NCBI RefSeq assembly: GCF_900604955.1
Contig: NZ_UWPE01000001.1
Coordinates: forward strand, 620,001-684,000
Length of the DNA stretch: 64,000 nucleotides
Source of the DNA: Neoactinobaculum massilliense
Lineage (GTDB): Bacteria > Actinomycetota > Actinomycetes > Actinomycetales > Actinomycetaceae
Reading direction: 5' to 3'
Part shown: in pieces, positions 1-64,000 of the stretch
Layout: each line of letters opens with the position of its first letter
Position numbering within the stretch: the stretch's first letter is position 1
Notes under the pieces: model-generated
The model's database searches: none
What the model was told of the DNA's origin: nothing
Seen by the model: only the letters and a program-made list of their open reading frames with translations
Translations under genes and position numbers: made by a program

Positions 1-1371
1 AAAACGCCTGTAGGTTTCCTCGAGAAATCCCGTGGTGAACAAAACAAATCGTGGGGGCCGGTGAGAAACCTGCGTGCCGAAAAGAATACGGGGTTGTTTT
101 CCGCCGCGCACCGGGTGCGGGTGCGCCGCCGTTACTTCGGACAGGAACGCGTTAAGTTTGCCCGTCGTGATGCGCATGTCCCAGGATGCAAGAGCCGTAT
201 TAATGGCGCCCGACAGCCTATTCGTGTGCCAGCCCGTACGTGCCGAAAGGTTGATCCTCTCTGCCCATTGCATCTGGACCAGTTCGGTTTCGAGCTCGCG
301 CCCCAATTCAAGGCGGCGCTCCTCCCCTACTTCATCCCACTTGTTGCACACAATCACCAGTGCGCGTCCGGCGTCGATCACCTGCTGGATGACGCGAATA
401 TCCTGCTCCGTCAGAGGCTGGGACGCGTCTACCAGCGCGAGGCCCAATTCCGCATTTTCCAGCGCCTTCGCGGTACGCAGCGACGCATAGTAGTCGGCAC
501 CCGACGTGCGGTGAAGCCGGCGCCGAATACCCGCCGTATCCACCAGAGTGAAGGGCTGGCCGTCAATGAGCACGGTTTCGTCCACCGGGTCGCGGGTGGT
601 ACCGGCCACGTTGCTGACGACGGCGCGCGTGGTGCCCGCGAGCTGGTTGAGGAGTGAAGACTTACCCACGTTGGGCCGTCCCACAATGGCGATACGGCGC
701 GGCCCCTTGATCTCCGGTGCGTGGGCTACGCGAGAGACAGCGGGAAGGGTGCCGACCACGGCGTCGAGAAGGTCGCCCGTACCGCGCCCATGCATGGCCG
801 AGACCGGGTGGGGCTCACCCATACCCAGGCTCCACAGTGCCGCCGCATCCGGCTCCTGCGTTGGTGAGTCCACCTTGTTCGCAGCCAGAATCACCGGTTT
901 GCCGGCGCGGCGCAGCAGCTTGACGATACTCAGATCCGTGTCCGTGGCACCCACGGTGGCGTCCACCACGAGAAGGACGGCGTCCGCCCCCGAGATTGCA
1001 ATTTCCGCCTGCCGGGCTACCTCCTCATCAAGGCCGTCCACGTCAATTTCCCAACCGCCCGTGTCTACAACGGTGAAGCGGCGTCCGCCCCATTCGGCCG
1101 GGTAGGACACGCGGTCACGTGTGACGCCGGGCGTGTCCTGTACCACGGCCACACGCTGCCCCACGATTCGGTTGACCAGGGAGGATTTCCCTACATTTGG
1201 CCGTCCAACAATGGCGAGTATGGGCAGCGTCCCCTCGCCATCTGCTGCATGTTCGTCCTCCGAGGTTTCACCGGCCAAGTCGGCCAGATCCTCCTCGGTG
1301 AGTTCGTATCGCTCCAAATCGGAGCGGAGTACGGAGGCGCGCTCCTCCTCTGTCGGCTCGGTTTCGCTCAT
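1..1371 (-). CDS. der: Ribosome-assembly GTPase Der (EngA), 3' end outside window
   Basis: Der is a tandem-GTPase protein needed for maturation of the 50S ribosomal subunit. The visible 457 codons show two G domains: a first GRPNVGKS P-loop near residues 56-63 with VDTGG and NKVD motifs, and a second GRPNVGKS near residue 231 with VDTAG and NKWD. A KH-like C-terminal domain follows and is still open at the left edge, so roughly the last 20-30 residues are missing. An acidic N-terminal extension of about 50 residues precedes the first G domain, as in other actinobacterial Der proteins. The ATG overlaps the cmk stop (ATGA), which indicates translational coupling. Identification is secure. Confidence 0.97.
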
Positions 1372-2036
1372 CGCATTTCCTCCGGTACCAGGTCAATAAT
1401 CGCGTCCCGCGTCTGCTCAATGGAGAGGCGCGAAGAATCAATTGTCACTACACCATCCGCAGCCGTGGTGAAATTCGTAACCGTCGCGTCCTTCGCGTCC
1501 CGCTCGGTCACTTCCGCGCGGGTTGCGGCGAGCGCCGCGGAGTCCTTGGTCCCCTGATTTTCTAGGGCACGCCGCTCCAGGCGCGTTTTTTCCGACGCCG
1601 TTAGCAGCACACGCACATCCGCATCCGGTGCCACCACCGTGGTGATATCCCGCCCTTCGGCAATGATGCGGCCGGCCGAGCGAATAATCGCCTGCTGTCG
1701 GGCTACCAGGATGGCGCGCACGTCCAGGTTGACAGCTACCTTCGAGACCACACGGGAGAGCTCCGAGGTGCGAATGGCCGCCGTAATATCCGTGCCGGCT
1801 ACCGTGATGTTCTGTGCGTCCGGATCAAGCGGCATGCGGAGGTTCATCTTGGCAACGGCCGCGGTGACCGCCTCGTGATCGTCGAGATCAATGCCGCAGT
1901 GGTGAGCCCACCACGCGGCAGCCCGATACATGGCCCCGGTATCGAGGTAGCCGAGGCCAAGTTTGCGTGCCACGGCCTTGGATACAGTGGACTTACCTGA
2001 ACCCGAGGGCCCATCCACCGCGATCACCACATTCAT
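1368..2036 (-). CDS. cmk: Cytidylate kinase
   Basis: Cmk phosphorylates CMP and dCMP with ATP in pyrimidine nucleotide metabolism. The 222-residue protein starts MNVVIAVDG and has the P-loop GPSGSGKST at residues 8-16, followed by the typical [12 protein letters not shown] substrate-binding stretch and an AEGRDITT motif. I chose the ATG at 2036 because GGAAGGA lies just upstream and the family begins here; an in-frame extension of 23 residues is low-complexity and unlikely. It lies after rluB and overlaps der by four bases, the conserved actinobacterial order scpA-scpB-rluB-cmk-der. Confidence 0.96.
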
Positions 2037-2180
2037 GCGCTTTTCCTTCCCGTCTTGTCCACCACCGTTCTCCTCGCGCGAACCCGCCGCCAGGCAGGCT
2101 TGCAAGGCGGCCTCGCGCGCCCGAACCCTGCCCGGCCCAGGGCCGCCGAAAAACTACCCGTCCGGTTCGGCGTCGTCGAG

Positions 2181-2903
2181 CTACAGACCCACCGAGTGCT
2201 TGAGCGCCGAAAGTTCCGTGCCGCGAATAATCCGCGTACGGCCCGGCTTCAAGTGTCCCGCCGTGATCGTAGCGAACTTGATGCGCACCAGTTCGAGTAC
2301 CGGGTGTCCCACCTCACCCATCATGCGGCGTACCAGCCGGTTGCGGCCCTCGTGCAGCGTAATCTCCACGATTGAGTTTCGCTGTGCCGCCTCGCGTAGC
2401 ACAAACTTATCCACTCGCACGGGGCCATCCTTGAGGGTGATGCCCTGCTGGAGCACGCGTCCCAGTCCGCGCGTCACCGTGCCCTGCACCCGTGCCACGT
2501 AGGTTTTCGGAACCTCGTACTTCGGGTGCGTGAGGCGGTAGGTGAGTTCGCCGTCGTTAGAAAGCAGAATCAAGCCCTCGGTATCCTCATCCAGCCGCCC
2601 CACATGGTGGAGGCGCTGGGGAAACTCGGTGACGTATTGAGCAAGGGATGGGCGGCCCATCTCGTCGTCCATGGTGGATACGACGCCCGTGGGCTTGTAT
2701 AGAGCCACGGTGAGGAGGTCCTCGTTCGTTTCGATCGAGAGGCCATCCACGCGAATGTGATCCACCGCCGGGTCAACGCGCGTACCCAGCTGCGTAACCA
2801 CCGCGCCATTTACTTCCACGCGGCCCTGCGTAATGAGTTCCTCCGAGTAGCGCCGCGAACCCACGCCCGCGTGCGCCATTACCTTCTGCAGGCGTTCCTT
2901 CAC
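2181..2903 (-). CDS. rluB: 23S rRNA pseudouridine synthase, RluB/RsuA family
   Basis: A 240-residue RsuA/RluB/E/F-type pseudouridine synthase. An N-terminal S4 RNA-binding domain (MKERLQKVMAHAGVGSRR) is followed by the catalytic domain with GRLDEDTEGL near residue 100, which carries the catalytic Asp, and a C-terminal RRMMGEVGHPV segment. By family it isomerises a uridine of 23S rRNA to pseudouridine, probably in helix 80 or a neighbouring site. Translation starts at a GTG that overlaps the scpB stop codon (GTGA), so the two are coupled. A 144-base spacer with no evident gene separates it from cmk. Confidence 0.93.
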   Translation of the reverse strand: MKERLQKVMAHAGVGSRRYSEELITQGRVEVNGAVVTQLGTRVDPAVDHIRVDGLSIETNEDLLTVALYKPTGVVSTMDDEMGRPSLAQYVTEFPQRLHHVGRLDEDTEGLILLSNDGELTYRLTHPKYEVPKTYVARVQGTVTRGLGRVLQQGITLKDGPVRVDKFVLREAAQRNSIVEITLHEGRNRLVRRMMGEVGHPVLELVRIKFATITAGHLKPGRTRIIRGTELSALKHSVGL

Positions 2904-3448
2904 CTGACGTCTCCTTCATCTTCAAGTTCATCCAGTTCGGGGAGGTAGGGCGCCAGTGGCGCCAGGTCATCCAGCGAGTCCATCCCCATGGCCTCGAAAA
3001 ACGCGGTCGTCGTACCATACAGCCGCGCCCCGGTATCCGTTGCCCCCACGTCCGCCACCAACCCGCGGGCGCTCAGCGTACGCACGACGCCATCCACGTT
3101 CACACCACGAATTGCAGCGATTTGAGCACGCGTAACGGGCTGACGGTACGCGATCACGGCCAGGGTTTCCAGTGCGGCGGCCGATAGTTTCGACGTGCGA
3201 TCACCCACTACGAAGGGCCGCACGACGTCGTCGTACCGAGGATTCGTATAGAGACGCCAGCCTCCACCCACGTTCCGTAGTTGAAAACCACGTTCCCGCC
3301 CCGTGCCGTATTCCTCCTTCAGCGCGGCCAGTAACCCGTTCACCGTGGCCTCGGATTCACCGAGCGAGGCGGCAAGCGTGCTCACAGAGAGTGGTTCGAC
3401 GGCGACGAACAGGAGTGCCTCCAACGCACCCAGGCGTGTTTCGCCCAT
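2900..3448 (-). CDS. scpB: Segregation and condensation protein ScpB
   Basis: ScpB is the winged-helix dimeric partner of ScpA and Smc in the bacterial condensin complex that organises and segregates the chromosome. The 182-residue protein contains the family signature around LETLAVIAYRQPVTRAQI and ends in an acidic tail. Two starts are possible, GTG at 3451 and ATG at 3448. GGAGGA sits too close to the GTG and about six bases before the ATG, so I chose the ATG. It is followed immediately by rluB with a four-base overlap and preceded by scpA. Confidence 0.94.
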   Translation of the reverse strand: MGETRLGALEALLFVAVEPLSVSTLAASLGESEATVNGLLAALKEEYGTGRERGFQLRNVGGGWRLYTNPRYDDVVRPFVVGDRTSKLSAAALETLAVIAYRQPVTRAQIAAIRGVNVDGVVRTLSARGLVADVGATDTGARLYGTTTAFFEAMGMDSLDDLAPLAPYLPELDELEDEGDVR

Positions 3449-3518
3449 CACTCTCCTCCCCGGGATAGACCGGCCGGGGCCATGTATCCCCTCGCCGCTA
3501 CAGCAACCTTTTATGTTA

Positions 3519-4292
3519 TCACGCGTCCCACTCTGACTGCCCGTCGCGTGCTCCCGTGTCTTCTTCAGGCGTGGCGCGAATCATGAGGGGCCCCAGCGGT
3601 TCGGCCTGCTCGGCGACCACCGCGCGACGCCGCAGCAGCGTGAGTAGAGCGAGGAATCGCGCCACCACCGTTGCCGTAGTCGGCGCATCACTACAGAGCT
3701 CTGAGAAGCTGAGCGTGCCGCGGGTGAGGCGTTCCTCCACAACACGCATCTCTTGCTCAACCGGAACCTCAGCAAAATGCAGATGGCTGATCTCTACCTG
3801 GGGCTCCGAGGTATCGCGCGCAAATGCGGTGGCAGCCAACAGCGCTAAATCCCCAACGGTGAGACCCAGGCGCACGGCCGGGAGCGCATCCAGCAGGCGC
3901 TCCTCCACCGGCACATCCCGCCCAAACGCGCGTGACGCTAGGCGCGTTCGGAGGTCGCCCGCTACCTCCTTGAACGCCTTGTACTGCAACAGCTTGGCGA
4001 ACAGGAGATCGCGTTCCTCGAGTAGTTCTGCGTCCTCGCTGTCCTCCGTATGCCCGGGAAGCAGCCTGGCTGCCTTCAACGCCAGCAGAGTGGAGGCCAC
4101 CACCACAAATTCGCTCATCTGATCCAGATTCGCACCCTCGCGGGCACGCACAAAATCGATGAACTCATCCGTGACCGCGGCCAGCGCCACCTCGGTGACG
4201 TCCAGCCTTTTCTTGGCGATCATGGAAAGCAGCACGGAGAATGGCCCGGAGAAAACATCCAGGTCCACCTCGAAATCCTGCCTGTCCGCCAT
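3519..4292 (-). CDS. scpA: Segregation and condensation protein ScpA
   Basis: ScpA is the kleisin that bridges the Smc heads in the Smc-ScpAB complex. The 257-residue protein starts with the conserved LDVFSGPFSVLLSMI segment, has the central LATKLLQYK-like helix (LLFAKLLQYKAFKEVA, near residues 96-111) and a C-terminal winged helix. The ATG lies three bases after the parA stop, so parA and scpA are co-translated. About 70 bases separate scpA from scpB. Length and motifs are normal. Confidence 0.95.
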   Translation of the reverse strand: MADRQDFEVDLDVFSGPFSVLLSMIAKKRLDVTEVALAAVTDEFIDFVRAREGANLDQMSEFVVVASTLLALKAARLLPGHTEDSEDAELLEERDLLFAKLLQYKAFKEVAGDLRTRLASRAFGRDVPVEERLLDALPAVRLGLTVGDLALLAATAFARDTSEPQVEISHLHFAEVPVEQEMRVVEERLTRGTLSFSELCSDAPTTATVVARFLALLTLLRRRAVVAEQAEPLGPLMIRATPEEDTGARDGQSEWDA

Positions 4293-4295
4293 GTG

Positions 4296-5144
4296 CTAGG
4301 CGCACTGCCCTTTCGCGATGACCTCCCGAGCGAATTGGCGATACTGCTTGGCACCAGAGTGGCTCGGCGCATACTGGGTAATGGGCTCAGCGGCCACGGA
4401 GGCGTCCGGGAACTTGACGGTACGCGTGATGAACGTGGAATACACCTTGTCCGCGAAGCCCTCCTTCACCGAGTGCATGACATCCCGAGAATGCAGCGTA
4501 CGCAGATCCACCATGGTGAGCAGTACACCGTCAATCGTGAGACGCGGGTTGAGGCGATCCTGGATGCGCGCAATCTGCTCCGTGAGCAGCGCCACTCCGC
4601 GCATCGCAAAGAATTCGGCTTCCAGCGGAATGATCACACCGTGTGCGGCCGTCAGCGCATTGACCGTGAGCAAACCGAGGGAGGGCTGGCAGTCGATGAT
4701 GATGAGGTCATAGGTGTTCAGTACCGGCCGCAGCACACGCAGCAGAGCCTGCTCGCGAGCCACCTCGTTAATCAGCACAATCTCGGCCGCCGAAAGATCG
4801 ATATTGGCGGGCACCACATCCAATCCCGGTACAGACGTGTGCTGAATAATGGATTCCACATCCGGGTGATCGGCGATTAATTCGTTGTAAATAGTGCGGT
4901 CCAGGCCACGCGCATTAATACCCAGGCCGGCGGATGCCGCCCCCTGCGGATCAAAATCCACCACCAGCACGCGACGGCCGTAATCAGCCAGTGCGGCCGC
5001 GAGGTTAATCGTGGTGGTGGTTTTCCCCACGCCGCCCTTTTGATTGGCCATCGCCACGATTCGGGCGGGCCCGTGGCTGGGAAGCGGGGCAGGTTCGGGG
5101 AAATCCACCTGCGGGGTGTCAAAAAGGGCGTCTGATTCGGTCAC
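4296..5144 (-). CDS. parA: ParA/Soj-family ATPase of the scpAB operon
   Basis: A 282-residue Walker-type ATPase with a deviant P-loop KGGVGKTT at residues 36-43, a DFDPQGAAS motif and an IIDCQPSLG Walker B. By homology it is a ParA/Soj/MinD-like positioning ATPase. It has no parB beside it. This scpAB-linked ParA is a second ParA commonly found in actinobacteria, distinct from the origin-proximal parAB pair, and its exact role is not established here. The start is a GTG without a convincing leader: TAGTGT lies six bases upstream, suggesting a leaderless mRNA, although AAGGA in the spacer could act as a weak Shine-Dalgarno. It probably heads the parA-scpA-scpB-rluB-cmk-der operon. Confidence 0.92.
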   Translation of the reverse strand: MTESDALFDTPQVDFPEPAPLPSHGPARIVAMANQKGGVGKTTTTINLAAALADYGRRVLVVDFDPQGAASAGLGINARGLDRTIYNELIADHPDVESIIQHTSVPGLDVVPANIDLSAAEIVLINEVAREQALLRVLRPVLNTYDLIIIDCQPSLGLLTVNALTAAHGVIIPLEAEFFAMRGVALLTEQIARIQDRLNPRLTIDGVLLTMVDLRTLHSRDVMHSVKEGFADKVYSTFITRTVKFPDASVAAEPITQYAPSHSGAKQYRQFAREVIAKGQCA

Positions 5145-5150
5145 GTCCTT

Positions 5151-5156
5151 ACACTA
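5151..5156 (-). promoter_or_regulatory. Putative -10 (TAGTGT) of the parA-scpAB operon
   Basis: TAGTGT, six bases (AAGGAC), then the parA GTG. The spacer AAGGA could also act as a ribosome-binding site if transcription starts further upstream. Confidence 0.45.
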
Positions 5157-5291
5157 CCCGAGCCGGGCATCCTCGCGATGCGGTCGATGCGCATGTTCGT
5201 GTCTGGGAGGAGGCCGGCGTGCCATACACATCAGTCGGCCGGTACCAAAGGCGGATACCGAACGCCCGTGACAAGACGATGCCCGGCACGC

Positions 5292-7073
5292 CTACCGATA
5301 CGAATCCGCCTGCAGGGAGTAGAGCCCCGCGTAGAGGCCACCACGATCTATTAATTCCCTGTGCGAACCGACCTCAGCCACCCTGCCGGCATCGAGCACC
5401 ACCACCAGGTCCGCCGCTGCCACCGTGGAGAAACGATGCATGATGAGCAGCGTGACCGCACCGTCCCGGCGAGCCGCCCCGGCAGCCTTGATATAGCGGC
5501 TAAAGATGACGTCCTCAGTAAACGCGTCCAGCGCGGAGGTAGGTTCATCCAGCACCAGTAACAGTGGATGGGGCCGCATCATGCCGCGGGCAATCGCCAG
5601 GCGCTGCCACTGGCCACCCGAGAGATCCTGTCCGCCCCACGCAGTGCCAAGCTGCGTGTCTAGACCTTCCGACAACGCGGCCACAACATCCGCGGCGGCA
5701 CCCTGTTCGAGCGCGAGGCCGATGGCCTTCCGGTCCTCGATCCGCGGTAGACCACCGATACCCACCGTCTTCCCGGCGGTCAGTTCAAAGCGTACGTAAT
5801 CCTGAAATGCTCCCGAGCACCGCTGCCGCCACGCCGTGATATCGAACATGTTCAACGGCGTACCGTCTATTGTTACCTCTCCGTCGCTCGGGTCATACAT
5901 GCCGGTCAGGAGGGAGGCGAGTGTGGTTTTCCCGGAGCCGTTCTCCCCGACCACCGCTACGACGCTCCCCGCCGGCAGATTGAGGTTAATGTCCTCAAGC
6001 GCGCGCCGTGAGGCACCGGGGTAGGAAAAACTCACGTGATGGAGCGCGATACCGGTCCCCAGGCGCGAGGGCGGCACCGCCGTACCGGCATGCCGCGTGT
6101 TTTCCGTCTCAAGGTACCGGCGCACCCAGACAAAGCGGCCCGTCTCCCGGAGAACCTCGGAGAATGTTTGAATGGCGAATGGCAGGCCGTTGAATGCCTC
6201 CATGATGCCCAGCATCACCGTAATCGCGCCGGCAAGTACAGCCACGGATACGGTCCCCACCCGGGCGCCCACCGTAAGGACCCACAGCACCCACAGAGAT
6301 ACACCGCTGTAGAACAGGGAGGCGAGAAAACGCAGGGCCTGTTGGAGCGAGGTGGCACGGGAGAACGGCCGACGCCAGCCCCGCGCGGCGTCCGCAAGGC
6401 GAACGAAGAACCAGCGTTGCGCCCCAAGTACGCGCAATTCGGCCGAGGACTCCACGCCGCAGGCGATCTCCTGCAGATGCGCAGTGAGCCGGCCCGGCTG
6501 GGCGGAGGCCTTCTCCGCCTTCTCATCCAGCTTGGGCGTGTAAAGCCCCAGCGCCACGGTGGGCAATGCGGCTAGCACGGCGAATACCATCAGCGGGTGC
6601 AACGCGATCGCGCTCACCGTGAGCACAATCGGACGCACAATCTGGTTCAATACCACGATGGTCATGTTGAAGGTGTTGCCGAGGGAGCCGGATTTATCGG
6701 CGAGCTGCTTCACCTCGTCCTGCACCTTCGGGTCTTCGTAGAGCGTCAGAGTAGGCACGCTACCGAGCATGCGCGCCACTTCCGAGTTGTAGTAGCCCTG
6801 CAGCTTTTCCATGAGCAGGATACGGCTGTTCGTGCCCACCACCATAAGGCTCATGGGGAGGCTGGACACGATGACCAGGCAGACGCCGCCGGCCACGGTG
6901 GTGCCCAGGGTGTGGGCGGCCACGCCTCCGGCCACCATGGCCACGAACACGGGAATGAGCCCCGAGATTGCATTTCCCGTGGCCTCAAGCAGTGCGAGGA
7001 AGAATGCGGACGGGCTAGTCCGAATCGCCCGCGCTATCAGTTGCGGGAGCCCCTTCCATCCGAGCCGTGTCAT
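5292..7073 (-). CDS. ABC exporter half-transporter (permease-ATPase), second gene of pair
   Basis: A 593-residue fused ABC exporter. Residues 1 to about 320 form the six-helix membrane domain. The nucleotide-binding domain has Walker A GENGSGKTT, signature LSGGQWQRLAIARG, Walker B LLVLDEPTSALD and the switch His in LLIMHRFST. The signature variant with GGQWQR is frequent in actinobacterial exporters linked to peptide or natural-product export, but no substrate gene is visible nearby. The ATG overlaps the stop of the upstream exporter gene by four bases (ATGA), so the two subunits are made together and probably form a heterodimer. Substrate unknown. Confidence 0.9.
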   Translation of the reverse strand: MTRLGWKGLPQLIARAIRTSPSAFFLALLEATGNAISGLIPVFVAMVAGGVAAHTLGTTVAGGVCLVIVSSLPMSLMVVGTNSRILLMEKLQGYYNSEVARMLGSVPTLTLYEDPKVQDEVKQLADKSGSLGNTFNMTIVVLNQIVRPIVLTVSAIALHPLMVFAVLAALPTVALGLYTPKLDEKAEKASAQPGRLTAHLQEIACGVESSAELRVLGAQRWFFVRLADAARGWRRPFSRATSLQQALRFLASLFYSGVSLWVLWVLTVGARVGTVSVAVLAGAITVMLGIMEAFNGLPFAIQTFSEVLRETGRFVWVRRYLETENTRHAGTAVPPSRLGTGIALHHVSFSYPGASRRALEDINLNLPAGSVVAVVGENGSGKTTLASLLTGMYDPSDGEVTIDGTPLNMFDITAWRQRCSGAFQDYVRFELTAGKTVGIGGLPRIEDRKAIGLALEQGAAADVVAALSEGLDTQLGTAWGGQDLSGGQWQRLAIARGMMRPHPLLLVLDEPTSALDAFTEDVIFSRYIKAAGAARRDGAVTLLIMHRFSTVAAADLVVVLDAGRVAEVGSHRELIDRGGLYAGLYSLQADSYR

Positions 7074-9148
7074 GCCATTTCTCCTTCGTTCCCTGCGGCT
7101 GCCCCCGTGTGCTCAGCATCCGCGCTCTCGGGGTGCTTCTTGCCTGCACTCACGCCAAGGCACTCCCCACCGGCATATTCATCGTTCGGGTGTTCCTCGC
7201 CCGCATCGTCTTTATCCACGCCGTCTTCGTTCATGCCGTCTTCATCCGCGTTTCCGGCCGCCTGGAAACGCGCCGCCTGCGTCGTGAACATATCCGCATA
7301 GAGCCCGCCGTGGGCCATGAGCTCCTCGTGAGTGCCGTCCTCGGTGATCCGTCCGCCGTCCAGCACCACGATTCTGTCCGCCTCACGCACGGAAGAAAGC
7401 CGGTGAGTAACCAGAATGCGGGTGGTTTCTCCGGGCATATCGAGGAACCGCGCGAACAGCTCGGCTTCCGCGCGTACGTCCAGCGCCGAAGTGGGCTCGT
7501 CCAGGATGAGGAGGCCCGCTCTGTGCTCCACCCGTGCGAGGGCACGCGCCAGGGCTATGCGTTGCCACTGACCGCCAGATAGGTCCGTGCCGTCCGGGTA
7601 GGCAGCACTGAGTACCCGGTCCAGGCTCCCCACGCGGTCGAGCACGGGTTCCGCGCCCGCCCGGTGGATACCGGCGAGGGCCAGCCTATCCCGCTCTGCC
7701 GTGCCCGCCAGTGCGGGCACGATGTTGTCCCGTACCGACATCTCCAGCCGGGTGAAGTTCTGTAGCACCATGCCAATATGCGCGGGCGCGAAGCCTGGCT
7801 CTATGGGATCGTGGCCGGCCACCCGAATGGTGCCGCCGCTCGGCCGCTCCAGCCCCGAGAGAAGACGCATGAGCGTGGATTTCCCCGAACCGTTCACGCC
7901 CACAATGGCCAGGGACTGCCCGGCCGGAACCGCGAGATTGAGCCCGTCTAGGACCGGACGGTCCGCACCCGGGTAGCTGAAGCTCAGGTTCTGGATGGAG
8001 ATACTCAGTGCCGCGGACTCCGTTTCCCGGCCGCTCTCCCCCACGCCTGTGCTGTTACTCTCCGAGTCGGTTCCGGTGATGCCACGTGCCGGAACTACGC
8101 CTGTGGCGTCCGTGGAACTCGCGGCCGGCACGCGCCAGGTGATGCGAACGCCCAGCTTCCGTCCAAGCTCCCAAATCTCTTCAATCTGCTTGCGCCCACG
8201 CGCGATAATCTCGGCAAAATCTCCCACCGGCCCGAAGGCCTCCGTACCCATGATCGCCTGAATGAGCGCGACAAACGAACCGGCGCTCACCAGCCCGATC
8301 CAGGCATCGTGAATGAGCCAGGCCAGAGAGATCCCGGTGATCGCCGTGATAAGCGCCAAGGTGCCGAGGAAACGACGGTAAGTGCCTGAGCGCTGTGCCC
8401 ACGCCTGCTCCTTGGCCGTGCGCCACAGGTCCATTGAACGCTTGATCGCCCACGGAGTAAGCCCGAAGAGGCGCAGTTCACGTCCGGTGTCTCGCCGCGT
8501 GGCGAGCTGCTGATACCAGCCGCTTCGGCGCAATTCTGCCCCATCACCCATGCTCTGGTACACGCCCGTAATGTAGGTGGTGGTGGCCACGGATGCGGCC
8601 CACATCCCGGCCACCAGCAGTACGGCCACCACGGGTTGCCAGGCAAGGAGCAGCACCACCGAGGCAATGCCGGAGAGGCGCGTGGACCAGACGGTCCAGG
8701 TGGACGACGTTGTTTCGCGCACCAGGTAGTCCCGCGAGTTATCAACAAGCGTACGGATTCGCCCGCCAATCTCCGGGTTTTCCAGGTGACGCACCGAGGC
8801 GGGCTCCACCGCCAGCTGGGCGATGGCCACCGCCGTCGCCGTAACCGTGCGCTCCTGGAGCCGTGCGCTCAGGCTGCGCTGGAGCGCAGCAAAGAGGGCC
8901 GAGCCCACCACCGATCCAGCGAGTATCCAGAACTGGAGGGCGGCATTACCGCCGCTCGTGACGGCGTCGACCAGAGAGCCGGAGGAGACCATGAGCAGGT
9001 AGGAGGCAACCGGAAGCAGGAGGGTGACCAGGCCGGTGGTAAGCGTGAGGAATGAACCGACCGCCCACCACTGTGCCCACTGCGCTCGAAATCCCCGGAC
9101 GCTCTGGCGTATGGACGCGAACGCCATCCGGATGCGGCTGTCTCCCAT
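7070..9148 (-). CDS. ABC exporter half-transporter (permease-ATPase), first gene of pair
   Basis: A 692-residue ABC exporter: a membrane domain over about 320 residues, then a linker rich in Ser, Thr and Gly, then an ATPase domain with Walker A GVNGSGKST, signature DLSGGQWQRIALARA, Walker B LLILDEPTSALD and switch VTHRLSS. Unusually it ends in a charged tail of about 60 residues rich in Asp, Glu and Gly that lies beyond the normal end of the family. It is partner of the downstream exporter. TAGGAT lies exactly six bases before the ATG, consistent with leaderless transcription. The pair sits between xerD and parA, which are often closer neighbours in actinobacteria. Confidence 0.9.
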   Translation of the reverse strand: MGDSRIRMAFASIRQSVRGFRAQWAQWWAVGSFLTLTTGLVTLLLPVASYLLMVSSGSLVDAVTSGGNAALQFWILAGSVVGSALFAALQRSLSARLQERTVTATAVAIAQLAVEPASVRHLENPEIGGRIRTLVDNSRDYLVRETTSSTWTVWSTRLSGIASVVLLLAWQPVVAVLLVAGMWAASVATTTYITGVYQSMGDGAELRRSGWYQQLATRRDTGRELRLFGLTPWAIKRSMDLWRTAKEQAWAQRSGTYRRFLGTLALITAITGISLAWLIHDAWIGLVSAGSFVALIQAIMGTEAFGPVGDFAEIIARGRKQIEEIWELGRKLGVRITWRVPAASSTDATGVVPARGITGTDSESNSTGVGESGRETESAALSISIQNLSFSYPGADRPVLDGLNLAVPAGQSLAIVGVNGSGKSTLMRLLSGLERPSGGTIRVAGHDPIEPGFAPAHIGMVLQNFTRLEMSVRDNIVPALAGTAERDRLALAGIHRAGAEPVLDRVGSLDRVLSAAYPDGTDLSGGQWQRIALARALARVEHRAGLLILDEPTSALDVRAEAELFARFLDMPGETTRILVTHRLSSVREADRIVVLDGGRITEDGTHEELMAHGGLYADMFTTQAARFQAAGNADEDGMNEDGVDKDDAGEEHPNDEYAGGECLGVSAGKKHPESADAEHTGAAAGNEGEMA

Positions 9149-9154
9149 GCTGTC

Positions 9155-9160
9155 ATCCTA
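9155..9160 (-). promoter_or_regulatory. Putative -10 (TAGGAT) of the ABC exporter pair
   Basis: TAGGAT, six bases, then the ATG at 9148. No Shine-Dalgarno is present. Confidence 0.5.
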
Positions 9161-9220
9161 GAAATGAGCTCCGACAGGAAGACTTTCCTGTCCATTTGCC
9201 GGACGATTCGACGCCCGGCG

Positions 9221-10126
9221 CTATTCGTGCAGCGCCCGCGGATGGGACGTAACGTACACCTCCCGCATGGTCTGCGCGCTCACCTTGGTGTAAATCTGCG
9301 TGGTGGTGACAGAGGCATGCCCCAGCATCTCCTGCACAACACGGATGTCTGCGCCGCCCTGAAGCAGATGAGTAGCGAAGGAATGCCGCAGCGAATGCGG
9401 CGTGACGTGCTCCAGGCCCGCCCGGTGCGCGGCCGTTTGGATGATGCCCCACGCGCTTTGCCGTGACAGCGGGCGCCCCCGCGTGTTGAGGAATAGCGCG
9501 GGGGTCCCGTCTCCGCGCGCCGCGAGTTCCGGACGCGCCCGCACCTCGTAAGCCGCCACCGCATCCGCCGCATAGGAGCCCAGTGGCAGTACCCGTTCTT
9601 TGCGTCCCTTTCCGAACAGTCGAATGGACCGCTCAGAGAGGTCAATATCATCCGCCGTGAGCCCGACCGCCTCCGATACGCGCGCCCCGGTCCCGTAGAG
9701 CACCTCAAGGAGGGCTCGATCACGAATGCCAATAGCCCCCTCCTGCTCAGAGGCAGCGTCAAGGAGGGCATTGACTTCCGGCACTGTTAAGGCCTTGGGT
9801 AACCGTGTGCCGGGCTTCGGTGGCTTCACACCGGCCGCAGGATTGACGCTCGTCATGTCCTCGTCAAACGCAAAACGATGGAAGGAGCGCACTGCCGCCA
9901 ATGCTCGTGCCACAGACGTACGGGCCATACCCTCTTCTACTAGCCGCTCCGAAAATGAGGCGACGTCCTCTCCACTCACCGCGGCGACGTCGTCGCGGCC
10001 ACGCGCCTGAAGGTGACCCGCATACTTCCCAAGATCCCGGCGGTAGGCGGCCACCGTGTTTGCGGATAGTGCGCGCTCCACGGCGATATTCGCCAAAAAC
10101 TGCTGGATGGCGCGCGTGATGTGCAT
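9221..10126 (-). CDS. xerD: Site-specific tyrosine recombinase XerD
   Basis: XerD with XerC resolves chromosome dimers at dif. The 301-residue protein has the N-terminal SAM-like core-binding domain and the catalytic domain with Arg149 (GARVSE), a Lys in GKGRKERVLP, His244 and Arg247 in HSLRHSFATHLL, His270 in MLGHAS and the nucleophile Tyr279 in QIYTKV. All catalytic residues are present. I chose the ATG at 10126 because the family starts here and TATACT lies six bases upstream (leaderless); in-frame starts at 10147 and 10177 lack support. It is divergent from tkt. Confidence 0.93.
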   Translation of the reverse strand: MHITRAIQQFLANIAVERALSANTVAAYRRDLGKYAGHLQARGRDDVAAVSGEDVASFSERLVEEGMARTSVARALAAVRSFHRFAFDEDMTSVNPAAGVKPPKPGTRLPKALTVPEVNALLDAASEQEGAIGIRDRALLEVLYGTGARVSEAVGLTADDIDLSERSIRLFGKGRKERVLPLGSYAADAVAAYEVRARPELAARGDGTPALFLNTRGRPLSRQSAWGIIQTAAHRAGLEHVTPHSLRHSFATHLLQGGADIRVVQEMLGHASVTTTQIYTKVSAQTMREVYVTSHPRALHE

Positions 10127-10132
10127 AAATCG

Positions 10133-10138
10133 AGTATA
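10133..10138 (-). promoter_or_regulatory. Putative -10 (TATACT) of xerD
   Basis: TATACT, six bases, then the xerD ATG at 10126. It is the closest match to the TATAAT consensus among the leaderless candidates. Confidence 0.55.
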
Positions 10139-10168
10139 AGGGCTCATCTGAAGAGTTAGCCGCGGCGC

Positions 10169-10174
10169 TAGACT
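10169..10174 (+). promoter_or_regulatory. Possible -10 (TAGACT) of tkt
   Basis: TAGACT lies about 35 bases before the tkt ATG, leaving a short leader with the GGAGGAAG ribosome-binding site. No good -35 is seen. Confidence 0.35.
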
Positions 10175-10209
10175 CATCTAGGCAGGCTTTTAATCAATGA
10201 GGAGGAAGT

Positions 10210-12285
10210 ATGTCTCAGCTCGAATGGTCCAATCTCGATCAGCGCGCCGTTGACACGGCCCGCGTGCTCGCAGCGGACGCGGTGCAAAAGGTGGGCAACG
10301 GCCACCCGGGAACGGCCATTTCGCTGGCGCCCGTCGCCTATCTGCTCTACCAGAAGGTTATGCGCGCCGATCCGCAGGATCCCCGGTGGGAAGGGCGTGA
10401 CCGCTTCATTCTCTCCATTGGTCACAGTTCACTCACCCAGTACAACCAGCTGTTCCTGGCGGGATATGGACTGGAAAAGAAGGACATTGAATCCCTACGC
10501 ACCTGGGGTTCCCTCACCCCGGGCCATCCAGAATTTGGACTCACAAACGGTGTGGAAATGACCACTGGGCCGCTTGGACAGGGCCTTTCGTCCGCCGTCG
10601 GCTTCGCCATGTCGCAGCGCCGCGTGCGCGGACTCATGGATCCGGATGCCGCGGACGGTACCTCACCCTTCGATCACTTCGTGTATGTCATTGCCGGCGA
10701 CGGTGATCTTGAGGAAGGCATCACCTCCGAAGCCTCCTCCATTGCGGGCACGCAGGAACTGGGCAACCTCATTGTCATTTACGATGACAACCGCATTTCC
10801 ATTGAGGACGACACCTCTATCGCGTTCAACGAGGATGTAGAGGCACGCTACCGCTCCTATGGCTGGCACACGCAGCACGTGGACTGGGTGAATGGCGGTG
10901 ATTACAGGGAGGATCTCGCGGCGCTTTACGCGGCCATTGAGGCCGCCAAGCAGGAACGGTCCAAGCCCTCCCTCATTCGTCTTTCTACCATCATTGCCTG
11001 GCCGTGCCCCACCAAGCAGGGGTCCGGCTCCTCGCACGGCGCTGCGCTTGGCGACGACGAGGTGGCCGGCCTCAAGAAGGTGCTGGGCTTCGATCCTGAC
11101 AAGACGTTTGAGGTGGCTCCGGAGGTACTGGAGCACGCCCGTAAGAACGCAGCTGAGCGTGCCGCGGCGGCCCATCAGGAATGGGATGCCAAGTTCGCCG
11201 CCTGGCGCACCGCACACCCGGATCGTGCAGCTCTCTATGATCGTCTCGCCGCTCACCAGCTCCCCGAGGGCTGGACGGACGTGCTCCCCAGCTGGGAGCC
11301 CGGGTTGAAGGGTGTGGCTACGCGTGCGGCGTCCGGCAAGGTGCTCTCCGCCCTCGCGCCCGTACTGCCCGAACTTTGGGGCGGTTCTGCGGACTTGGCC
11401 GGCTCCAACAAGACCACCATGGATGGCGAGCCCTCCTTCATTCCCGATGACCACGCCACCAAGGCGTTCCCGGGCAACAAGTACGGCCGCACACTCCACT
11501 TCGGCATTCGCGAGCACGCCATGGGTGCCATCGTCAACGGCATTGTGCTGGACGGACTCACGCGCGCCTACGGCGGCACGTTCCTCCAGTTCGCGGACTA
11601 CATGCGCGGCGCCGTTCGACTTGCCGCACTCATGAATGTGCCCTCCGTCTACGTGTGGACGCATGATTCCATCGGCGTGGGCGAGGACGGCCCCACCCAC
11701 CAGCCAATCGAGCACCTCTGGTCGCTCCGCGCCATCCCGAACCTCGCGGTAGTGCGCCCGGCGGATGCTAATGAAACGGCCGCCGCCTGGCGCACCATTC
11801 TGGAGCACTCGGATCGCGGGCCCGCCGGCCTCATTCTCACGCGCCAGGGTGTGCCGGTGCTGGAGGGAACCTCAGCCGAGGGCGTGAGCCGCGGTGGGTA
11901 CGTACTCGCGGACTCCCCCACCGGCACCGTGGACGTTCAGCTGCTGGCCACCGGTTCCGAGGTTCAGCTCGCTGTCGCCGCGCGTGAGGCATTGGCGAAG
12001 GAGGGTGTGGGTGCTCGCGTTATTTCCCTGCCCTGCCTCGAATGGTTTGAAGCGCAGGACGAGGACTACCGCAACTCCGTGATCCTGCCGGGTGTCAAGG
12101 CGCGCGTCTCCGTCGAGGCGGGCGCCACCCTCGGCTGGCCGAAGTATGTGGGGGATGCCGGCCGTATGGTGGGTATCGATCACTTCGGCGCCTCCGCCTC
12201 CGGGCCGGAGCTCTACGAGCGTTTCGGAGTCACCGCCGACGCCGTTGTGGAGGCCGCTCGCGCCACCATCGCGGCAACTAAGTAG
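10210..12285 (+). CDS. tkt: Transketolase
   Basis: Transketolase transfers two-carbon units in the non-oxidative pentose phosphate pathway with thiamine diphosphate. The 691-residue protein has GHPGTAIS near residue 32, the TPP-binding GDGDLEEGITSEA stretch near 160, DDNRISIEDDT, and the C-terminal pyrimidine domain with HDSIGVGEDGPTHQP. A strong GGAGGAAG lies seven bases before the ATG. A terminator hairpin follows directly. The transaldolase gene that normally follows tkt in actinobacteria is not here. Confidence 0.97.
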   Translation: MSQLEWSNLDQRAVDTARVLAADAVQKVGNGHPGTAISLAPVAYLLYQKVMRADPQDPRWEGRDRFILSIGHSSLTQYNQLFLAGYGLEKKDIESLRTWGSLTPGHPEFGLTNGVEMTTGPLGQGLSSAVGFAMSQRRVRGLMDPDAADGTSPFDHFVYVIAGDGDLEEGITSEASSIAGTQELGNLIVIYDDNRISIEDDTSIAFNEDVEARYRSYGWHTQHVDWVNGGDYREDLAALYAAIEAAKQERSKPSLIRLSTIIAWPCPTKQGSGSSHGAALGDDEVAGLKKVLGFDPDKTFEVAPEVLEHARKNAAERAAAAHQEWDAKFAAWRTAHPDRAALYDRLAAHQLPEGWTDVLPSWEPGLKGVATRAASGKVLSALAPVLPELWGGSADLAGSNKTTMDGEPSFIPDDHATKAFPGNKYGRTLHFGIREHAMGAIVNGIVLDGLTRAYGGTFLQFADYMRGAVRLAALMNVPSVYVWTHDSIGVGEDGPTHQPIEHLWSLRAIPNLAVVRPADANETAAAWRTILEHSDRGPAGLILTRQGVPVLEGTSAEGVSRGGYVLADSPTGTVDVQLLATGSEVQLAVAAREALAKEGVGARVISLPCLEWFEAQDEDYRNSVILPGVKARVSVEAGATLGWPKYVGDAGRMVGIDHFGASASGPELYERFGVTADAVVEAARATIAATK

Positions 12286-12297
12286 CGCAAGCTAGCG

Positions 12298-12326
12298 GAA
12301 AGGGCCCGGCAGTGCCGGGCCCTTTT
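12298..12326 (+). terminator. Terminator after tkt
   Basis: AAAGGGCCCGGCA and TGCCGGGCCCTTT form a long perfect stem with a minimal loop, ending in TTTT, 13 bases after the tkt stop. Confidence 0.9.
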
Positions 12327-12490
12327 GCGACGTAACAGCGCCCGCGGACGCGGACTCAACGCCGTACCGCGGCTTCTTCCGTGTCTGATGTTCGCGCACG
12401 GACAAGGATGTTCCGGCGTGTCGGCACCACGCGGTATCTTGAACGGGGTGCAGGCGCTGTCTGCCGGCCCCTATTTTCTGGAGGAGACAC

Positions 12491-13999
12491 ATGACCAACC
12501 CGTTGCGTGCGGTGCCGGACCGGCGCCTGGAGAAGATAGCCGGTCCAAGCGGCGTCGTACTGTTTGGCATCACCGGTGACCTCGCCCGGCACAAAATTCT
12601 GCCGTCCATCTATGACCTGGCCAATCGCGGCCTACTCCCGCCCTCCTTCTCTCTTATCGGTGTGGCACGGCGTCACATCGAGAACATCTGGGACAAGGTC
12701 ACGGACTTTATCCGGGCCGGCGCGAACACGGAGGTCACGGACGCCACGCTGGCCCAGCTGCGGTCCGGTTTTCGCATGGTCGAAGGGCTCTATGAGGAGC
12801 CTTCCACCTACGCGGAAATCGGCCGTGTCATGGAAGAACTGGATGAGCACCGCGGGACGGCCGGTAATTTCGCCTTCTACATGGCTATCCCGCCCAAGCT
12901 CTTTGAAACGGTGGCGGACGGCCTAGCGGGTGCCGGTATTGCGCGCGCACCCGAGGGCTCATGGCGCCGCGTGGTGATCGAAAAACCCTTTGGCCATGAT
13001 ATTGCTTCCGCACGCGAGCTCAACGGCGCCATTACGCGTGTTTTTCCTGAAAACTCCGTGTTCCGCATTGATCACTATCTGGGCAAAGAAACCGTCCAGA
13101 ATATTCTCGCGCTTCGTTTTGCCAACGAAATGTTCGAGCCCATCTGGAACGCGCAGCACGTGGATCATGTCCAGATCACCATGGCGGAAACGGCCGGTAT
13201 TGGGAGCCGCGCCGGCTACTACGACGGCGTGGGTGCGGCGCGCGATGTCATCCAGAACCATCTACTTCAGTTGCTTGCACTGACAGCCATGGAGGAGCCG
13301 ATCTCCTTCGACGCCGCTGCGTTGCGCGCCGAAAAAGAGAAGGTGCTCTCCGCCACCCACCTGTGGTCGACGGCCGCGGAGTCCTCCATTCGTGCCCAGT
13401 ACACGGGTGGCTGGCAGGGTGGCCGCTGGATCAAGGCGTACCGGGATGAGGATAATATTCCCAAGGATTCGACGACGGACACCTACGCGGCTCTTAAACT
13501 CGCGGTCGATACCCGCCGCTGGGCGGGTGTGCCATTTTACTTGCGTACCGGGAAACGCCTTGGCAAGCGTGTTTCCGAGATCGCCATCGTGCTCAAAAAG
13601 CCATCCTTCCTCCCATTCCCGGAGCAAGCAGGCCTGGAACGGAACGCTCTGGTGATGCGCGTCCAACCGCATGAGGGCGCCACCTTCAAGTTCGCCTCCA
13701 AGGTGCCAGGTCCGAACATGAAACTCCGTGATGTCACCATGGATTTTGCCTACGGCCACGCATTCACCGAGTACTCGCCGGAGGCTTACGAACGTCTTAT
13801 TCTCGACGTACTGCTGGGAGAACCACCGCTGTTCCCGCAGTGGCGTGAGGTGGAGGAATCGTGGCGCATCCTCGATGTGGCCGAAGCATATTGGGAGGCA
13901 CATCCTGAAACGCTTGAGTTCTACTCACCCGGCACCTGGGGGCCAGCTGGTGCCGAGGCCATGATTGAGACAGATGGCTACGCCTGGCGGCGTCCGTAG
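12491..13999 (+). CDS. zwf: Glucose-6-phosphate 1-dehydrogenase
   Basis: Zwf oxidises glucose 6-phosphate to 6-phosphogluconolactone with NADP+, the entry step of the oxidative pentose phosphate pathway. The 502-residue protein has the nucleotide-binding GITGDLARHKILPS near residue 27 and the active-site signature RIDHYLGKETVQN near residue 190. GGAGGA lies well placed before the ATG. The 205-base gap to tkt contains the tkt terminator, so zwf probably has its own promoter. It is followed after 12 bases by opcA, its usual actinobacterial partner. Confidence 0.97.
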   Translation: MTNPLRAVPDRRLEKIAGPSGVVLFGITGDLARHKILPSIYDLANRGLLPPSFSLIGVARRHIENIWDKVTDFIRAGANTEVTDATLAQLRSGFRMVEGLYEEPSTYAEIGRVMEELDEHRGTAGNFAFYMAIPPKLFETVADGLAGAGIARAPEGSWRRVVIEKPFGHDIASARELNGAITRVFPENSVFRIDHYLGKETVQNILALRFANEMFEPIWNAQHVDHVQITMAETAGIGSRAGYYDGVGAARDVIQNHLLQLLALTAMEEPISFDAAALRAEKEKVLSATHLWSTAAESSIRAQYTGGWQGGRWIKAYRDEDNIPKDSTTDTYAALKLAVDTRRWAGVPFYLRTGKRLGKRVSEIAIVLKKPSFLPFPEQAGLERNALVMRVQPHEGATFKFASKVPGPNMKLRDVTMDFAYGHAFTEYSPEAYERLILDVLLGEPPLFPQWREVEESWRILDVAEAYWEAHPETLEFYSPGTWGPAGAEAMIETDGYAWRRP

Positions 14000-14011
14000 G
14001 CTGGAGGAAGC

Positions 14012-14938
14012 ATGAAGAAGACCATTACTGACACCACATCGGCCGCCGTTGATCTGGAACTTAATTCGCTGCGCGAAACCGTGGGTAGCTCGGCCCTGGG
14101 CCGCGTACTCACCCTCGTCGTCGTGAAGAGTGAAGCGGCTGTTAAAAAAGCGCTTGATGCCGCCTACGAATCCTCTCAGGCGCATCCTTCCCGCGTGATC
14201 GTCATACTCCCCCAGCCCGGCGGCGAGCCGCGGCTGAACGCAGAACTGCGTGTGGGCAGTGACGCCGGCGCCTCAGAGATTGCCATCCTGCGGGCACGCG
14301 GCGGAGCGGCCGACAACCTGGATACCCTCGTCACCCCGCTACTACTTTCAGACACGCCCGTGGTGGTGTGGTGGTTGGATGAGATTCCGGCGGATCCCGG
14401 GCATTCCGCGCTGGGGCGGATCGCTACCCGTCGGATCACTACGCTACAGCGTTCCCATACAAATCCGGCGACGGCGCTGCGCAGCCTCCGGGCCACCTAT
14501 ACGCCGGGCGATACCGATCTCGCCTGGGCCGCCACCACCCGGTGGCGCAACTATCTGGCGGCGCTGCTCGATGAATTCCCTACTCGGCAACCGGCTTCCG
14601 CACGTGTGGTAGGCGAGAAGGATCGCGGTGCCACGCTCATGCTCGGCGCGTGGCTGGGGCTGAGGCTGGGCGTACCCGTCGCTCTTGAGCATGAGGATGC
14701 AGCAGGCCTCATTACCTATGCAGAAATCACTTTTGCCGACGGCGAGGCCGTGTCCGTCCACCGCCCCACCGGAAATACCCACGCGATGCTGCACCGTCCC
14801 GGTCGTCATGATCAACAGGTCGGCCTGGCGCCCCGCACTCTTGACGCCATGCTGATTGAGGAACTCCAGGAGATGGGCCGGGATCATGCCTATGAGGACG
14901 TGCTGCTGCACGGCCTGCCGGCGGTTGGTATCAGCTAG
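14012..14938 (+). CDS. opcA: OpcA, glucose-6-phosphate dehydrogenase assembly protein
   Basis: OpcA is an accessory subunit that supports assembly and activity of glucose-6-phosphate dehydrogenase in cyanobacteria and actinobacteria. The 308-residue protein shows the family core around DTPVVVWWLDEIP and AWAATTRWRNYLAALLDEFP. GGAGGAAG precedes the ATG and zwf ends 12 bases upstream, so zwf and opcA form an operon. In many relatives a 6-phosphogluconolactonase gene follows; here a strong bidirectional terminator ends the unit instead. Confidence 0.93.
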   Translation: MKKTITDTTSAAVDLELNSLRETVGSSALGRVLTLVVVKSEAAVKKALDAAYESSQAHPSRVIVILPQPGGEPRLNAELRVGSDAGASEIAILRARGGAADNLDTLVTPLLLSDTPVVVWWLDEIPADPGHSALGRIATRRITTLQRSHTNPATALRSLRATYTPGDTDLAWAATTRWRNYLAALLDEFPTRQPASARVVGEKDRGATLMLGAWLGLRLGVPVALEHEDAAGLITYAEITFADGEAVSVHRPTGNTHAMLHRPGRHDQQVGLAPRTLDAMLIEELQEMGRDHAYEDVLLHGLPAVGIS

Positions 14939-14949
14939 GGCCGCCGGTA

Positions 14950-14986
14950 CAAATAATGGGGGCGGCTAAGCCGCCCCCATTATTTG
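14950..14986. terminator. Bidirectional terminator between opcA and secG
   Basis: CAAATAATGGGGGCGGC and GCCGCCCCCATTATTTG form a perfect 17-bp stem with a TAA loop. The A/T-rich ends give T-runs on both strands, and it lies between convergent genes. Confidence 0.92.
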
Positions 14987-14994
14987 CATGGACT

Positions 14995-15237
14995 TTACTG
15001 ATACTTAACGATGAGGCCCATGATGGCCACCACGACCACCCACACGATGGCCACAGCCACGGTGATGCGGTTGAGGTTTCGCTCAGCCACACCCGAAGAA
15101 CGCATGGAGGTGGAAATGCCACCACCGAACATCTCCGAGATGCCACCTCCCTTGCCCTTGTGAAGCAGGATGGACAGGGTGAGTAGGAGGCTGGTGATGA
15201 TCAGCAGTACCTCGCACACAATGAGAATGACATGCAC
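14995..15237 (-). CDS. secG: Protein translocase subunit SecG
   Basis: SecG is the small non-essential subunit of the SecYEG translocon. The 80-residue protein has two membrane helices: one from about residue 3 to 25, the other in the last 20 residues. They flank the glycine-rich loop HKGKGGGISEMFGGG typical of the family. The start is a GTG preceded by GAGGAAGGA at good spacing. It follows tpiA on the same strand, the usual actinobacterial order gap-pgk-tpiA-secG, but a hairpin lies between tpiA and secG. Confidence 0.94.
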   Translation of the reverse strand: MHVILIVCEVLLIITSLLLTLSILLHKGKGGGISEMFGGGISTSMRSSGVAERNLNRITVAVAIVWVVVVAIMGLIVKYQ

Positions 15238-15266
15238 TGTGGTTGTTCCTTCCTCGATAGGGACAG

Positions 15267-15299
15267 CATACCTTAGGAGCCAAGCGCTCCTAAGGTATG
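15267..15299 (-). terminator. Hairpin between tpiA and secG
   Basis: CATACCTTAGGAGC and GCTCCTAAGGTATG form a perfect 14-bp stem with a five-base loop, just past the tpiA stop. No T-run follows in the direction of transcription; it could be a terminator or an mRNA-processing signal. Confidence 0.65.
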
Positions 15300-15306
15300 G
15301 GGCGAG

Positions 15307-16086
15307 TTACATCTTCTGATACTCAGCCATAGCGGCGAAATCCTCCGGTTTGAGGCTTGCACCGCCCACTAGAGCACCATCGATATCTCGCTGTGCCATG
15401 AGTTCCTTAATGTTGCCGGGCTTCGCGGAGCCACCGTACAGCACACGTATGGATTCTGCCGCCCCCGCGCCGAAGCGCTCAGAGATGCGAGCGCGGATAG
15501 CGCCGCACACCTCCTGGGCGTCAGCCGGCGTAGCTACCTTCCCGGTGCCGATGGCCCAGATCGGCTCGTAGGCTACCACCACGCGGCCAACAGCATCCGC
15601 CTCCCAGCCGGAGAACATGGCGTCGATCTGCCCCAGCACGTGTTCAACGTGCTTACCGGCCTCGCGCACCTCCAGCGCTTCGCCACAGCAGATCACGGGC
15701 ACGATGCCGGCGGCGAGGGCCTTCGCGGCCTTCGCTCCCACTTCCGTGTCCGTTTCGCCGTGGTACTGACGGCGCTCCGAGTGCCCCACGATCACGTAGG
15801 AGCACCCGAGCTTGGTCAGCATGGACACCGAGATATCACCCGTGAATGCCCCGTTATCCTGGGCCGACACATCCTGCGCACCATAGGCGATTTTCAACTC
15901 ATCGGAGTCCACGAGGGTTTGCACGGAACGAATGTCCGTGAACGGCGGAAACACCGCCACCTCTACCCGGTTGAAGTCATGCTGGGCGTCACCAAGCGTC
16001 CACGCCAACTTCTGCACCAGATGCGTGGCCTCCAGATGATCCATATTCATCTTCCAGTTGCCCGCAAGGAGCGGTGTGCGTGCCAT
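15307..16086 (-). CDS. tpiA: Triosephosphate isomerase
   Basis: TpiA interconverts dihydroxyacetone phosphate and glyceraldehyde 3-phosphate. The 259-residue protein has the N-terminal GNWKMN with the active-site Lys, the catalytic His in VIVGHSERRQY and the catalytic Glu in VAYEPIWAIGTG near residue 170. The phosphate-binding YGGSAKPGN is present. Its ATG overlaps the pgk stop by one base (TAATG), so the two are translationally coupled. Confidence 0.97.
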   Translation of the reverse strand: MARTPLLAGNWKMNMDHLEATHLVQKLAWTLGDAQHDFNRVEVAVFPPFTDIRSVQTLVDSDELKIAYGAQDVSAQDNGAFTGDISVSMLTKLGCSYVIVGHSERRQYHGETDTEVGAKAAKALAAGIVPVICCGEALEVREAGKHVEHVLGQIDAMFSGWEADAVGRVVVAYEPIWAIGTGKVATPADAQEVCGAIRARISERFGAGAAESIRVLYGGSAKPGNIKELMAQRDIDGALVGGASLKPEDFAAMAEYQKM

Positions 16087-17279
16087 TAGTCCTCCAAAAC
16101 AGCGATACCGGGGAGTTCCTTGCCCTCGAGGAACTCGAGGGAGGCGCCGCCACCGGTGGAAATGTGGTTGAACTTGCTCTCGTCAAACCCTAGCAGCCGG
16201 ACCGCAGCCGCAGAATCTCCACCGCCCACGATGGTGAAGCCGGGCGCATCCTGAATGGCCTCGGCGATGCCCGCGGTGCCCTTGGCGAAGGTGGGGAACT
16301 CGAACACGCCGACCGGCCCGTTCCACACCACCGTCTTCGCGTCCGCAATCTTGGAGGCAAACAGCTTGACCGTTTCCGGTCCAATATCCAGGCCCATCTT
16401 GTCCGCCGGAATGTCATCAACGGACACTACGTCGCCGGCGGCGTCGCGATCAAACTTTGCCGCAACCACCTCATCGACGGGCAGGACGATCTCCACGCCC
16501 TTCTCCTTGGCCTTGGCCAGGTACTCCTTGGCGGTTTCCACCTTGTCCTCTTCCAGCAGCGAAGTACCCACTTCCTTGCCCTCAGCCTTAAGGAAGGTGA
16601 AGGCCATGCCGCCGCCAATAAGAATGCGGTCCGCCTTCTCAATGAGGTTATCGATCACCGGGATCTTGTCCGAAACCTTGGAGCCGCCCAGTACCACCGT
16701 GTAGGGGTGAGCCGGATTGTCCGTGCCCTTGGAGAGCGCCTCAATCTCCTTCTGGACCAGCAGGCCCGCGGCGGATGGAAGCTTGGAGGCGACGTCGTAG
16801 ACGGACGCCTGCTTGCGGTGCACCACACCGAAGCCGTCGGACACAAATACGTCGGCCAGGGACGCATACTCCGCGGCGATCTCTGCGCGCTCGGCATCGT
16901 CCTTCGAGTTCTCACGGCCGTCAAAACGGACATTCTCCAGCAGGAGAATCTCGCCGTCCTTGAGAGCGGCCGCCTTGGCGTGCGCATCCTCGCCCGTGGT
17001 ATCCGCGGCGAGTACTACCGGCTGACCCAGCAGCTCGGAGAGACGCTTGGCAACGGGAGCCAGGGAAAGCTTGGGGTTCACCTGCCCCTTCGGGCGGCCA
17101 AGGTGAGCGGCATTGATGATACGGGCCCCATCGCCCAGCAGCTTCTTCAGCGTGGGGAGAGCGGCGCGGATACGGCCGTCATCCGTGATTTCGCCATTCT
17201 CATCCAGTGGCACGTTGTAATCCGAGCGGACAAAAACCTTCTTGCCCGCGAGGTCACCCAGAGATTCGATCGTCTTCAT
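16086..17279 (-). CDS. pgk: Phosphoglycerate kinase
   Basis: Pgk makes ATP from 1,3-bisphosphoglycerate. The 397-residue protein shows the N-terminal substrate segment [20 protein letters not shown] near residue 60, LLENVRFD, and the C-terminal nucleotide-binding region with GGGDSAAAV. The ATG is preceded by AAGGA. It lies between gap and tpiA; a hairpin between gap and pgk may tune or end transcription, so pgk could be read both from gap and from its own promoter. Confidence 0.97.
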
Positions 17280-17308
17280 TTTGGTTCCTTACCTTGAAAG
17301 CTTAAGAA

Positions 17309-17349
17309 AAGGGTGCCCGCTAGAGCCTTGAACTCTGGCGAGCACCCTT
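17309..17349 (-). terminator. Hairpin between gap and pgk
   Basis: AAGGGTGC and GCACCCTT pair on the outside, and CGCTAGAG pairs with CTCTGGCG (one G-T) on the inside, with a seven-base loop. It lies 12 bases past the gap stop and may attenuate readthrough into pgk. Confidence 0.7.
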
Positions 17350-17361
17350 AATCGCATTGAA

Positions 17362-18480
<1,119 letters not shown>

Positions 18481-18525
18481 TTAGCGGCAGGCCAAGGGTC
18501 CTGAGAATCCGCGGGTAGGAGAAAA

Positions 18526-19515
18526 CTAGCGTCCGGTGGCCAATCCGTGCTGTTCAGCCACCGCATCCATGGTGGTGGGAATGCCCTGCCGCGCTGCTTC
18601 CTTATCCGCGAGCGATGTGAGGCGCCGTAGGCGCCCGGCCACGGCGTCCTTTGAGGCGGGTGGATCCAGGTGCTCGCCCAGTACAGCGAGGGAATCGCTC
18701 GGATAGGCCAGCCGCACATCACCAGCGGCCCGCAGATTATCGGGAACGGAGGCGCCCAGAATCTCAAAGGCACGCTCCACCCGAATAACGGTGGTGACCG
18801 CCGCTGCGGCCGAGCGTCTGATGTTCGCATCGTCAAAGTTGGCCAGTCTGTTCGCTGACCCCTTGACCTCACGCTCTACTCGCAGTTCCTCCCACTGCAG
18901 CACGGCGTCATGCGCCCCCATCCGCGCCAGCATGTCGGAGATCGCCTCTCCACCCCGAATATCCACGCGGGCACTCCCCCGTGACTCGCGGACACGGTAG
19001 GGAATATCAAGCCGCCTCGCTAATCCGCCCAGCGCGTAGGCGGCCTCCATACGGGGGCACACCACCTCCAACGCCGCATTACGCCCCGGTTCCATGAGGC
19101 TGCCCCGCGCCAGAAACGCCCCGCGCCAGGCCGCGGCCGCGTCCGCCTTGGTGCCGGACATGATCCGGTGGGACAGGCCCAGTACCTGGCGTCCATGCAT
19201 GTCCAGAAGCCCGAGCTTGCGCGCGATACGTTCGGCGTCGTCCGAAACGGTGACCACGAAACGCTGCCCGTTACGCATCTCCCCGGACACCTCAATAAGC
19301 GCCGGCTCCACATTGAAAACGCGTCTCATGCAATCCCACAGGCGCTCCGCACTGGCGCGATGCGAGAGGCCGGCTTCCAGATCCAGGTGCCGTTCGTGAA
19401 TGGAGATGCCGCCGGCAACGCGAAACATGGCGGACATCTCGGCTAGTACGGCACTGGTGCCCACGGGCCGCACGTGCACTAGTTCTTCTTTGACGGCGGT
19501 GGTCATTGCCGGCAT
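18526..19515 (-). CDS. whiA: Sporulation/cell-division regulator WhiA
   Basis: WhiA is a DNA-binding regulator with a LAGLIDADG-like homing-endonuclease fold and a C-terminal helix-turn-helix, conserved across Gram-positive bacteria; in Streptomyces it controls sporulation septation and in others cell division. The 329-residue protein begins MPAMTTAVKEEL and ends with an HTH region in the last 80 residues (KDAVAGRLRRLTSLADKEAA). The first ATG immediately follows the yvcK stop and sits five bases after GGAGG, so I prefer it to the ATG nine bases downstream. Order rapZ-yvcK-whiA is widely conserved. Confidence 0.95.
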   Translation of the reverse strand: MPAMTTAVKEELVHVRPVGTSAVLAEMSAMFRVAGGISIHERHLDLEAGLSHRASAERLWDCMRRVFNVEPALIEVSGEMRNGQRFVVTVSDDAERIARKLGLLDMHGRQVLGLSHRIMSGTKADAAAAWRGAFLARGSLMEPGRNAALEVVCPRMEAAYALGGLARRLDIPYRVRESRGSARVDIRGGEAISDMLARMGAHDAVLQWEELRVEREVKGSANRLANFDDANIRRSAAAAVTTVIRVERAFEILGASVPDNLRAAGDVRLAYPSDSLAVLGEHLDPPASKDAVAGRLRRLTSLADKEAARQGIPTTMDAVAEQHGLATGR

Positions 19516-20637
19516 TTACTCCTCCTCCACATCGCCCACGGCGCCCTCGAAGGCGTCACGCAGCGCCGCGGCAAGTCGAATCGAATCATGCCGTGCGGGT
19601 TCACCGCGCATACTCACCTGCCGCAGCATAAGCGTGGCGCCCAGTTGCTCGGCCGCGGTTGTTACGGCGTCGATATCCCCCACCGCCGCAGGATCGGCTA
19701 TGACGACGTCGACGCCGAGGTCGGGCGCGTACTGGTGGAAGGAACGGAGGTGGCCGGCCGCGTCCATGCCCTTCGTTTCCCAATCCGAGCACAGGTTAAG
19801 TACCAGCGCCTTGCGGGCGCGCGTGGTGCGTAGAGCGTGCTGAATCTCCGGAACCATGAGGTGCGGAATGACGGAGGTGTACCAGGAGCCGGGGCCGAAT
19901 ACGGCCCAGTCCGCGTGCTCGATGGCCTCCAGCGTCTCGGGAACAGCCGGCGGATCCTCGGGAAAAATGCGGACGCGCTCCACGCGGCCCTCAGCCGTTG
20001 CCACGGCCACCTGGCCGCGCACGACTGTGTGGACGCCATTATTGTCCACGTCCGCCTCCACCGTGAGCGGAATGGCGGCCATGGGCAGCACGCGGCCCGT
20101 CACCTTGAGCAGACGCCCCACCCAGTCCAGGCTGGCTACGGTGTCCCCCAGTTCCTCCCACAGGGCCACAATGAGGAGATTACCCAGCGAATGGCCGTTA
20201 AGCGGTCCGTTCGAGGTAAATCGATGCTGAAGCACGTCCCGCCAGATAAGGCCCCACTCGCCATCCTCCGTGAGCGCAGCCAGTGCCATGCGCAGGTCCC
20301 CGGGCGGGATCACGTCAAATTCTTTACGCAGCCGTCCCGAGGAACCACCGTCATCGGCGACCGTCACGACGGCGACGATATTGCGGGTGAGGACCCGCAG
20401 CGCGGACAGGGTGGCGTAGAGCCCGTGTCCCCCGCCGAATGCGACCACGCGTGGTCCGCGCGCACCACGGCCCAGGAACGTCGGTTCCACGCCCAGATGC
20501 GGCCCGCTACTCACCTGCGCATCCGTCCAAGGATCCGCGGCGGTAGGAGGAACCCCGGGAATAGCAGGCGTAGGAACCCGGTGTTTCGCCGCGCTTCCTC
20601 CTTTTTCGCGTTTCGCCGCGGTCTGTTGTTCGCGCAT
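19516..20637 (-). CDS. yvcK: YvcK/CofD-like gluconeogenesis factor
   Basis: YvcK (UPF0052) binds UDP-sugars and is needed for growth on gluconeogenic substrates and for normal cell-wall synthesis in Bacillus and mycobacteria. The 373-residue protein has the N-terminal nucleotide-binding signature FGGGHGLYATLSALR, then VADDGGSSGRLRKEF, and NGHSLGNLLIVAL. The ATG at 20637 overlaps the rapZ stop by one base (TAATG), which decides the start against a 37-residue longer frame inside rapZ. An unconserved N-terminal stretch of about 60 residues precedes the core. Confidence 0.93.
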   Translation of the reverse strand: MREQQTAAKREKGGSAAKHRVPTPAIPGVPPTAADPWTDAQVSSGPHLGVEPTFLGRGARGPRVVAFGGGHGLYATLSALRVLTRNIVAVVTVADDGGSSGRLRKEFDVIPPGDLRMALAALTEDGEWGLIWRDVLQHRFTSNGPLNGHSLGNLLIVALWEELGDTVASLDWVGRLLKVTGRVLPMAAIPLTVEADVDNNGVHTVVRGQVAVATAEGRVERVRIFPEDPPAVPETLEAIEHADWAVFGPGSWYTSVIPHLMVPEIQHALRTTRARKALVLNLCSDWETKGMDAAGHLRSFHQYAPDLGVDVVIADPAAVGDIDAVTTAAEQLGATLMLRQVSMRGEPARHDSIRLAAALRDAFEGAVGDVEEE

Positions 20638-21581
20638 TACTCGCGCCCCAGGTCCCGATGAATAGTGCGCACGTTGTGCCCGCGGCTGCGCAGATACTCG
20701 GAGATCGCATTGGCGATGGCAACCGAGCGGTGCTGCCCGCCCGTGCACCCAATGACGATGGAGGTAAATGGCTTCATTTCGCGCTGATAGCCGGCCAGCA
20801 CCGAGTCCATGAGATGACCATACTGCTCCACAAACTCACGTGCCCCCGGCTGGGCCAGCACGTAGTCTGCCACCGGGGCATCATTCCCGTTGAGGTGCCG
20901 CAATTCCGTCACCCAGTACGGGTTCGGTAGGAAGCGCACATCCGCCACGTTGTCCGCATCCAGTGGAATACCGTACTTGAATCCGAATGAGGTGACCGTC
21001 ACGCGCGGGGCGGCGGCGTCCTCCCCCACCAGTGTGCGTACCTTCCGCGCCAAATCATGGACGGATAGACCCGTCGTGTTAATGACGTAGTCCGCACGCC
21101 GCGCCAGATCCGCGAGAATTGCGCGTTCCTTGACAATGCCATCCAGGAGACGACCATCCCCCTGCAGCGGGTGCGGCCGGCGCACACTCTCGTAGCGGCG
21201 CACCAGCTCTTCATCCGAGGCATCGAGGAAAATGATCCGGTAGGCAATACCGCCGGTCTTGAGCTCGTGGAGGGCATCCACCAGCTCCGCGAAGAACTCC
21301 CGCCCGCGCACATCCACCACCACGGCCAGGCGGTTAACCCCACCGTCCGGAGTGATAAGGCCGGCCAGCGCCCGGATAAGCCGCGGCGGAATATTGTCCA
21401 CCACGTACCAGCCCAGATCCTCAAGTGTGGCTGCGGTGCGGGAGCGGCCGGCGCCGGACATACCGGTCACAATGAGCACTTCCGGCACATTGGGCACAAT
21501 TGGCGTGGCAGCCTCATCTTTGGCCACCACGGCGGGGATATTGGCCGTGGCCGACGGATCATAACGGCGAGTTTCACTCAT
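20637..21581 (-). CDS. rapZ: RapZ/YvcJ-type nucleotide-binding protein
   Basis: A 314-residue P-loop protein of the RapZ/YvcJ family. It has a P-loop TGMSGAGRS near residue 40, with Arg in place of the usual Lys, and the C-terminal signature IGCTGGQHRSVAIAN. In E. coli RapZ is an RNA adaptor that controls GlmZ and thus glucosamine-6-phosphate synthase; the actinobacterial role is less clear and may involve cell-envelope precursors. It lies 42 bases after uvrC and overlaps yvcK, so rapZ-yvcK-whiA are one unit. CAAGAT six bases before the ATG could be a weak -10. Confidence 0.93.
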   Translation of the reverse strand: MSETRRYDPSATANIPAVVAKDEAATPIVPNVPEVLIVTGMSGAGRSRTAATLEDLGWYVVDNIPPRLIRALAGLITPDGGVNRLAVVVDVRGREFFAELVDALHELKTGGIAYRIIFLDASDEELVRRYESVRRPHPLQGDGRLLDGIVKERAILADLARRADYVINTTGLSVHDLARKVRTLVGEDAAAPRVTVTSFGFKYGIPLDADNVADVRFLPNPYWVTELRHLNGNDAPVADYVLAQPGAREFVEQYGHLMDSVLAGYQREMKPFTSIVIGCTGGQHRSVAIANAISEYLRSRGHNVRTIHRDLGRE

Positions 21582-21623
21582 GGGGCCATCTTGCCACAGG
21601 CACCACGCGGTGAGCGGGCGGCG

Positions 21624-23717
21624 CTAAGCCCGCGGCTGCCCGGGCGTGGTATCGGAAATCTCCGGCGAGGAAGCATCCTGACCGGGCTGACTTGACGTCT
21701 CTGCATGAAATGCCCGATATACGGTGTCCGCCAGCTTGGGGCCGATACCTTCCACCGCCTCCAAGTCCGCACGGTCCGCCTGCCGAATTCTGGCCAGTGA
21801 ACCAAGAGCCTTCAGTAGGGCCTTTTGCTTAGCCGGGCCCAGACCCGGGATGGAATCAAGCGCCGAGCGCGTCATATTCTCCCCGCGCTTCTTGCGGTGG
21901 AACATAATCGCGAAACGATGGGACTCGTCGCGCAGCTGCTGAAGTAGCCGGAGCGCCGGCGAGGTGCGCGGAAAAATCACCGGGAATTCCTCGCCGGGGA
22001 TCCACACTTCTTCCAGGCGCTTGGCAAGGCCCACAATTTGCACGTCCGCGTGGAGTTCGTCTACCACCTTTTGGGCGGCGTTCACCTGCGGTAGGCCACC
22101 GTCCACCACAATGAGGTCCGGGTGATAGGCGAAGCGCCGCGGCCGCGAACTGGATTCATCGGCGCCCCGTGCGTGCAGCTCCGCGGCGCGGGCCACGTCC
22201 TCTTCACCGCCGGCGTCACTGGCCGCGGCGTCGTCGTCCTTTAAGCGCGAGAGCCTACGCCGCAACACCTCATCCATGGCCGCCGTATCGTCCGGAACAC
22301 CGTGTCCCTCCGGACCGCGCACGATGTAGTGACGGTAATCCGCTTTCTTTTTCAGCCCGTCCTCAAATACCACCATCGAACCCACCTGCTGATTTCCCTG
22401 GGTGTGGGAGATGTCGTAGCCCTCGATCCGGAGCGGGGCACGCGGCAGATCCAGTCCATCCCGCAGTTCCTCAAGCGCCTGCGTCCGCACGGTCATATCC
22501 TGCGCGCGAGCCAACTTGTTGCGCTGGAAAGCCTGCCGCGCATTCTCGTGCACAATTTCCGCCAGATGGGCCTTCTTGCCACGCTGGGGACGCTTGAGGC
22601 GCACCGGTCCGCCACGCCGATCCGAAAGCCACCGTTCCATCGCGGCCCGGTCCGTGGGAAACTCCGGCACCCAGATCTCCGCCGGAATCGCGCCGGTGGG
22701 CACATGATCCCGATCATCCACCGCATTACCCGCCTCCACCGTACGATCCCCCTGGGTGCCCACGCCCCGATAGGCGTCATACGCCGGATCGCCGTATACG
22801 TGCAGGAGTAGCTGGTTGACCACCTCCGCCGGGGAGGTACCGTCTGTTTCGCTCACCCAGCCGCGCTGCCCGCGGATACGGCCCCCACGCACGAAGAACA
22901 ACTGCACGGAGGCGTCAATCTCATCGGCCTCAAGGCCCACCACGTCCGTGTTGAGATTGCCCTCAAATACCACGTCATTACGCTGTACGGCTGTTTCCAG
23001 CGCCTTCACTTCATCGCGTAGCTTCGCCGCGCGTTCGAAATCCTCCTGCGCGGCGGCCAGGCGCATCTGCCGTTTCTTGGCATTAATGATCGTGGAACCG
23101 TCCGAATCCATGAAGTCCACGAACGCCTGGCACTGTTCCCGGTTGTAAGCCTCGCTCACACGCCCGGCACAGATCCCGTTACACAGCCCAATGTGCGTAT
23201 TAAAACAGGGTCTCCCAGAGCGGCGCGCCTGCTTGAACTGCGCATCCGTGCACCCGCGCATGTGAAACACGGGGCGCAGCGAATCCAGGGTCTGCCGGAT
23301 CGCCCACACCTTCGTAAACGGACCGAAATAAACGGAATCGCGGCGATGCTTCTCCCGGGTGATATACGGGCGCGGATACCGCGATCCCATGGATACCGCT
23401 AGGTACGGATAGGACTTATTGTCCCGGAACATCACATTAAACGGCGGTTCCAGCTGCTTAATGAGCGAATACTCCAGCGTGAGTGCTTCAATTTCGGAGC
23501 CTACCACCACCCACACCACGTGAGTGGCTGAAAAAACCATTTTCCGGATACGCGGAATCAGGTTTTCGGGGGGCTGGAAATAGTTGGCCAGCCGTTGGCG
23601 CAGGTTTTTCGCCTTCCCCACGTAGAGCACGCGCTCTTCGGCATCGAGAAAACGATAGACGCCCGGGTCCGTGGGGATGGTGCCCTGTGGCGGCCGGTAG
23701 GACTGCGGATCGGCCAC
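21624..23717 (-). CDS. uvrC: Excinuclease ABC subunit C
   Basis: UvrC makes both incisions in nucleotide excision repair. The 697-residue protein has an N-terminal GIY-YIG domain (GVYRFLD...VLYVGKAKNLRQRL), a Cys-rich segment, a UVR domain, an RNase H-like endonuclease domain (IEGYDISHTQGNQQVGSMVVFEDG, shown in part) and C-terminal tandem HhH motifs. The start is a GTG that directly follows the uvrA stop, so uvrA and uvrC are co-translated, and uvrC should share the SOS control of uvrA. The region near residues 495-520 is an acidic insert. Confidence 0.96.
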   Translation of the reverse strand: MADPQSYRPPQGTIPTDPGVYRFLDAEERVLYVGKAKNLRQRLANYFQPPENLIPRIRKMVFSATHVVWVVVGSEIEALTLEYSLIKQLEPPFNVMFRDNKSYPYLAVSMGSRYPRPYITREKHRRDSVYFGPFTKVWAIRQTLDSLRPVFHMRGCTDAQFKQARRSGRPCFNTHIGLCNGICAGRVSEAYNREQCQAFVDFMDSDGSTIINAKKRQMRLAAAQEDFERAAKLRDEVKALETAVQRNDVVFEGNLNTDVVGLEADEIDASVQLFFVRGGRIRGQRGWVSETDGTSPAEVVNQLLLHVYGDPAYDAYRGVGTQGDRTVEAGNAVDDRDHVPTGAIPAEIWVPEFPTDRAAMERWLSDRRGGPVRLKRPQRGKKAHLAEIVHENARQAFQRNKLARAQDMTVRTQALEELRDGLDLPRAPLRIEGYDISHTQGNQQVGSMVVFEDGLKKKADYRHYIVRGPEGHGVPDDTAAMDEVLRRRLSRLKDDDAAASDAGGEEDVARAAELHARGADESSSRPRRFAYHPDLIVVDGGLPQVNAAQKVVDELHADVQIVGLAKRLEEVWIPGEEFPVIFPRTSPALRLLQQLRDESHRFAIMFHRKKRGENMTRSALDSIPGLGPAKQKALLKALGSLARIRQADRADLEAVEGIGPKLADTVYRAFHAETSSQPGQDASSPEISDTTPGQPRA

Positions 23718-26561
23718 CTAGGCACGCCCTCCCTTCAGCATCTCCGCCAGGTAGTGCCCCGTGTAGGAGTCCGGCACCTTCGCCACCTGTTCCGGCGTGC
23801 CCGTGGCCACCACGGTGCCGCCGCCGTTACCACCCTCCGGCCCCATGTCAATAATCCAGTCCGCGCACTTAATAACGTCCAGATTATGCTCGATCACAAT
23901 CACCGTATTGCCCTGCTCCACAAGGCCTTGAAGCACCAGGAGCAGCTTGCGGATGTCCTCAAAATGCAGCCCCGTGGTGGGTTCGTCGAGGATATATACG
24001 GAGCGGCCCCGCGTCCGGCGGTGAAGTTCGGAGGCTAGCTTGACGCGCTGTGCCTCGCCTCCGGAGAGCGTGGTGGCGGATTGCCCCAGCCGCACGTATC
24101 CCAGGCCCACCTGTTCCAGCGTGGCCAGGTAGCGGGTGATGGACTGCACCGGCTCGAAGAACTCCCGCGCCTCATGAATGGTCATGCCCAGCACTTCGGA
24201 GACGTTCTTGCCCTTGTAGTGCACCTCCAGTGTTTCGCGGTTGTACCGCGCACCATGGCACACCTCGCAGGGAACGTACACATCCGGTAGGAAATTCATT
24301 TCGATCTTGATGGTGCCGTCACCCTTGCAGTTCTCGCAGCGACCGCCCTTCGTGTTGAAGGAGAAGCGGCCCGGCCCATAGCCGCGCACCTTCGCTTCAG
24401 GGGTCTCGGCGAAAATGTTGCGCACCTTGTCCCATAGACCCGTATAGGTGGCCGGGTTGGAGCGCGGTGTCCGGCCAATGGGTGACTGGTCAACGTGCAC
24501 CACCTTGTCCAGGTCCTCAGGCACCTCCACACTCCGATGCTTACCCGGCACCAGTCGGGCTCGATTCAGCTGATTGGCGAGCGCGCGGTAGAGAATCTGA
24601 TTGACCAGGGTGGACTTGCCCGAGCCGGATACGCCGGTCACGGCAATAAAAGTGCCCACGGGGAATTTCACCGTAATGTTTTTAAGATTGTTCTCCGCCG
24701 CTCCACGCACGACAATCTGCCGCTTCGTGTCCCGCTTACGGCGTTTCGCGGGAACGGCAATGGCGCGGCGCCCAGCCAGGTAATCCCCGGTGACCGAATC
24801 TTTGCACTCGATCAACCCGGCCACGTCTCCGGCGTAGACAATCTGGCCGCCCAGTTCACCCGCACCCGGGCCCACATCCACCACATAATCGGCGCTGCGA
24901 ATGGTGTCCTCGTCATGCTCGACCACCAGCAGGGTGTTCCCGAGGTCCCGCAACTTTTTGAGGGTGGCAAGCAGCTTGTCGTTATCGCGCTGATGCAGCC
25001 CAATGGAGGGTTCGTCCAGCACATAGAGCACGCCCACCAGCCCCGAACCAATCTGGGTGGCAAGGCGAATACGCTGCGCCTCCCCTCCCGAGAGCGTGGA
25101 CGCCGAGCGCGCCAAGGTGAGATAGGAGAGCCCCACGTCCTCAAGGAAGTGCATACGAATCTTGACTTCCTTTAGCACCTGCGCGGCGATCTGCGCCTGC
25201 CGGGAATCGAGGGTCACGGTTTCAAGGAAACGGGTGGCCTCGTCGATGGGTAGCCGCGTGAGCTCGTCAATGTTCAGTTCTCCGAGCCGCACGGCCAGTA
25301 CTTCGGGCTTGAGGCGCGCGCCGTGGCAGACCGTGCAGGGTACCTCCCGCATGTAGCCCTCATAGCGCTGCTTCGACCAGTCCGATTCGGTCTCTGCCCG
25401 CTTGCGCTGCACGTAGTTGAACACGCCCTCAAATCCCGTGGAGTAGGTGCGCATTTTTCCCCACCGGTTGCGGTACTTGACCTGCACCTCGTAGTTGGAG
25501 CCGTGCAGCAGTGCGTCCCGGGCGCGCTTGGGTAGGGCCTTCCACGGTGTGTCGACGTCGAAGCCGAGCTCTTCCCCCAGCGCCTCCATCTGACGGGTAA
25601 AGAAGTCACGATGCCCGGTCCAGGGCGCAATCGCGCCATCCCGGAGGGTTTTCGTGGGGTCAGGAACCACCAGGTCCTCGGCCACCTCCAGCTTGGACCC
25701 GATACCGTCGCAGGCCGGGCAGGCGCCGTAGGGAGCGTTAAAAGAGAACGTACGCGGCTGGATTTCCTCGAGAGCCAGCGGGTGGCCGTTAGGACACGCA
25801 CGCTGCTCGGAGAAACGCCGCTGCCGCTCCGGATCGCCGGGATCCCTGTCCGGCAGCTCCACCACCAGGCCCTTGGAAAGCCGGAGCGCCTGCTCCACCG
25901 AATCCGTGAGTCGGGTACGAATACCATCGCGGATCACCATGCGGTCCACCACCACATCGATGGAGTGCCGCAGCTTCTTATCCAGCTTGGGCGCCTCATC
26001 GAGACGCACAATCTCCGAGTCCACGCGTGCTCGCGTGAAGCCCTCGGTGCGCAGATCGTTAAATAGTTCGGTGTACTCGCCTTTGCGGTCCCGGATCATG
26101 GGTGCGAGAACCAGGAACCGGGTGCCTTCCGGATAGGCGAGTACGGCATCCACGATCTGCTGTGCGCTCTGCGCCTGAATTCGTGCACCGCAGACGGGGC
26201 AATACTGAATACCGGCACGCGCGTAGAGCACGCGCAGGTAGTCATAGACTTCGGTCACCGTCCCCACCGTGGAGCGCGGGTTGTGATTCGTAGATTTCTG
26301 ATCGATCGCCACGGCGGGTGAGAGTCCCTCGATGAGGTCCACATCCGGCTTATCCATCTGCCCGAGGAACATGCGCGCATACGAGGAGAGTGATTCCACA
26401 TAACGCCGCTGTCCCTCGGCAAAAATAGTGTCAAATGCCAGCGACGATTTTCCCGATCCGGACAATCCGGTGAATACGGCGAGCGTATTGCGAGGGATTT
26501 CCAGCGACACGTCCTGGAGATTGTTCTCTCGAGCGCCCTTAACGCGAATCACATCATTCAC
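23718..26561 (-). CDS. uvrA: Excinuclease ABC subunit A
   Basis: UvrA is the damage-recognition ATPase of nucleotide excision repair. The 947-residue protein has two ABC modules: Walker [10 protein letters not shown] near residues 32-40 and a second GVSGSGKST near residue 640. Both have LSGGEAQR signatures, and there are zinc-binding CPVC, CPAC, CENC and CEVC pairs. I chose the GTG at 26561 (family N-terminus [14 protein letters not shown]). TAAAGT lies seven bases upstream and no Shine-Dalgarno is seen, so the mRNA is probably leaderless. A perfect LexA-type palindrome lies at 26580-26595, just upstream of this -10. Confidence 0.96.
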
Positions 26562-26568
26562 GCCGGAC

Positions 26569-26574
26569 ACTTTA
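26569..26574 (-). promoter_or_regulatory. Putative -10 (TAAAGT) of uvrA
   Basis: TAAAGT on the minus strand lies seven bases before the chosen uvrA GTG. It fits an actinobacterial TANNNT -10 for a leaderless transcript. The LexA box lies five bases upstream, in the spacer or -35 zone. Confidence 0.55.
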
Positions 26575-26579
26575 CACAA

Positions 26580-26595
26580 CCGAACAGTTGTTCGG
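26580..26595. promoter_or_regulatory. LexA (SOS) box upstream of uvrA
   Basis: CCGAACAGTTGTTCGG is a perfect inverted repeat of six bases around a four-base centre. It matches the Gram-positive LexA operator core GAAC-N4-GTTC. It is placed directly before the uvrA -10, where LexA binding would block RNA polymerase. Confidence 0.85.
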
Positions 26596-26689
26596 CATTC
26601 CGAGGCTCACCGTCACCGTCTTGCGTGAGAAGCCCGACGACGCCGAACGCGAGCGTACTAACTACGCGCGCGCCCACGACGTCGTCGCG

Positions 26690-27712
26690 CTACTTCTCCG
26701 TGGAGCGCTGCTTAAGCCACGACGCCACAACCGTAATCACCAGGACCACCATGATGACCGCCAGTGAACTGAGCGGGCTAAACGCGGGGATAACCGTCAG
26801 CCAGCCGTAGGCATGGCATGCCTCGACCACCAGTTTCAGGCCGATGAAACCGAGGATAACGGCGAGTCCGTAATGCAGGTACACGAGACGGTTGAGCAGT
26901 CCATCCACCAGGAAGAACATTTGCCGAAGCCCCATGAGCGCGAATGCGTTGGCCGCGAAAATGATGAGCGGCTGCTGGGTGAGGCCAAAGGAGGCCGGGA
27001 TGGAATCGAGGGCGAACATGAGATCCGCGCCGCCGATCGCCATGATGCAGAGAATGTAGGGGGTGAGCTCTTTCCGCCCCGTCGCCGGGTTGAGGGTGCG
27101 CGCACTGTCGTCGGTAAAGTGGTCGGCCACCGGGTAAAAACGGCGCACCAGCTTTACAAAACCGTTCTCGTTGTGCGTTGTTTCTTCGGTTTCCTCCTCC
27201 TCGCCGGTACCCTCCCGCGCCTGCTTGATGGCCGTGTAAATAAGGAAAGCAGCGAAGATAAAGAAGACCCAGGAGAAGCGGGCAATGAGCGCGGCGCCGG
27301 CCAGAATGAACACCAGGCGGAGCAGGAGCGCGATAATGATGCCCCAGAACAGCACCTTTTGTTCATATTTCCGGGGCACCGCGAAGGAGCCCATGATGAT
27401 AATGAACACGAAAATGTTGTCCACGGACAGCGAAAGCTCCGTGAAGTAGGACGAGTAGAACTGGACGCCAAATTCGGGAGCATGCTGCCACATCAGATAC
27501 AGGCCCAGTACCAGCGCCAACGCCACGTAGAATCCGAGCCAGCCGGCGCTTTCCTTCATGGACGGTTCGTGCGGCTTACGCACGTGCGATACCAGATCAA
27601 ATCCAAGCAGACCGATCACCACAACGGCCAGGATGCCCCACTCAAGAGGATGCACCGCCATTTGGGCGGCCGACGCCGCGGACACAGTGCCCGCCATAAG
27701 TACAGAGTTCAA
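26690..27712 (-). CDS. TerC-family membrane protein, Mn2+-riboswitch controlled
   Basis: A 340-residue integral membrane protein of the TerC/Alx family with about nine hydrophobic segments. The two family hallmarks with membrane acidic residues are present: LSVDNIFVFIIIMGSF near residue 95 and GGADLMFALDSIPA near residue 230. An acidic loop (EGTGEEEETEE) lies in the middle. TerC/Alx relatives handle Mn2+ efflux or metallation of exported proteins, and a yybP-ykoY riboswitch in the leader supports a manganese role here. The start is a TTG with GGAGG five bases upstream; the next ATG, five codons in, has no ribosome-binding site. It lies between uvrB and uvrA but has its own control. Confidence 0.9.
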   Translation of the reverse strand: MNSVLMAGTVSAASAAQMAVHPLEWGILAVVVIGLLGFDLVSHVRKPHEPSMKESAGWLGFYVALALVLGLYLMWQHAPEFGVQFYSSYFTELSLSVDNIFVFIIIMGSFAVPRKYEQKVLFWGIIIALLLRLVFILAGAALIARFSWVFFIFAAFLIYTAIKQAREGTGEEEETEETTHNENGFVKLVRRFYPVADHFTDDSARTLNPATGRKELTPYILCIMAIGGADLMFALDSIPASFGLTQQPLIIFAANAFALMGLRQMFFLVDGLLNRLVYLHYGLAVILGFIGLKLVVEACHAYGWLTVIPAFSPLSSLAVIMVVLVITVVASWLKQRSTEK

Positions 27713-27717
27713 GAGAT

Positions 27718-27742
27718 CCTCCGGTTGCTAATAGACCGGAGG
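27718..27742 (-). promoter_or_regulatory. Anti-Shine-Dalgarno hairpin of the terC leader
   Basis: On the minus strand CCTCCGGT (27742-27735) is perfectly complementary to ACCGGAGG (27725-27718), which contains the ribosome-binding site of the terC-family gene. The loop is nine bases. The same CCTCCGG is the 3' arm of riboswitch helix P1, so the two structures exclude each other. Confidence 0.8.
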
Positions 27743-27819
27743 TCTTCTCCGCCCCGTGGGCGATCCGCCCGGGCAGAGCCGTGATGACGAACGAATACTT
27801 ATGGAGTACTCCCCTCCGG
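27736..27819 (-). promoter_or_regulatory. yybP-ykoY manganese riboswitch aptamer
   Basis: The minus-strand leader contains CCGGAGG followed by the hallmark GGGGAGTA, and closes with AAGACC followed by CCTCCGG. The outer CCGGAGG/CCTCCGG arms form a 7-bp P1 helix. The GGGGAGUA and AAGACC elements match the conserved internal loops of the yybP-ykoY family, which binds Mn2+ and precedes alx/terC and mntP genes. Between them lies a GC-rich helical part (GGGCGGA/CGCCC). Recognition rests on motif and context, not on a covariance model. Confidence 0.85.
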
Positions 27820-27873
27820 AGGCGAGTCTATCCGCCCGGAGCTACGGATCACCTGGATGTGAGCAATTTCCGG

Positions 27874-29952
27874 CTACTTCTGCGCCTGCTGGGAGTGCCA
27901 CAGCTCCGATTTAAGATCCTTAATCTCATCGCGGTAGCGGGCAGCGAGCTCGAATTGAAGGTGATCAGACGCGGCGTGCATTTGTGCTTCCAGGTCCTCG
28001 ATCATCTTGCGCAGCTCGGCCCCGCCTTTGGCACGTGCAATCTCCGCCGCCGACGCGCGCCCCTTCGCGCTGTCCGGCTCCTGCCGGTAGCCGCCCTCCA
28101 GGAGCGTTTCCGTGTCCACGTCCTCCCGCGCCAGCATGTCCGTGACATCCGCGATCTTCTTGCGAAGTGGTTGCGGATCGATGCCGTGTTCCTTGTTGTA
28201 GGCGATTTGAATTTCACGACGCCGGTTTGTCTCGTCGATAGCCTGCTTCATGTTGGGGGTGATCGTGTCCCCGTACATGTGCACCTCTCCGGACACGTTT
28301 CGGGCCGCGCGGCCAATGGTCTGGATGAGCGAGGTGGTGGAACGCAAAAAGCCCTGCTTATCCGCGTCCAGAATCGCAACGAGCGACACCTCCGGGAGGT
28401 CCAGACCCTCACGAAGCAGATTGATGCCCACCAGAACGTCAAACTCGCCGAGTCGCAGCTCACGCAGCAATTCCACGCGCCGCAGGGTTTCGACGTCGGA
28501 ATGCATGTACTCCACCCGTACCCCGCGGTCCGCGAGGTAGTCCGTGAGGTCCTCGGCCATCTTCTTCGTGAGCGTGGTGACCAGGACGCGCTCGTTCTTC
28601 TCCGTTCGCTGACGGATCTCCTCCAGTAGATCGTCGATCTGGTGCTCGGTGGGTTTGACCTTGATGAGCGGATCCACCAGACCGGTGGGGCGGATAATCT
28701 GTTCCACATAGCCATCCGAACGCTCGCGCTCGTAATTGCCGGGCGTAGCGGACATGTAGACGGTCTGCCCCACGCGCGCCTCGAATTCGGCAAATTTCAG
28801 GGGACGGTTATCCATGGCGGAGGGCAGGCGGAACCCGTACTCGACGAGTGTGCGCTTGCGGGACATATCGCCCTCATACATGGCCCCAATTTGCGGCACG
28901 GTCACGTGGGACTCATCAAGAATGAGCAGGAAATCATCCGGGAAGTAATCCAGTAGCGTGTTTGGCGGCGTGCCCGGCCCGCGCCCGTCAATGTGCCGCG
29001 AATAGTTCTCGATGCCCGAGCACGTGCCAATATTGCGCATCATCTCCAGGTCATAGGTGGTGCGCATCTCCAAGCGCTGCGCCTCAAGGAGCTTGTTCTC
29101 ACTGCGCAATTCCGCCAGGCGCCCATCGAGCTCCTCCTCGATGGAATGGATGGCGCGTTCCATGCGCTCGGGGCCGGCAATGTAGTGCGACGCCGGGAAG
29201 ATGTGGGCCGTTTCCACCCGGTCTATTACCTCCCCCGTCAGGGGATGCAGGGTGGAGAGCGAATCTATTTCGTCCCCGAAGAACTCAATCCGAATGGCCA
29301 GCTCCTCATAAACGGGGATGATTTCCACCGTGTCCCCGCGCACCCGGAATGTGCCGCGAGTGAAGGCAATGTCATTGCGCGTGTACTGCATCCCCACGAA
29401 GGTGCGCAGTAGTTCATCCCGGTCCACCCGGTCCCCCACGGTGAGCTGGACCATTCGGTCCACGTACTCCTGCGGCGTGCCCAAACCATAGATGCAGGAA
29501 ACCGAGGCCACCACCACCGTGTCTCTGCGCGTCAGCAGCGAGTTTGTGGCCGAATGCCGCAGCCGCTCCACCTCGTCATTGATCGATGAATCTTTCTCAA
29601 TGAAGGTGTCCGTTTGCGGTACGTAGGCTTCCGGCTGGTAGTAGTCGTAGTAGGACACGAAGTACTCCACCGCATTGTGTGGGAGTAGCTCGCGGAATTC
29701 TGCCGCCATCTGCGCGGCCAGTGTTTTATTCGGTTCAATAATGAGCGTGGGGCGCTGCACCTGCTCCACCAGCCAGGCGGCCGTGGCGGATTTGCCGGTG
29801 CCCGTGGCACCCAGGAGCACAATGTCCTTCTCACCGTTGTTCAGGCGTTCGGTGAGTTCTTTGATGGCACGCGGCTGATCGCCGGACGGGGTGTAGTCCG
29901 TGATTACTTCGAAGGGGTTTTCCGCGCGCCGAATGTGAGTCTCGAGGGCCAT
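27874..29952 (-). CDS. uvrB: Excinuclease ABC subunit B
   Basis: UvrB is the helicase-like core of nucleotide excision repair that verifies damage and recruits UvrC. The 692-residue protein has the Walker [11 protein letters not shown] near residue 43, the beta-hairpin [20 protein letters not shown] near residue 92, helicase motifs with DESH, and a C-terminal UVR motif that binds UvrC. Two ATGs are possible (29961 and 29952). The second has TACGAT seven bases upstream and fits the leaderless pattern; no Shine-Dalgarno is seen for either. I see no LexA box here, unlike uvrA. Confidence 0.96.
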
Positions 29953-29959
29953 ACTGGCC

Positions 29960-29965
29960 ATCGTA
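29960..29965 (-). promoter_or_regulatory. Putative -10 (TACGAT) of uvrB
   Basis: TACGAT lies seven bases before the uvrB ATG at 29952. The first in-frame ATG (29961) overlaps its end, which would leave that codon upstream of or at the transcript start. Confidence 0.4.
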
Positions 29966-29975
29966 GCGGTATACG

Positions 29976-29999
29976 AAGGGCCCGCAGCAGCGGGCCCTT
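29976..29999 (-). terminator. Terminator hairpin between hexose mutarotase gene and uvrB
   Basis: AAGGGCCCGC and GCGGGCCCTT form a perfect 10-bp stem with an AGCA loop. On the minus strand it follows the mutarotase gene and precedes uvrB. A short run of T is part of the stem end only. Confidence 0.75.
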
Positions 30000-30056
30000 A
30001 CGTTATGAGCAAACGGAACGGCGCAGTGGGACTGCTCGGCCGCTTGCCGGCACGTC

Positions 30057-30908
30057 CTAGCTCAACGCCGCATGGAGCGTGAGGATAGCGCTCTCGCCCG
30101 CGTGGAGCCTCGGCGCGCCGTCGCGCACGCGGGTGGCCTTCACACACACAAAGTGCTCCCACGCGTCATCGGGCATGTCCGTGTTGGACTGTGACCCAGC
30201 TGTGCCTGGGTTCCACACCACCGTCTTGTCCGATTCCGGTGACGTCACGGTGATGGTGCGGCCGGCGGTCCCGTCCGCGATGGCGATGGGGCCGGTGAAC
30301 GGGTAGAACCGGTCCACTGTTTGCCCCGTGAGCGCTTCGAAGGCACCGTCCGGGAGCGCTGCGTTTCCGTTCAGACGGTCAACACCGCCCGATTCCACAC
30401 CGCTGAGGCTCACGTGCCTTGCGTCCACCGCCCAGTACGCGTGCAGCGCCAGCTCGGGTTGCACCTCGCCGCCGCCAGCGTTGGTCACGGCGAACTCAAT
30501 GCCTAGCTCCCGGCCAAACACCACCGTGTAGCGCAGCGAAAGCGCCGCAGAATCACGCTCACCCGGACGCTCACCAGCGAGAGTGAGTACCACGGTGACG
30601 GTGCCGGCGTCGTTACGAACGTCCTCGAGCTCCCAGGTGTGGATACGCGCCCACCCGTGCAACCCATCCTCCGAGGGGCCAAACCATGGTGTAATGACCG
30701 GAATGCCGCCGCGAATGGGCTCTCCCTGAGTAAAGACGGAATCCGGGCTCATATAGAGTGCGGACGGCTGGCCAGCCGGTGCCCACGCGGCCACGTGCGC
30801 CCCATAGAGATACACCAGGCCGGTGGCCACATCCGTCTTCACCTCGACGGCCTGCAAACCGTGCTTCGTTACCAGTTGCACCCCATCGAGTGCCGAAAAA
30901 TCAACCAT
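30057..30908 (-). CDS. D-hexose-6-phosphate mutarotase (YeaD-like aldose 1-epimerase family)
   Basis: A 283-residue galactose-mutarotase-fold protein. The signature RGGIPVITPWFGPS followed by HGWAR near residues 67-88 is that of the YeaD subfamily, which equilibrates the anomers of glucose 6-phosphate and related sugar phosphates. LALHAYWAVD near residue 155 contains the second family His. AAGGAGAAGC precedes the ATG. It follows a GntP permease gene on the same strand and ends at a clear terminator. A supply role for glycolysis and Zwf is inferred, not shown. Confidence 0.85.
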   Translation of the reverse strand: MVDFSALDGVQLVTKHGLQAVEVKTDVATGLVYLYGAHVAAWAPAGQPSALYMSPDSVFTQGEPIRGGIPVITPWFGPSEDGLHGWARIHTWELEDVRNDAGTVTVVLTLAGERPGERDSAALSLRYTVVFGRELGIEFAVTNAGGGEVQPELALHAYWAVDARHVSLSGVESGGVDRLNGNAALPDGAFEALTGQTVDRFYPFTGPIAIADGTAGRTITVTSPESDKTVVWNPGTAGSQSNTDMPDDAWEHFVCVKATRVRDGAPRLHAGESAILTLHAALS

Positions 30909-30935
30909 GCTTCTCCTTTGAACAATCCAAGTTTA

Positions 30936-30955
30936 AGGGGTACCGAGTACCTCCC
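30936..30955 (-). terminator. Possible terminator after gntP
   Basis: On the minus strand GGGG(AG)GTAC and GTACCCC form an imperfect stem with a TCG loop and a two-base bulge, 11 bases past the gntP stop. No T-run follows, so termination is uncertain. Confidence 0.35.
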
Positions 30956-30965
30956 CGGCGTCGCG

Positions 30966-32312
30966 CTAGTGGATGAATACGGACAGAACCATCACGTAGG
31001 CGAGGGACGCCAGCGAACCCGAGGCGAGCAGGCCGCACCATGTTCTGAACGTGTCCTTAATGGACAGGTTGAAATACTCCTTAAACAGCCAGAACGAGGC
31101 ATCGTTGATGATCGTCATGAAGTTGGAGCCGGCCGCCGTGGCCAGTACCAGGAGCGTCGGATTAATACCGGCCATCATGGCGCCGGTGGACGGATCCACC
31201 ACCGCAGCGGCAATAATACCGGCCGACGTGAGTGCCGCCACCACACCCTGGCCGGTTGCTAGCCGAATGAGCACGGTGATCAGCCACGCCATAATGTAGG
31301 GCGAAATCGAGGAGGCCGTCATGAGGTTACCGATGTAGTCGCCCACGCCAGAATCGATCACCACCTGCTTGAAGGCGCCGCCGCCGCCAATGATCATGAC
31401 CACGCCGGCGATGGTGCCGATCGCGCCCGTGAAGGCCTTCATGCACCACTTGGAATCGTGGTGCTGCGCCGTGCCAAACAGCAGGAAGGCGAGCACGAGG
31501 GCGATGGACATGGCCACCGGGGAGGAGCCAAAGAAGTTAATCCACTGCCCGGCGGCTGATTCCTTGTCAATGAACGTATTGAGGATGGTCACCGCGATCA
31601 TGATGAGCGCCGGCGAGAGCGGCACCAGCAGGGATACCCAGAACGACGGCGGATTGGTCGCCTCGGTCGCGGCATCCGCATCCTGCTCCATGAATTCCGG
31701 GGTGGGACGCTCCAGGTTTCCAATCAGCTTCGGCCACAGGAGCCCGCCCACCAGCACCCAGATAATGGCCATGGGAATGCCGAGCAGGTACACCATGCCG
31801 GTATCCGCACCGTAGGTTTCCACGAGCGCCACGGGGCCGGCCTGCGGCGGGAAGATTGAATGCGCCACGGTGGTGGCCGCGACGGCTGGAATAGCCAGGC
31901 CCAGCCACGGGACACGCGCTTCCTTGGCGATGGAGATCACCAGCGGCGCGATCATGATGAACGCGACCTCGTAGAACATGGCGAGACCGAATACAAGGCC
32001 GATGATAATGACTGCGGCCTTCACCCATCGCACGCCAAACTTGCGAATGAGCGTGGAGGCGAGCACATGGGAGGCACCAGAATCCACCATAAGTTTGCCG
32101 ATCGCGGCACCGAACACCACGATGATGGCCAGTGAGCCCAGCGTGGAGCCAAAACCATTCGTGATGGTGGTAAGCGCGTCACCCGGCGCCATGCCGTTCA
32201 GTAGTGCAACGGCCAGAGCCGAGAGCAGGAGCGCCAGCATCGAGTTGACGTTGAACTTAATGTTGAGAAACAGCATCAACGCGATGCCGACCACGAGCCA
32301 AACTATGGGCAA
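30966..32312 (-). CDS. gntP: GntP-family gluconate/organic-acid permease
   Basis: A 448-residue, highly hydrophobic protein with about 12 membrane segments and the GntP-family N-terminus [15 protein letters not shown]. GntP transporters take up gluconate or related hydroxy acids by H+ symport. I chose the TTG at 32312, which has GAGGGGG six bases upstream and matches the family start; a longer frame to 32357 adds 15 unrelated residues. No gluconate kinase or regulator lies next to it, so the substrate is uncertain (gluconate, idonate or glycerate are alternatives). Confidence 0.88.
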
Positions 32313-32362
32313 GATATTCCCCCTCAAAATTGCGTGGAGCCCGTAAAGGGCAAACATTTCTC

Positions 32363-32368
32363 AATATA
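32363..32368 (-). promoter_or_regulatory. Putative -10 (TATATT) of gntP
   Basis: TATATT in the minus-strand leader of gntP lies about 50 bases before the TTG start, leaving room for the GAGGGGG ribosome-binding site. No clear -35 is seen. Confidence 0.35.
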
Positions 32369-32470
32369 GGCAAAATCGAGACCGGAAATTCGGGACCTTT
32401 GTGGAGCGCGACGACGCCGTTGCGGGCACCCGCTACCACGCGCGTATGCCCACCACCACGCATGTAGCTC

Positions 32471-33133
32471 TTAAACGCTCATCCCCAGCCAGGTACGCGC
32501 GAGATCCGCAACAAGCTCCTCTAGTTCCGGCGTGCTCCCCGCATTGTTCACCCAGATATGCGTCACCTCCCGGCGTTGCGCATCACTCACCTGGGCGCGA
32601 ATCCTGGCCTGCGCCTCCTCGCGCGGCAGGCCGCGCTCCTCAAGCCGCTTCAACCGGAGGCGAAGGGGTGCCGTCACCATGACGACGGCGTCGTACTCCC
32701 CCGCCGTGCCCGTCTCCACCAGCAACGGGATATCCGCAACGCCCACCGCCCCCGTGGGGAGCGCGTCAAGGCGGCGTTTCGTTTCCGCCAGCACCCACGG
32801 AACGATAATGTCCTCAAGCGTGTGGCGGCACGCCGCGTTGGCGAAAACAAGCTGCGCAAGGCGGCGCCGATCTAACTGGTCCCCCGCGAATACGCCCGGA
32901 CCAAATGCCTCCCGCACCCGCTCTGCGCCCGAAGAACCCGGAGCGGTGGCCTCACGCGCCAATTCATCGTTATCCACCACCACGGCACCCAAACGCTTAA
33001 GAACTCGGGAAACCGTAGACTTCCCGGTCCCAATCCCGCCCGAGACAGCCACATGAAGCGCACGATGGGCCGGCAGTGTAATGGGGCGGAGGAGTTCGGC
33101 GCGCGCAGCGCCGCGAGTAAGCATTCCGGGCAT
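32471..33133 (-). CDS. coaE: Dephospho-CoA kinase
   Basis: CoaE phosphorylates the 3'-OH of dephospho-CoA, the last step of coenzyme A synthesis. The protein has the P-loop SGGIGTGKST, DNDELAREA, and the DIPLLVETG segment of the family. From the ATG at 33133 it is 220 residues. This ATG follows TACCCT by six bases; another ATG three codons downstream is also possible, and neither has a good Shine-Dalgarno. The short extension before the core (about 25 residues) is not conserved. It lies after rpsA, as in mycobacteria, but a large hairpin separates them. Confidence 0.92.
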   Translation of the reverse strand: MPGMLTRGAARAELLRPITLPAHRALHVAVSGGIGTGKSTVSRVLKRLGAVVVDNDELAREATAPGSSGAERVREAFGPGVFAGDQLDRRRLAQLVFANAACRHTLEDIIVPWVLAETKRRLDALPTGAVGVADIPLLVETGTAGEYDAVVMVTAPLRLRLKRLEERGLPREEAQARIRAQVSDAQRREVTHIWVNNAGSTPELEELVADLARTWLGMSV

Positions 33134-33135
33134 AG

Positions 33136-33224
33136 AAAAAGGGTAGCGGGAAATGAACGGCTCCCTGCCTATCGGAACTGAATTGCACAGTCCAACAAAC
33201 AGGGAGCAGCTCAATCCGCTACCC
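33136..33224 (-). terminator. Nested stem-loop with T-run between rpsA and coaE
   Basis: On the minus strand the outer arms GGGTAGCGG (33224-33216) and CCGCTACCC (33149-33141) pair over 9 bp and are followed by TTTTT. Inside, GCTCCCTG (33207-33200) pairs with CAGGGAGC (33167-33160). Within that, GGACTG pairs with CAGTTCC with one bulged base. The outer stem plus T-run reads as an intrinsic terminator for rpsA. The structure ends a few bases before the coaE ATG and its last arm contains the putative coaE -10 TACCCT. Confidence 0.75.
33140..33145 (-). promoter_or_regulatory. Putative -10 (TACCCT) of coaE
   Basis: TACCCT, six bases, then ATG at 33133. It overlaps the closing arm and T-run of the hairpin after rpsA. 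Confidence 0.4.
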
Positions 33225-33258
33225 GGCGGGTAACGATCCGCACGCCGCGGCGGCGTGC

Positions 33259-34728
33259 TTAGTTGTTCGTCAGCTTCTCACGAAGAGCGGCCAGCGCCTC
33301 ATCGGCGTCGGAATCGAGCGAACCCGCGGACTCCGACGTGGAGGAATAGCTGGTTTCGTGGGACACGGACGCGGTATCGGCCGAGTGGCCGGCATCCGCC
33401 TCGAAAGCGCGGGAAACCTGAGCCTTGTGGCCCTCCCAGCGCTCCTGCGCGGCCGCGTACTCCTGCTCCCAGGCCTGACGCTGCTTCTCGTAACCCTCGA
33501 GCCACTCGTTGGTTTCCGGATCGAAGCCTTCGGGGTACTTGTAGTTGCCGTTTTCGTCGTACTCCGCAGCCATGCCGTAGAGCGACGGATCGAAATCATC
33601 AGAGTTCGGATCCACGCCCTCGTTCGCCTGCTTGAGCGAGAGGGAGATGCGGCGGCGGTCGAGATCGATATCGATCACCTTGACGTAAATGGTCTCGCCA
33701 ACCTTGACCACTTCCTCCGGGGAATCCACGTGGCGCGGAGCAAGCTCGGAGATATGGACCAGGCCCTCGATGCCGTCCTCGACGCGAACGAAGGCGCCGA
33801 ACGGAACCACCTTGGTGACCTTGCCCGGCACGATCTGGCCGATGGAGTGCGTACGAGCGAAGGACTGCCAGGGATCTTCCTGGGTGGCCTTGAGGGACAG
33901 GGACACGCGCTCGCGATCCAGGTCCACATCCAGCACCTCGACCATGACCTTCTGGCCGACCGACACGGCGTCGGACGGGTGATCGATGTGCTTCCAGGAC
34001 AGCTCCGAAACGTGCACGAGGCCGTCCACGCCACCGAGATCCACGAAAGCGCCGAAGTTGACAATGGAGGACACAACGCCCTCGCGTACCTGGCCCTTGT
34101 GCAGCTGGTGAAGGAATTCGCCACGAGCCTGGGACTGGGTCTCCTCCAGCCACGCGCGGCGAGAGAGCACCACGTTGTTGCGGTTCTTATCCAGCTCGAT
34201 AACCTTGGCTTCGAGCTCGCGGCCGATGTACGGCTGCAGGTCACGGACGCGACGCATCTCCACCAGGGAGGCCGGCAGGAAGCCACGCAGACCGATGTCC
34301 AGGATGAGGCCGCCCTTGACGACTTCAATGACGGTTCCGGTAACAACACCTTCATCCGCCTTGATCTGCTCAACCTTCTTCCAGGCGCGCTCGTACTGGG
34401 CACGCTTCTTGGAGAGGAGCAGACGGCCTTCCTTGTCCTCCTTCTGGAGAACCAGGGCTTCGATGGTGTCACCCACCTCGACTACATCGTCGGGGTCAAC
34501 GTCATGCTTGATCGAGAGTTCCTTGGAGGGAATAACACCCTCGGTCTTGTAGCCGATGTCGAGGAGAACCTCATCACGGTCCACCTTGACGACAGTGCCT
34601 TCGACAATGTCGCCGTCGTTAAAGTACTTGATCGTCTTATCGATCGCGGCGATAAGTTCTTCCTCGCCGCCGATATCGTTAACGGCGACCTCGGGAAAAG
34701 TCGAGGACTCGTTGGTGTTATTGGCCAT
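33259..34728 (-). CDS. rpsA: 30S ribosomal protein S1
   Basis: S1 is the mRNA-binding protein of the small ribosomal subunit. The 489-residue protein has four S1 (OB-fold) repeats starting near residues 38, 125, 210 and 295, each with the GxVxxxxxxGxxVDxG pattern (for example VVSSIVNFGAFVDLGGVDG). A charged, Ser-rich C-terminal tail with no fold prediction follows. Four repeats is the usual actinobacterial form. A CCGGAGT element lies about 13 bases before the ATG, so the ribosome-binding site is poor. TACTCT or TATTAC upstream could be a -10. Confidence 0.96.
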   Translation of the reverse strand: MANNTNESSTFPEVAVNDIGGEEELIAAIDKTIKYFNDGDIVEGTVVKVDRDEVLLDIGYKTEGVIPSKELSIKHDVDPDDVVEVGDTIEALVLQKEDKEGRLLLSKKRAQYERAWKKVEQIKADEGVVTGTVIEVVKGGLILDIGLRGFLPASLVEMRRVRDLQPYIGRELEAKVIELDKNRNNVVLSRRAWLEETQSQARGEFLHQLHKGQVREGVVSSIVNFGAFVDLGGVDGLVHVSELSWKHIDHPSDAVSVGQKVMVEVLDVDLDRERVSLSLKATQEDPWQSFARTHSIGQIVPGKVTKVVPFGAFVRVEDGIEGLVHISELAPRHVDSPEEVVKVGETIYVKVIDIDLDRRRISLSLKQANEGVDPNSDDFDPSLYGMAAEYDENGNYKYPEGFDPETNEWLEGYEKQRQAWEQEYAAAQERWEGHKAQVSRAFEADAGHSADTASVSHETSYSSTSESAGSLDSDADEALAALREKLTNN

Positions 34729-34859
34729 AAATTAATGACTCCGGTTAATTAGAGTAATAGTTCGGGAGCGCTACGCGCCCAGTGGCAGCGGGTGCCGGCA
34801 CCAATCCCTCACTCTACGGCCTGATAACGGCCCGAGCAAGCCAATTTGAGCGAATCTAA

Positions 34860-34915
34860 CTAGTGGGCTGCGGCACGCGAACCGCGGCCGCCTGGCTAGT
34901 GAGCCGCGGCACGCC
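34860..34915. repeat. Direct repeat of the polA 3' end
   Basis: Two 20-base copies, 34860-34879 and 34896-34915, match at 17 of 20 positions. The second is the last codons and stop of polA (read on the minus strand, ending RAAAH-stop). The first repeats the same coding sense, RAAAH-stop, 36 bases downstream of it. Confidence 0.7.
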
Positions 34916-37565
34916 AGTCTGTCCCGTATCCCACACCAACCGAGAGCGGCACGGCCAGCGGGTAGGCGGAGCCCATTTCCCGCCGCACAATCGCCTCAAC
35001 CGCTTCCCGTTCACCCGGCGCCACTTCAAGCACCAGTTCGTCGTGGACCTGAATGAGGATCCGCGAGGAGAGGTGCGCGTCCCCGAGCGCTGCCGCCACC
35101 TGCACCATCGCCACCTTGATGATGTCCGCCGCGCTGCCCTGGATGGGTGCGTTAAGTGCCATGCGTTCCGCCGCGTCCCGCAGGCGCGGGTTCTTGGAGG
35201 TGAGTTCGGGCAGATACCGACGCCGTCCGAGGATCGTTTCGGTGTAGCCGTCGCGTTTCGCCTGTTCCACCAGCGAATTGAGGTAGGTGCGCACATTGCC
35301 GAACCGAGCAAAATACGCGTCCATTAGTTCCTGCGCCTCGCGGGTGGGCACATGGAGTTGGGCGGCCAGTCCGTAAGAGGAGAGGCCGTAGGCCAGTCCG
35401 TAACTCATGGCCTTCACTTTGGAACGCTGGGCTGGCGTCACGGATTTCTCCGGAATGTTGTATACAAGCGAGGCGACGTAGGAATGGAGATCCTCACCCT
35501 CCTGGAACGCTTCGATGAGCCCCTCATCCCGGGAAAGCGAGGCCATGATGCGCATCTCTATTTGCGAGTAATCGGCGGTCAGCAGGCCTTCAAAACCCTC
35601 ACCCGGGATAAATACGGAGCGGATTTGGCGTCCTTCCTCTGTGCGCGCGTGAATATTCTGCAGGTTGGGTTCCGTGGAGGAGAGCCGGCCGGTCGCGGCC
35701 ACCGCCTGCTGGAAGGTGGTGTGAATGCGCCCGTCCGGCTGCACGGCGGCGCTTAGCCCCTCGACCGACTGCCGGAGTTTCGTCACTTCTCGGTGAGCCA
35801 GTAATGCGCCGAGGAACTGCTGTCCCGCCACGGCCTGTGCGTCCTCACGCGCCGCGATCTTCTCCGCCAACGTAGCTAGCGCATCCGCATTTGTGGTGTA
35901 GCCGGATTTCGTCTTCTTCGTTTTCGGTAGCCCGAGCTCGTCGAAAAGCACGGCCTGCAATTGCTTCGGACTGGCCAGGTTTACTTCATGCCCGATAGCG
36001 GCATAGGCCTCCTGCGCCGCCATGGACACGCGGGAATCAAAGTCCTTCCACATGCCGTCCAGCTTGACCTTGTCCACCGCGATCCCGGTTGCCTCCATGC
36101 GCTCGAGCGCCCTCTCCACGGCTAATTCCAGCCGCGTGAGATCCCCGTTTTCGCCGTGCTTAGCCAATTCCTTATCCAGGGCTTGCGCCAGCGGCACCTC
36201 AACGGCAGCGAGGCGCGCCAGTTGATCGTCACCGGCCTCCAGCCCTGGAATCTGGCCGGCGGATTCGGGCGCATTGACTTCCACACCAAGGTGACGAATG
36301 GCCAGGTCCCCCACGTCATAGGTGCGCTGTCCCGGATAAAGCAAATACGCCGAGAGCATCGTGTCCCGCGCCACGCCATTCAACTCGTAACCTGCACCGT
36401 GCCAGGCATGCCAGGCACCCTTCGCGTCATGGACAACCTTCTTGGACTCACCGCTGAGGAACGCGGCCAGCGCCTTCGTGCCCTTCTCATCCACATCGGC
36501 GAGGTCCACTGACAGCACATCCTGGCCGGCTGCGATCGCAAACCGTTCCACGTCGCCCTGACCAGGCCCGAAGGCGCCGCGAACCGCCATGCCGTAGGCG
36601 GGCGCATCCCGGTGCGCCTCCAGCCAACCGGCCACATCATCGGTACTTACGCGGAGTTCGTCGGCTCCGGATGGCTCACCGGTGCCACCTTTCTCCGGAA
36701 GCGCCGCGAGCACGCGCCGTCGCAGTCCGGTGAAGTCAAAACTGTCAAAGAGCGCGTGCATGCGCTCCCGCTCCACCCCGGCGGGCCGCAGTTCCTCAAG
36801 ATCCGCCACTATGGGCAGGTCCCGTACGGACTGATTAATACGGCGGTTGAGCCGTACCTGCTCCTCGCTGGCTCGTAGTGCCTCGCCAGCCTTTCCGCGA
36901 ATATCCGCCGCGTTGGCGAGAATTCCCTCGAGGTCCCCGTACTTGGCGATCCATTTGGCGGCCGTCTTAGGCCCCACGCCCTTCACCCCGGGAATGTTGT
37001 CCGCGCCTTCTCCCACCAGTGCGGCCATATCCGGGTACTGCGCCGGGGTGACGCCGGTGCGCGCCACAATCGCGTCCGGGTCCAGCTCTACCATGGCCGA
37101 ACGCGGCATGGGGTAGAGCACGTGCACGTGATCCGAAACTAGCTGATAGGAATCCTTATCCCCGGATGCGACCCAGACCTGCCACCCGGCCGCTTCACCG
37201 CGCGTGGCGAGGGTGGCCACAATGTCATCCGCCTCGAAATCCTCCACGGTGAGCCAGCGGATGCCGAGTACATCCAGCACCGCCTGGATGAGGCTGATCT
37301 GTCCCTTGAATTCCTCCGGCGTGGCCGCACGCCCACCCTTGTAATCGGGGTACTCCCTGGTACGGAATGTGCCACCCGGCAGATCAAAGGCCACCGCCAC
37401 GTGTGTGGGGTGATGATCCTCGATCATCTTGAGCAGCGTGGAGGTGAACCCGTAGACGGCATTTAGGTATTGTCCGGCGGCATTGCGGAAGTTATCAGGC
37501 CGCAGTGCGTAGAAGGAGCGAAATGCCATGGAATGGCCGTCAAGTAGCAGGAGCGATTCAGTCAC
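34896..37565 (-). CDS. polA: DNA polymerase I
   Basis: PolA fills gaps in excision repair and removes RNA primers. The 889-residue protein has an N-terminal 5'-nuclease (LLLLDGHSMAFRSFYAL, GEGADNIPGVKGVGPKTAAKW). The central 3'-5' exonuclease domain is degenerate, as in other actinobacteria. The polymerase domain has motif A DYSQIEMRI, motif B RSKVKAMSYGLAYG and motif C QVHDELVLE. Motif B carries Tyr where E. coli has Phe762, as in mycobacterial and T7 enzymes, a feature linked to tolerance of dideoxynucleotides. The start is a GTG with TAAGGT six bases upstream (leaderless). Confidence 0.96.
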   Translation of the reverse strand: MTESLLLLDGHSMAFRSFYALRPDNFRNAAGQYLNAVYGFTSTLLKMIEDHHPTHVAVAFDLPGGTFRTREYPDYKGGRAATPEEFKGQISLIQAVLDVLGIRWLTVEDFEADDIVATLATRGEAAGWQVWVASGDKDSYQLVSDHVHVLYPMPRSAMVELDPDAIVARTGVTPAQYPDMAALVGEGADNIPGVKGVGPKTAAKWIAKYGDLEGILANAADIRGKAGEALRASEEQVRLNRRINQSVRDLPIVADLEELRPAGVERERMHALFDSFDFTGLRRRVLAALPEKGGTGEPSGADELRVSTDDVAGWLEAHRDAPAYGMAVRGAFGPGQGDVERFAIAAGQDVLSVDLADVDEKGTKALAAFLSGESKKVVHDAKGAWHAWHGAGYELNGVARDTMLSAYLLYPGQRTYDVGDLAIRHLGVEVNAPESAGQIPGLEAGDDQLARLAAVEVPLAQALDKELAKHGENGDLTRLELAVERALERMEATGIAVDKVKLDGMWKDFDSRVSMAAQEAYAAIGHEVNLASPKQLQAVLFDELGLPKTKKTKSGYTTNADALATLAEKIAAREDAQAVAGQQFLGALLAHREVTKLRQSVEGLSAAVQPDGRIHTTFQQAVAATGRLSSTEPNLQNIHARTEEGRQIRSVFIPGEGFEGLLTADYSQIEMRIMASLSRDEGLIEAFQEGEDLHSYVASLVYNIPEKSVTPAQRSKVKAMSYGLAYGLSSYGLAAQLHVPTREAQELMDAYFARFGNVRTYLNSLVEQAKRDGYTETILGRRRYLPELTSKNPRLRDAAERMALNAPIQGSAADIIKVAMVQVAAALGDAHLSSRILIQVHDELVLEVAPGEREAVEAIVRREMGSAYPLAVPLSVGVGYGTDWRAAAH

Positions 37566-37571
37566 TCCCCC

Positions 37572-37577
37572 ACCTTA
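37572..37577 (-). promoter_or_regulatory. Putative -10 (TAAGGT) of polA
   Basis: TAAGGT, then six bases (GGGGGA), then the polA GTG. The RecB-like nuclease gene at 47591 has an almost identical arrangement, TAAGGT then GGGGGC then ATG. Confidence 0.5.
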
Positions 37578-37584
37578 CCGTGCC

Positions 37585-37606
37585 GGCGCCCCATCACCGG
37601 GGCGCC
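37585..37606 (-). terminator. Terminator hairpin after pdtaR
   Basis: GGCGCCCC and GGGGCGCC form a perfect 8-bp stem with a six-base loop. It lies downstream of the response regulator gene and just upstream of the polA promoter. Confidence 0.65.
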
Positions 37607-37636
37607 ACGACGTCGTACTACCGCGCAGGTACGGGC

Positions 37637-38245
37637 CTACTTTGAGCGACCCACCTGCTCAATGACAGCGTCCGCAACTTCGCGCATGGTGAGGCGCCGG
37701 TCCATGGATGTCTTTTGGATCCAGCGGAAGGCTTCCGGCTCCGTCAGGCCCATGTGGCTCTCCAGCAGACCCTTTGCGCGGTCCACCCGCTTACGGGTTT
37801 CAAACTGCTCACTGAGTGAGGACACCTCGCTCTCCAGGGCAGCGATCTCCTCATTACGGGATACAGCGATCTCGATTGCGGGTAGCAGATCCGCGGCCGT
37901 GAAGGGCTTGACCACGTAGGCCATGGCGCCCGCGTCGCGGGCGGAATCCACCAATTCCTTCTGCGAGTATGCCGTAAGCATCACGATGGCCGTGCGCTGG
38001 TTGTCGAGGATCTGACCGGCCGCCGTGATGCCGTCCATACCGGGCATCTTGACGTCCATGATCACCACATCGGGTTCTAGTTCGGCCGCAAGTTTGACCG
38101 CCTGCTCACCATCGGAGCCTTCGCCCACAACTTCGTAGCCCGCATCCTCAAGCGTTTCCACGATATCCAACCGGATAAGTGTTTCGTCCTCCACTACCAG
38201 AGCACGAGTTTTCTCCTGCTCCTGTGTGGCATTGGCCTGCGTCAT
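37637..38245 (-). CDS. pdtaR: Response regulator with ANTAR RNA-binding domain (PdtaR-like)
   Basis: A 202-residue protein: an N-terminal receiver domain with the phospho-acceptor Asp64 in MDVKMPGMDG, a helical linker, and a C-terminal ANTAR domain (RKRVDRAKGLL to the end). It closely resembles mycobacterial PdtaR (Rv1626), which is phosphorylated by PdtaS and acts as an RNA-binding antiterminator. No sensor kinase lies in the window, as PdtaS is usually encoded elsewhere. AAAGGAG precedes the ATG. Location near polA, rpsA and pyk matches Mycobacterium. Confidence 0.92.
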   Translation of the reverse strand: MTQANATQEQEKTRALVVEDETLIRLDIVETLEDAGYEVVGEGSDGEQAVKLAAELEPDVVIMDVKMPGMDGITAAGQILDNQRTAIVMLTAYSQKELVDSARDAGAMAYVVKPFTAADLLPAIEIAVSRNEEIAALESEVSSLSEQFETRKRVDRAKGLLESHMGLTEPEAFRWIQKTSMDRRLTMREVADAVIEQVGRSK

Positions 38246-38274
38246 CCTCGACTCCTTTCGGCCTTAGTGCTTAG

Positions 38275-38355
38275 TGCTTCGGGCGGGACTCGAACCCGCA
38301 TGCCTTGCGGCGCTGCATTTTGAGTGCAGTGTGTCTACCATTTCACCACCGAAGC
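38275..38355 (-). tRNA. tRNA-Leu (anticodon CAA)
   Basis: The minus strand folds as a class II tRNA: acceptor GCTTCGG/CCGAAGC, D arm with AAATGGTAGA, anticodon loop CTCAAAA between CTGCA and TGCAG (anticodon CAA), a variable arm around CGCCGCAAGGCA and the T arm GCGGGTTCGAGTCCCGC. The discriminator base is A. CCA is not encoded. Confidence 0.96.
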
Positions 38356-38385
38356 GTGGCGGAGGCCGAAGCCCCCAGCAGCTTA

Positions 38386-39736
38386 CTAATACCGGTCGTC
38401 TTCTCCAACCTTGATGAGACGCAAGGTATTCGTGGAACCGGACACACCCGTGGGCATACCCGTCACGATCTCCACGCGCTCGCCCTCACCGGCAATGTGC
38501 AGGGACTGCAGACGCTCGGACACCTGGTGCACCACCTCGGCCATTGAGCGAGCCGGATCCACCGTGTAGGCCTCCGTACCCCAGAGCAGGGAGAGCTGGT
38601 TACGCACCTTGTCACTCGGGGTCAGCGCGATGAGGCGAATGTGGGACCGCTGCCGTGCCATGAACCAGCGGTGTGCCCCGTGCTCGTGTACACCACCATG
38701 GCATTGACATCGAGCTCCTCGGCCACCTTGACGGCAGCCTTCGTCAGCGCGCGGGTACGCCCACCGTGCTCATCGTCGATTTCCGGAATACGATCCAGGC
38801 CATTTTCCTCGGTGAAGCGAACAATGTTCGCCATGGTTTCCACCGTCTTCGTGGGATAGAGGCCCACGGAGGTTTCGCCGGAAAGCATCACCGCATCCGC
38901 GCCGTCCAGGATCGCGTTAGCGCAATCGGACGCCTCAGCGCGAGTGGGCCGCGGATTGGTGGTCATGGAATCGAGTACCTGGGTGGCGAGAATCACTGGC
39001 TTTGCGCGCAGGCGAGCCAGTTCAATCGCCTTCTTCTGCACCAGCGGCACCTGCTCCAGGGGCAGTTCCACGCCCAGATCACCACGGGCCACCATGATGC
39101 CGTCGAACGCATCCACGATCTCCTCGAGGTTCTCCACGGCCTGCGGCTTCTCAATCTTGGCAATCACGGGGAGATGAATATCGAGCTCATCCATGATCGC
39201 GTGCACCGGCTCAATATCCTTAGCGCTCCGCACGAAGGACAGCGCAATCACATCCGCGCCGTACTGGAGGCCCCAGCGCAGATCCGCCGCATCCTTATCC
39301 GTCAGTGCCGGCAGCGACACCGGCACGCCGGGAAGATTGACACCCTTGTGGTCAGAGACCGGACCCGGCACCACCACGGAGGTCACCACGTCCGTATCCG
39401 TAACCTCCTCCACGCGGACGGCCACCTTGCCATCGTCAATGAGGATCATGTCCCCCTGGTGGCAATCTCCCGGCAGCCCCTTGTAGGTGGTGGAAACGCG
39501 CTCCTTCGTACCCTCCACGTCATCAACGGTGATGGTGAACTTGTCACCAGCGGCCAGCTCCACCTCGTGGTCAATAAACGTACCGAGACGGATCTTCGGA
39601 CCCTGGAGGTCAACCAGCACGGCGATCGACCGGTCAATATCCTTGGCCGCCTGGCGTACGCGATCGATGCGCTCCTCATGCTCCGCGTGGGAACCGTGGG
39701 ACGCGTTAGGGTGCATACAATCTTTGCTTTGCGCAT
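38386..39736 (-). pseudogene. pyk: Pyruvate kinase, disrupted by a deletion and a frameshift
   Basis: Pyruvate kinase converts phosphoenolpyruvate and ADP to pyruvate and ATP. The frame opens with the family N-terminus MRKAKIVCT at 39736. At 39708/39707 it jumps directly into NASHGSH, which in intact enzymes follows about 23 residues later (the GPATS to ARLN stretch). The lost part includes the substrate-binding Arg, and the join changes frame. The middle is intact (VDLQGPKIRLGTF, VARGDLGVELPLEQVP, MLSGETSVG). Near 38667-38670 one base is missing: the text runs TSTGHTA, then leaves frame, and MARQRSHIRLIA resumes in another frame. The C-terminal domain then reaches a normal stop. Two independent lesions, one too large for a base-call error, suggest a real pseudogene, though an assembly fault is possible. 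Confidence 0.85.
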
Positions 39737-39742
39737 GGCCTG

Positions 39743-39748
39743 ATTCTA
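39743..39748 (-). promoter_or_regulatory. Putative -10 (TAGAAT) of pyk
   Basis: TAGAAT lies six bases before the pyk ATG and no Shine-Dalgarno is seen. The promoter therefore looks intact even though the gene is broken. Confidence 0.45.
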
Positions 39749-39880
39749 ACGGAGAATGGACATGCGTGCGGACCATAGACCTAGATGCAGTCATTCTCTC
39801 ACGTTGACGCGGTACCCGCGCAAAGGCTCATCCGATAGACGGCACCGCGGACCATAGGACCTTCCGGCACCTGTCACATC

Positions 39881-40813
39881 CTAAAGCGACTTCGCGCGGC
39901 GATGGTTATGCCGCCGCTCCTTGCGCACCTCTTCCCGGCGCTCCTCCTCCGCAATCTTCTGTTCGAAGGTGACCCGGGCGGCGTCGGACATCCACACCTC
40001 CCCCATCTCAGGATGCTGACGCAGGCGCCGCGTCAACCAGATGAAGAGGATAAGGCCCAGCGCAAACACGATAATGCTGGTCCACACGTTAAGCCGAAGG
40101 CCGAGGATGTGGTTAGCGGTGTCAATGCGCAGATTCTCAATCCAGCACCGCCCTGCCGTATAGATCATGATGTAGGCCGCGAATACCTGGCCGCCACGCA
40201 GACGGAACCGCCGCTCCAGCCAGACCAGGGCGGCCGCGCCAAGCAGACACCAGATCATTTCGTAGAGGAACGTGGGGTGGAACAGCGTGCCCGGCGCGTA
40301 TCCGACGGGCAGGTGAGCGGCGTCGATTTCCAGGCCCCACGGCAGCGTGGTGGGCTTCCCGAACAACTCCTGGTTAAAGTAATTACCCAGTCGACCAATG
40401 GCCTGCGCCACAAAGAGAGCAGGTGCAATCGCGTCAGCCAGCGGGGCGAGCCGAAGCCCCATGCTTCGGGCGGTCAACCATACGGCAAGCGCGCCGAATA
40501 GCACGGCACCCCAGATGCCCAATCCGCCCTCCCAGATGGCGAAGGCGCGCCACGGATTACGGCCCGACCCAAAGTAGAGCTGGTGATCCGTCACCACGTG
40601 GTAGATACGTGCGCCAATAATGCCCACCAGCACGGCCCAGAACGCAATATCGGGCAGTGCGGCTACCGGACCGCCCCGCTTCACGTAGCGGCGTTTAAGG
40701 ATCACGTAGGCCACGATGATGCCCACAATGATGGCCAGCGCGTAGGCGTGGATAGAAACCGACCCGAGGTACAGCGCAGAACGGGACGGAGACGGGATCG
40801 ATGCGGAAATCAT
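39881..40813 (-). CDS. lgt: Prolipoprotein diacylglyceryl transferase
   Basis: Lgt adds diacylglycerol to the lipobox Cys of prolipoproteins in the cytoplasmic membrane. The 310-residue protein has about seven membrane segments, the GGLGIWGAVLFG segment, the signature QAIGRLGNYFNQELFGKPT near residue 140 and HPTFLYEMIW. The ATG at 40813 has AGGGAGG upstream, which decides against a 12-residue longer frame. A basic C-terminal tail (EERREEVRKERRHNHRRAK) is typical of actinobacterial Lgt. Confidence 0.95.
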   Translation of the reverse strand: MISASIPSPSRSALYLGSVSIHAYALAIIVGIIVAYVILKRRYVKRGGPVAALPDIAFWAVLVGIIGARIYHVVTDHQLYFGSGRNPWRAFAIWEGGLGIWGAVLFGALAVWLTARSMGLRLAPLADAIAPALFVAQAIGRLGNYFNQELFGKPTTLPWGLEIDAAHLPVGYAPGTLFHPTFLYEMIWCLLGAAALVWLERRFRLRGGQVFAAYIMIYTAGRCWIENLRIDTANHILGLRLNVWTSIIVFALGLILFIWLTRRLRQHPEMGEVWMSDAARVTFEQKIAEEERREEVRKERRHNHRRAKSL

Positions 40814-40856
40814 GGTGCCTCCCTGATAGCGACGCGCCCACGCTACCATTTGGCGT

Positions 40857-40862
40857 TACCCT
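40857..40862 (+). promoter_or_regulatory. Putative -10 (TACCCT) of the small kinase gene
   Basis: TACCCT, six bases, then the GTG start at 40869. No Shine-Dalgarno is present. Confidence 0.45.
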
Positions 40863-40868
40863 TGCCGG

Positions 40869-41420
40869 GTGATTGACATCGACTCCTACCTGGCCGTTAT
40901 TGAAGCGCGCCACCAGGCTGCCGGCCGGCAGATTTATGCGGCCCTGGACGGGCGTAGCGGAGCGGGGAAAACATCCACCGCCACCCGCATGGCGGGAGCA
41001 TTACGCGCTCGCGGCCTCACCGTCACCGTATTGGAGGTGGAGACGTTTGTGGCCGGCTGGGATGGCCTGGAGGCGGGTACGCACCGCGTTGCGCACACCA
41101 TCCTGGCCCCGCTATCCCACGGCGAAAGTCCCCTGGTGGCGAGCTGGAACTGGGTAGAGAACCACTGGAATGAGCCCGCGCCCATTCCGCTGACCGACGT
41201 ACTGGTACTGGCCGGATGCGGTGCGACGTCCTTTGCCTGCGCGCCCTACATGGACGTTACCGCCTGGCTTGAGGCGCCCGAATCCGTCAGGCGCGCCCGC
41301 GTTGCCAAGCGCGACGGCGATCCATCCGCGTGGTGGGAGCGCTGGGCCCGTCAGGAAACCCAGTTGCTTGCAGAGCGAGATTCCCCCGCACTCGCCGATT
41401 TTTTGTGGACGACGGCGTAG
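40869..41420 (+). CDS. Small P-loop kinase, uridine-kinase-like
   Basis: A 183-residue protein with a clear P-loop GRSGAGKTST near residues 28-37 and later basic helices (RRARVAKRDGD) resembling the lid of nucleoside kinases. Related actinobacterial proteins are annotated as uridine kinase-like or AAA-family ATPases. The sequence is short for a classical uridine kinase and I cannot fix the substrate. The GTG start has a leaderless-type -10 six bases upstream. It is convergent with pafA, from which a strong hairpin separates it, and divergent from lgt. Confidence 0.7.
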   Translation: MIDIDSYLAVIEARHQAAGRQIYAALDGRSGAGKTSTATRMAGALRARGLTVTVLEVETFVAGWDGLEAGTHRVAHTILAPLSHGESPLVASWNWVENHWNEPAPIPLTDVLVLAGCGATSFACAPYMDVTAWLEAPESVRRARVAKRDGDPSAWWERWARQETQLLAERDSPALADFLWTTA

Positions 41421-41426
41421 CGGGAT

Positions 41427-41458
41427 CCGGCCCGGGCCAGTCATTCGGACCGGGCCGG
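41427..41458. terminator. Bidirectional terminator between the small kinase and pafA
   Basis: CCGGCCCGG and CCGGGCCGG form a perfect 9-bp GC stem with a 14-base loop in the 44-base gap between two convergent genes. Confidence 0.7.
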
Positions 41459-41464
41459 GCTCAC

Positions 41465-42853
41465 CTAAGCCGCCGCGGCCATCTGCGCGATGAGCGCATC
41501 CACACTCGCGTCCGCCGCCGCCAATGGGTCCGGTAGCGAGATGGCCGTAGCAATACCGGGCAGTTCTACCTTTGCCCAATCCGCCTTGATATCACGGTGA
41601 TGGCGCTCCGCGGCCGCAATGAGATCCCCGCGCACTTTCGCCCTCGTGGTTTGCGGTGGCGTAGTCACAGCGATCCGCACCTGTTCGGGGGTGACCAAGC
41701 GGGCCAGGAGGCCCCCGGCTTCCATCCGGGCACCGAGACCGTCCTCGGTGATGTCGTGGTAGGCCAGCTCTAGACGTGCTAGGCGTGGGTCATCCCAATC
41801 GGCTCCGCTGCGTGCCCGATAGCGCTCAAGCAGCCGCCGTTTTGCCACCCAGTCAATTTCTGTTTCCACCCGCTCGGGATGTCCATCCGCAATGGCGTCC
41901 AGGGCGCGCGTCCACAGATCAAACAGATGCCGGCGTGTTGTGTCCAGCTCTGCTGTGTAACCGTGACGGTCGTAGTAGCGGCCGACGGCGTCACGCATCG
42001 TGCGTTGAATATCCAGCGCCGTAGTATCCGCGCCGTCTGTTCGCTCAATCTTCGCCGTTCCCGTAGGATCCGCGCTAATCCGCCGAATGGCCGCCATCGA
42101 GTCCGTGAGTTCGAGATCCGGAATGATGGCACCTTCCTCCAGCATGGTGACCATCGCCTCCGTAATGGCCACCTTCAACCCGGTGGTCACCGTGCTCACG
42201 TTGGAATCGCCGACGATCACGTGCATACGGCGCACTTTGGCGGCGTCGCCGTGAGGTTCGTCGCGCGTATTAATCATTGGTCGGGACCGCGTGGTGGCCG
42301 AGGAGAGCGCCTCCCACATTTCATAGGAACGCGAGGAGAGTTCAAACCGCGCCGCACCGCCCGCAACACGGTGAATGAAGCCGGACCCCGCCACCAGTTG
42401 CCGCGACACAAAGAATGGCACCAGCCGGTTGATACGCACCTTGAAATCGCTGCGACGGCGAAGCATGTAGTTCTCGTGGCAACCAAACGAATGTCCCGCG
42501 CTGTCCTCATTATTGCGGAACACGTGGAGCTTTCCCGCCACACCCCGGGCCGCCAGGTTGGCATTGGCAGCCCGAGTCAAGCGGGCCACAAGCTCCTGTC
42601 CCGCAGCATCCTGGGCTACGAGATCCGTGATGGAGTCGCACTCCGCGGAGGCGTACTCGGGGTGAGAACCAACATCCAGGTAGAGCCGGCCTCCGTTTTT
42701 CAGGAATGCACTGGTGGAATGCCGCTCTACGTTGACCGGGGCAAACATGAGTTCGGCGGCGGCATCCGCATCCAGTGGCGGTTCCCCACCATTGATAGCC
42801 GCACACGTCACGCCGTACTCGGTTTCAATGCCCATTACACGGCGCGTGCTCAC
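41465..42853 (-). CDS. pafA: Pup-protein ligase PafA
   Basis: PafA joins the C-terminal Glu of Pup to substrate lysines using ATP; it belongs to the glutamine-synthetase-like ligases. The 462-residue protein starts with the metal-binding GIETEYGV near residues 8-15 and has NNEDSAGHSFGCHENYML and INTRDEPH, all typical of PafA. It lacks the extra loop seen in Dop. The GTG start overlaps the pup stop by four bases. In most proteasome-bearing actinobacteria prcB and prcA lie between pup and pafA; here they do not. Confidence 0.95.
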   Translation of the reverse strand: MSTRRVMGIETEYGVTCAAINGGEPPLDADAAAELMFAPVNVERHSTSAFLKNGGRLYLDVGSHPEYASAECDSITDLVAQDAAGQELVARLTRAANANLAARGVAGKLHVFRNNEDSAGHSFGCHENYMLRRRSDFKVRINRLVPFFVSRQLVAGSGFIHRVAGGAARFELSSRSYEMWEALSSATTRSRPMINTRDEPHGDAAKVRRMHVIVGDSNVSTVTTGLKVAITEAMVTMLEEGAIIPDLELTDSMAAIRRISADPTGTAKIERTDGADTTALDIQRTMRDAVGRYYDRHGYTAELDTTRRHLFDLWTRALDAIADGHPERVETEIDWVAKRRLLERYRARSGADWDDPRLARLELAYHDITEDGLGARMEAGGLLARLVTPEQVRIAVTTPPQTTRAKVRGDLIAAAERHHRDIKADWAKVELPGIATAISLPDPLAAADASVDALIAQMAAAA

Positions 42854-43035
42854 TCCCCACCCTTCTGCACGAAGCCCTGCACAAACTCGGATGCGTTGGT
42901 TTCAAGTACCGAATCAATATCATCCAGGAGTGCATCAACATCCAGGTCCTCGTGGCGAACCTGAACCTCCTCCTGCTCCTGTTCCTGCTCCTGGGGCGCC
43001 TGCCGCTGCGGCTGCGCAAATTCCTGACTACTCAT
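42850..43035 (-). CDS. pup: Prokaryotic ubiquitin-like protein Pup
   Basis: A 61-residue, acidic, largely disordered protein rich in Gln and Glu, ending FVQKGGE. The C-terminal half (DALLDDIDSVLETNASEFVQ) is the conserved helix that binds the coiled coil of ARC/Mpa. The last residue is Glu, so it should be ligated by PafA without prior deamidation. GGGAGGAAT precedes the ATG. A longer frame to 43089 adds 18 unconserved residues. It lies between dop and pafA. Confidence 0.95.
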   Translation of the reverse strand: MSSQEFAQPQRQAPQEQEQEQEEVQVRHEDLDVDALLDDIDSVLETNASEFVQGFVQKGGE

Positions 43036-43177
43036 ATTCCTCCCTTTCATTCGGCGGTCACCGAAGTGGCCGTCGCTTCCCGTTTTCACACCGGCCCATG
43101 ACCGTAGAGCCCACGGCCTAGAGTCCGGCGAAAATAGTTACGGCGCAACGGAGCTGTGCCGTCTAGCCTGCCTCCGG

Positions 43178-44749
43178 CTAGTGTCTAAGCCGATGTACGG
43201 CCTCGCCCGCACTGTTCGCCCCCGCAATCGTGGCCTCAATTTCCGTACGGGTGAATCGCGCCGGATCAGGCATGGCAAAGCGGGTGAGCTCCTCTCCGCC
43301 CTCATCAAGGATCATTTCGCTCCAGGAGCCGGCCACCACCTCATTCGGGTAGCGGTCCACCAGGGCGCCGCGGAGGAAGGCACGGGTGGAGTCTGGCGGA
43401 TTTGCCACCGCCCAGCGCACCTCATCCTCGGTAAACAGCCGCTCTACCCGGCCCGCGGTGTCAAGACGCCGGACCAGTGAATGTTCCGGGCGTAGGTCAT
43501 GCCACTGGAGATCGACAGCACGAAGTTTCGGGGCATCCCAGCCCAACCCACCGCGTTCCTTGAGCCCAGAAAGTAACTGGTACTTGGCTACCCACTCCAC
43601 CTGCCGGGCCACGGAGAATATGTCTGTCCGCAGGCCGTCCAGCACTGTCTGCCACCGCGTGAGGATCTCCGTGGTGTCCCAATCCGGGCCCCCGTTCTCC
43701 TCGATCGCATCCGCCACGGCGTCGTGATAGATCTGCTGCACATCTAGCGCCGTCAGCGGCGTACCCGTGGTTGCAAGCGGTTCCGAAAGTGTGAGATCGC
43801 GGGATACCACGTGGGCGGCTGGAACCGGGGCGCGTAGCACGGCCGCCTCGATGTCCAGCGGCACATCATCCTGCTCCAGCAGCCACAGGACCAGCGAGGT
43901 GGTCCCCACCTTGAGCAGGGTGGAGACATCGAACAGATTCGCGTCTCCCTCAATAACGTGCAGCCGGCGATAGCGTTTGTCATCCGCGTGGGGCTCATCG
44001 CGGGTATTGATAATGGGGCGGTTAAACGTGGTTTCCAGCCCCACCTCCGCCTCGATGTAATCCGCTCGCTGAGAGATCTGGAAACCGGGCATCTCTGAGC
44101 GCTGCCCCAGGCCCACGCGCCCCGCCCCGCAAATCAGTGGCCGAGTAACCAGGAACGGCGTCAGGTAGCGAATGATGTCCTGGAAGGAGACGGCGCGCTC
44201 CACCAGGTAGTTTTCGTGGCTGCCGTAGGCGGCGCCCTTCCCATCCACGTTGTTCTTGTAAAGAACGAACTCGCGCCCGTGCCGGCTGCCAATTTCCATG
44301 GCCTCCTGGGCGATCGCCTCCCCCGCCCGGTCCCAGAGTACGGCCTCCCGCGGATTCGCGGTTTCCGGGGACGAATACTCGGGATGAGCATGATCCGTGT
44401 AGAGGCGCCCGCCGTTGCGAAGCACCGCGTTGGGCGTGCGCGGCGCCGCGAGCTGTGCCGCGGTAGGCCGCGCGATGGTGTTCCCGGCCCCGGAGGGGGC
44501 GGGGTGGAGCGGATCGTCGGTCAGCTGCGAGGGATCCGCCGCGCTCCGGTCCATGTGAAAGCCCCGCGCATCCCGCAGCGGGTCCTCGCCAAGGTAATCC
44601 CACATGATGGCGCCCCGGCGGGAGGTAGCCGTGCCCTCCGCGCCGTAACCCGTCACCACGGCGTTCGACTCCTCGACAACATCCCCGCTGCCGTTCTTTT
44701 CCTGGATGCCGAACTCGGTTTCTAACCCGACAATTCGCCTTGCCGTCAT
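43178..44749 (-). CDS. dop: Depupylase Dop
   Basis: Dop removes Pup from substrates and, where needed, deamidates Pup-Gln. The 523-residue protein has the PafA-like core with GLETEFGI near residue 8 and INTRDEPH. The Dop-specific loop is present: a flexible segment around residues 40-90 containing GFHMDRSAADPSQLTDD. As Pup here already ends in Glu, only the depupylase role should matter. The ATG at 44749 has TAGGAGA upstream and lies eight bases after the arc stop. Confidence 0.95.
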   Translation of the reverse strand: MTARRIVGLETEFGIQEKNGSGDVVEESNAVVTGYGAEGTATSRRGAIMWDYLGEDPLRDARGFHMDRSAADPSQLTDDPLHPAPSGAGNTIARPTAAQLAAPRTPNAVLRNGGRLYTDHAHPEYSSPETANPREAVLWDRAGEAIAQEAMEIGSRHGREFVLYKNNVDGKGAAYGSHENYLVERAVSFQDIIRYLTPFLVTRPLICGAGRVGLGQRSEMPGFQISQRADYIEAEVGLETTFNRPIINTRDEPHADDKRYRRLHVIEGDANLFDVSTLLKVGTTSLVLWLLEQDDVPLDIEAAVLRAPVPAAHVVSRDLTLSEPLATTGTPLTALDVQQIYHDAVADAIEENGGPDWDTTEILTRWQTVLDGLRTDIFSVARQVEWVAKYQLLSGLKERGGLGWDAPKLRAVDLQWHDLRPEHSLVRRLDTAGRVERLFTEDEVRWAVANPPDSTRAFLRGALVDRYPNEVVAGSWSEMILDEGGEELTRFAMPDPARFTRTEIEATIAGANSAGEAVHRLRH

Positions 44750-44757
44750 CTTTTCTC

Positions 44758-46299
44758 CTATTCGGCGTGTAGGGGACGCACGGAAACAAGCTTGCCGAGA
44801 TGCCGGTATCCGTTCACGCGTGCCCACTCTTCAGGATCCTGAATGGCTTCCAGCTGCTGATTCTCCACGACCTCATCGCGTACAGCGGCCAGTATGTGTG
44901 CCTCCCCAATACCGCGCTCCCCGGTGGCCAGTAGCGACTTGATAGCTCCCTTCTTGGCACGGTCGACGATAGACGCAAGCATGGCCCCGGACGTCACGTC
45001 ACCGATGTAAAGCGTTTCGCGGCGCCCGCTCGCGTAGGTGAGTTCAGCGAACTCATTCTCTTCGGTGCGTGCGTAGAGCGCGTGGGCGGCTGTTTCGCCC
45101 AGCGCTACCACCTCGGCGTCTACACCGCCGCGCGCCGCCACTTCCGTAGCCAGGTAAGGCAGCGAGGTGGTGAGGTACTTCGAAAGGATGTCCACCGCCG
45201 CCGCCTCATCCGGGCGATCGATACGAATCTTGATATCTAACCGGCCCGGACGTAGCACGGCCGGGTCAATCATGTCCTCACGATTGGACGCACCGATCAC
45301 GATGACGTTCTGGAGTCCCTCCACGCCATCAATTTCCGCCAGTAGCTGCGGAACCACGGTGGTTTCCACGTCCGAGGAGATCCCTGACCCGCGCGTGCGG
45401 AACAGCGCCTCCATCTCATCGAAGAAGATCACCACGGGAATGCCCTGGGTGGCATGGTCACGGGCGCGGGAGAAGATTTCCCGGATCTGTCGCTCGGTTT
45501 CACCCACGTACTTGTCCAGCAGCTGCGGCCCCTTGATGTTAAGGAAGAAGGAGCGTTGACCGCTGCCGCCGGCGCGTTCGGCAAGTGAGGTGGCCACGGC
45601 TTTAGCAATCATGGTTTTACCGTTTCCGGGCGGGCCGTACAGCAGTACGCCCTTGGGCGGCCTCAGTCCATGTTCCCGGTAAAGCTCCGGATGCAGGAAG
45701 GGCAGTTCCACAGAATCCCGGATTTGTTCCACCTGCGGCCCCAGCCCGCCGATATCCGCATAGGACACGTCCGGAATTTCTTCCAGCATGAGGTGACGCA
45801 GGTCCGGCCGCTCCACGGGTGCCAAAATGAAGCCGGTTTTAAGGTCCGCCAGCATGGTGTCACCAACGGAGATTTCGGTAGCGCGCACATTATCCGAGAG
45901 GGTGAATACACGCGAATCATCCGGGTGTACCTTGACCAGCACGCGCCGAGAGTCCAGCACCAGCTCCACGCTCACAGTGGAGCCGGTATCCGCGTAATCC
46001 CCCGCGCTCACAATGGTCATTTCACTGTTAAGGCGCACCTGCTGGCCGGGATGCAATTGGCTGAGATAGAGCTCCTTAGAGGCGGACACGTTCAGTTTGC
46101 GCGAACCCACCTGTACGTCTACCGTGGCATCCCCGGTGCGCACGCGATCCACAATCCCATAGGTGAGCGGCGGCGCCGAAAGATCCTGAAGCCGTTCATC
46201 GAGCTCTTTAATCTTTTGGCGCGCGCCGAGGAGAGCGGAGGTGAGGCGTTGATTTCGTTCCCTCAAATCCGCCACGTCAGGCGTCACTTCCGGTTCCAT
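44758..46299 (-). CDS. arc: AAA+ ATPase ARC (Mpa), forming ring-shaped complexes
   Basis: ARC/Mpa is the hexameric unfoldase that recognises pupylated proteins. The 513-residue protein has an N-terminal coiled coil (about residues 8-42) that would bind Pup, two OB folds to about residue 150, and an AAA domain with Walker A GPPGNGKT, Walker B VIFFDEMEA and the VGETERQIREIF segment. It ends in RPLHAE and lacks the C-terminal GQYL-type tail that docks Mpa onto the 20S proteasome. This fits the missing prcBA genes. AAGGAAGG precedes the ATG. Confidence 0.94.
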   Translation of the reverse strand: MEPEVTPDVADLRERNQRLTSALLGARQKIKELDERLQDLSAPPLTYGIVDRVRTGDATVDVQVGSRKLNVSASKELYLSQLHPGQQVRLNSEMTIVSAGDYADTGSTVSVELVLDSRRVLVKVHPDDSRVFTLSDNVRATEISVGDTMLADLKTGFILAPVERPDLRHLMLEEIPDVSYADIGGLGPQVEQIRDSVELPFLHPELYREHGLRPPKGVLLYGPPGNGKTMIAKAVATSLAERAGGSGQRSFFLNIKGPQLLDKYVGETERQIREIFSRARDHATQGIPVVIFFDEMEALFRTRGSGISSDVETTVVPQLLAEIDGVEGLQNVIVIGASNREDMIDPAVLRPGRLDIKIRIDRPDEAAAVDILSKYLTTSLPYLATEVAARGGVDAEVVALGETAAHALYARTEENEFAELTYASGRRETLYIGDVTSGAMLASIVDRAKKGAIKSLLATGERGIGEAHILAAVRDEVVENQQLEAIQDPEEWARVNGYRHLGKLVSVRPLHAE

Positions 46300-46327
46300 A
46301 GCTGCCTTCCTTTACGTTGCAATTAGT

Positions 46328-47497
46328 CTACGCGGGAGCCCCGACATCGTCGGTGCCGCTCACCTCACCCCCGGTGTCACGCCCGTTCCTGCGCGCCTCC
46401 GTTTTTCCGACGACGACGGCCGCACCCGGGTCGCCCGCCTCACGCTGCATGTTCCGCGCGGCCAATTCCTCGTCAATCCGCTGCTGCATGCGTTCCAGGT
46501 GCACGTGAGAGCTCGTACTGCCCGTCTCTTCAATATCAGCGCGCTCCGCAATGTCACGCCGGACACGCCGCAGCTTCCTCGGTGCGATGGCGCGTTCGCC
46601 GAAAGCATCCTCATCCCAGGTTTGCGTCTCCCACGGCATCGGGCCGGCGTAGGCACCTTTTGAGGGACGGCTTACGAGTGTCATCTCCGCGCCGTCCGCC
46701 AATCGCCTCGCCTGCACAAGGAAGCCGGTGTGCGCCACCATCCGGTGATCGGGGCGAACAGCCAGTCCTTCCGAGTGCCAGGTGCGCACCAGTGTTTCGC
46801 TCGCTTCCGGCTCAGTAAATCTTCCCGAACCACGTAACGTTTCTACGGTCCGGGACAGCTGCGTCGTCGTCGCGACATAGGCGAGGAACACACCACCCGG
46901 ACGCAGGGCATGCACGGCACTTGGGATCATTTCCCAGGGCGCCAGCATATCCAGGATCACGTGGTCGAAATGGGCCCGCTCCCCGGCCAGCAAAGCCTCA
47001 CCCGCCTCCCCCACTCGAATCTCATAGCAGGAGGGGCGCGTGCCAAACCAGGAGATCACATTGGCAGCCGCGATCTCGGCGAACTCGGGACGGCGCTCAA
47101 CTGAAAGCAACTCCCCCGCCTCACCAATGGCATCCAGCAGAGAGATTGAGAGCGCACCCGAGCCCGCACCGGCCTCGAACACGCGCGCGCCCGGAAATAC
47201 ATCTGCACCGTGCGTAATCTGAGCGGCATCCTTCGGATAGATGACCGTCGCACCGCGCGGCATAGAGAGTACGTAATCGGAAATTAACGGCCGCAGTGCG
47301 AGGAACGGACGGCCTTCTCGCGAGATAACAACACTGCCTTCCTCCTTCCCAATGAGCCAGGCGTGCGGGAAGGAACCGCGATTGGATTGGAACTGGCCAT
47401 CCGCTGCAAGCGAAATGGTGTAGTGACGTCCCTTCGGATCCGTCAACTGCACACGTTCGCCAGCCTGGAATGGGCCGCGATGAGGTCTGGTATACAC
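46328..47497 (-). CDS. trmI: tRNA (adenine-58-N1)-methyltransferase TrmI
   Basis: TrmI makes m1A58 in the T loop of tRNAs. The 389-residue protein has an N-terminal beta domain, the SAM-binding FEAGAGSGALSISLL near residue 108, and HFDHVILDMLAPWEM. A C-terminal tail of about 100 charged residues is not conserved. GTG codons at 47506 and 47497 are possible; TAGAGT lies seven bases before the second and overlaps the first, so I prefer 47497. Order trmI-arc-dop-pup is conserved in mycobacteria. Confidence 0.92.
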   Translation of the reverse strand: MYTRPHRGPFQAGERVQLTDPKGRHYTISLAADGQFQSNRGSFPHAWLIGKEEGSVVISREGRPFLALRPLISDYVLSMPRGATVIYPKDAAQITHGADVFPGARVFEAGAGSGALSISLLDAIGEAGELLSVERRPEFAEIAAANVISWFGTRPSCYEIRVGEAGEALLAGERAHFDHVILDMLAPWEMIPSAVHALRPGGVFLAYVATTTQLSRTVETLRGSGRFTEPEASETLVRTWHSEGLAVRPDHRMVAHTGFLVQARRLADGAEMTLVSRPSKGAYAGPMPWETQTWDEDAFGERAIAPRKLRRVRRDIAERADIEETGSTSSHVHLERMQQRIDEELAARNMQREAGDPGAAVVVGKTEARRNGRDTGGEVSGTDDVGAPA

Positions 47498-47504
47498 AGC
47501 CGGC

Positions 47505-47510
47505 ACTCTA
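47505..47510 (-). promoter_or_regulatory. Putative -10 (TAGAGT) of trmI
   Basis: TAGAGT lies seven bases before the GTG at 47497, consistent with a leaderless start at that codon. Confidence 0.4.
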
Positions 47511-47578
47511 CCGGCGCGAGCTCACTTGAGAACACCGTGGGTATCCGAGCCGGCCACGAACCTGTGGGAGGCCCCGGC

Positions 47579-47584
47579 TAAGGT
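47579..47584 (+). promoter_or_regulatory. Putative -10 (TAAGGT) of the RecB-like nuclease gene
   Basis: TAAGGT, six bases (GGGGGC), then ATG. The same bases also look like a weak Shine-Dalgarno (AAGGTGG), so both readings are open. Confidence 0.4.
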
Positions 47585-47590
47585 GGGGGC

Positions 47591-48412
47591 ATGGCAACAC
47601 ACGCAGCGCTTTCGCCCTCACGCACCAAAGATTTCAAGCAGTGCCCGCTTCTTTTCCGGTTCCGCTCGGTCGATCGACTCTCACAGCCGCCCACCAAGGA
47701 ACAGTTGCGCGGAACCATTGTGCACTCGGTTCTTGAGCATCTCTTTGACTACAGCCCGCAGGAGCGCACGCCGGAAACCGCCCATGCCCTGCTCCCCACC
47801 CGCTGGAATAGCCACGTGGAAGCGCACCCGGACGTCATAGAAATCTTCACCTCGGAAAACGAATTGGCGGAGTGGATGGATTCGGCCGGTTCCCTGCTGG
47901 ATAACTACTTCCACATGGAGAATCCGCAGTTCCTGCAGCCGGTGGCACGGGAGCGCTTTGTGAATGCGAGGCTCACATCCGGGCTGGCCATTCGCGGCAT
48001 CGTAGACCGGCTAGACGCCACGCCAACAGGTGAACAGCGCGTGGTGGATTACAAGACGGGGAAATCACCGGCCGCGCGCTTTCAGGATGAGGCGCTGTTT
48101 CAGATGCGCTTCTACGCGCTGGCGCTGAAACTTGCCACCGGCACCATGCCTATCAGAACACAGCTTGTGTATCTCAAGGACGGCCGCACTCTCACGTATG
48201 ATCCCACCCCGGAGGATTTGCCTCGCCTGGCAGAGGACCTCAATAACACCTGGGAACTCATTGAGAAGCGGCTTGATTCTGGCGATTTCGAACCACACAC
48301 ATCCCGGCTCTGCGATTGGTGCTATTTCAAGCGCATTTGCCCGGCGTGGGGTGGCACGCCGCCGGACATCTCCGCGGATGGAGTGGAGTACATGCGCACC
48401 GCGAAAGCGTAG
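47591..48412 (+). CDS. RecB-family PD-(D/E)XK nuclease with likely 4Fe-4S cluster
   Basis: A 273-residue RecB-like nuclease. The core has GIVDRLD (about residue 137) and VVDYKTGK (about residue 152) with the catalytic Asp and Lys, and QMRFYALAL. One Cys near residue 18 (FKQCPLLFRF) and three near residues 238-247 (LCDWCYFKRICPAW) fit the iron-sulfur staple of AddB/Cas4-type nucleases. It is related to Rv2119 of Mycobacterium, which also lies beside trmI. It is convergent with mshC, with only nine bases between them. The cellular role is not established. Confidence 0.88.
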   Translation: MATHAALSPSRTKDFKQCPLLFRFRSVDRLSQPPTKEQLRGTIVHSVLEHLFDYSPQERTPETAHALLPTRWNSHVEAHPDVIEIFTSENELAEWMDSAGSLLDNYFHMENPQFLQPVARERFVNARLTSGLAIRGIVDRLDATPTGEQRVVDYKTGKSPAARFQDEALFQMRFYALALKLATGTMPIRTQLVYLKDGRTLTYDPTPEDLPRLAEDLNNTWELIEKRLDSGDFEPHTSRLCDWCYFKRICPAWGGTPPDISADGVEYMRTAKA

Positions 48413-48421
48413 CGGCGCAGC

Positions 48422-49651
48422 CTACCTAAGCAAATCGATGCCCAGCAGCGCCCGCACGGTGAGCACCACGGGCATGGGATAGCCGGATGGAGCGGCGGCC
48501 CAGCGGTCCACGACCGCCAGCGCGCGCGGTGTATCAAGATCCGCGGCGATGGCCGCGGCAACGCTGCGTGCCGAGATGCTGCCGCCGTCCCCGGTAGACG
48601 CATCATGCCCCGCCGCGTGGCGCCAGGCGGCCAGGCGCTGCTCCGCACGGCGCATATCCTCATCCGTGTATTCCCAGTCATCCCGGTAATGATGCGCGAG
48701 GATCATGAGGCGAACGGCCTGGGCATCGTGGCCGGCTTTCATCAGTTCGCTGACTCGCACCAGGTTGCCCAGCGATTTGGACATTTTTTCTCCCCGGTAG
48801 GCCACCATGCCGGCATGCATATGGAATGTCACCGTGGCCGGCGCTCCGAATGCCGTTCGGAGGAGCGATTCGCTCATTTCGTGGTGAGGGAAGAGCAGAT
48901 CGCGCCCACCCGCCTGGACCGCGATATCTCGGCCCAGCACGCGGCGAGCAATATACGCGCATTCAATATGCCACCCGGGGCGCCATGCGCCGGGCGCCCC
49001 ACCATCCGGCCGGAAATTATCCCCACGCACGCCCTTCCACAGTTGCTGGTCAAGCGGATGGTGCTTACCCGGGCGGGTGGAATCACCGCCGTGCTCATCG
49101 AACAGTGCCGCAAGATTACTCTGAGCGAACACGGGGGCCTGGGCGAAATTCGGGTCCGCCGTCAGATCCAGATAAATGTCCTCCGACCCGTCACCGTTGG
49201 GCAGCCGATAGGTAATATGACGGGCTTCCAGTGCCCGCACGGTTTCCTCCAGCGGATCCAGAATCTCCGACACCGCAATCCAGCGGCTCGGCGGTACCAC
49301 ACCCAGGGCAGCCATATCCGAGCGGAACAGCGCAATCTGCGAATCGGCAAGTTGCCGCCAATCCACCCCCGTCGCAGCGGCACGTTCAAAAAGAGGGTCA
49401 TCGATATCCGTAACATTCTGGGCATACACCGGCGCTTTTCCGGCCGCCAGCCAATAGCGCAACAGCGTATCGGCCATGAGATAGGTGAAAGCATGCCCCA
49501 GGTGGGTGGCGTCGTACGGTGTGATGCCGCATGTGTAGAGGGTGGGATGGGCGGCATCGACCTCGCGCACTGTCTGCTGGGCTGAATCGAAGAGCCGCAG
49601 CGGCGGCAATTCGCCCAGTTGCTCCAGGTCCTGACACGCCCACGTTTCCAT
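48422..49651 (-). CDS. mshC: Mycothiol cysteine ligase MshC
   Basis: MshC joins cysteine to glucosaminyl-inositol in mycothiol synthesis and is a cysteinyl-tRNA-synthetase paralogue. The 409-residue protein has the zinc-site CGITPYDATHLGHA near residue 45, QNVTDIDDPLFERA, HIECAYIA and the KMSKS loop (GEKMSKSLGN). It is shorter than CysS, lacks the anticodon-binding domain, and matches MshC rather than CysS in the N-terminal METWACQDL region. The ATG at 49651 was chosen by family length; an ATG three codons upstream lies too close to AAGGG. Mycothiol is specific to actinobacteria. Confidence 0.94.
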   Translation of the reverse strand: METWACQDLEQLGELPPLRLFDSAQQTVREVDAAHPTLYTCGITPYDATHLGHAFTYLMADTLLRYWLAAGKAPVYAQNVTDIDDPLFERAAATGVDWRQLADSQIALFRSDMAALGVVPPSRWIAVSEILDPLEETVRALEARHITYRLPNGDGSEDIYLDLTADPNFAQAPVFAQSNLAALFDEHGGDSTRPGKHHPLDQQLWKGVRGDNFRPDGGAPGAWRPGWHIECAYIARRVLGRDIAVQAGGRDLLFPHHEMSESLLRTAFGAPATVTFHMHAGMVAYRGEKMSKSLGNLVRVSELMKAGHDAQAVRLMILAHHYRDDWEYTDEDMRRAEQRLAAWRHAAGHDASTGDGGSISARSVAAAIAADLDTPRALAVVDRWAAAPSGYPMPVVLTVRALLGIDLLR

Positions 49652-49812
49652 CCTGTCCATCCCTTCTGTTCGGCTACGCGCCCAGGATTGCACGCCGCGG
49701 GTTGCCCGCTTGTCCGCCCGAGGCCGTCCGACGCACACCGGCGTCGTAACGTGCCCACCCGGCGTCGCGGACCGGGCGAGCACCCCACTAATACGCGCCG
49801 GCTATCGCGGTC

Positions 49813-50640
49813 CTAATACACAGAGAGCGCCCCGAAGGCGAGACCCACCATCACGAGGATACCGACCACCACGCGATACCATACAAACCCCTGGTAGGAC
49901 TTCGTGGATACCAGCTTAAGGAACCAGCCAATGATGACGTAACCCACCACGAATGAGATGATCGTGGCCACGATGGTGGGACCGGCTACAAGCTGAGCCG
50001 TGCCCGCGTACTTGAAGAGCTGATAGAAACCGGACAGCACCACGGCCGGGATGGCGAGGAGGAAGGAGACGCGGGCTGCAGCCTCGCGCGTGTAACCCAG
50101 CAGTAACCCGGTGGTAATGGTGCCGCCCGAGCGGGATACACCCGGGATGAGCGCCAGCGCCTGGCCGAGGCCCATCAGGAAACCGTCGCGCAATCCCATC
50201 TTTTCCATTTCCTTCGTGCGCCGGCTGTAGCGGTCCGCCCACCCCAGAATCAGGCCGAACACAATGAGCACGGTGGCCGTAATGTAGAGGTTTCGCAGCG
50301 TCGTCTCGATGACGTTCGACAGCAGCAGTCCAAGAATGCCGATGGGCAGGGTGCCAATAATCACGATCCAGCCCATGCGAACATCCGGATCCTGCTGCGT
50401 CACGCTTGACTTCTTTGAAAGCGCGCGGAACCACTTGGAAATAATGCGAACAATATCCTTCCAGAAGAAGGTAATAACCGCCGCTTCCGTACCCAATTGG
50501 ATGACAGCCGTGAACGCCGCCCCCGGGTCACCCCAGTTGAACAAGTCCCCGAAAATGCGAATGTGCGCGGAGGAGGAAATAGGGAGAAACTCCGTGAGCC
50601 CTTGAATAAGGCCCAGTAGGGCCGCTTCGATGTAAGTCAC
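49813..50640 (-). CDS. uppP: Undecaprenyl-diphosphatase UppP (BacA)
   Basis: UppP dephosphorylates undecaprenyl diphosphate to recycle the lipid carrier of cell-wall synthesis; loss or excess affects bacitracin sensitivity. The 275-residue protein has about eight membrane helices and the two active-site motifs EFLPISSSAH near residue 20 and PGVSRSGGT near residue 165. I chose the GTG at 50640: TATGCT lies six bases upstream and the protein then starts at the family position (TYIEAALLGLIQGLTE). Longer frames to 50670 or 50700 would cross that -10. It is divergent from the aldo/keto-reductase-like gene. Confidence 0.94.
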   Translation of the reverse strand: MTYIEAALLGLIQGLTEFLPISSSAHIRIFGDLFNWGDPGAAFTAVIQLGTEAAVITFFWKDIVRIISKWFRALSKKSSVTQQDPDVRMGWIVIIGTLPIGILGLLLSNVIETTLRNLYITATVLIVFGLILGWADRYSRRTKEMEKMGLRDGFLMGLGQALALIPGVSRSGGTITTGLLLGYTREAAARVSFLLAIPAVVLSGFYQLFKYAGTAQLVAGPTIVATIISFVVGYVIIGWFLKLVSTKSYQGFVWYRVVVGILVMVGLAFGALSVY

Positions 50641-50646
50641 GGCGAA

Positions 50647-50652
50647 AGCATA
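50647..50652 (-). promoter_or_regulatory. Putative -10 (TATGCT) of uppP
   Basis: TATGCT, six bases, then the uppP GTG. It supports a start 20 codons inside the longest open frame. Confidence 0.5.
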
Positions 50653-50702
50653 GGGCACCGTTCTGTACATGCACGAAACTCGGCGCGTTGCACCGCTCAC
50701 GC

Positions 50703-50708
50703 TAGGCT
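50703..50708 (+). promoter_or_regulatory. Putative -10 (TAGGCT) of the aldo/keto-reductase-like gene
   Basis: TAGGCT, six bases, then ATG at 50715, with no Shine-Dalgarno. It is one of the clearest leaderless examples in the window and is divergent from the uppP promoter. Confidence 0.55.
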
Positions 50709-50714
50709 TGCCCT

Positions 50715-51647
50715 ATGCAACAACGTCATGTGGGATCCAGTGGCCTTCAAGTTTCGGAGGTGGGACTCGGCACGCTCACGTGGGGACGTGACACCACCGA
50801 GGATGAGGCGGCCGGACAGTTACAGGCGTTTCTCGACGCCGGCGGCACCCTCGTTGATACCTCACCCGCGTTCGGGGGTGGCGCGGCCGAGACCACGGTG
50901 GGGCATCTGCTGGACGGCGCGTTCGATCGAGCGGACCTGGTGCTGTGCGCACGAACGGGCTATCACGGGGCATCCCCCGCTTCTGGGCGCAGCGCCATTT
51001 TGGATGGACTAGATGCCACGCTCATGCGGCTCGGCACGGATCACGTTGACCTGCTGGTGCTTGCCGGCCCGGATCCGGTAGCCACCGATGAGGAAACAGC
51101 GCTGGCGCTCGCATCCGTGGCGGCCTCCGGGCGGGCACGCTACATCGGTATTTCCGGTTATCCGGCGTGGCGTGCGGCGGCGGTGGCAACGCTCCTCAAG
51201 GAGCGCAGGGTGGAGCCCCTGAGGGCCGTGATGACCGAGTACTCGCTGCTAGAGCGCTCTCCCGAACGTGACCTACTGCCGCTGGCCGCCCATCTCGGCA
51301 TGGGTGTGCTGGCTACCTCTGCACTGGGGCGCGGCGTTCTCACTGGAAAGTACCGTCATTCCATTCCACCCACGTCCCGTGCCGCATCTGAGCATCTGGC
51401 CGCGTTCGTGGACCCCTATCTAACGGAGCCTGCGCGGCGCATTGTCGAAGCCGTGGTACGCGCCGCCGATGGACTGGGACGTTCCGCAGCCGACGTCGCT
51501 CTCGGTTGGCTGCTCTCCACCTCAATTTCATCCGCCGTGGTGGGTGCTCGCACAGCCGCGCAACTGGCAGCCACGCTCGAAACCGTGGATACGCTTCCGC
51601 AGATTGTGATGGAGGCGCTTTCGGACGCGTCTGTGAGCGCGCTCTAG
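50715..51647 (+). CDS. Aldo/keto-reductase-like protein with altered active site
   Basis: A 310-residue TIM-barrel protein of the aldo/keto reductase family. It retains the fold segments VSEVGLGTLTWG, DHVDLLVL, YIGISGYPAW and the C-terminal NADPH-site region SAVVGARTAAQL. The catalytic tetrad Asp-Tyr-Lys-His looks degraded: Asp48 is kept, but Phe53 replaces Tyr, Arg80 replaces Lys and Ala117 replaces His. It therefore may not reduce carbonyls in the usual way. Related intact genes occur beside uppP in other actinobacteria. Function unknown. Confidence 0.8.
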   Translation: MQQRHVGSSGLQVSEVGLGTLTWGRDTTEDEAAGQLQAFLDAGGTLVDTSPAFGGGAAETTVGHLLDGAFDRADLVLCARTGYHGASPASGRSAILDGLDATLMRLGTDHVDLLVLAGPDPVATDEETALALASVAASGRARYIGISGYPAWRAAAVATLLKERRVEPLRAVMTEYSLLERSPERDLLPLAAHLGMGVLATSALGRGVLTGKYRHSIPPTSRAASEHLAAFVDPYLTEPARRIVEAVVRAADGLGRSAADVALGWLLSTSISSAVVGARTAAQLAATLETVDTLPQIVMEALSDASVSAL

Positions 51648-51670
51648 CGACTCACTGGCCTCGCTAGCAC

Positions 51671-51973
51671 CTACTCGTCGTCGACGTCGTCCTCATCGAA
51701 GTCGACGTCATCATCTAGCTCATCATCGCCGTCGTAGTATTCATACTCGTCGGCGTCATCCTCATCGTCATCATCGGCATAGATATCCAGCGGGGACTCC
51801 ACGCCGAACTCCGTGAAAATGACGTCATCGTAGATGGTGTAGGCGTCCGCTAGGGCATCCGACGCCTCGATCACCGAGTCCGCGTCAGGATCCCCCGCCG
51901 TAGTGGCGGCCTGGTGGAACGTTTCAAGGGCTCCGATCAGCCGGTCAAGCGCGGAGCGAGGGTCAGTAGCCAT
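51671..51973 (-). CDS. Small acidic protein, unknown function
   Basis: A 100-residue protein. Residues 1-68 form a helical, conserved-looking part (MATDPRSALDRLIGALE). The last 30 or so residues are almost all Asp, Glu and Tyr. The ATG at 51973 follows TACGAT by six bases (leaderless); an earlier in-frame start adds a basic, unconserved stretch. Similar small acidic proteins are seen in many actinobacteria, sometimes labelled primosomal, without evidence. It is convergent with the aldo/keto-reductase-like gene. Confidence 0.75.
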   Translation of the reverse strand: MATDPRSALDRLIGALETFHQAATTAGDPDADSVIEASDALADAYTIYDDVIFTEFGVESPLDIYADDDDEDDADEYEYYDGDDELDDDVDFDEDDVDDE

Positions 51974-51979
51974 GGCGCC

Positions 51980-51985
51980 ATCGTA
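51980..51985 (-). promoter_or_regulatory. Putative -10 (TACGAT) of the acidic-protein gene
   Basis: TACGAT, six bases, then ATG at 51973. No Shine-Dalgarno is present. Confidence 0.45.
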
Positions 51986-52068
51986 GCGCGGTACGCCACC
52001 GTCGCGCCAACCGTTTCGCGCTGTGTTTCCGGGGCCCGGCTTCGCCTTTTTGCCGACGCCGATGCCCA

Positions 52069-52107
52069 CGCTCGCCCGGGTGATCGCGTCACCTACCTGG
52101 GCGAGCG
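52069..52107 (-). terminator. Hairpin after the GNAT-pyrophosphohydrolase gene
   Basis: CGCTCGCCC and GGGCGAGCG pair over 9 bp, with an inner GGTGA/TCACC stem. It lies 13 bases past the stop of the upstream gene on the minus strand. No T-run follows, so it may be a non-canonical terminator. Confidence 0.5.
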
Positions 52108-52119
52108 GGCGGCGTCGTA

Positions 52120-53157
52120 CTAGAGCCCGAGGACACGACGCAAATCGGGACGGAAGTAATGCGAACCCTTGAGCACCTTGCCGTCCTCCCGGTAGATGGG
52201 CTTGCCGTCATCACCCAGCTTGGAGAGGTTGGACGCCTGGATTTCCGCCAGTACATCGCGCATGGGGATGCCGAGCTCAAGAGCCATACCGTAGATGACA
52301 TAGACCAGATCACCCAGCGCATCCGCTACTTCCACGGTGTCGCGTGTGTGGTCATCCATTTGCTCGGCCTCACGGAAGGCGGCCACGATGCGTTCTCCGG
52401 CTGCACGTCCGTAGCTGGCCGTCACGAGTTCGCTGAACTCCTCGGCGACGAGCCTAAGACGCAGATGAATACGCTCTCGATCAGCATTGGGGCCGTCCGT
52501 AACAATAGGTAGACCGTAGATTTCATGGAATTGGCGTACCAGGGCTTCGGGCTGGCGCGCATCACCGTAGGCGGGATGGCGCGGATCCGGACCGAACCAT
52601 GCATGTTGGGGCCGGCGGGGCTCATCCCTACGCAGGGACGCGGTGAACAGATCCACCACCCGCCCCTTATTGGTCTGGGCTGCACGCTGACGACCCTCGA
52701 AGGTGAAGCCCAGTTTCCAGGCCACCCTGAGCGAGGCCCAATTAGGCTCCCCGTCACTGTATTCAACGCTCCAGCGCACGGCCGGCAGACCGAGCGTGTC
52801 AAAGGCATAGTCAAGGATTCTGTTAACCGCCTCCGTGACGACGCCGCGGCCACGCTGCTCTGGTGCGACCCAGATGGCGGGGCTTGGAACACCTGCACCA
52901 TTGCTGGAGAGTCCAACACAGGCGATGGGATCCCCATCCTGTTGCTCACGCACAAAGAAGGTGGGCAACTCCGGATTCCAGTTGGCTCCCGAATTCGCCG
53001 CAATGAACGCTTTCGCATCCGATTCCGTGTAGGGGCTGGGCACCGTGGTCCAACGCTGGATCGTGGCGTCGGAGCAAATCCGCGCAACAGCGGACGCGTC
53101 GGCCTCGCGCGGTTCGGTGAGAACAAATCGCTGAGTATGAAGAACTGGAGCAGTCAT
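52120..53157 (-). CDS. GNAT acetyltransferase fused to MazG-like NTP pyrophosphohydrolase
   Basis: A 345-residue two-domain protein. Residues 1 to about 175 are a RimJ/RimL-type GNAT domain: LHTQRFVLTEPREADA, then the acetyl-CoA loop EQRGRGVVTEAV and ASLRVAWKLGF. Residues about 205-345 are an all-alpha NTP-pyrophosphohydrolase domain of the MazG/HisE-like kind, with the metal-binding EEFSE and DALGDLVYV helices and the ending EDGKVLKGSHYFRPDL. The second domain alone is common in phage and bacteria and hydrolyses (d)NTPs; the fusion is unusual. The ATG at 53157 has TAGACT seven bases upstream. A longer frame runs back through the tRNA and is rejected. Confidence 0.85.
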   Translation of the reverse strand: MTAPVLHTQRFVLTEPREADASAVARICSDATIQRWTTVPSPYTESDAKAFIAANSGANWNPELPTFFVREQQDGDPIACVGLSSNGAGVPSPAIWVAPEQRGRGVVTEAVNRILDYAFDTLGLPAVRWSVEYSDGEPNWASLRVAWKLGFTFEGRQRAAQTNKGRVVDLFTASLRRDEPRRPQHAWFGPDPRHPAYGDARQPEALVRQFHEIYGLPIVTDGPNADRERIHLRLRLVAEEFSELVTASYGRAAGERIVAAFREAEQMDDHTRDTVEVADALGDLVYVIYGMALELGIPMRDVLAEIQASNLSKLGDDGKPIYREDGKVLKGSHYFRPDLRRVLGL

Positions 53158-53164
53158 GCGGCAT

Positions 53165-53170
53165 AGTCTA
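53165..53170 (-). promoter_or_regulatory. Putative -10 (TAGACT) of the GNAT-pyrophosphohydrolase gene
   Basis: TAGACT, seven bases, then ATG at 53157. No Shine-Dalgarno is present. Confidence 0.45.
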
Positions 53171-53198
53171 AGCTGCATGACTCGACGCCGCCCGATAG

Positions 53199-53234
53199 CA
53201 AAAATCCCGCGACACACTTTACTGTGCCGCGGGA
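53199..53234 (-). terminator. Terminator of tRNA-Leu(GAG)
   Basis: On the minus strand TCCCGCG and CGCGGGA form a 7-bp stem with further CACA/TGTG pairing, followed by TTTTTGC. It lies just after the tRNA. Confidence 0.85.
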
Positions 53235-53240
53235 CCTCTG

Positions 53241-53329
53241 TGCGCGGAGGGGGACTTGAACCCCCACTCCCTTTTTGTTCAGGAACTAGCACCTCAAGCT
53301 AGCGCGTCTACCTATTCCGCCACCCGCGC
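53241..53329 (-). tRNA. tRNA-Leu (anticodon GAG)
   Basis: The minus strand folds as a class II tRNA: acceptor GCGCGGG/TCCGCGC (one G-T pair), D arm with AATAGGTAGAC, anticodon loop TTGAGGT between CTAGC and GCTAG (anticodon GAG), a long variable arm and the T arm GGGGGTTCAAGTCCCCC. CCA is not encoded. Confidence 0.96.
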
Positions 53330-53419
53330 GGGTGAACAACGGATAAAACCTTAGCACGGGATATGCCGCTACTCCACCGCGGAGATTCTCAATTTCGCGT
53401 GAAGTATCTCGCACTGGAA

Positions 53420-53908
53420 CTATTCGTTGCCATCTACTAGATGCGCATCTTCAATATCCTCCCCGAAGGTGGCCGACAGAATTTGCACGGATAACCGGTC
53501 GAGACGCTGTTCGAGGGAGCGGCGTGTGGCTCGCCGCCGCGCAGGGCTCATTGCGTCGAGGACAGGAAGCGCGGCGCTGATGGACTCAAGTTCCCGGCGC
53601 CACCGAGAAGCGCTCTCGGCCGCCTCGGCCGTTTGAGCGGAGGCGAACATATAGGTGACGTGCTCACGCAGCACTTGGACGCGCTCCTCGAGCACCACCC
53701 GGGTGCCGCGGCGCCACTTGCGCTGTGCGCCGGTGCCACCGTGGTCCTGCCGTCCGCCGCCGCGGGAGAGCTTAGAGCGGAGCGCAGCCCGCAGCTTCGG
53801 GTTATGCCTGAGAAAACGCTCCACCTCCGGACCGGCCGTCACCAGCGCAGTAATGAGAAGTGGGCCGCCGCGTTTCGCGATCTGCCACAGAGATTTCCAT
53901 GCTGACAT
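53420..53908 (-). CDS. Hypothetical protein downstream of dnaE2
   Basis: A 162-residue protein with no family I recognise. It has a short hydrophobic patch near residues 15-28 (GPLLITALVTAGP), a basic region to about residue 70, and then two predicted amphipathic helices rich in Arg and Glu (about residues 72-145). GAGGAGGG precedes the ATG. It begins 51 bases after the dnaE2 stop on the same strand, with no clear hairpin between, so it may be the last gene of the SOS mutagenesis operon. That link is positional only. Confidence 0.7.
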   Translation of the reverse strand: MSAWKSLWQIAKRGGPLLITALVTAGPEVERFLRHNPKLRAALRSKLSRGGGRQDHGGTGAQRKWRRGTRVVLEERVQVLREHVTYMFASAQTAEAAESASRWRRELESISAALPVLDAMSPARRRATRRSLEQRLDRLSVQILSATFGEDIEDAHLVDGNE

Positions 53909-53959
53909 GTACCCTCCTCAATTCTCGCGAAAGTCTATCGCGCGGACCATTACGCGCCC

Positions 53960-56900
53960 CTAGCGGAAATCACGCGACTTAAGCGGGAGACGAAGCGGAA
54001 GCGCTTCTAGCCCATCCGCCACAAATACCACGGCGCCATCGGACTTCTCCACCACGCCGCGCACCACCAAAGCTTGCGCAGTGCATGCGACCGTTTTATG
54101 ACGCTCCCACAACGCCGGAGAACAGAGCACGTTAAGAAGTCCGGTTTCATCCTCGAGAGAGAGGAAGGTGATGCCATTGGCCGTCATGGGGCGCTGCCGG
54201 TGCGTAACGATCCCGGCCACACGAATGCGCGTATGTTCCTCGGCGTTGACTGTATCGGCCACAGTCACCACGCCCCGCTTCGTAAGCGCAGGCCGAAGAA
54301 ATTCCGTGGGATAGCGCCCCGTGGACAGACCGGTGGAGACAAGATCCGCGGCCACCTCCTCCGCCTCGGTCATTGTTGCGAGTGCAGGCGCCTTTCCCAC
54401 CGGCTCAGTACCGGGGAGCGCGGGCTGATAGTAGCGACCCGCGCGTTCTGGTTTCTGCCCGAGTGTGTGCGCCAACCACACGCCCCGCCGCCGGCTCATC
54501 CCCAGTGACCGCAGCGCACCGGCCGTGGCCAGCGCTTCGAGGTCATGTTCCGAGAGCCCCGCGCGTCGCGCCAGGTCAGCGGTGTCCGTAAACGGTGTAG
54601 CGCGGGCTGCCACAATGCGTTCGGCCGCCTCCCCCAGCCCTTTTACCGTATTGAGCCCCAGCCTTATGGCGCGGGTGGGGCACGCGTCCACCAGCGGGTG
54701 AGGCCGCAGTGGCCGCGGCGCCGTTTCCTCCAGCGAGGCCTGTGCGGCTGACACAGTCACATCCGGAGGTAGTACGGATACGCCGTGGGTGCGTGCATCT
54801 GCCACCAGCGTTTGCGGCGAATAGAAGCCCATGGGCTGCGCATTCAGAATGCCCAGGTAGAACGCCTCAGGATGATGCACCTTCAGCCACGCGGAGGCAT
54901 ACACCAGGTAGGCAAAGGAAAACGCGTGTGATTCGGGGAAACCAAACTCGGCGAATGCTTTAAGCTTTTCATATATGCGTTCTGCCGCATCGTATGAAAT
55001 ACCGCGTTTCTTCATACCCGCCATCAGATCCATCCGGAGCGCCTCCATTTTCTCTAGAGAGCGTTTGGATCCCATAGCTTTACGCAACCGATCTGCGGCA
55101 GCGGGGCTGAACCCGGCGGCATCGATCGCAATCTGCATGAGTTGCTCCTGGAACAGTGGGATGCCCAGCGTTTTCTCCAGTGCGGGTTTAAGCGAGGGAT
55201 GAAGATAGGTAACCGGTTCCTCCCCGCGTCGGCGGCGAATGTAGGGGTTGACGGAATTTCCCTGAATGGGACCGGGACGGATAAGCGCCACCTCGATAAC
55301 GATGTCGTAGAACGTTTTGGGGCGAAGTCTGGGGAGCGTAGCCATTTGGGCACGTGATTCAACCTGGAAAACACCCACCGTATCCGCCGCCTGTAGCAGT
55401 GCATAAACGCGCGGATCCTCCTGCGGGAGGTTGTGCAGACCCAGCTCGTTACCATCCGGGGCCCGCAACCCGCGAGCGCCGAGCTCCGTGAATGCCAGGC
55501 GCAGCGCGGTGAGCATTCCTAGGCCCAGTAGATCGAATTTGACGAATCCGGCGGCCGCGCAGTCGTCCTTATCCCACTGGAGCACCGTGCGCCCGGGCAT
55601 GGTGGCCCACTCCACCGGGCATACGTCGATGACAGGCCGATCCGCAATCACCATACCGGAGGAGTGAATACCCAGGTGACGCGGTAGCCGTTGAAGGTGA
55701 GAGGCGAGGACAGCGACGTCGTGGGGAACATGGGACGTGTCCCAGCGTGCGGTGAACGTGGCTGACCGTGGCAGGGCTTTTTCGGCCGCGGCATGTGCCT
55801 CCTTGGTGGGGTCTGGAACGCGTCCACGCTGACGTGGGGTGCGGTGTTCGATGGATCCGGACCATCCTTCCGCCTGGCCGGATGAATACCCCAGTGCCTT
55901 GGCCACATCGCGAATGGCGGAACGGGGCCGATAGGTGACTGCGTTCGCCACCTGGGCGGCGCACATGCGTCCATACCGCTGATAAACGTGCTGGATTACT
56001 TCTTCACGCCGTCCGGATTCAATGTCCAGGTCAATATCCGGTGGGCCGGAACGGCCGGGTGATAGGAAACGCTCGAAGAGCATTTTGTGGCGCACTGCGT
56101 CCACCGCCGTAATGCCCAGCGCGTAGCAGACGGCGGAGTTTGCCGCCGAGCCGCGCCCCTGACACCAGATATTACGGGCGGCGCAGAACTCCACGATTTC
56201 GTGGACAATAAGGAAATAGCCGGGGAATTTAAGCTGCTTAATCACGGTCATTTCGTGGTCGATCTGCGCCCAGGCGGTGGGGTTGGCGGCGCGGGTGCTG
56301 TAGCGCGCGGTTGCTCCCCGGCGTACCAGTTCGGCCAGCCAGGTGGTTTCCGTATGACCTGCCGGCACAGGGAACGGCGGCAAGCTGGGTGCCACCAGGG
56401 CCAGATCGAAAGCACAGTCCTGCGCCAGAGCTGCGGCAGCCTCAATATTGCGCTGCCTGCCGCCATGCAGCGCCAGCATCTGCTCCCCTGAGCGTAGGTA
56501 GGAGCCGGCAGCCGGCAGATAGCCATCCATATCCGCGAGCGCACACCCCGCGCGGGTGGCGGCCAGAATGTCCGCTATCTTGCGGTCCTGCGGCCGGGCA
56601 TAGTGCACGTTGCCGGTAACGATGGCCGGGGCTCCGGCACGCCGAGCCACCCGGACAAGCACGTCGTTTCGTTCCGCATCCAGCGGTTCACCGGTGGCGG
56701 TCAATTCCACCGCTACGTTATCCCTACCGAAGAGGTCCTGCAGTTCGGTTAATGCACGCCCCGCAGCGTCCTCCGCCCAGACAGGTTCGGATTCAAGGGC
56801 TCGACGCACGGAGCCTTTTCGGCATCCTGTGAGCACCATCCAGTCCTGCGCACACCCCGCTAATTCGGGCAGCGTATAGTGCGCCTCACCCTTTTTACCG

Positions 56901-57238
56901 CTGGCTAGTTGTGCCCCGCCCACCGCTCGCGACAGCGCCGTATAGCCTCGGGGCGAGCGCGCCAGGATAACCACGTGATCGCCAGCGGGATCCGGGCTCC
57001 CCACCCGCGGCTCGGCGGTGCCTACCGCCAGTTCTGTTCCAACGACGACGGGCAGCCCCACGTCACGGGCCGCTTCCGACAGTTGAATGATCCCGGGGAA
57101 ACCATTGTGGTCTGTGAGTGCCAGAGCGCTGAGGCCCAGTTCTACGCTGCGCTCGACAAGTTCCTCGGGCAGCGATGCGCCGTCAAGGAATGAGTAGGCG
57201 GAGTGGGCATGTAATTCCGCGTAGGCAACGCTAGACAT
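53960..57238 (-). CDS. dnaE2: Error-prone DNA polymerase DnaE2 (ImuC)
   Basis: DnaE2 is the C-family polymerase that performs mutagenic translesion synthesis with ImuA' and ImuB. The 1092-residue protein has an N-terminal PHP domain (AELHAHSAYSFLDG), the catalytic motif PDIDLDIE near residue 400 with the metal-binding Asp residues, the fingers segment with IRPGPIQG, a tandem HhH region and a C-terminal OB fold ending KSRDFR, as in DnaE2 proteins. I chose the ATG at 57238, which overlaps the imuB stop; an in-frame ATG at 57265 inside imuB is possible. It is controlled by the LexA box before imuA'. Confidence 0.94.
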   Translation of the reverse strand: MSSVAYAELHAHSAYSFLDGASLPEELVERSVELGLSALALTDHNGFPGIIQLSEAARDVGLPVVVGTELAVGTAEPRVGSPDPAGDHVVILARSPRGYTALSRAVGGAQLASGKKGEAHYTLPELAGCAQDWMVLTGCRKGSVRRALESEPVWAEDAAGRALTELQDLFGRDNVAVELTATGEPLDAERNDVLVRVARRAGAPAIVTGNVHYARPQDRKIADILAATRAGCALADMDGYLPAAGSYLRSGEQMLALHGGRQRNIEAAAALAQDCAFDLALVAPSLPPFPVPAGHTETTWLAELVRRGATARYSTRAANPTAWAQIDHEMTVIKQLKFPGYFLIVHEIVEFCAARNIWCQGRGSAANSAVCYALGITAVDAVRHKMLFERFLSPGRSGPPDIDLDIESGRREEVIQHVYQRYGRMCAAQVANAVTYRPRSAIRDVAKALGYSSGQAEGWSGSIEHRTPRQRGRVPDPTKEAHAAAEKALPRSATFTARWDTSHVPHDVAVLASHLQRLPRHLGIHSSGMVIADRPVIDVCPVEWATMPGRTVLQWDKDDCAAAGFVKFDLLGLGMLTALRLAFTELGARGLRAPDGNELGLHNLPQEDPRVYALLQAADTVGVFQVESRAQMATLPRLRPKTFYDIVIEVALIRPGPIQGNSVNPYIRRRRGEEPVTYLHPSLKPALEKTLGIPLFQEQLMQIAIDAAGFSPAAADRLRKAMGSKRSLEKMEALRMDLMAGMKKRGISYDAAERIYEKLKAFAEFGFPESHAFSFAYLVYASAWLKVHHPEAFYLGILNAQPMGFYSPQTLVADARTHGVSVLPPDVTVSAAQASLEETAPRPLRPHPLVDACPTRAIRLGLNTVKGLGEAAERIVAARATPFTDTADLARRAGLSEHDLEALATAGALRSLGMSRRRGVWLAHTLGQKPERAGRYYQPALPGTEPVGKAPALATMTEAEEVAADLVSTGLSTGRYPTEFLRPALTKRGVVTVADTVNAEEHTRIRVAGIVTHRQRPMTANGITFLSLEDETGLLNVLCSPALWERHKTVACTAQALVVRGVVEKSDGAVVFVADGLEALPLRLPLKSRDFR

Positions 57239-58787
57239 AGCTGCCCGCCTCTCGCCATGTGCCATGTTCCGTGTAGAGGAGCGCTGCTCCCTCTGATAGC
57301 ACTACCTGAAGATAGGCGCGCCGCTGCGCTGTGTGTGGATCCCACCAGCGCTGTTCCATGACCCAGGGGCCGGCGAAATTAGTAATGCGGGTGGCGCGTC
57401 GCCCGGAGATAAGGGCGGTGGGTACGGCCGTGGCACAGCCTGCCGTGCACACCAGTTGCCCGTTACCGGATACACCCAGTGCGTGGCCGCATGCCCCGGT
57501 GAGTGCCACGGATACCTCGCCTGTTGGGATCACCACGGGTGCGGGATCGGGGATGTGCCCGGGCCAGGGTAGATGCGGGGCGGGCGTTTCTGGCGTACCC
57601 CATGTTTCTTCCCGATAGCGTTCCTGAGGTGTACGTCCACCTTTGTCCCGTGGCGCACGCACGGCATCTTCGCCAAGGATGGATTGAATGCGCTCAGCCC
57701 CGCGTGCCGCCGCTACCGCATGTTCGCCGCGCCCACCCCACAGGGTCTCCGGCCGGCTGCCCAGCGCCACCGTATGGGACAGACACAGGGTGAGTCGAGA
57801 AAGGGCGCCGCCGCTTTCCCCGCTATTAATCCAGGCGGCTAGCTGCCAGCGCACCCGATCCGTCAGGTCCTTTTGTTGCCCGCCATCTATCATCCAGCTG
57901 CGGGTGAATTCTCCTGCCTCCGTGGTGGCTGTAATAGCCAGCTCTCCCCCGCCAACGCCGCGTACGGCCATCGCCTGCGTTAGTTCTTCGCTCATGGCAC
58001 GGGCGGCAAATGCGGCCTGTTCTGCCACATCAAGTGGCGGTTCGAACGCACGAGTCACATTGATTACCGGAATGGAGCGTTTCCCCAATACCTCTGTTAT
58101 GTCCTGCCCCGAGGCGAGGTTCCACGCTGTCACACCGTCCATGCCGAAACGCGTGATGAGTGCGCTACGTCCCAGGGCGTGTACGGCTCCCAGCGTACGC
58201 ACCCCCAAGCGGTCCAGAAGATCCACCACGTGGCTCATATCCGCACGGGCCGCAGGCGAAGTGGCACCTAACAGCAGCGTGCTTACCGGCTGAGAGGCAA
58301 GAAAAGCTCGCGTAGATGCGGCGGGCACCAATCGCTCGGATCGAGCTGCCAGTAGCGCAGCCAGCGTCCCTTCAGCAACTCCCACCCGAGCTTCGCAGCC
58401 GGCAATAGTGGCTACTTCTCCCCCTACGGCGTCCGCCAGTGCCTCTTCACCACCATTAGCACGCGCCGCCCCACACACCGGGAAGATCACATTGCCGGGC
58501 TCACGTATGGTAAGCCGAGCCACCAGTCGATCCAGGGCGCGGAGCACGGGTTCAAACATGCGGGTATCCCGCGCAGTGTCCACCGGGATTACCGTGAGTT
58601 CTGGGCAGAGGGACTGGGCATGCCGCTTCTTCATACCCGCACTGATACCCAGCGAGCGCGCCCACGCGTTCGCCGCCACTATCCCACGCCCGCCCAGCAC
58701 CGCCGCCGGTTCGCCCACCGGCGCCACGCCCGCCATTTCTGCGGCCGTAATAGGCCAATCGGGGATCCATACGGCCATTTGCCTCAT
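57231..58787 (-). CDS. imuB: ImuB, Y-family polymerase-like mutasome subunit
   Basis: ImuB is an inactive Y-family polymerase homologue that links DnaE2 to the beta clamp during SOS mutagenesis. The 518-residue protein begins MRQMAVWIPDWP and has the palm and little-finger organisation of the family with LGVRTLGAVHALGRSALITRF-like HhH sequence near residue 195. Conserved catalytic acids of active Y-family polymerases are not evident. The ATG overlaps the imuA' stop (ATGA). Its stop overlaps the dnaE2 start. Confidence 0.9.
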   Translation of the reverse strand: MRQMAVWIPDWPITAAEMAGVAPVGEPAAVLGGRGIVAANAWARSLGISAGMKKRHAQSLCPELTVIPVDTARDTRMFEPVLRALDRLVARLTIREPGNVIFPVCGAARANGGEEALADAVGGEVATIAGCEARVGVAEGTLAALLAARSERLVPAASTRAFLASQPVSTLLLGATSPAARADMSHVVDLLDRLGVRTLGAVHALGRSALITRFGMDGVTAWNLASGQDITEVLGKRSIPVINVTRAFEPPLDVAEQAAFAARAMSEELTQAMAVRGVGGGELAITATTEAGEFTRSWMIDGGQQKDLTDRVRWQLAAWINSGESGGALSRLTLCLSHTVALGSRPETLWGGRGEHAVAAARGAERIQSILGEDAVRAPRDKGGRTPQERYREETWGTPETPAPHLPWPGHIPDPAPVVIPTGEVSVALTGACGHALGVSGNGQLVCTAGCATAVPTALISGRRATRITNFAGPWVMEQRWWDPHTAQRRAYLQVVLSEGAALLYTEHGTWREAGSYV

Positions 58788-59581
58788 GAGGCCACCACGT
58801 GGAGTCCGCTCCGGCTGGGCGTATCTACCCCCGCTTCCCTTCCCGTGGGCACAGTAGTAGCGGCCGCGGGTACAGGCATGTCCACCGCACCGGTGGTTAC
58901 AGCCGCAGGAGCCGGTGCAACATCGGGTACAGCTGCAAGCACCGGATTATCAAGCTGCCAGCCTTGATCCGTGAGAAGAATGCGCAGCGCCGCCCCGCCG
59001 CCCCGCAGTTCCACCCGGAGCGCACGCAGATGTCCTTTACCGGCGTTCATTCCCTCCGCGCCGATGAACCGTGCGGCAAGTTTTTCGCGCGCCGCCCATT
59101 CCTCACCGATCAGCAGCGTGCCGCGGGTGAGAGCGCGCCGCGCCAGTGCGCGCCGCGCCCCACGATCTAGGCGTACACCGCACCCCACTATCACCACCTG
59201 GAAACCGTCAATAGCGGCCGTGAGTACGCGGGATGCGTTTACCTCCCCTACGCGGGGCACCGTTACCGTATGAGAAAGGTCCACACCGAGCCCGGCTGCC
59301 GCTCCCCACCCCATATCCGGAATGCCGATACACGCCATCCAGGCACCCTGCGAGGAAGGAATAGAGGCCAAAAGAACAGCAGCCAGCCGCGAGCCAAAGG
59401 TGGCAAAAGTTTGTCCGGGTGCCACGCCACGCGGAAAGAGCACACCCAATTCCTCCGGCACATGCCATCCGCCTGCGGCAACCTCCCATTCTTTTCCACG
59501 CGGATGCGCAGTCACCAATCCCACGGATTCTTCCGCAGCCGCCAGCACCGCACGCGCTGCGTCTAGTTTCGTTGCCGCCAT
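58784..59581 (-). CDS. imuA': ImuA'-like mutasome subunit (RecA-like)
   Basis: A 265-residue protein in the position of ImuA' of actinobacterial mutagenesis cassettes, with a weakly RecA-like pattern (FATFGSRLAAVLLASI, FQVVIVGCGVRLD). It is poorly conserved, and the assignment rests mainly on the operon imuA'-imuB-dnaE2. A proline/alanine/threonine-rich stretch lies in the last 45 residues. The ATG at 59581 has AAGGGAG seven bases upstream; a longer frame would cross the LexA box and is rejected. Confidence 0.8.
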   Translation of the reverse strand: MAATKLDAARAVLAAAEESVGLVTAHPRGKEWEVAAGGWHVPEELGVLFPRGVAPGQTFATFGSRLAAVLLASIPSSQGAWMACIGIPDMGWGAAAGLGVDLSHTVTVPRVGEVNASRVLTAAIDGFQVVIVGCGVRLDRGARRALARRALTRGTLLIGEEWAAREKLAARFIGAEGMNAGKGHLRALRVELRGGGAALRILLTDQGWQLDNPVLAAVPDVAPAPAAVTTGAVDMPVPAAATTVPTGREAGVDTPSRSGLHVVAS

Positions 59582-59601
59582 GGTTTCTCCCTTCAGCACA
59601 T

Positions 59602-59607
59602 ACTGTA
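59602..59607 (-). promoter_or_regulatory. Putative -10 (TACAGT) of the imuA'-imuB-dnaE2 operon
   Basis: TACAGT lies one base downstream of the LexA box and about 20 bases before the imuA' ATG, leaving room for the AAGGGAG ribosome-binding site. Confidence 0.55.
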
Positions 59608-59608
59608 A

Positions 59609-59624
59609 TCGAACAAGTGTTCGA
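59609..59624. promoter_or_regulatory. LexA (SOS) box upstream of imuA'-imuB-dnaE2
   Basis: TCGAACAAGTGTTCGA matches the actinobacterial SOS box TCGAAC-N4-GTTCGA at every defined position. It lies directly upstream of the -10 of the mutagenesis operon. Confidence 0.93.
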
Positions 59625-59720
59625 ATATGAGAGTAGAGGCAGGCTCCGACAGTGGTCGCACACCACCACATGTGCACCCACCAACCACGGCCCGCCACAC
59701 ACGTTGACCGTCGCCTCCAC

Positions 59721-59726
59721 TAGGCT
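59721..59726 (+). promoter_or_regulatory. Possible -10 (TAGGCT) of trmL
   Basis: TAGGCT lies eight bases before the trmL GTG, one or two bases longer than at other genes of this window. No Shine-Dalgarno is present. Confidence 0.35.
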
Positions 59727-59734
59727 GTGGCACC

Positions 59735-60208
59735 GTGTTCCATATCGTTTACTATGAGCCGCGAATTCCCGGCAATACCGGTGCCGCCATTCGCCTCGCC
59801 GCATGCACCGGCGCCACCCTCCATCTCATCGAGCCGCTCGGCTTCGATTTCTCGGATAAGCATTTGAAGCGCGCCGGCCTTGACTATCACGATCTTGCCG
59901 ACGTCCATATTCACAAGAATTTCGACGCTTTCCTCGCGAATGTCGCCCCCGCGCGCATTTTCGGCTTCACGGGCCATACAGAAAATAACTACGCGGATAT
60001 TGCCTATCGGGACGGCGATGCTCTCATGTTCGGCCCCGAACCCACCGGCATTCCCGCTCGCGTTCTCGCCCGCCCCGAGGTCACCATGGCACTACGTATC
60101 CCCATGCTGCCCCGCCGGCGCTCACTTAACCTCTCAAACGCTACCGCCATCGCCGTTTATGAAGCCTGGCGACAGGTGGGATTTGATGGCGCCACGAATT
60201 TTTCCTAG
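59735..60208 (+). CDS. trmL: tRNA (cytidine/uridine-34-2'-O)-methyltransferase TrmL
   Basis: TrmL methylates the wobble ribose of tRNA-Leu isoacceptors. The 157-residue protein is a minimal SPOUT enzyme: motif 1 PRIPGNTGAAIRLAA near residue 9, motif 2 MFGPEPTGIPARVL near residue 97 and motif 3 RSLNLSNATAIAVYEAWRQ near residue 129. These form the knotted SAM site. Length is normal. The GTG start matches the family N-terminus. It is convergent with the XRE regulator. Confidence 0.93.
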   Translation: MFHIVYYEPRIPGNTGAAIRLAACTGATLHLIEPLGFDFSDKHLKRAGLDYHDLADVHIHKNFDAFLANVAPARIFGFTGHTENNYADIAYRDGDALMFGPEPTGIPARVLARPEVTMALRIPMLPRRRSLNLSNATAIAVYEAWRQVGFDGATNFS

Positions 60209-60329
60209 CGGACTAGGCCCATTTACGCCGCAAGCGAACATGGTTCGTTTCTTCCTTATGCCGACGTCGTAGGTTTTCGCTCACGTCCAGTGCAAGCGCA
60301 CCGTCCGTACACAAGCGGTGCACACCCCG

Positions 60330-60635
60330 CTACTGTGTGCTTTCCTCCGCCAGCCGCGCTTTTTCGAAATCGTAGCGCTCCTGCACGGGCTCAAGCAGTT
60401 CAGAAACGGGAAGATCAAGCGCGTCGGCGAGACGCAGAATAGTCATCATGCGCGGGTTTGCCGGCCGCTCCGACTTATGATCCGAATGCCCTGACTCTAA
60501 GTCCTGAATAGTGGAGCGATTCACGCCCGAGGCAAGGGAAAGCTGCTCCTGCGTCATCCCCAAGGATTCCCGCCGACGGCGTACTGTACCCGCCATCGCA
60601 TAAGCCACCCGGCTTTCGAGAATCGAATCCGCCAC
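60330..60635 (-). CDS. XRE-family helix-turn-helix regulator
   Basis: A 101-residue protein with an HTH_3 (Cro/CI-type) domain: RRRRESLGMTQEQLSLASGV, then RSTIQDLESG, then MMTILRLADALDLPVSELL. A short helical tail follows. A GTG at 60635 gives a plausible N-terminal helix (ADSILESRVAYAMAG), and CAAAGT lies six bases upstream; an ATG at 60596 would give a shorter protein of 88 residues. Targets unknown. It lies between trmL and the SpoU gene. Confidence 0.82.
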   Translation of the reverse strand: MADSILESRVAYAMAGTVRRRRESLGMTQEQLSLASGVNRSTIQDLESGHSDHKSERPANPRMMTILRLADALDLPVSELLEPVQERYDFEKARLAEESTQ

Positions 60636-60774
60636 GCCCACACTTTGGGCCGAAAATGCCCACCGGAGCGACCGGGCATACCCGGCTTCCCACCGTGAAG
60701 GTGGCACGCAGCTCGCACTCCGGCCATACACACGCGCCCTACGGTAGGAACGTTCTTGGAAGCGAAGAGAACAG

Positions 60775-61626
60775 CTACACGCGTAACTCCCAGCACGCCA
60801 CGGCGCTCGCGGCCGCTACATTAAGCGAATCCACTCCGCCGGCCATCGGAATAATAACGGAATAGTCCGCGTGGGCAATCGTCGCGTGCTTAAGACCGTC
60901 CCCCTCGGTACCCAGAATGAGGGCCACCTTCGAATCCGGGCTGCTCACCACCGGTAGCGCCGCAAATTCATCGAGCGATACCGAATCCGCCGCGAGCGCC
61001 AGTGCGGCCGTGGTGAATCCTTCAGCTTTCAGCAGGTCCATGGAGCGCGGCCACGCCGGGATACGCGTCCACGGCACCTGGAATACGGTGCCCATGGATA
61101 CACGAACAGAGCGCCGGTAAAGCGGATCGGCAGAATCGTCGGTCACCAGCACCGCATCCACGCCCAACGCCGCGCAGGAACGGAAAATCGCGCCGACATT
61201 CGTATGGTCCACCAGCGCCTCCAGCACCACCACACGCCGCGCCGGTTTCCCGCCGCGGGCAGTACGTAGCAGTTCGGTCACGTCCGGCAGCATCGGCCGG
61301 TTCATGGCAGCCAGAGCACCGCGGTGCACCTTGAATCCAGTGATCGAGGTGAGCACCGTCTCGGGTGCGATGTATACCGGGACCGGTCCGCCGTCGTCCT
61401 GGCCGGTGGCCATCCGCACCCAGGGGGTGAGATCCGGGAGCCACTTAGGACTGGTGAGGAAGGAGCGTGGGGAGTGCCCCGCCTGAATGGCCCGCATAAT
61501 GACTTTGGTTGATTCGGCCATGTAGAGGCCACGCTCGGTTTCCAGGTGGCGGCGGAGATTAACATCCGTGAGCCGCACGTAGTCGTCAAGTGCGGCATCC
61601 ATCGAATCAGAGAGATATACGTACAC
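60775..61626 (-). CDS. SpoU-family rRNA/tRNA 2'-O-methyltransferase
   Basis: A 283-residue SPOUT methyltransferase. Residues 1-100 form an L30e-like RNA-binding region (DDYVRLTDVNLRRHLETERG, ESTKVIMRAI). The SpoU domain has VVLEALVDHTNVGAIFRSCAA near residue 132, ALILGTEGDGL near residue 230 and IPMAGGVDSLNVAAASAV near the end. The target nucleotide cannot be read from sequence. I chose the GTG at 61626 because the protein then begins at the family position; the open frame to 61701 adds 25 residues and neither has a clear ribosome-binding site. Confidence 0.88.
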   Translation of the reverse strand: MYVYLSDSMDAALDDYVRLTDVNLRRHLETERGLYMAESTKVIMRAIQAGHSPRSFLTSPKWLPDLTPWVRMATGQDDGGPVPVYIAPETVLTSITGFKVHRGALAAMNRPMLPDVTELLRTARGGKPARRVVVLEALVDHTNVGAIFRSCAALGVDAVLVTDDSADPLYRRSVRVSMGTVFQVPWTRIPAWPRSMDLLKAEGFTTAALALAADSVSLDEFAALPVVSSPDSKVALILGTEGDGLKHATIAHADYSVIIPMAGGVDSLNVAAASAVACWELRV

Positions 61627-61752
61627 TTTCTTATTCCGCGCGAACGCCCACGGTATCCCCCTTCCGGCCTGTGTTAACACCCTGCGCATCAGCTGCGGCA
61701 TCGCAGCGTTTCACCCGGGAATGCTGGAGGCCGCTCAATACCGCACCCCCGA

Positions 61753-62544
61753 TCATGCGTCTTCTCGCACCAGTCGAGCCGAGTATCGCCCGCTCTCATA
61801 GCTGACGCTAAGCGGTAGCTTAAACAGTGTCGATAGATGCTCCGCGGTGATGACCTCACCAATGGGCCCCTGGGCCACGATTCGACCACTATCCATGAGG
61901 AGCGCATGCGTAAAGCCCTCCGGAATCTCTTCCACGTGGTGTGTCACCATGATGAACACCGGCGTAGAAGGCTGGGAGGCAAGGGCGGAGAGGGAGGCCA
62001 GCACACGCTCACGCCCGCCCAGATCCAACCCCTCCGTCGGCTCATCAAGCACCAGAAGTTCCGGGTTGGGCATGAGTGCGCGGGCGATACCCAGCCGCTT
62101 GCGTTCACCGCTGGAAAGCACCCCCACCCTGCGCTGCGCGATGCCCTCCAAGCCGAGCGCCGCTAGGAGCCGGCCCGCCCGCGCGTCGTCGGACTCATCG
62201 AATTCTTCCCGCCACGCAGCTAGGTGACCGTAGGCGGCCGTCCGAACGGACTCAAAAACCGTCTCATCATCCGGGACCATCGCATCAACGGCGGCGGATG
62301 TCATGCCAATAAAACTGCGCAGTTCGGACAGGTCCGTTCCACCCAGTTTCTCCCCCACCACCTCGGCCTGACCGGAGGTGGGGAACACGCGCCCGGCAAT
62401 GAGCTGGACCAGGGTGGATTTCCCGGCGCCGTTGGGCCCCAGGATCACCCACCGCTCCCCCTCATTCACGGTCCAGGAGACGGAGTCAAGAATGGTGGTT
62501 CCCGAGCGGCGCACGGTAGCTCCGCGGACTGTCAACACATGCAT
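61753..62544 (-). CDS. ABC transporter ATP-binding protein without a linked permease
   Basis: A 263-residue stand-alone ABC ATPase with Walker A GPNGAGKST near residue 36, signature LSSGERKRLGIARAL (Ser in place of the first Gly), Walker B LLVLDEPTEGLD and switch VTHHVEEIP. It resembles the ModF/iron-siderophore-type ATPases that often occur alone in actinobacteria. No permease or binding protein lies nearby, so the substrate is unknown. The ATG has TAGGGT six bases upstream (leaderless). It begins 29 bases after the glgA stop. Confidence 0.88.
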   Translation of the reverse strand: MHVLTVRGATVRRSGTTILDSVSWTVNEGERWVILGPNGAGKSTLVQLIAGRVFPTSGQAEVVGEKLGGTDLSELRSFIGMTSAAVDAMVPDDETVFESVRTAAYGHLAAWREEFDESDDARAGRLLAALGLEGIAQRRVGVLSSGERKRLGIARALMPNPELLVLDEPTEGLDLGGRERVLASLSALASQPSTPVFIMVTHHVEEIPEGFTHALLMDSGRIVAQGPIGEVITAEHLSTLFKLPLSVSYESGRYSARLVREDA

Positions 62545-62550
62545 ATTTCC

Positions 62551-62556
62551 ACCCTA
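62551..62556 (-). promoter_or_regulatory. Putative -10 (TAGGGT) of the ABC ATPase gene
   Basis: TAGGGT, six bases, then ATG at 62544. It lies between the glgA stop and this gene. Confidence 0.5.
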
Positions 62557-62572
62557 GCGGAGCAGATCCGCA

Positions 62573-63805
62573 CTAGCCGAGAATGTCCGTGTAGAAACGG
62601 AGCGTTTGCCGGGCAATTTCATCCCAGGAGAATTCGCGCTCCACCCGCTCCCGTCCGGCCCTGCCCATGGCGGCCGCGCGCTGCGGATCACCAACCATTG
62701 CCGCCAGGCGCTCACCCAGATCCTTCTCAAACTGCTCCGGATCAAGCGGCGTGCCCGTGCCATCCTGTTTCTGCTCAATCGGCACCAGGAGACCGGTTTC
62801 TCCGTCCACGATGCAGTCCGGTATTCCGCCCGTGTTCGTGCCCACCACCGGCAGGCCGCAGGCCATCGCCTCCAGATTGACGATGCCGAGCGGCTCATAG
62901 ATGGAAGGCGTGACAAACGTAGTGGAGCAGGATTCGAGGGCCACAATGTCCGCGTGGGGCAGGTGTTCTTCGATCCACACGACGCCGGGGCGGGAAGCTT
63001 GAAGATCGCGCACGAGGGTACGTGTTTCCGCCGCAATTTCAGGGGTGTCCGGCGCGCCGGCCAGGAGAATTACCTGCGCCTCCTCCACGTAGCGCAGCGC
63101 CCGCAGCAGGAACGGAACACCTTTCTGACGGGTAACTCGCCCTACGAAGATGACGGTGGGCTTCTCCGGATCGAGTCCCGTACGCGTCCGGAAAATTGCG
63201 CGCGCCTCCTCCCATTCCGTCTCACTGTGGGGCGCCCGCCAGGCCTCCAGATCAATGCCGTTGTGAATCACCCGCACGCGATTCGGGTCCACAGATGGGT
63301 AGGCGCGCAGAATGTCCTCGCGCATGCCACGCGATACGGCAACAATGCCCGCCGCATCCTCGTAAGCGGTGCGCTCCGCCCAGGAGGAGAGCTCGTAACC
63401 CCCACCCAGTTGCTCACGTTTCCACGGACGCAGCGGTTCGAGGGAATGAGCGGATACCACGTGGGGAATACCGTGGTAGAGATGGGCCAGATGCCCGGCC
63501 ATATTTGCGTACCACGTGTGTGAATGGACAATGTCTGCACCGGCAATGTCCTCCACCATGGTGAGATCCGTTCCCAGCGCCTTGAGGGCACCATTAGCCT
63601 TCCCCAGCGCGTCCGGTGCCGAATATCCGGTGAGATTCACGCCGTCCGGCACATCCGCCAGCTCCGAAGGACTGCGTTCGCCGTCGAAGGCACGCACGTG
63701 TACCTCCGCCAGTGGAGCAAGAGCACGCGACAATTCCGTGACGTGCACGCCAGCGCCGCCATACACGTGGGGCGGATATTCACGAGTAAGAAGATCTATG
63801 CGCAT
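62573..63805 (-). CDS. glgA: Glycogen/maltose-1-phosphate synthase, GT4 family
   Basis: A 410-residue GT4 glycosyltransferase with the N-terminal acceptor site REYPPHVYGGAGVHV, VHSHTWYAN, and the C-terminal donor site with FVTPSIYEPLGIVNLEAMACG. The actinobacterial type (also called GlgM) uses ADP-glucose to make alpha-maltose 1-phosphate for the GlgE pathway as well as glycogen. The ATG at 63805 has TAGGGT six bases upstream; a GTG two codons earlier falls in that spacer. It is divergent from glgC, the classic actinobacterial arrangement. Confidence 0.93.
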   Translation of the reverse strand: MRIDLLTREYPPHVYGGAGVHVTELSRALAPLAEVHVRAFDGERSPSELADVPDGVNLTGYSAPDALGKANGALKALGTDLTMVEDIAGADIVHSHTWYANMAGHLAHLYHGIPHVVSAHSLEPLRPWKREQLGGGYELSSWAERTAYEDAAGIVAVSRGMREDILRAYPSVDPNRVRVIHNGIDLEAWRAPHSETEWEEARAIFRTRTGLDPEKPTVIFVGRVTRQKGVPFLLRALRYVEEAQVILLAGAPDTPEIAAETRTLVRDLQASRPGVVWIEEHLPHADIVALESCSTTFVTPSIYEPLGIVNLEAMACGLPVVGTNTGGIPDCIVDGETGLLVPIEQKQDGTGTPLDPEQFEKDLGERLAAMVGDPQRAAAMGRAGRERVEREFSWDEIARQTLRFYTDILG

Positions 63806-63811
63806 AATCAC

Positions 63812-63817
63812 ACCCTA
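63812..63817 (-). promoter_or_regulatory. Putative -10 (TAGGGT) of glgA
   Basis: TAGGGT, six bases, then ATG at 63805. Confidence 0.5.
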
Positions 63818-63886
63818 CCGGTTCCGGACTCACACGCCCACAAAGTCCACACTCCGCACCGCTGCGTGGCATGCGTCACCATCCGC

Positions 63887-63892
63887 TAGGCT
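63887..63892 (+). promoter_or_regulatory. Putative -10 (TAGGCT) of glgC
   Basis: TAGGCT, six bases, then ATG at 63899. It is divergent from the glgA promoter. Confidence 0.5.
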
Positions 63893-63898
63893 ATAGAT

Positions 63899-64000
63899 AT
63901 GACAAAGAATCCGAGGGTCCTCGCTATCGTCTTGGCCGGCGGCGAGGGCAAGCGTCTCATGCCTCTCACCAAGGACCGAGCAAAGCCGGCCGTCCCCTTT
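63899..64000 (+). CDS. glgC: Glucose-1-phosphate adenylyltransferase GlgC, 5' end only
   Basis: The first 34 codons of GlgC, which makes ADP-glucose for glycogen and maltose-1-phosphate synthesis. The nucleotide-binding motif [23 protein letters not shown] is visible up to the right edge of the window, where the gene is cut. The ATG has a leaderless-type -10 six bases upstream. It is divergent from glgA, the next enzyme of the pathway. Confidence 0.93.

Follow-up and report, generated by a model that had tools for sequence, protein, structure and literature searches.

A leader RNA that very probably acts as a manganese switch on the ribosome-binding site of terC in Neoactinobaculum massilliense

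In Neoactinobaculum massilliense a leader of about 105 nt lies on the minus strand between uvrB, which stops near position 27874, and a gene of the terC/alx family, after which uvrA comes next. Positions are those of the window, by which we mean the whole 64,000-nucleotide stretch of DNA that was analysed. The placing of the gene in the terC/alx family, made in a preliminary description of this DNA, is borne out by its matches to TIGR03718 and PF03741 (Table 1). Read 5' to 3', the first half of the leader runs CCGGAGG GGAGUA CUCC AUAAGUA UUCGU UCGUCAUCAC GGC UCU GCC CGG GCGGA, and the second half continues UC GCCC ACG GGGC GGAG AAGA CCUCCGGU, followed by 9 nt and then by ACCGGAGG AUCUC UUG, so that the Shine-Dalgarno (SD) region ACCGGAGG stands 5 nt 5' of the TTG start at 27712. 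Neither an intrinsic terminator nor a sigma-70 promoter was found near the leader. Two complementarities stand out on the minus strand: the arms of a helix, P1 (Table 1), and an 8-nt perfect complement between CCTCCGGT (27742-27735) and the SD region (27725-27718). Among the 32 window genes with an SD-like start, terC alone (1 of 32) has, within 60 nt upstream, an 8-nt stretch perfectly complementary to its SD region, which points to more than chance; the comparative evidence given below is stronger. The coordinates and complementarities of both elements had been given correctly in the preliminary description. Its spelling of the flanks as CCGGAGG-GGGGAGTA and AAGACC-CCTCCGG had the arms right and repeated the GG and CC that neighbouring elements have in common; in the DNA these flanks read CCGGAGGGGAGTA and AAGACCTCCGG.

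Table 1. Parts of the terC leader and the gene downstream (window positions; percentages and invariance refer to the alignment of 87 leaders).
Feature	Position	Strand	Remarks
P1 (P1.1) 5' arm CCGGAGG	27813..27819	-	7 Watson-Crick pairs with CCTCCGG (27736-27742); P1 paired in 96% of cells; 4 pairs changed on both sides (87 leaders)
L1 loop 5' strand GGAGUA	27807..27812	-	invariant in 87/87 leaders; equals RF00080 consensus GGGGAGUA
P1.2 5' arm CUCC	27803..27806	-	partner of 27747-27750; leaders differ by compensatory U-A/C-G changes
P3.1 5' arm UUCGU	27791..27795	-	pairs with 27764-27768 (two G-U); two-sided changes in all 5 pairs
L3 loop 5' strand UCGUCAUCAC	27781..27790	-	GUCA the same in 87/87, with C, A and C beside it almost constant; corresponds to UCGUCAUUACG in E. 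coli alx
P3.2 hairpin GGC-UCU-GCC	27772..27780	-	covarying; 87% of cells paired
P3.1 3' arm GCGGA	27764..27768	-	partner of P3.1 5' arm 27791..27795
P4 hairpin GCCC-ACG-GGGC	27751..27761	-	weakest helix; about 71% of cells paired
P1.2 3' arm GGAG	27747..27750	-	covariation in 87 leaders
L1 loop 3' strand AAGA (most relatives GAGA)	27743..27746	-	AGA invariant in 87/87
Switching strand CCUCCGGU (P1 3' arm and anti-SD strand)	27735..27742	-	complementarity, covariation, fold
terC SD region ACCGGAGG	27718..27725	-	8-bp complement of switching strand
terC/alx-family gene	26690..27712	-	340 aa, TTG start; TIGR03718 'R_switched_Alx' 342.6 bits (cut-off 246.4); PF03741 TerC

From the sequence and its comparison with relatives, the leader consists of two loop-bearing stems, P1.1-L1-P1.2 and P3.1-L3-P3.2, and the hairpin P4. 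No P2 helix or four-way junction is present, a linker of 4-10 nt joining P1.2 to P3.1 in 87/87 leaders, and the junction is thus three-way rather than four-way. Key to this architecture is an alignment of 87 leaders, which was made with a covariance model, was therefore fitted to the proposed structure and favours it; standard pairs occupy 86% of its cells compared with 69% in shuffles, and two-sided changes were seen in 369 cells, whereas shuffles gave 133 and slid controls no more than 57. Covariation extends to every helix. Because the alignment is structure-fitted, the weight rests on the size of the gap to these controls. The bases that never vary in the 87 leaders are GGAGUA and AGA (the two L1 strands) and GUCA (L3), and these are the loops that form the metal site in the yybP-ykoY riboswitch class. 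A minimum-energy fold of the single sequence was also considered for the aptamer; its P3/P4 region differs from the conserved one and it was hence distrusted.

A key challenge in assigning the leader to a family is that the Rfam 15 model RF00080 (cut-off 45 bits) gave no match in the window, either at the gathering threshold or at E<5, and none in the whole genome. This was the outcome that the preliminary description had named as telling against its reading, and together with the absence of P2 and the short L3 (CGUCANNAC vs the RF00080 consensus CGUCAACAUAC) it does point against our main interpretation. However, in control scans of E. coli K-12 the same model failed to report the alx leader and scored mntP at 41.6 bits, below the cut-off, although both are reported manganese-responsive members of the yybP-ykoY family (PMC9603457). 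The negative result therefore reflects how far the model reaches, not whether the leader belongs to the class, and as a check on the assignment it is uninformative and refutes nothing. Scanning the window, relatives and the E. coli controls with Rfam 15, under permissive thresholds as well as the gathering one, likewise gave no useful signal for this subclass of leaders. At the two E. coli control loci (L123 and L124) the current RF00080 structure line was seen to show no P1 helix.

We built a covariance model, R1, exclusively from 32 actinobacterial terC leaders. Its score in the window (78.6 bits, E 8e-20) follows by construction, the leader being one of the 32 training sequences. R1 also recovers the alx leader of E. 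coli, at 31.1 bits (E 8e-8), and three coriobacterial RF00080 elements (L031, L033 and L038), at E 2e-6 to 1e-5, with the alignments running through the full length of the model; mntP was not found by R1 in E. coli. In an older Rfam release, the Corynebacterium glutamicum terC leader scored 49 bits against RF00080, and its 5' UTR has been seen by RNA-seq (PMC3890552). These matches, with the older score for C. glutamicum, argue for membership of the yybP-ykoY class, as the preliminary description had proposed. Besides this homology to experimentally supported members, features shared with the class are the L1 (GGGGAGUA and AGA) and L3 (GUCA..) loops, a manganese-homeostasis gene downstream, and a P1 switch helix in competition with a downstream regulatory helix. 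Within the class the terC leader is of an alx-like type, with no P2, a short L3 and three junction helices. Lack of a P2 helix or four-way junction does not strictly set it outside the class, given that alx aligns in the same way and that a three-way junction has been reported for the Streptococcus pneumoniae mgtA element (PMC9495176).

P1 and the anti-SD helix need the same strand and are therefore mutually exclusive. In the free fold the SD is fully paired, with a value of -13.9 kcal/mol for the anti-SD hairpin, so that the default state is OFF; when the aptamer was imposed as a constraint on the fold, a weak partner for the SD was nonetheless present downstream. The anti-SD helix is paired in 90% of cells and shows two-sided changes in 19 cells compared with 4.1 in shuffles. 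In several lineages all three strands have changed together, reading ACAAGG / CCUUGUG / CACAAGG in one leader (L157) and CGAAGG / CCUUCGG / CCGAAGG in two others (L094 and L122). A swap test that used the minor sequence classes gave a clear result for P1; for the anti-SD helix the result was clear in some lineages (L030, L094, L122, L134, L156, L157 and L160) and only slight on average, a probable reason being that ribosome binding also preserves GGAGG. Anti-SD pairing was weak or absent in a few relatives (L011, L023, L062 and L159). Pairing, covariation and these co-changes make the coupling between P1 and the anti-SD helix visible in evolution, which supports the earlier proposal of two mutually exclusive helices built on a shared strand.

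We consider it highly likely that the leader (27718-27822, minus strand) is a manganese riboswitch of the yybP-ykoY type that turns terC translation on, and it would very probably do so by hiding or freeing the ribosome-binding site. Ligand binding, choice of metal and regulation in N. massilliense are inferred here from characterised relatives. In the solved element of Xanthomonas oryzae, L1 docks with L3 when Mn2+ binds and P1.1 becomes more stable, an effect that is lost on mutation of the metal-contacting adenosine (PMC6754395). By analogy with the structurally solved members, Mn2+ would bridge L1 and L3, dock the two arms and stabilise P1, which would then capture CCUCCGG, release the SD and switch terC on. 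Without Mn2+, CCUCCGGU would pair with ACCGGAGG and terC would be off, with Rho possibly adding to the repression once translation is uncoupled. TerC/Alx would then deal with the excess manganese. The ON-with-Mn2+ logic of the preliminary description is supported by the comparative evidence.

The contribution of Rho could be larger, with the leader acting mainly on transcription by controlling Rho-dependent termination and the SD helix being secondary. We regard this as unlikely. It would fit the lack of an intrinsic terminator at the terC leader and the E. coli mntP riboswitch region, a site of Rho-dependent termination that is partly relieved by manganese; however, the Rho effects in E. coli are explained in that study by translation being off (PMC11647493), and in our leaders it is the SD that pairs downstream, and in several lineages it has co-evolved with the 3' arm of P1. 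It is distinctly improbable, in our view, that the same RNA architecture responds chiefly to alkaline pH or to a divalent ion other than Mn2+, for example Ca2+. Of the characterised relatives that R1 found, the closest is E. coli alx, for which a ligand-free response to pH by way of pausing has been described (PMC3874183), and according to a review the mgtA element of S. pneumoniae has a higher affinity for Ca2+ than for Mn2+ (PMC9495176). Against this, the L1 and L3 metal-site loops are invariant in 87/87 leaders, the gene belongs to the metal-handling TerC/Alx family, and pH acts on alx jointly with manganese, the alx element having later been described as responding to the two together (PMC9603457). 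By analogy with alx, pH may serve as a co-signal at the terC leader. That the leader is merely a ligand-free anti-SD hairpin lowering terC translation, with the conserved RNA upstream being something else, is scarcely credible, since the hairpin, strong as it is by itself (-13.9 kcal/mol), shares its strand with P1, and P1, P1.2, P3 and the invariant L1 and L3 loops are conserved and covarying.

The element before terC is widely distributed. A simple pattern identified the leader at 28 of the first 30 terC loci retrieved, with that of the window among them, and it is also present in named Actinotignum, Actinomyces, Corynebacterium and Ruania records. R1 matches 192 of 297 Actinomycetes genomes (E<=0.01), and among 21 Actinomycetes compared it found 20, whereas RF00080 gave one weak partial match. 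The gene just downstream is terC for 30/30 of the best R1 matches, for 19/20 in a further set, and for 14/20 in a set drawn mostly from genomes with more than one match; one member of that set (L144) is a weak partial match at a contig end. The layout is thus typical throughout Actinomycetes, and the earlier wording of an "unusually compact" switch overstated its singularity. We found no dedicated study of the actinobacterial element in the open-access literature.

At four loci (L132, L138, L139 and L164) the element precedes a non-terC gene for an uncharacterised protein with an N-terminus like MxKxSRLxxxASxALDK; the L132 protein had no Pfam or NCBIfam match, and we regard this gene as a candidate manganese-regulated gene. 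At L129 the R1 match lies just 5' of a cluster with a gene for a V/A-type ATP synthase subunit D (PF01813), and at L136 it precedes a small lipoprotein gene with the NCBIfam name 'bacteriophage spanin2 family'. Ruania albidiflava (L063) carries two copies of the element, at 2868-2993 and 4024-4149 and hence 1.2 kb apart, each copy apparently standing in front of one of two terC-like genes in tandem, and in another genome (G009) two terC genes are adjacent.

Together these results give Actinomycetes a class-wide, testable, putative manganese switch before terC that is overlooked by present Rfam annotation, and a negative Rfam 15 result for the yybP-ykoY family is not to be taken as absence. They also describe a simple three-strand platform for translational control, in which one strand chooses the aptamer or the ribosome-binding site. 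A further-reaching and rather doubtful proposal is that the terC leaders of Actinomycetes form a distinct alx-like subclass of Mn2+ riboswitches, spread across the class and invisible to the present Rfam model, which may differ from the long-L3 type in metal preference or pH response; the traits that would set it apart are the lack of P2, the short L3, and a P1 arm exchanged directly with the SD.

Among known systems, the E. coli alx leader shares with the terC leader the L1 sequence GGGGAGUA, a short L3 (CGUCAUUACG), the 3' strand GUGAGACC, and, in the R1 alignment, a linker rather than a P2 hairpin between P1.2 and P3.1. It too stands before an alx/terC gene and is subject to translational control, which is predicted for the terC leader. 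The two differ in that the platform of alx is longer, depends on pausing and includes hairpins C and D, whereas in the terC leader the P1 3' arm is itself the anti-SD strand. The RF00080 elements, including the Lactococcus lactis and X. oryzae structures, resemble the terC leader in L1, L3, the P1 switch helix and a downstream strand that competes with P1; the terC leader differs in having no P2, a shorter L3 and no reportable Rfam 15 score, and where the competing strand of Coriobacteriia such as L031 is a terminator arm, here it is the SD. The terC leader of C. glutamicum (cg2157), known to us from PMC3890552 alone, precedes the same gene in the same phylum, and other Corynebacterium terC leaders carry the element. 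The class is a known one, previously recognised in Corynebacterium, of which the N. massilliense leader is another member.
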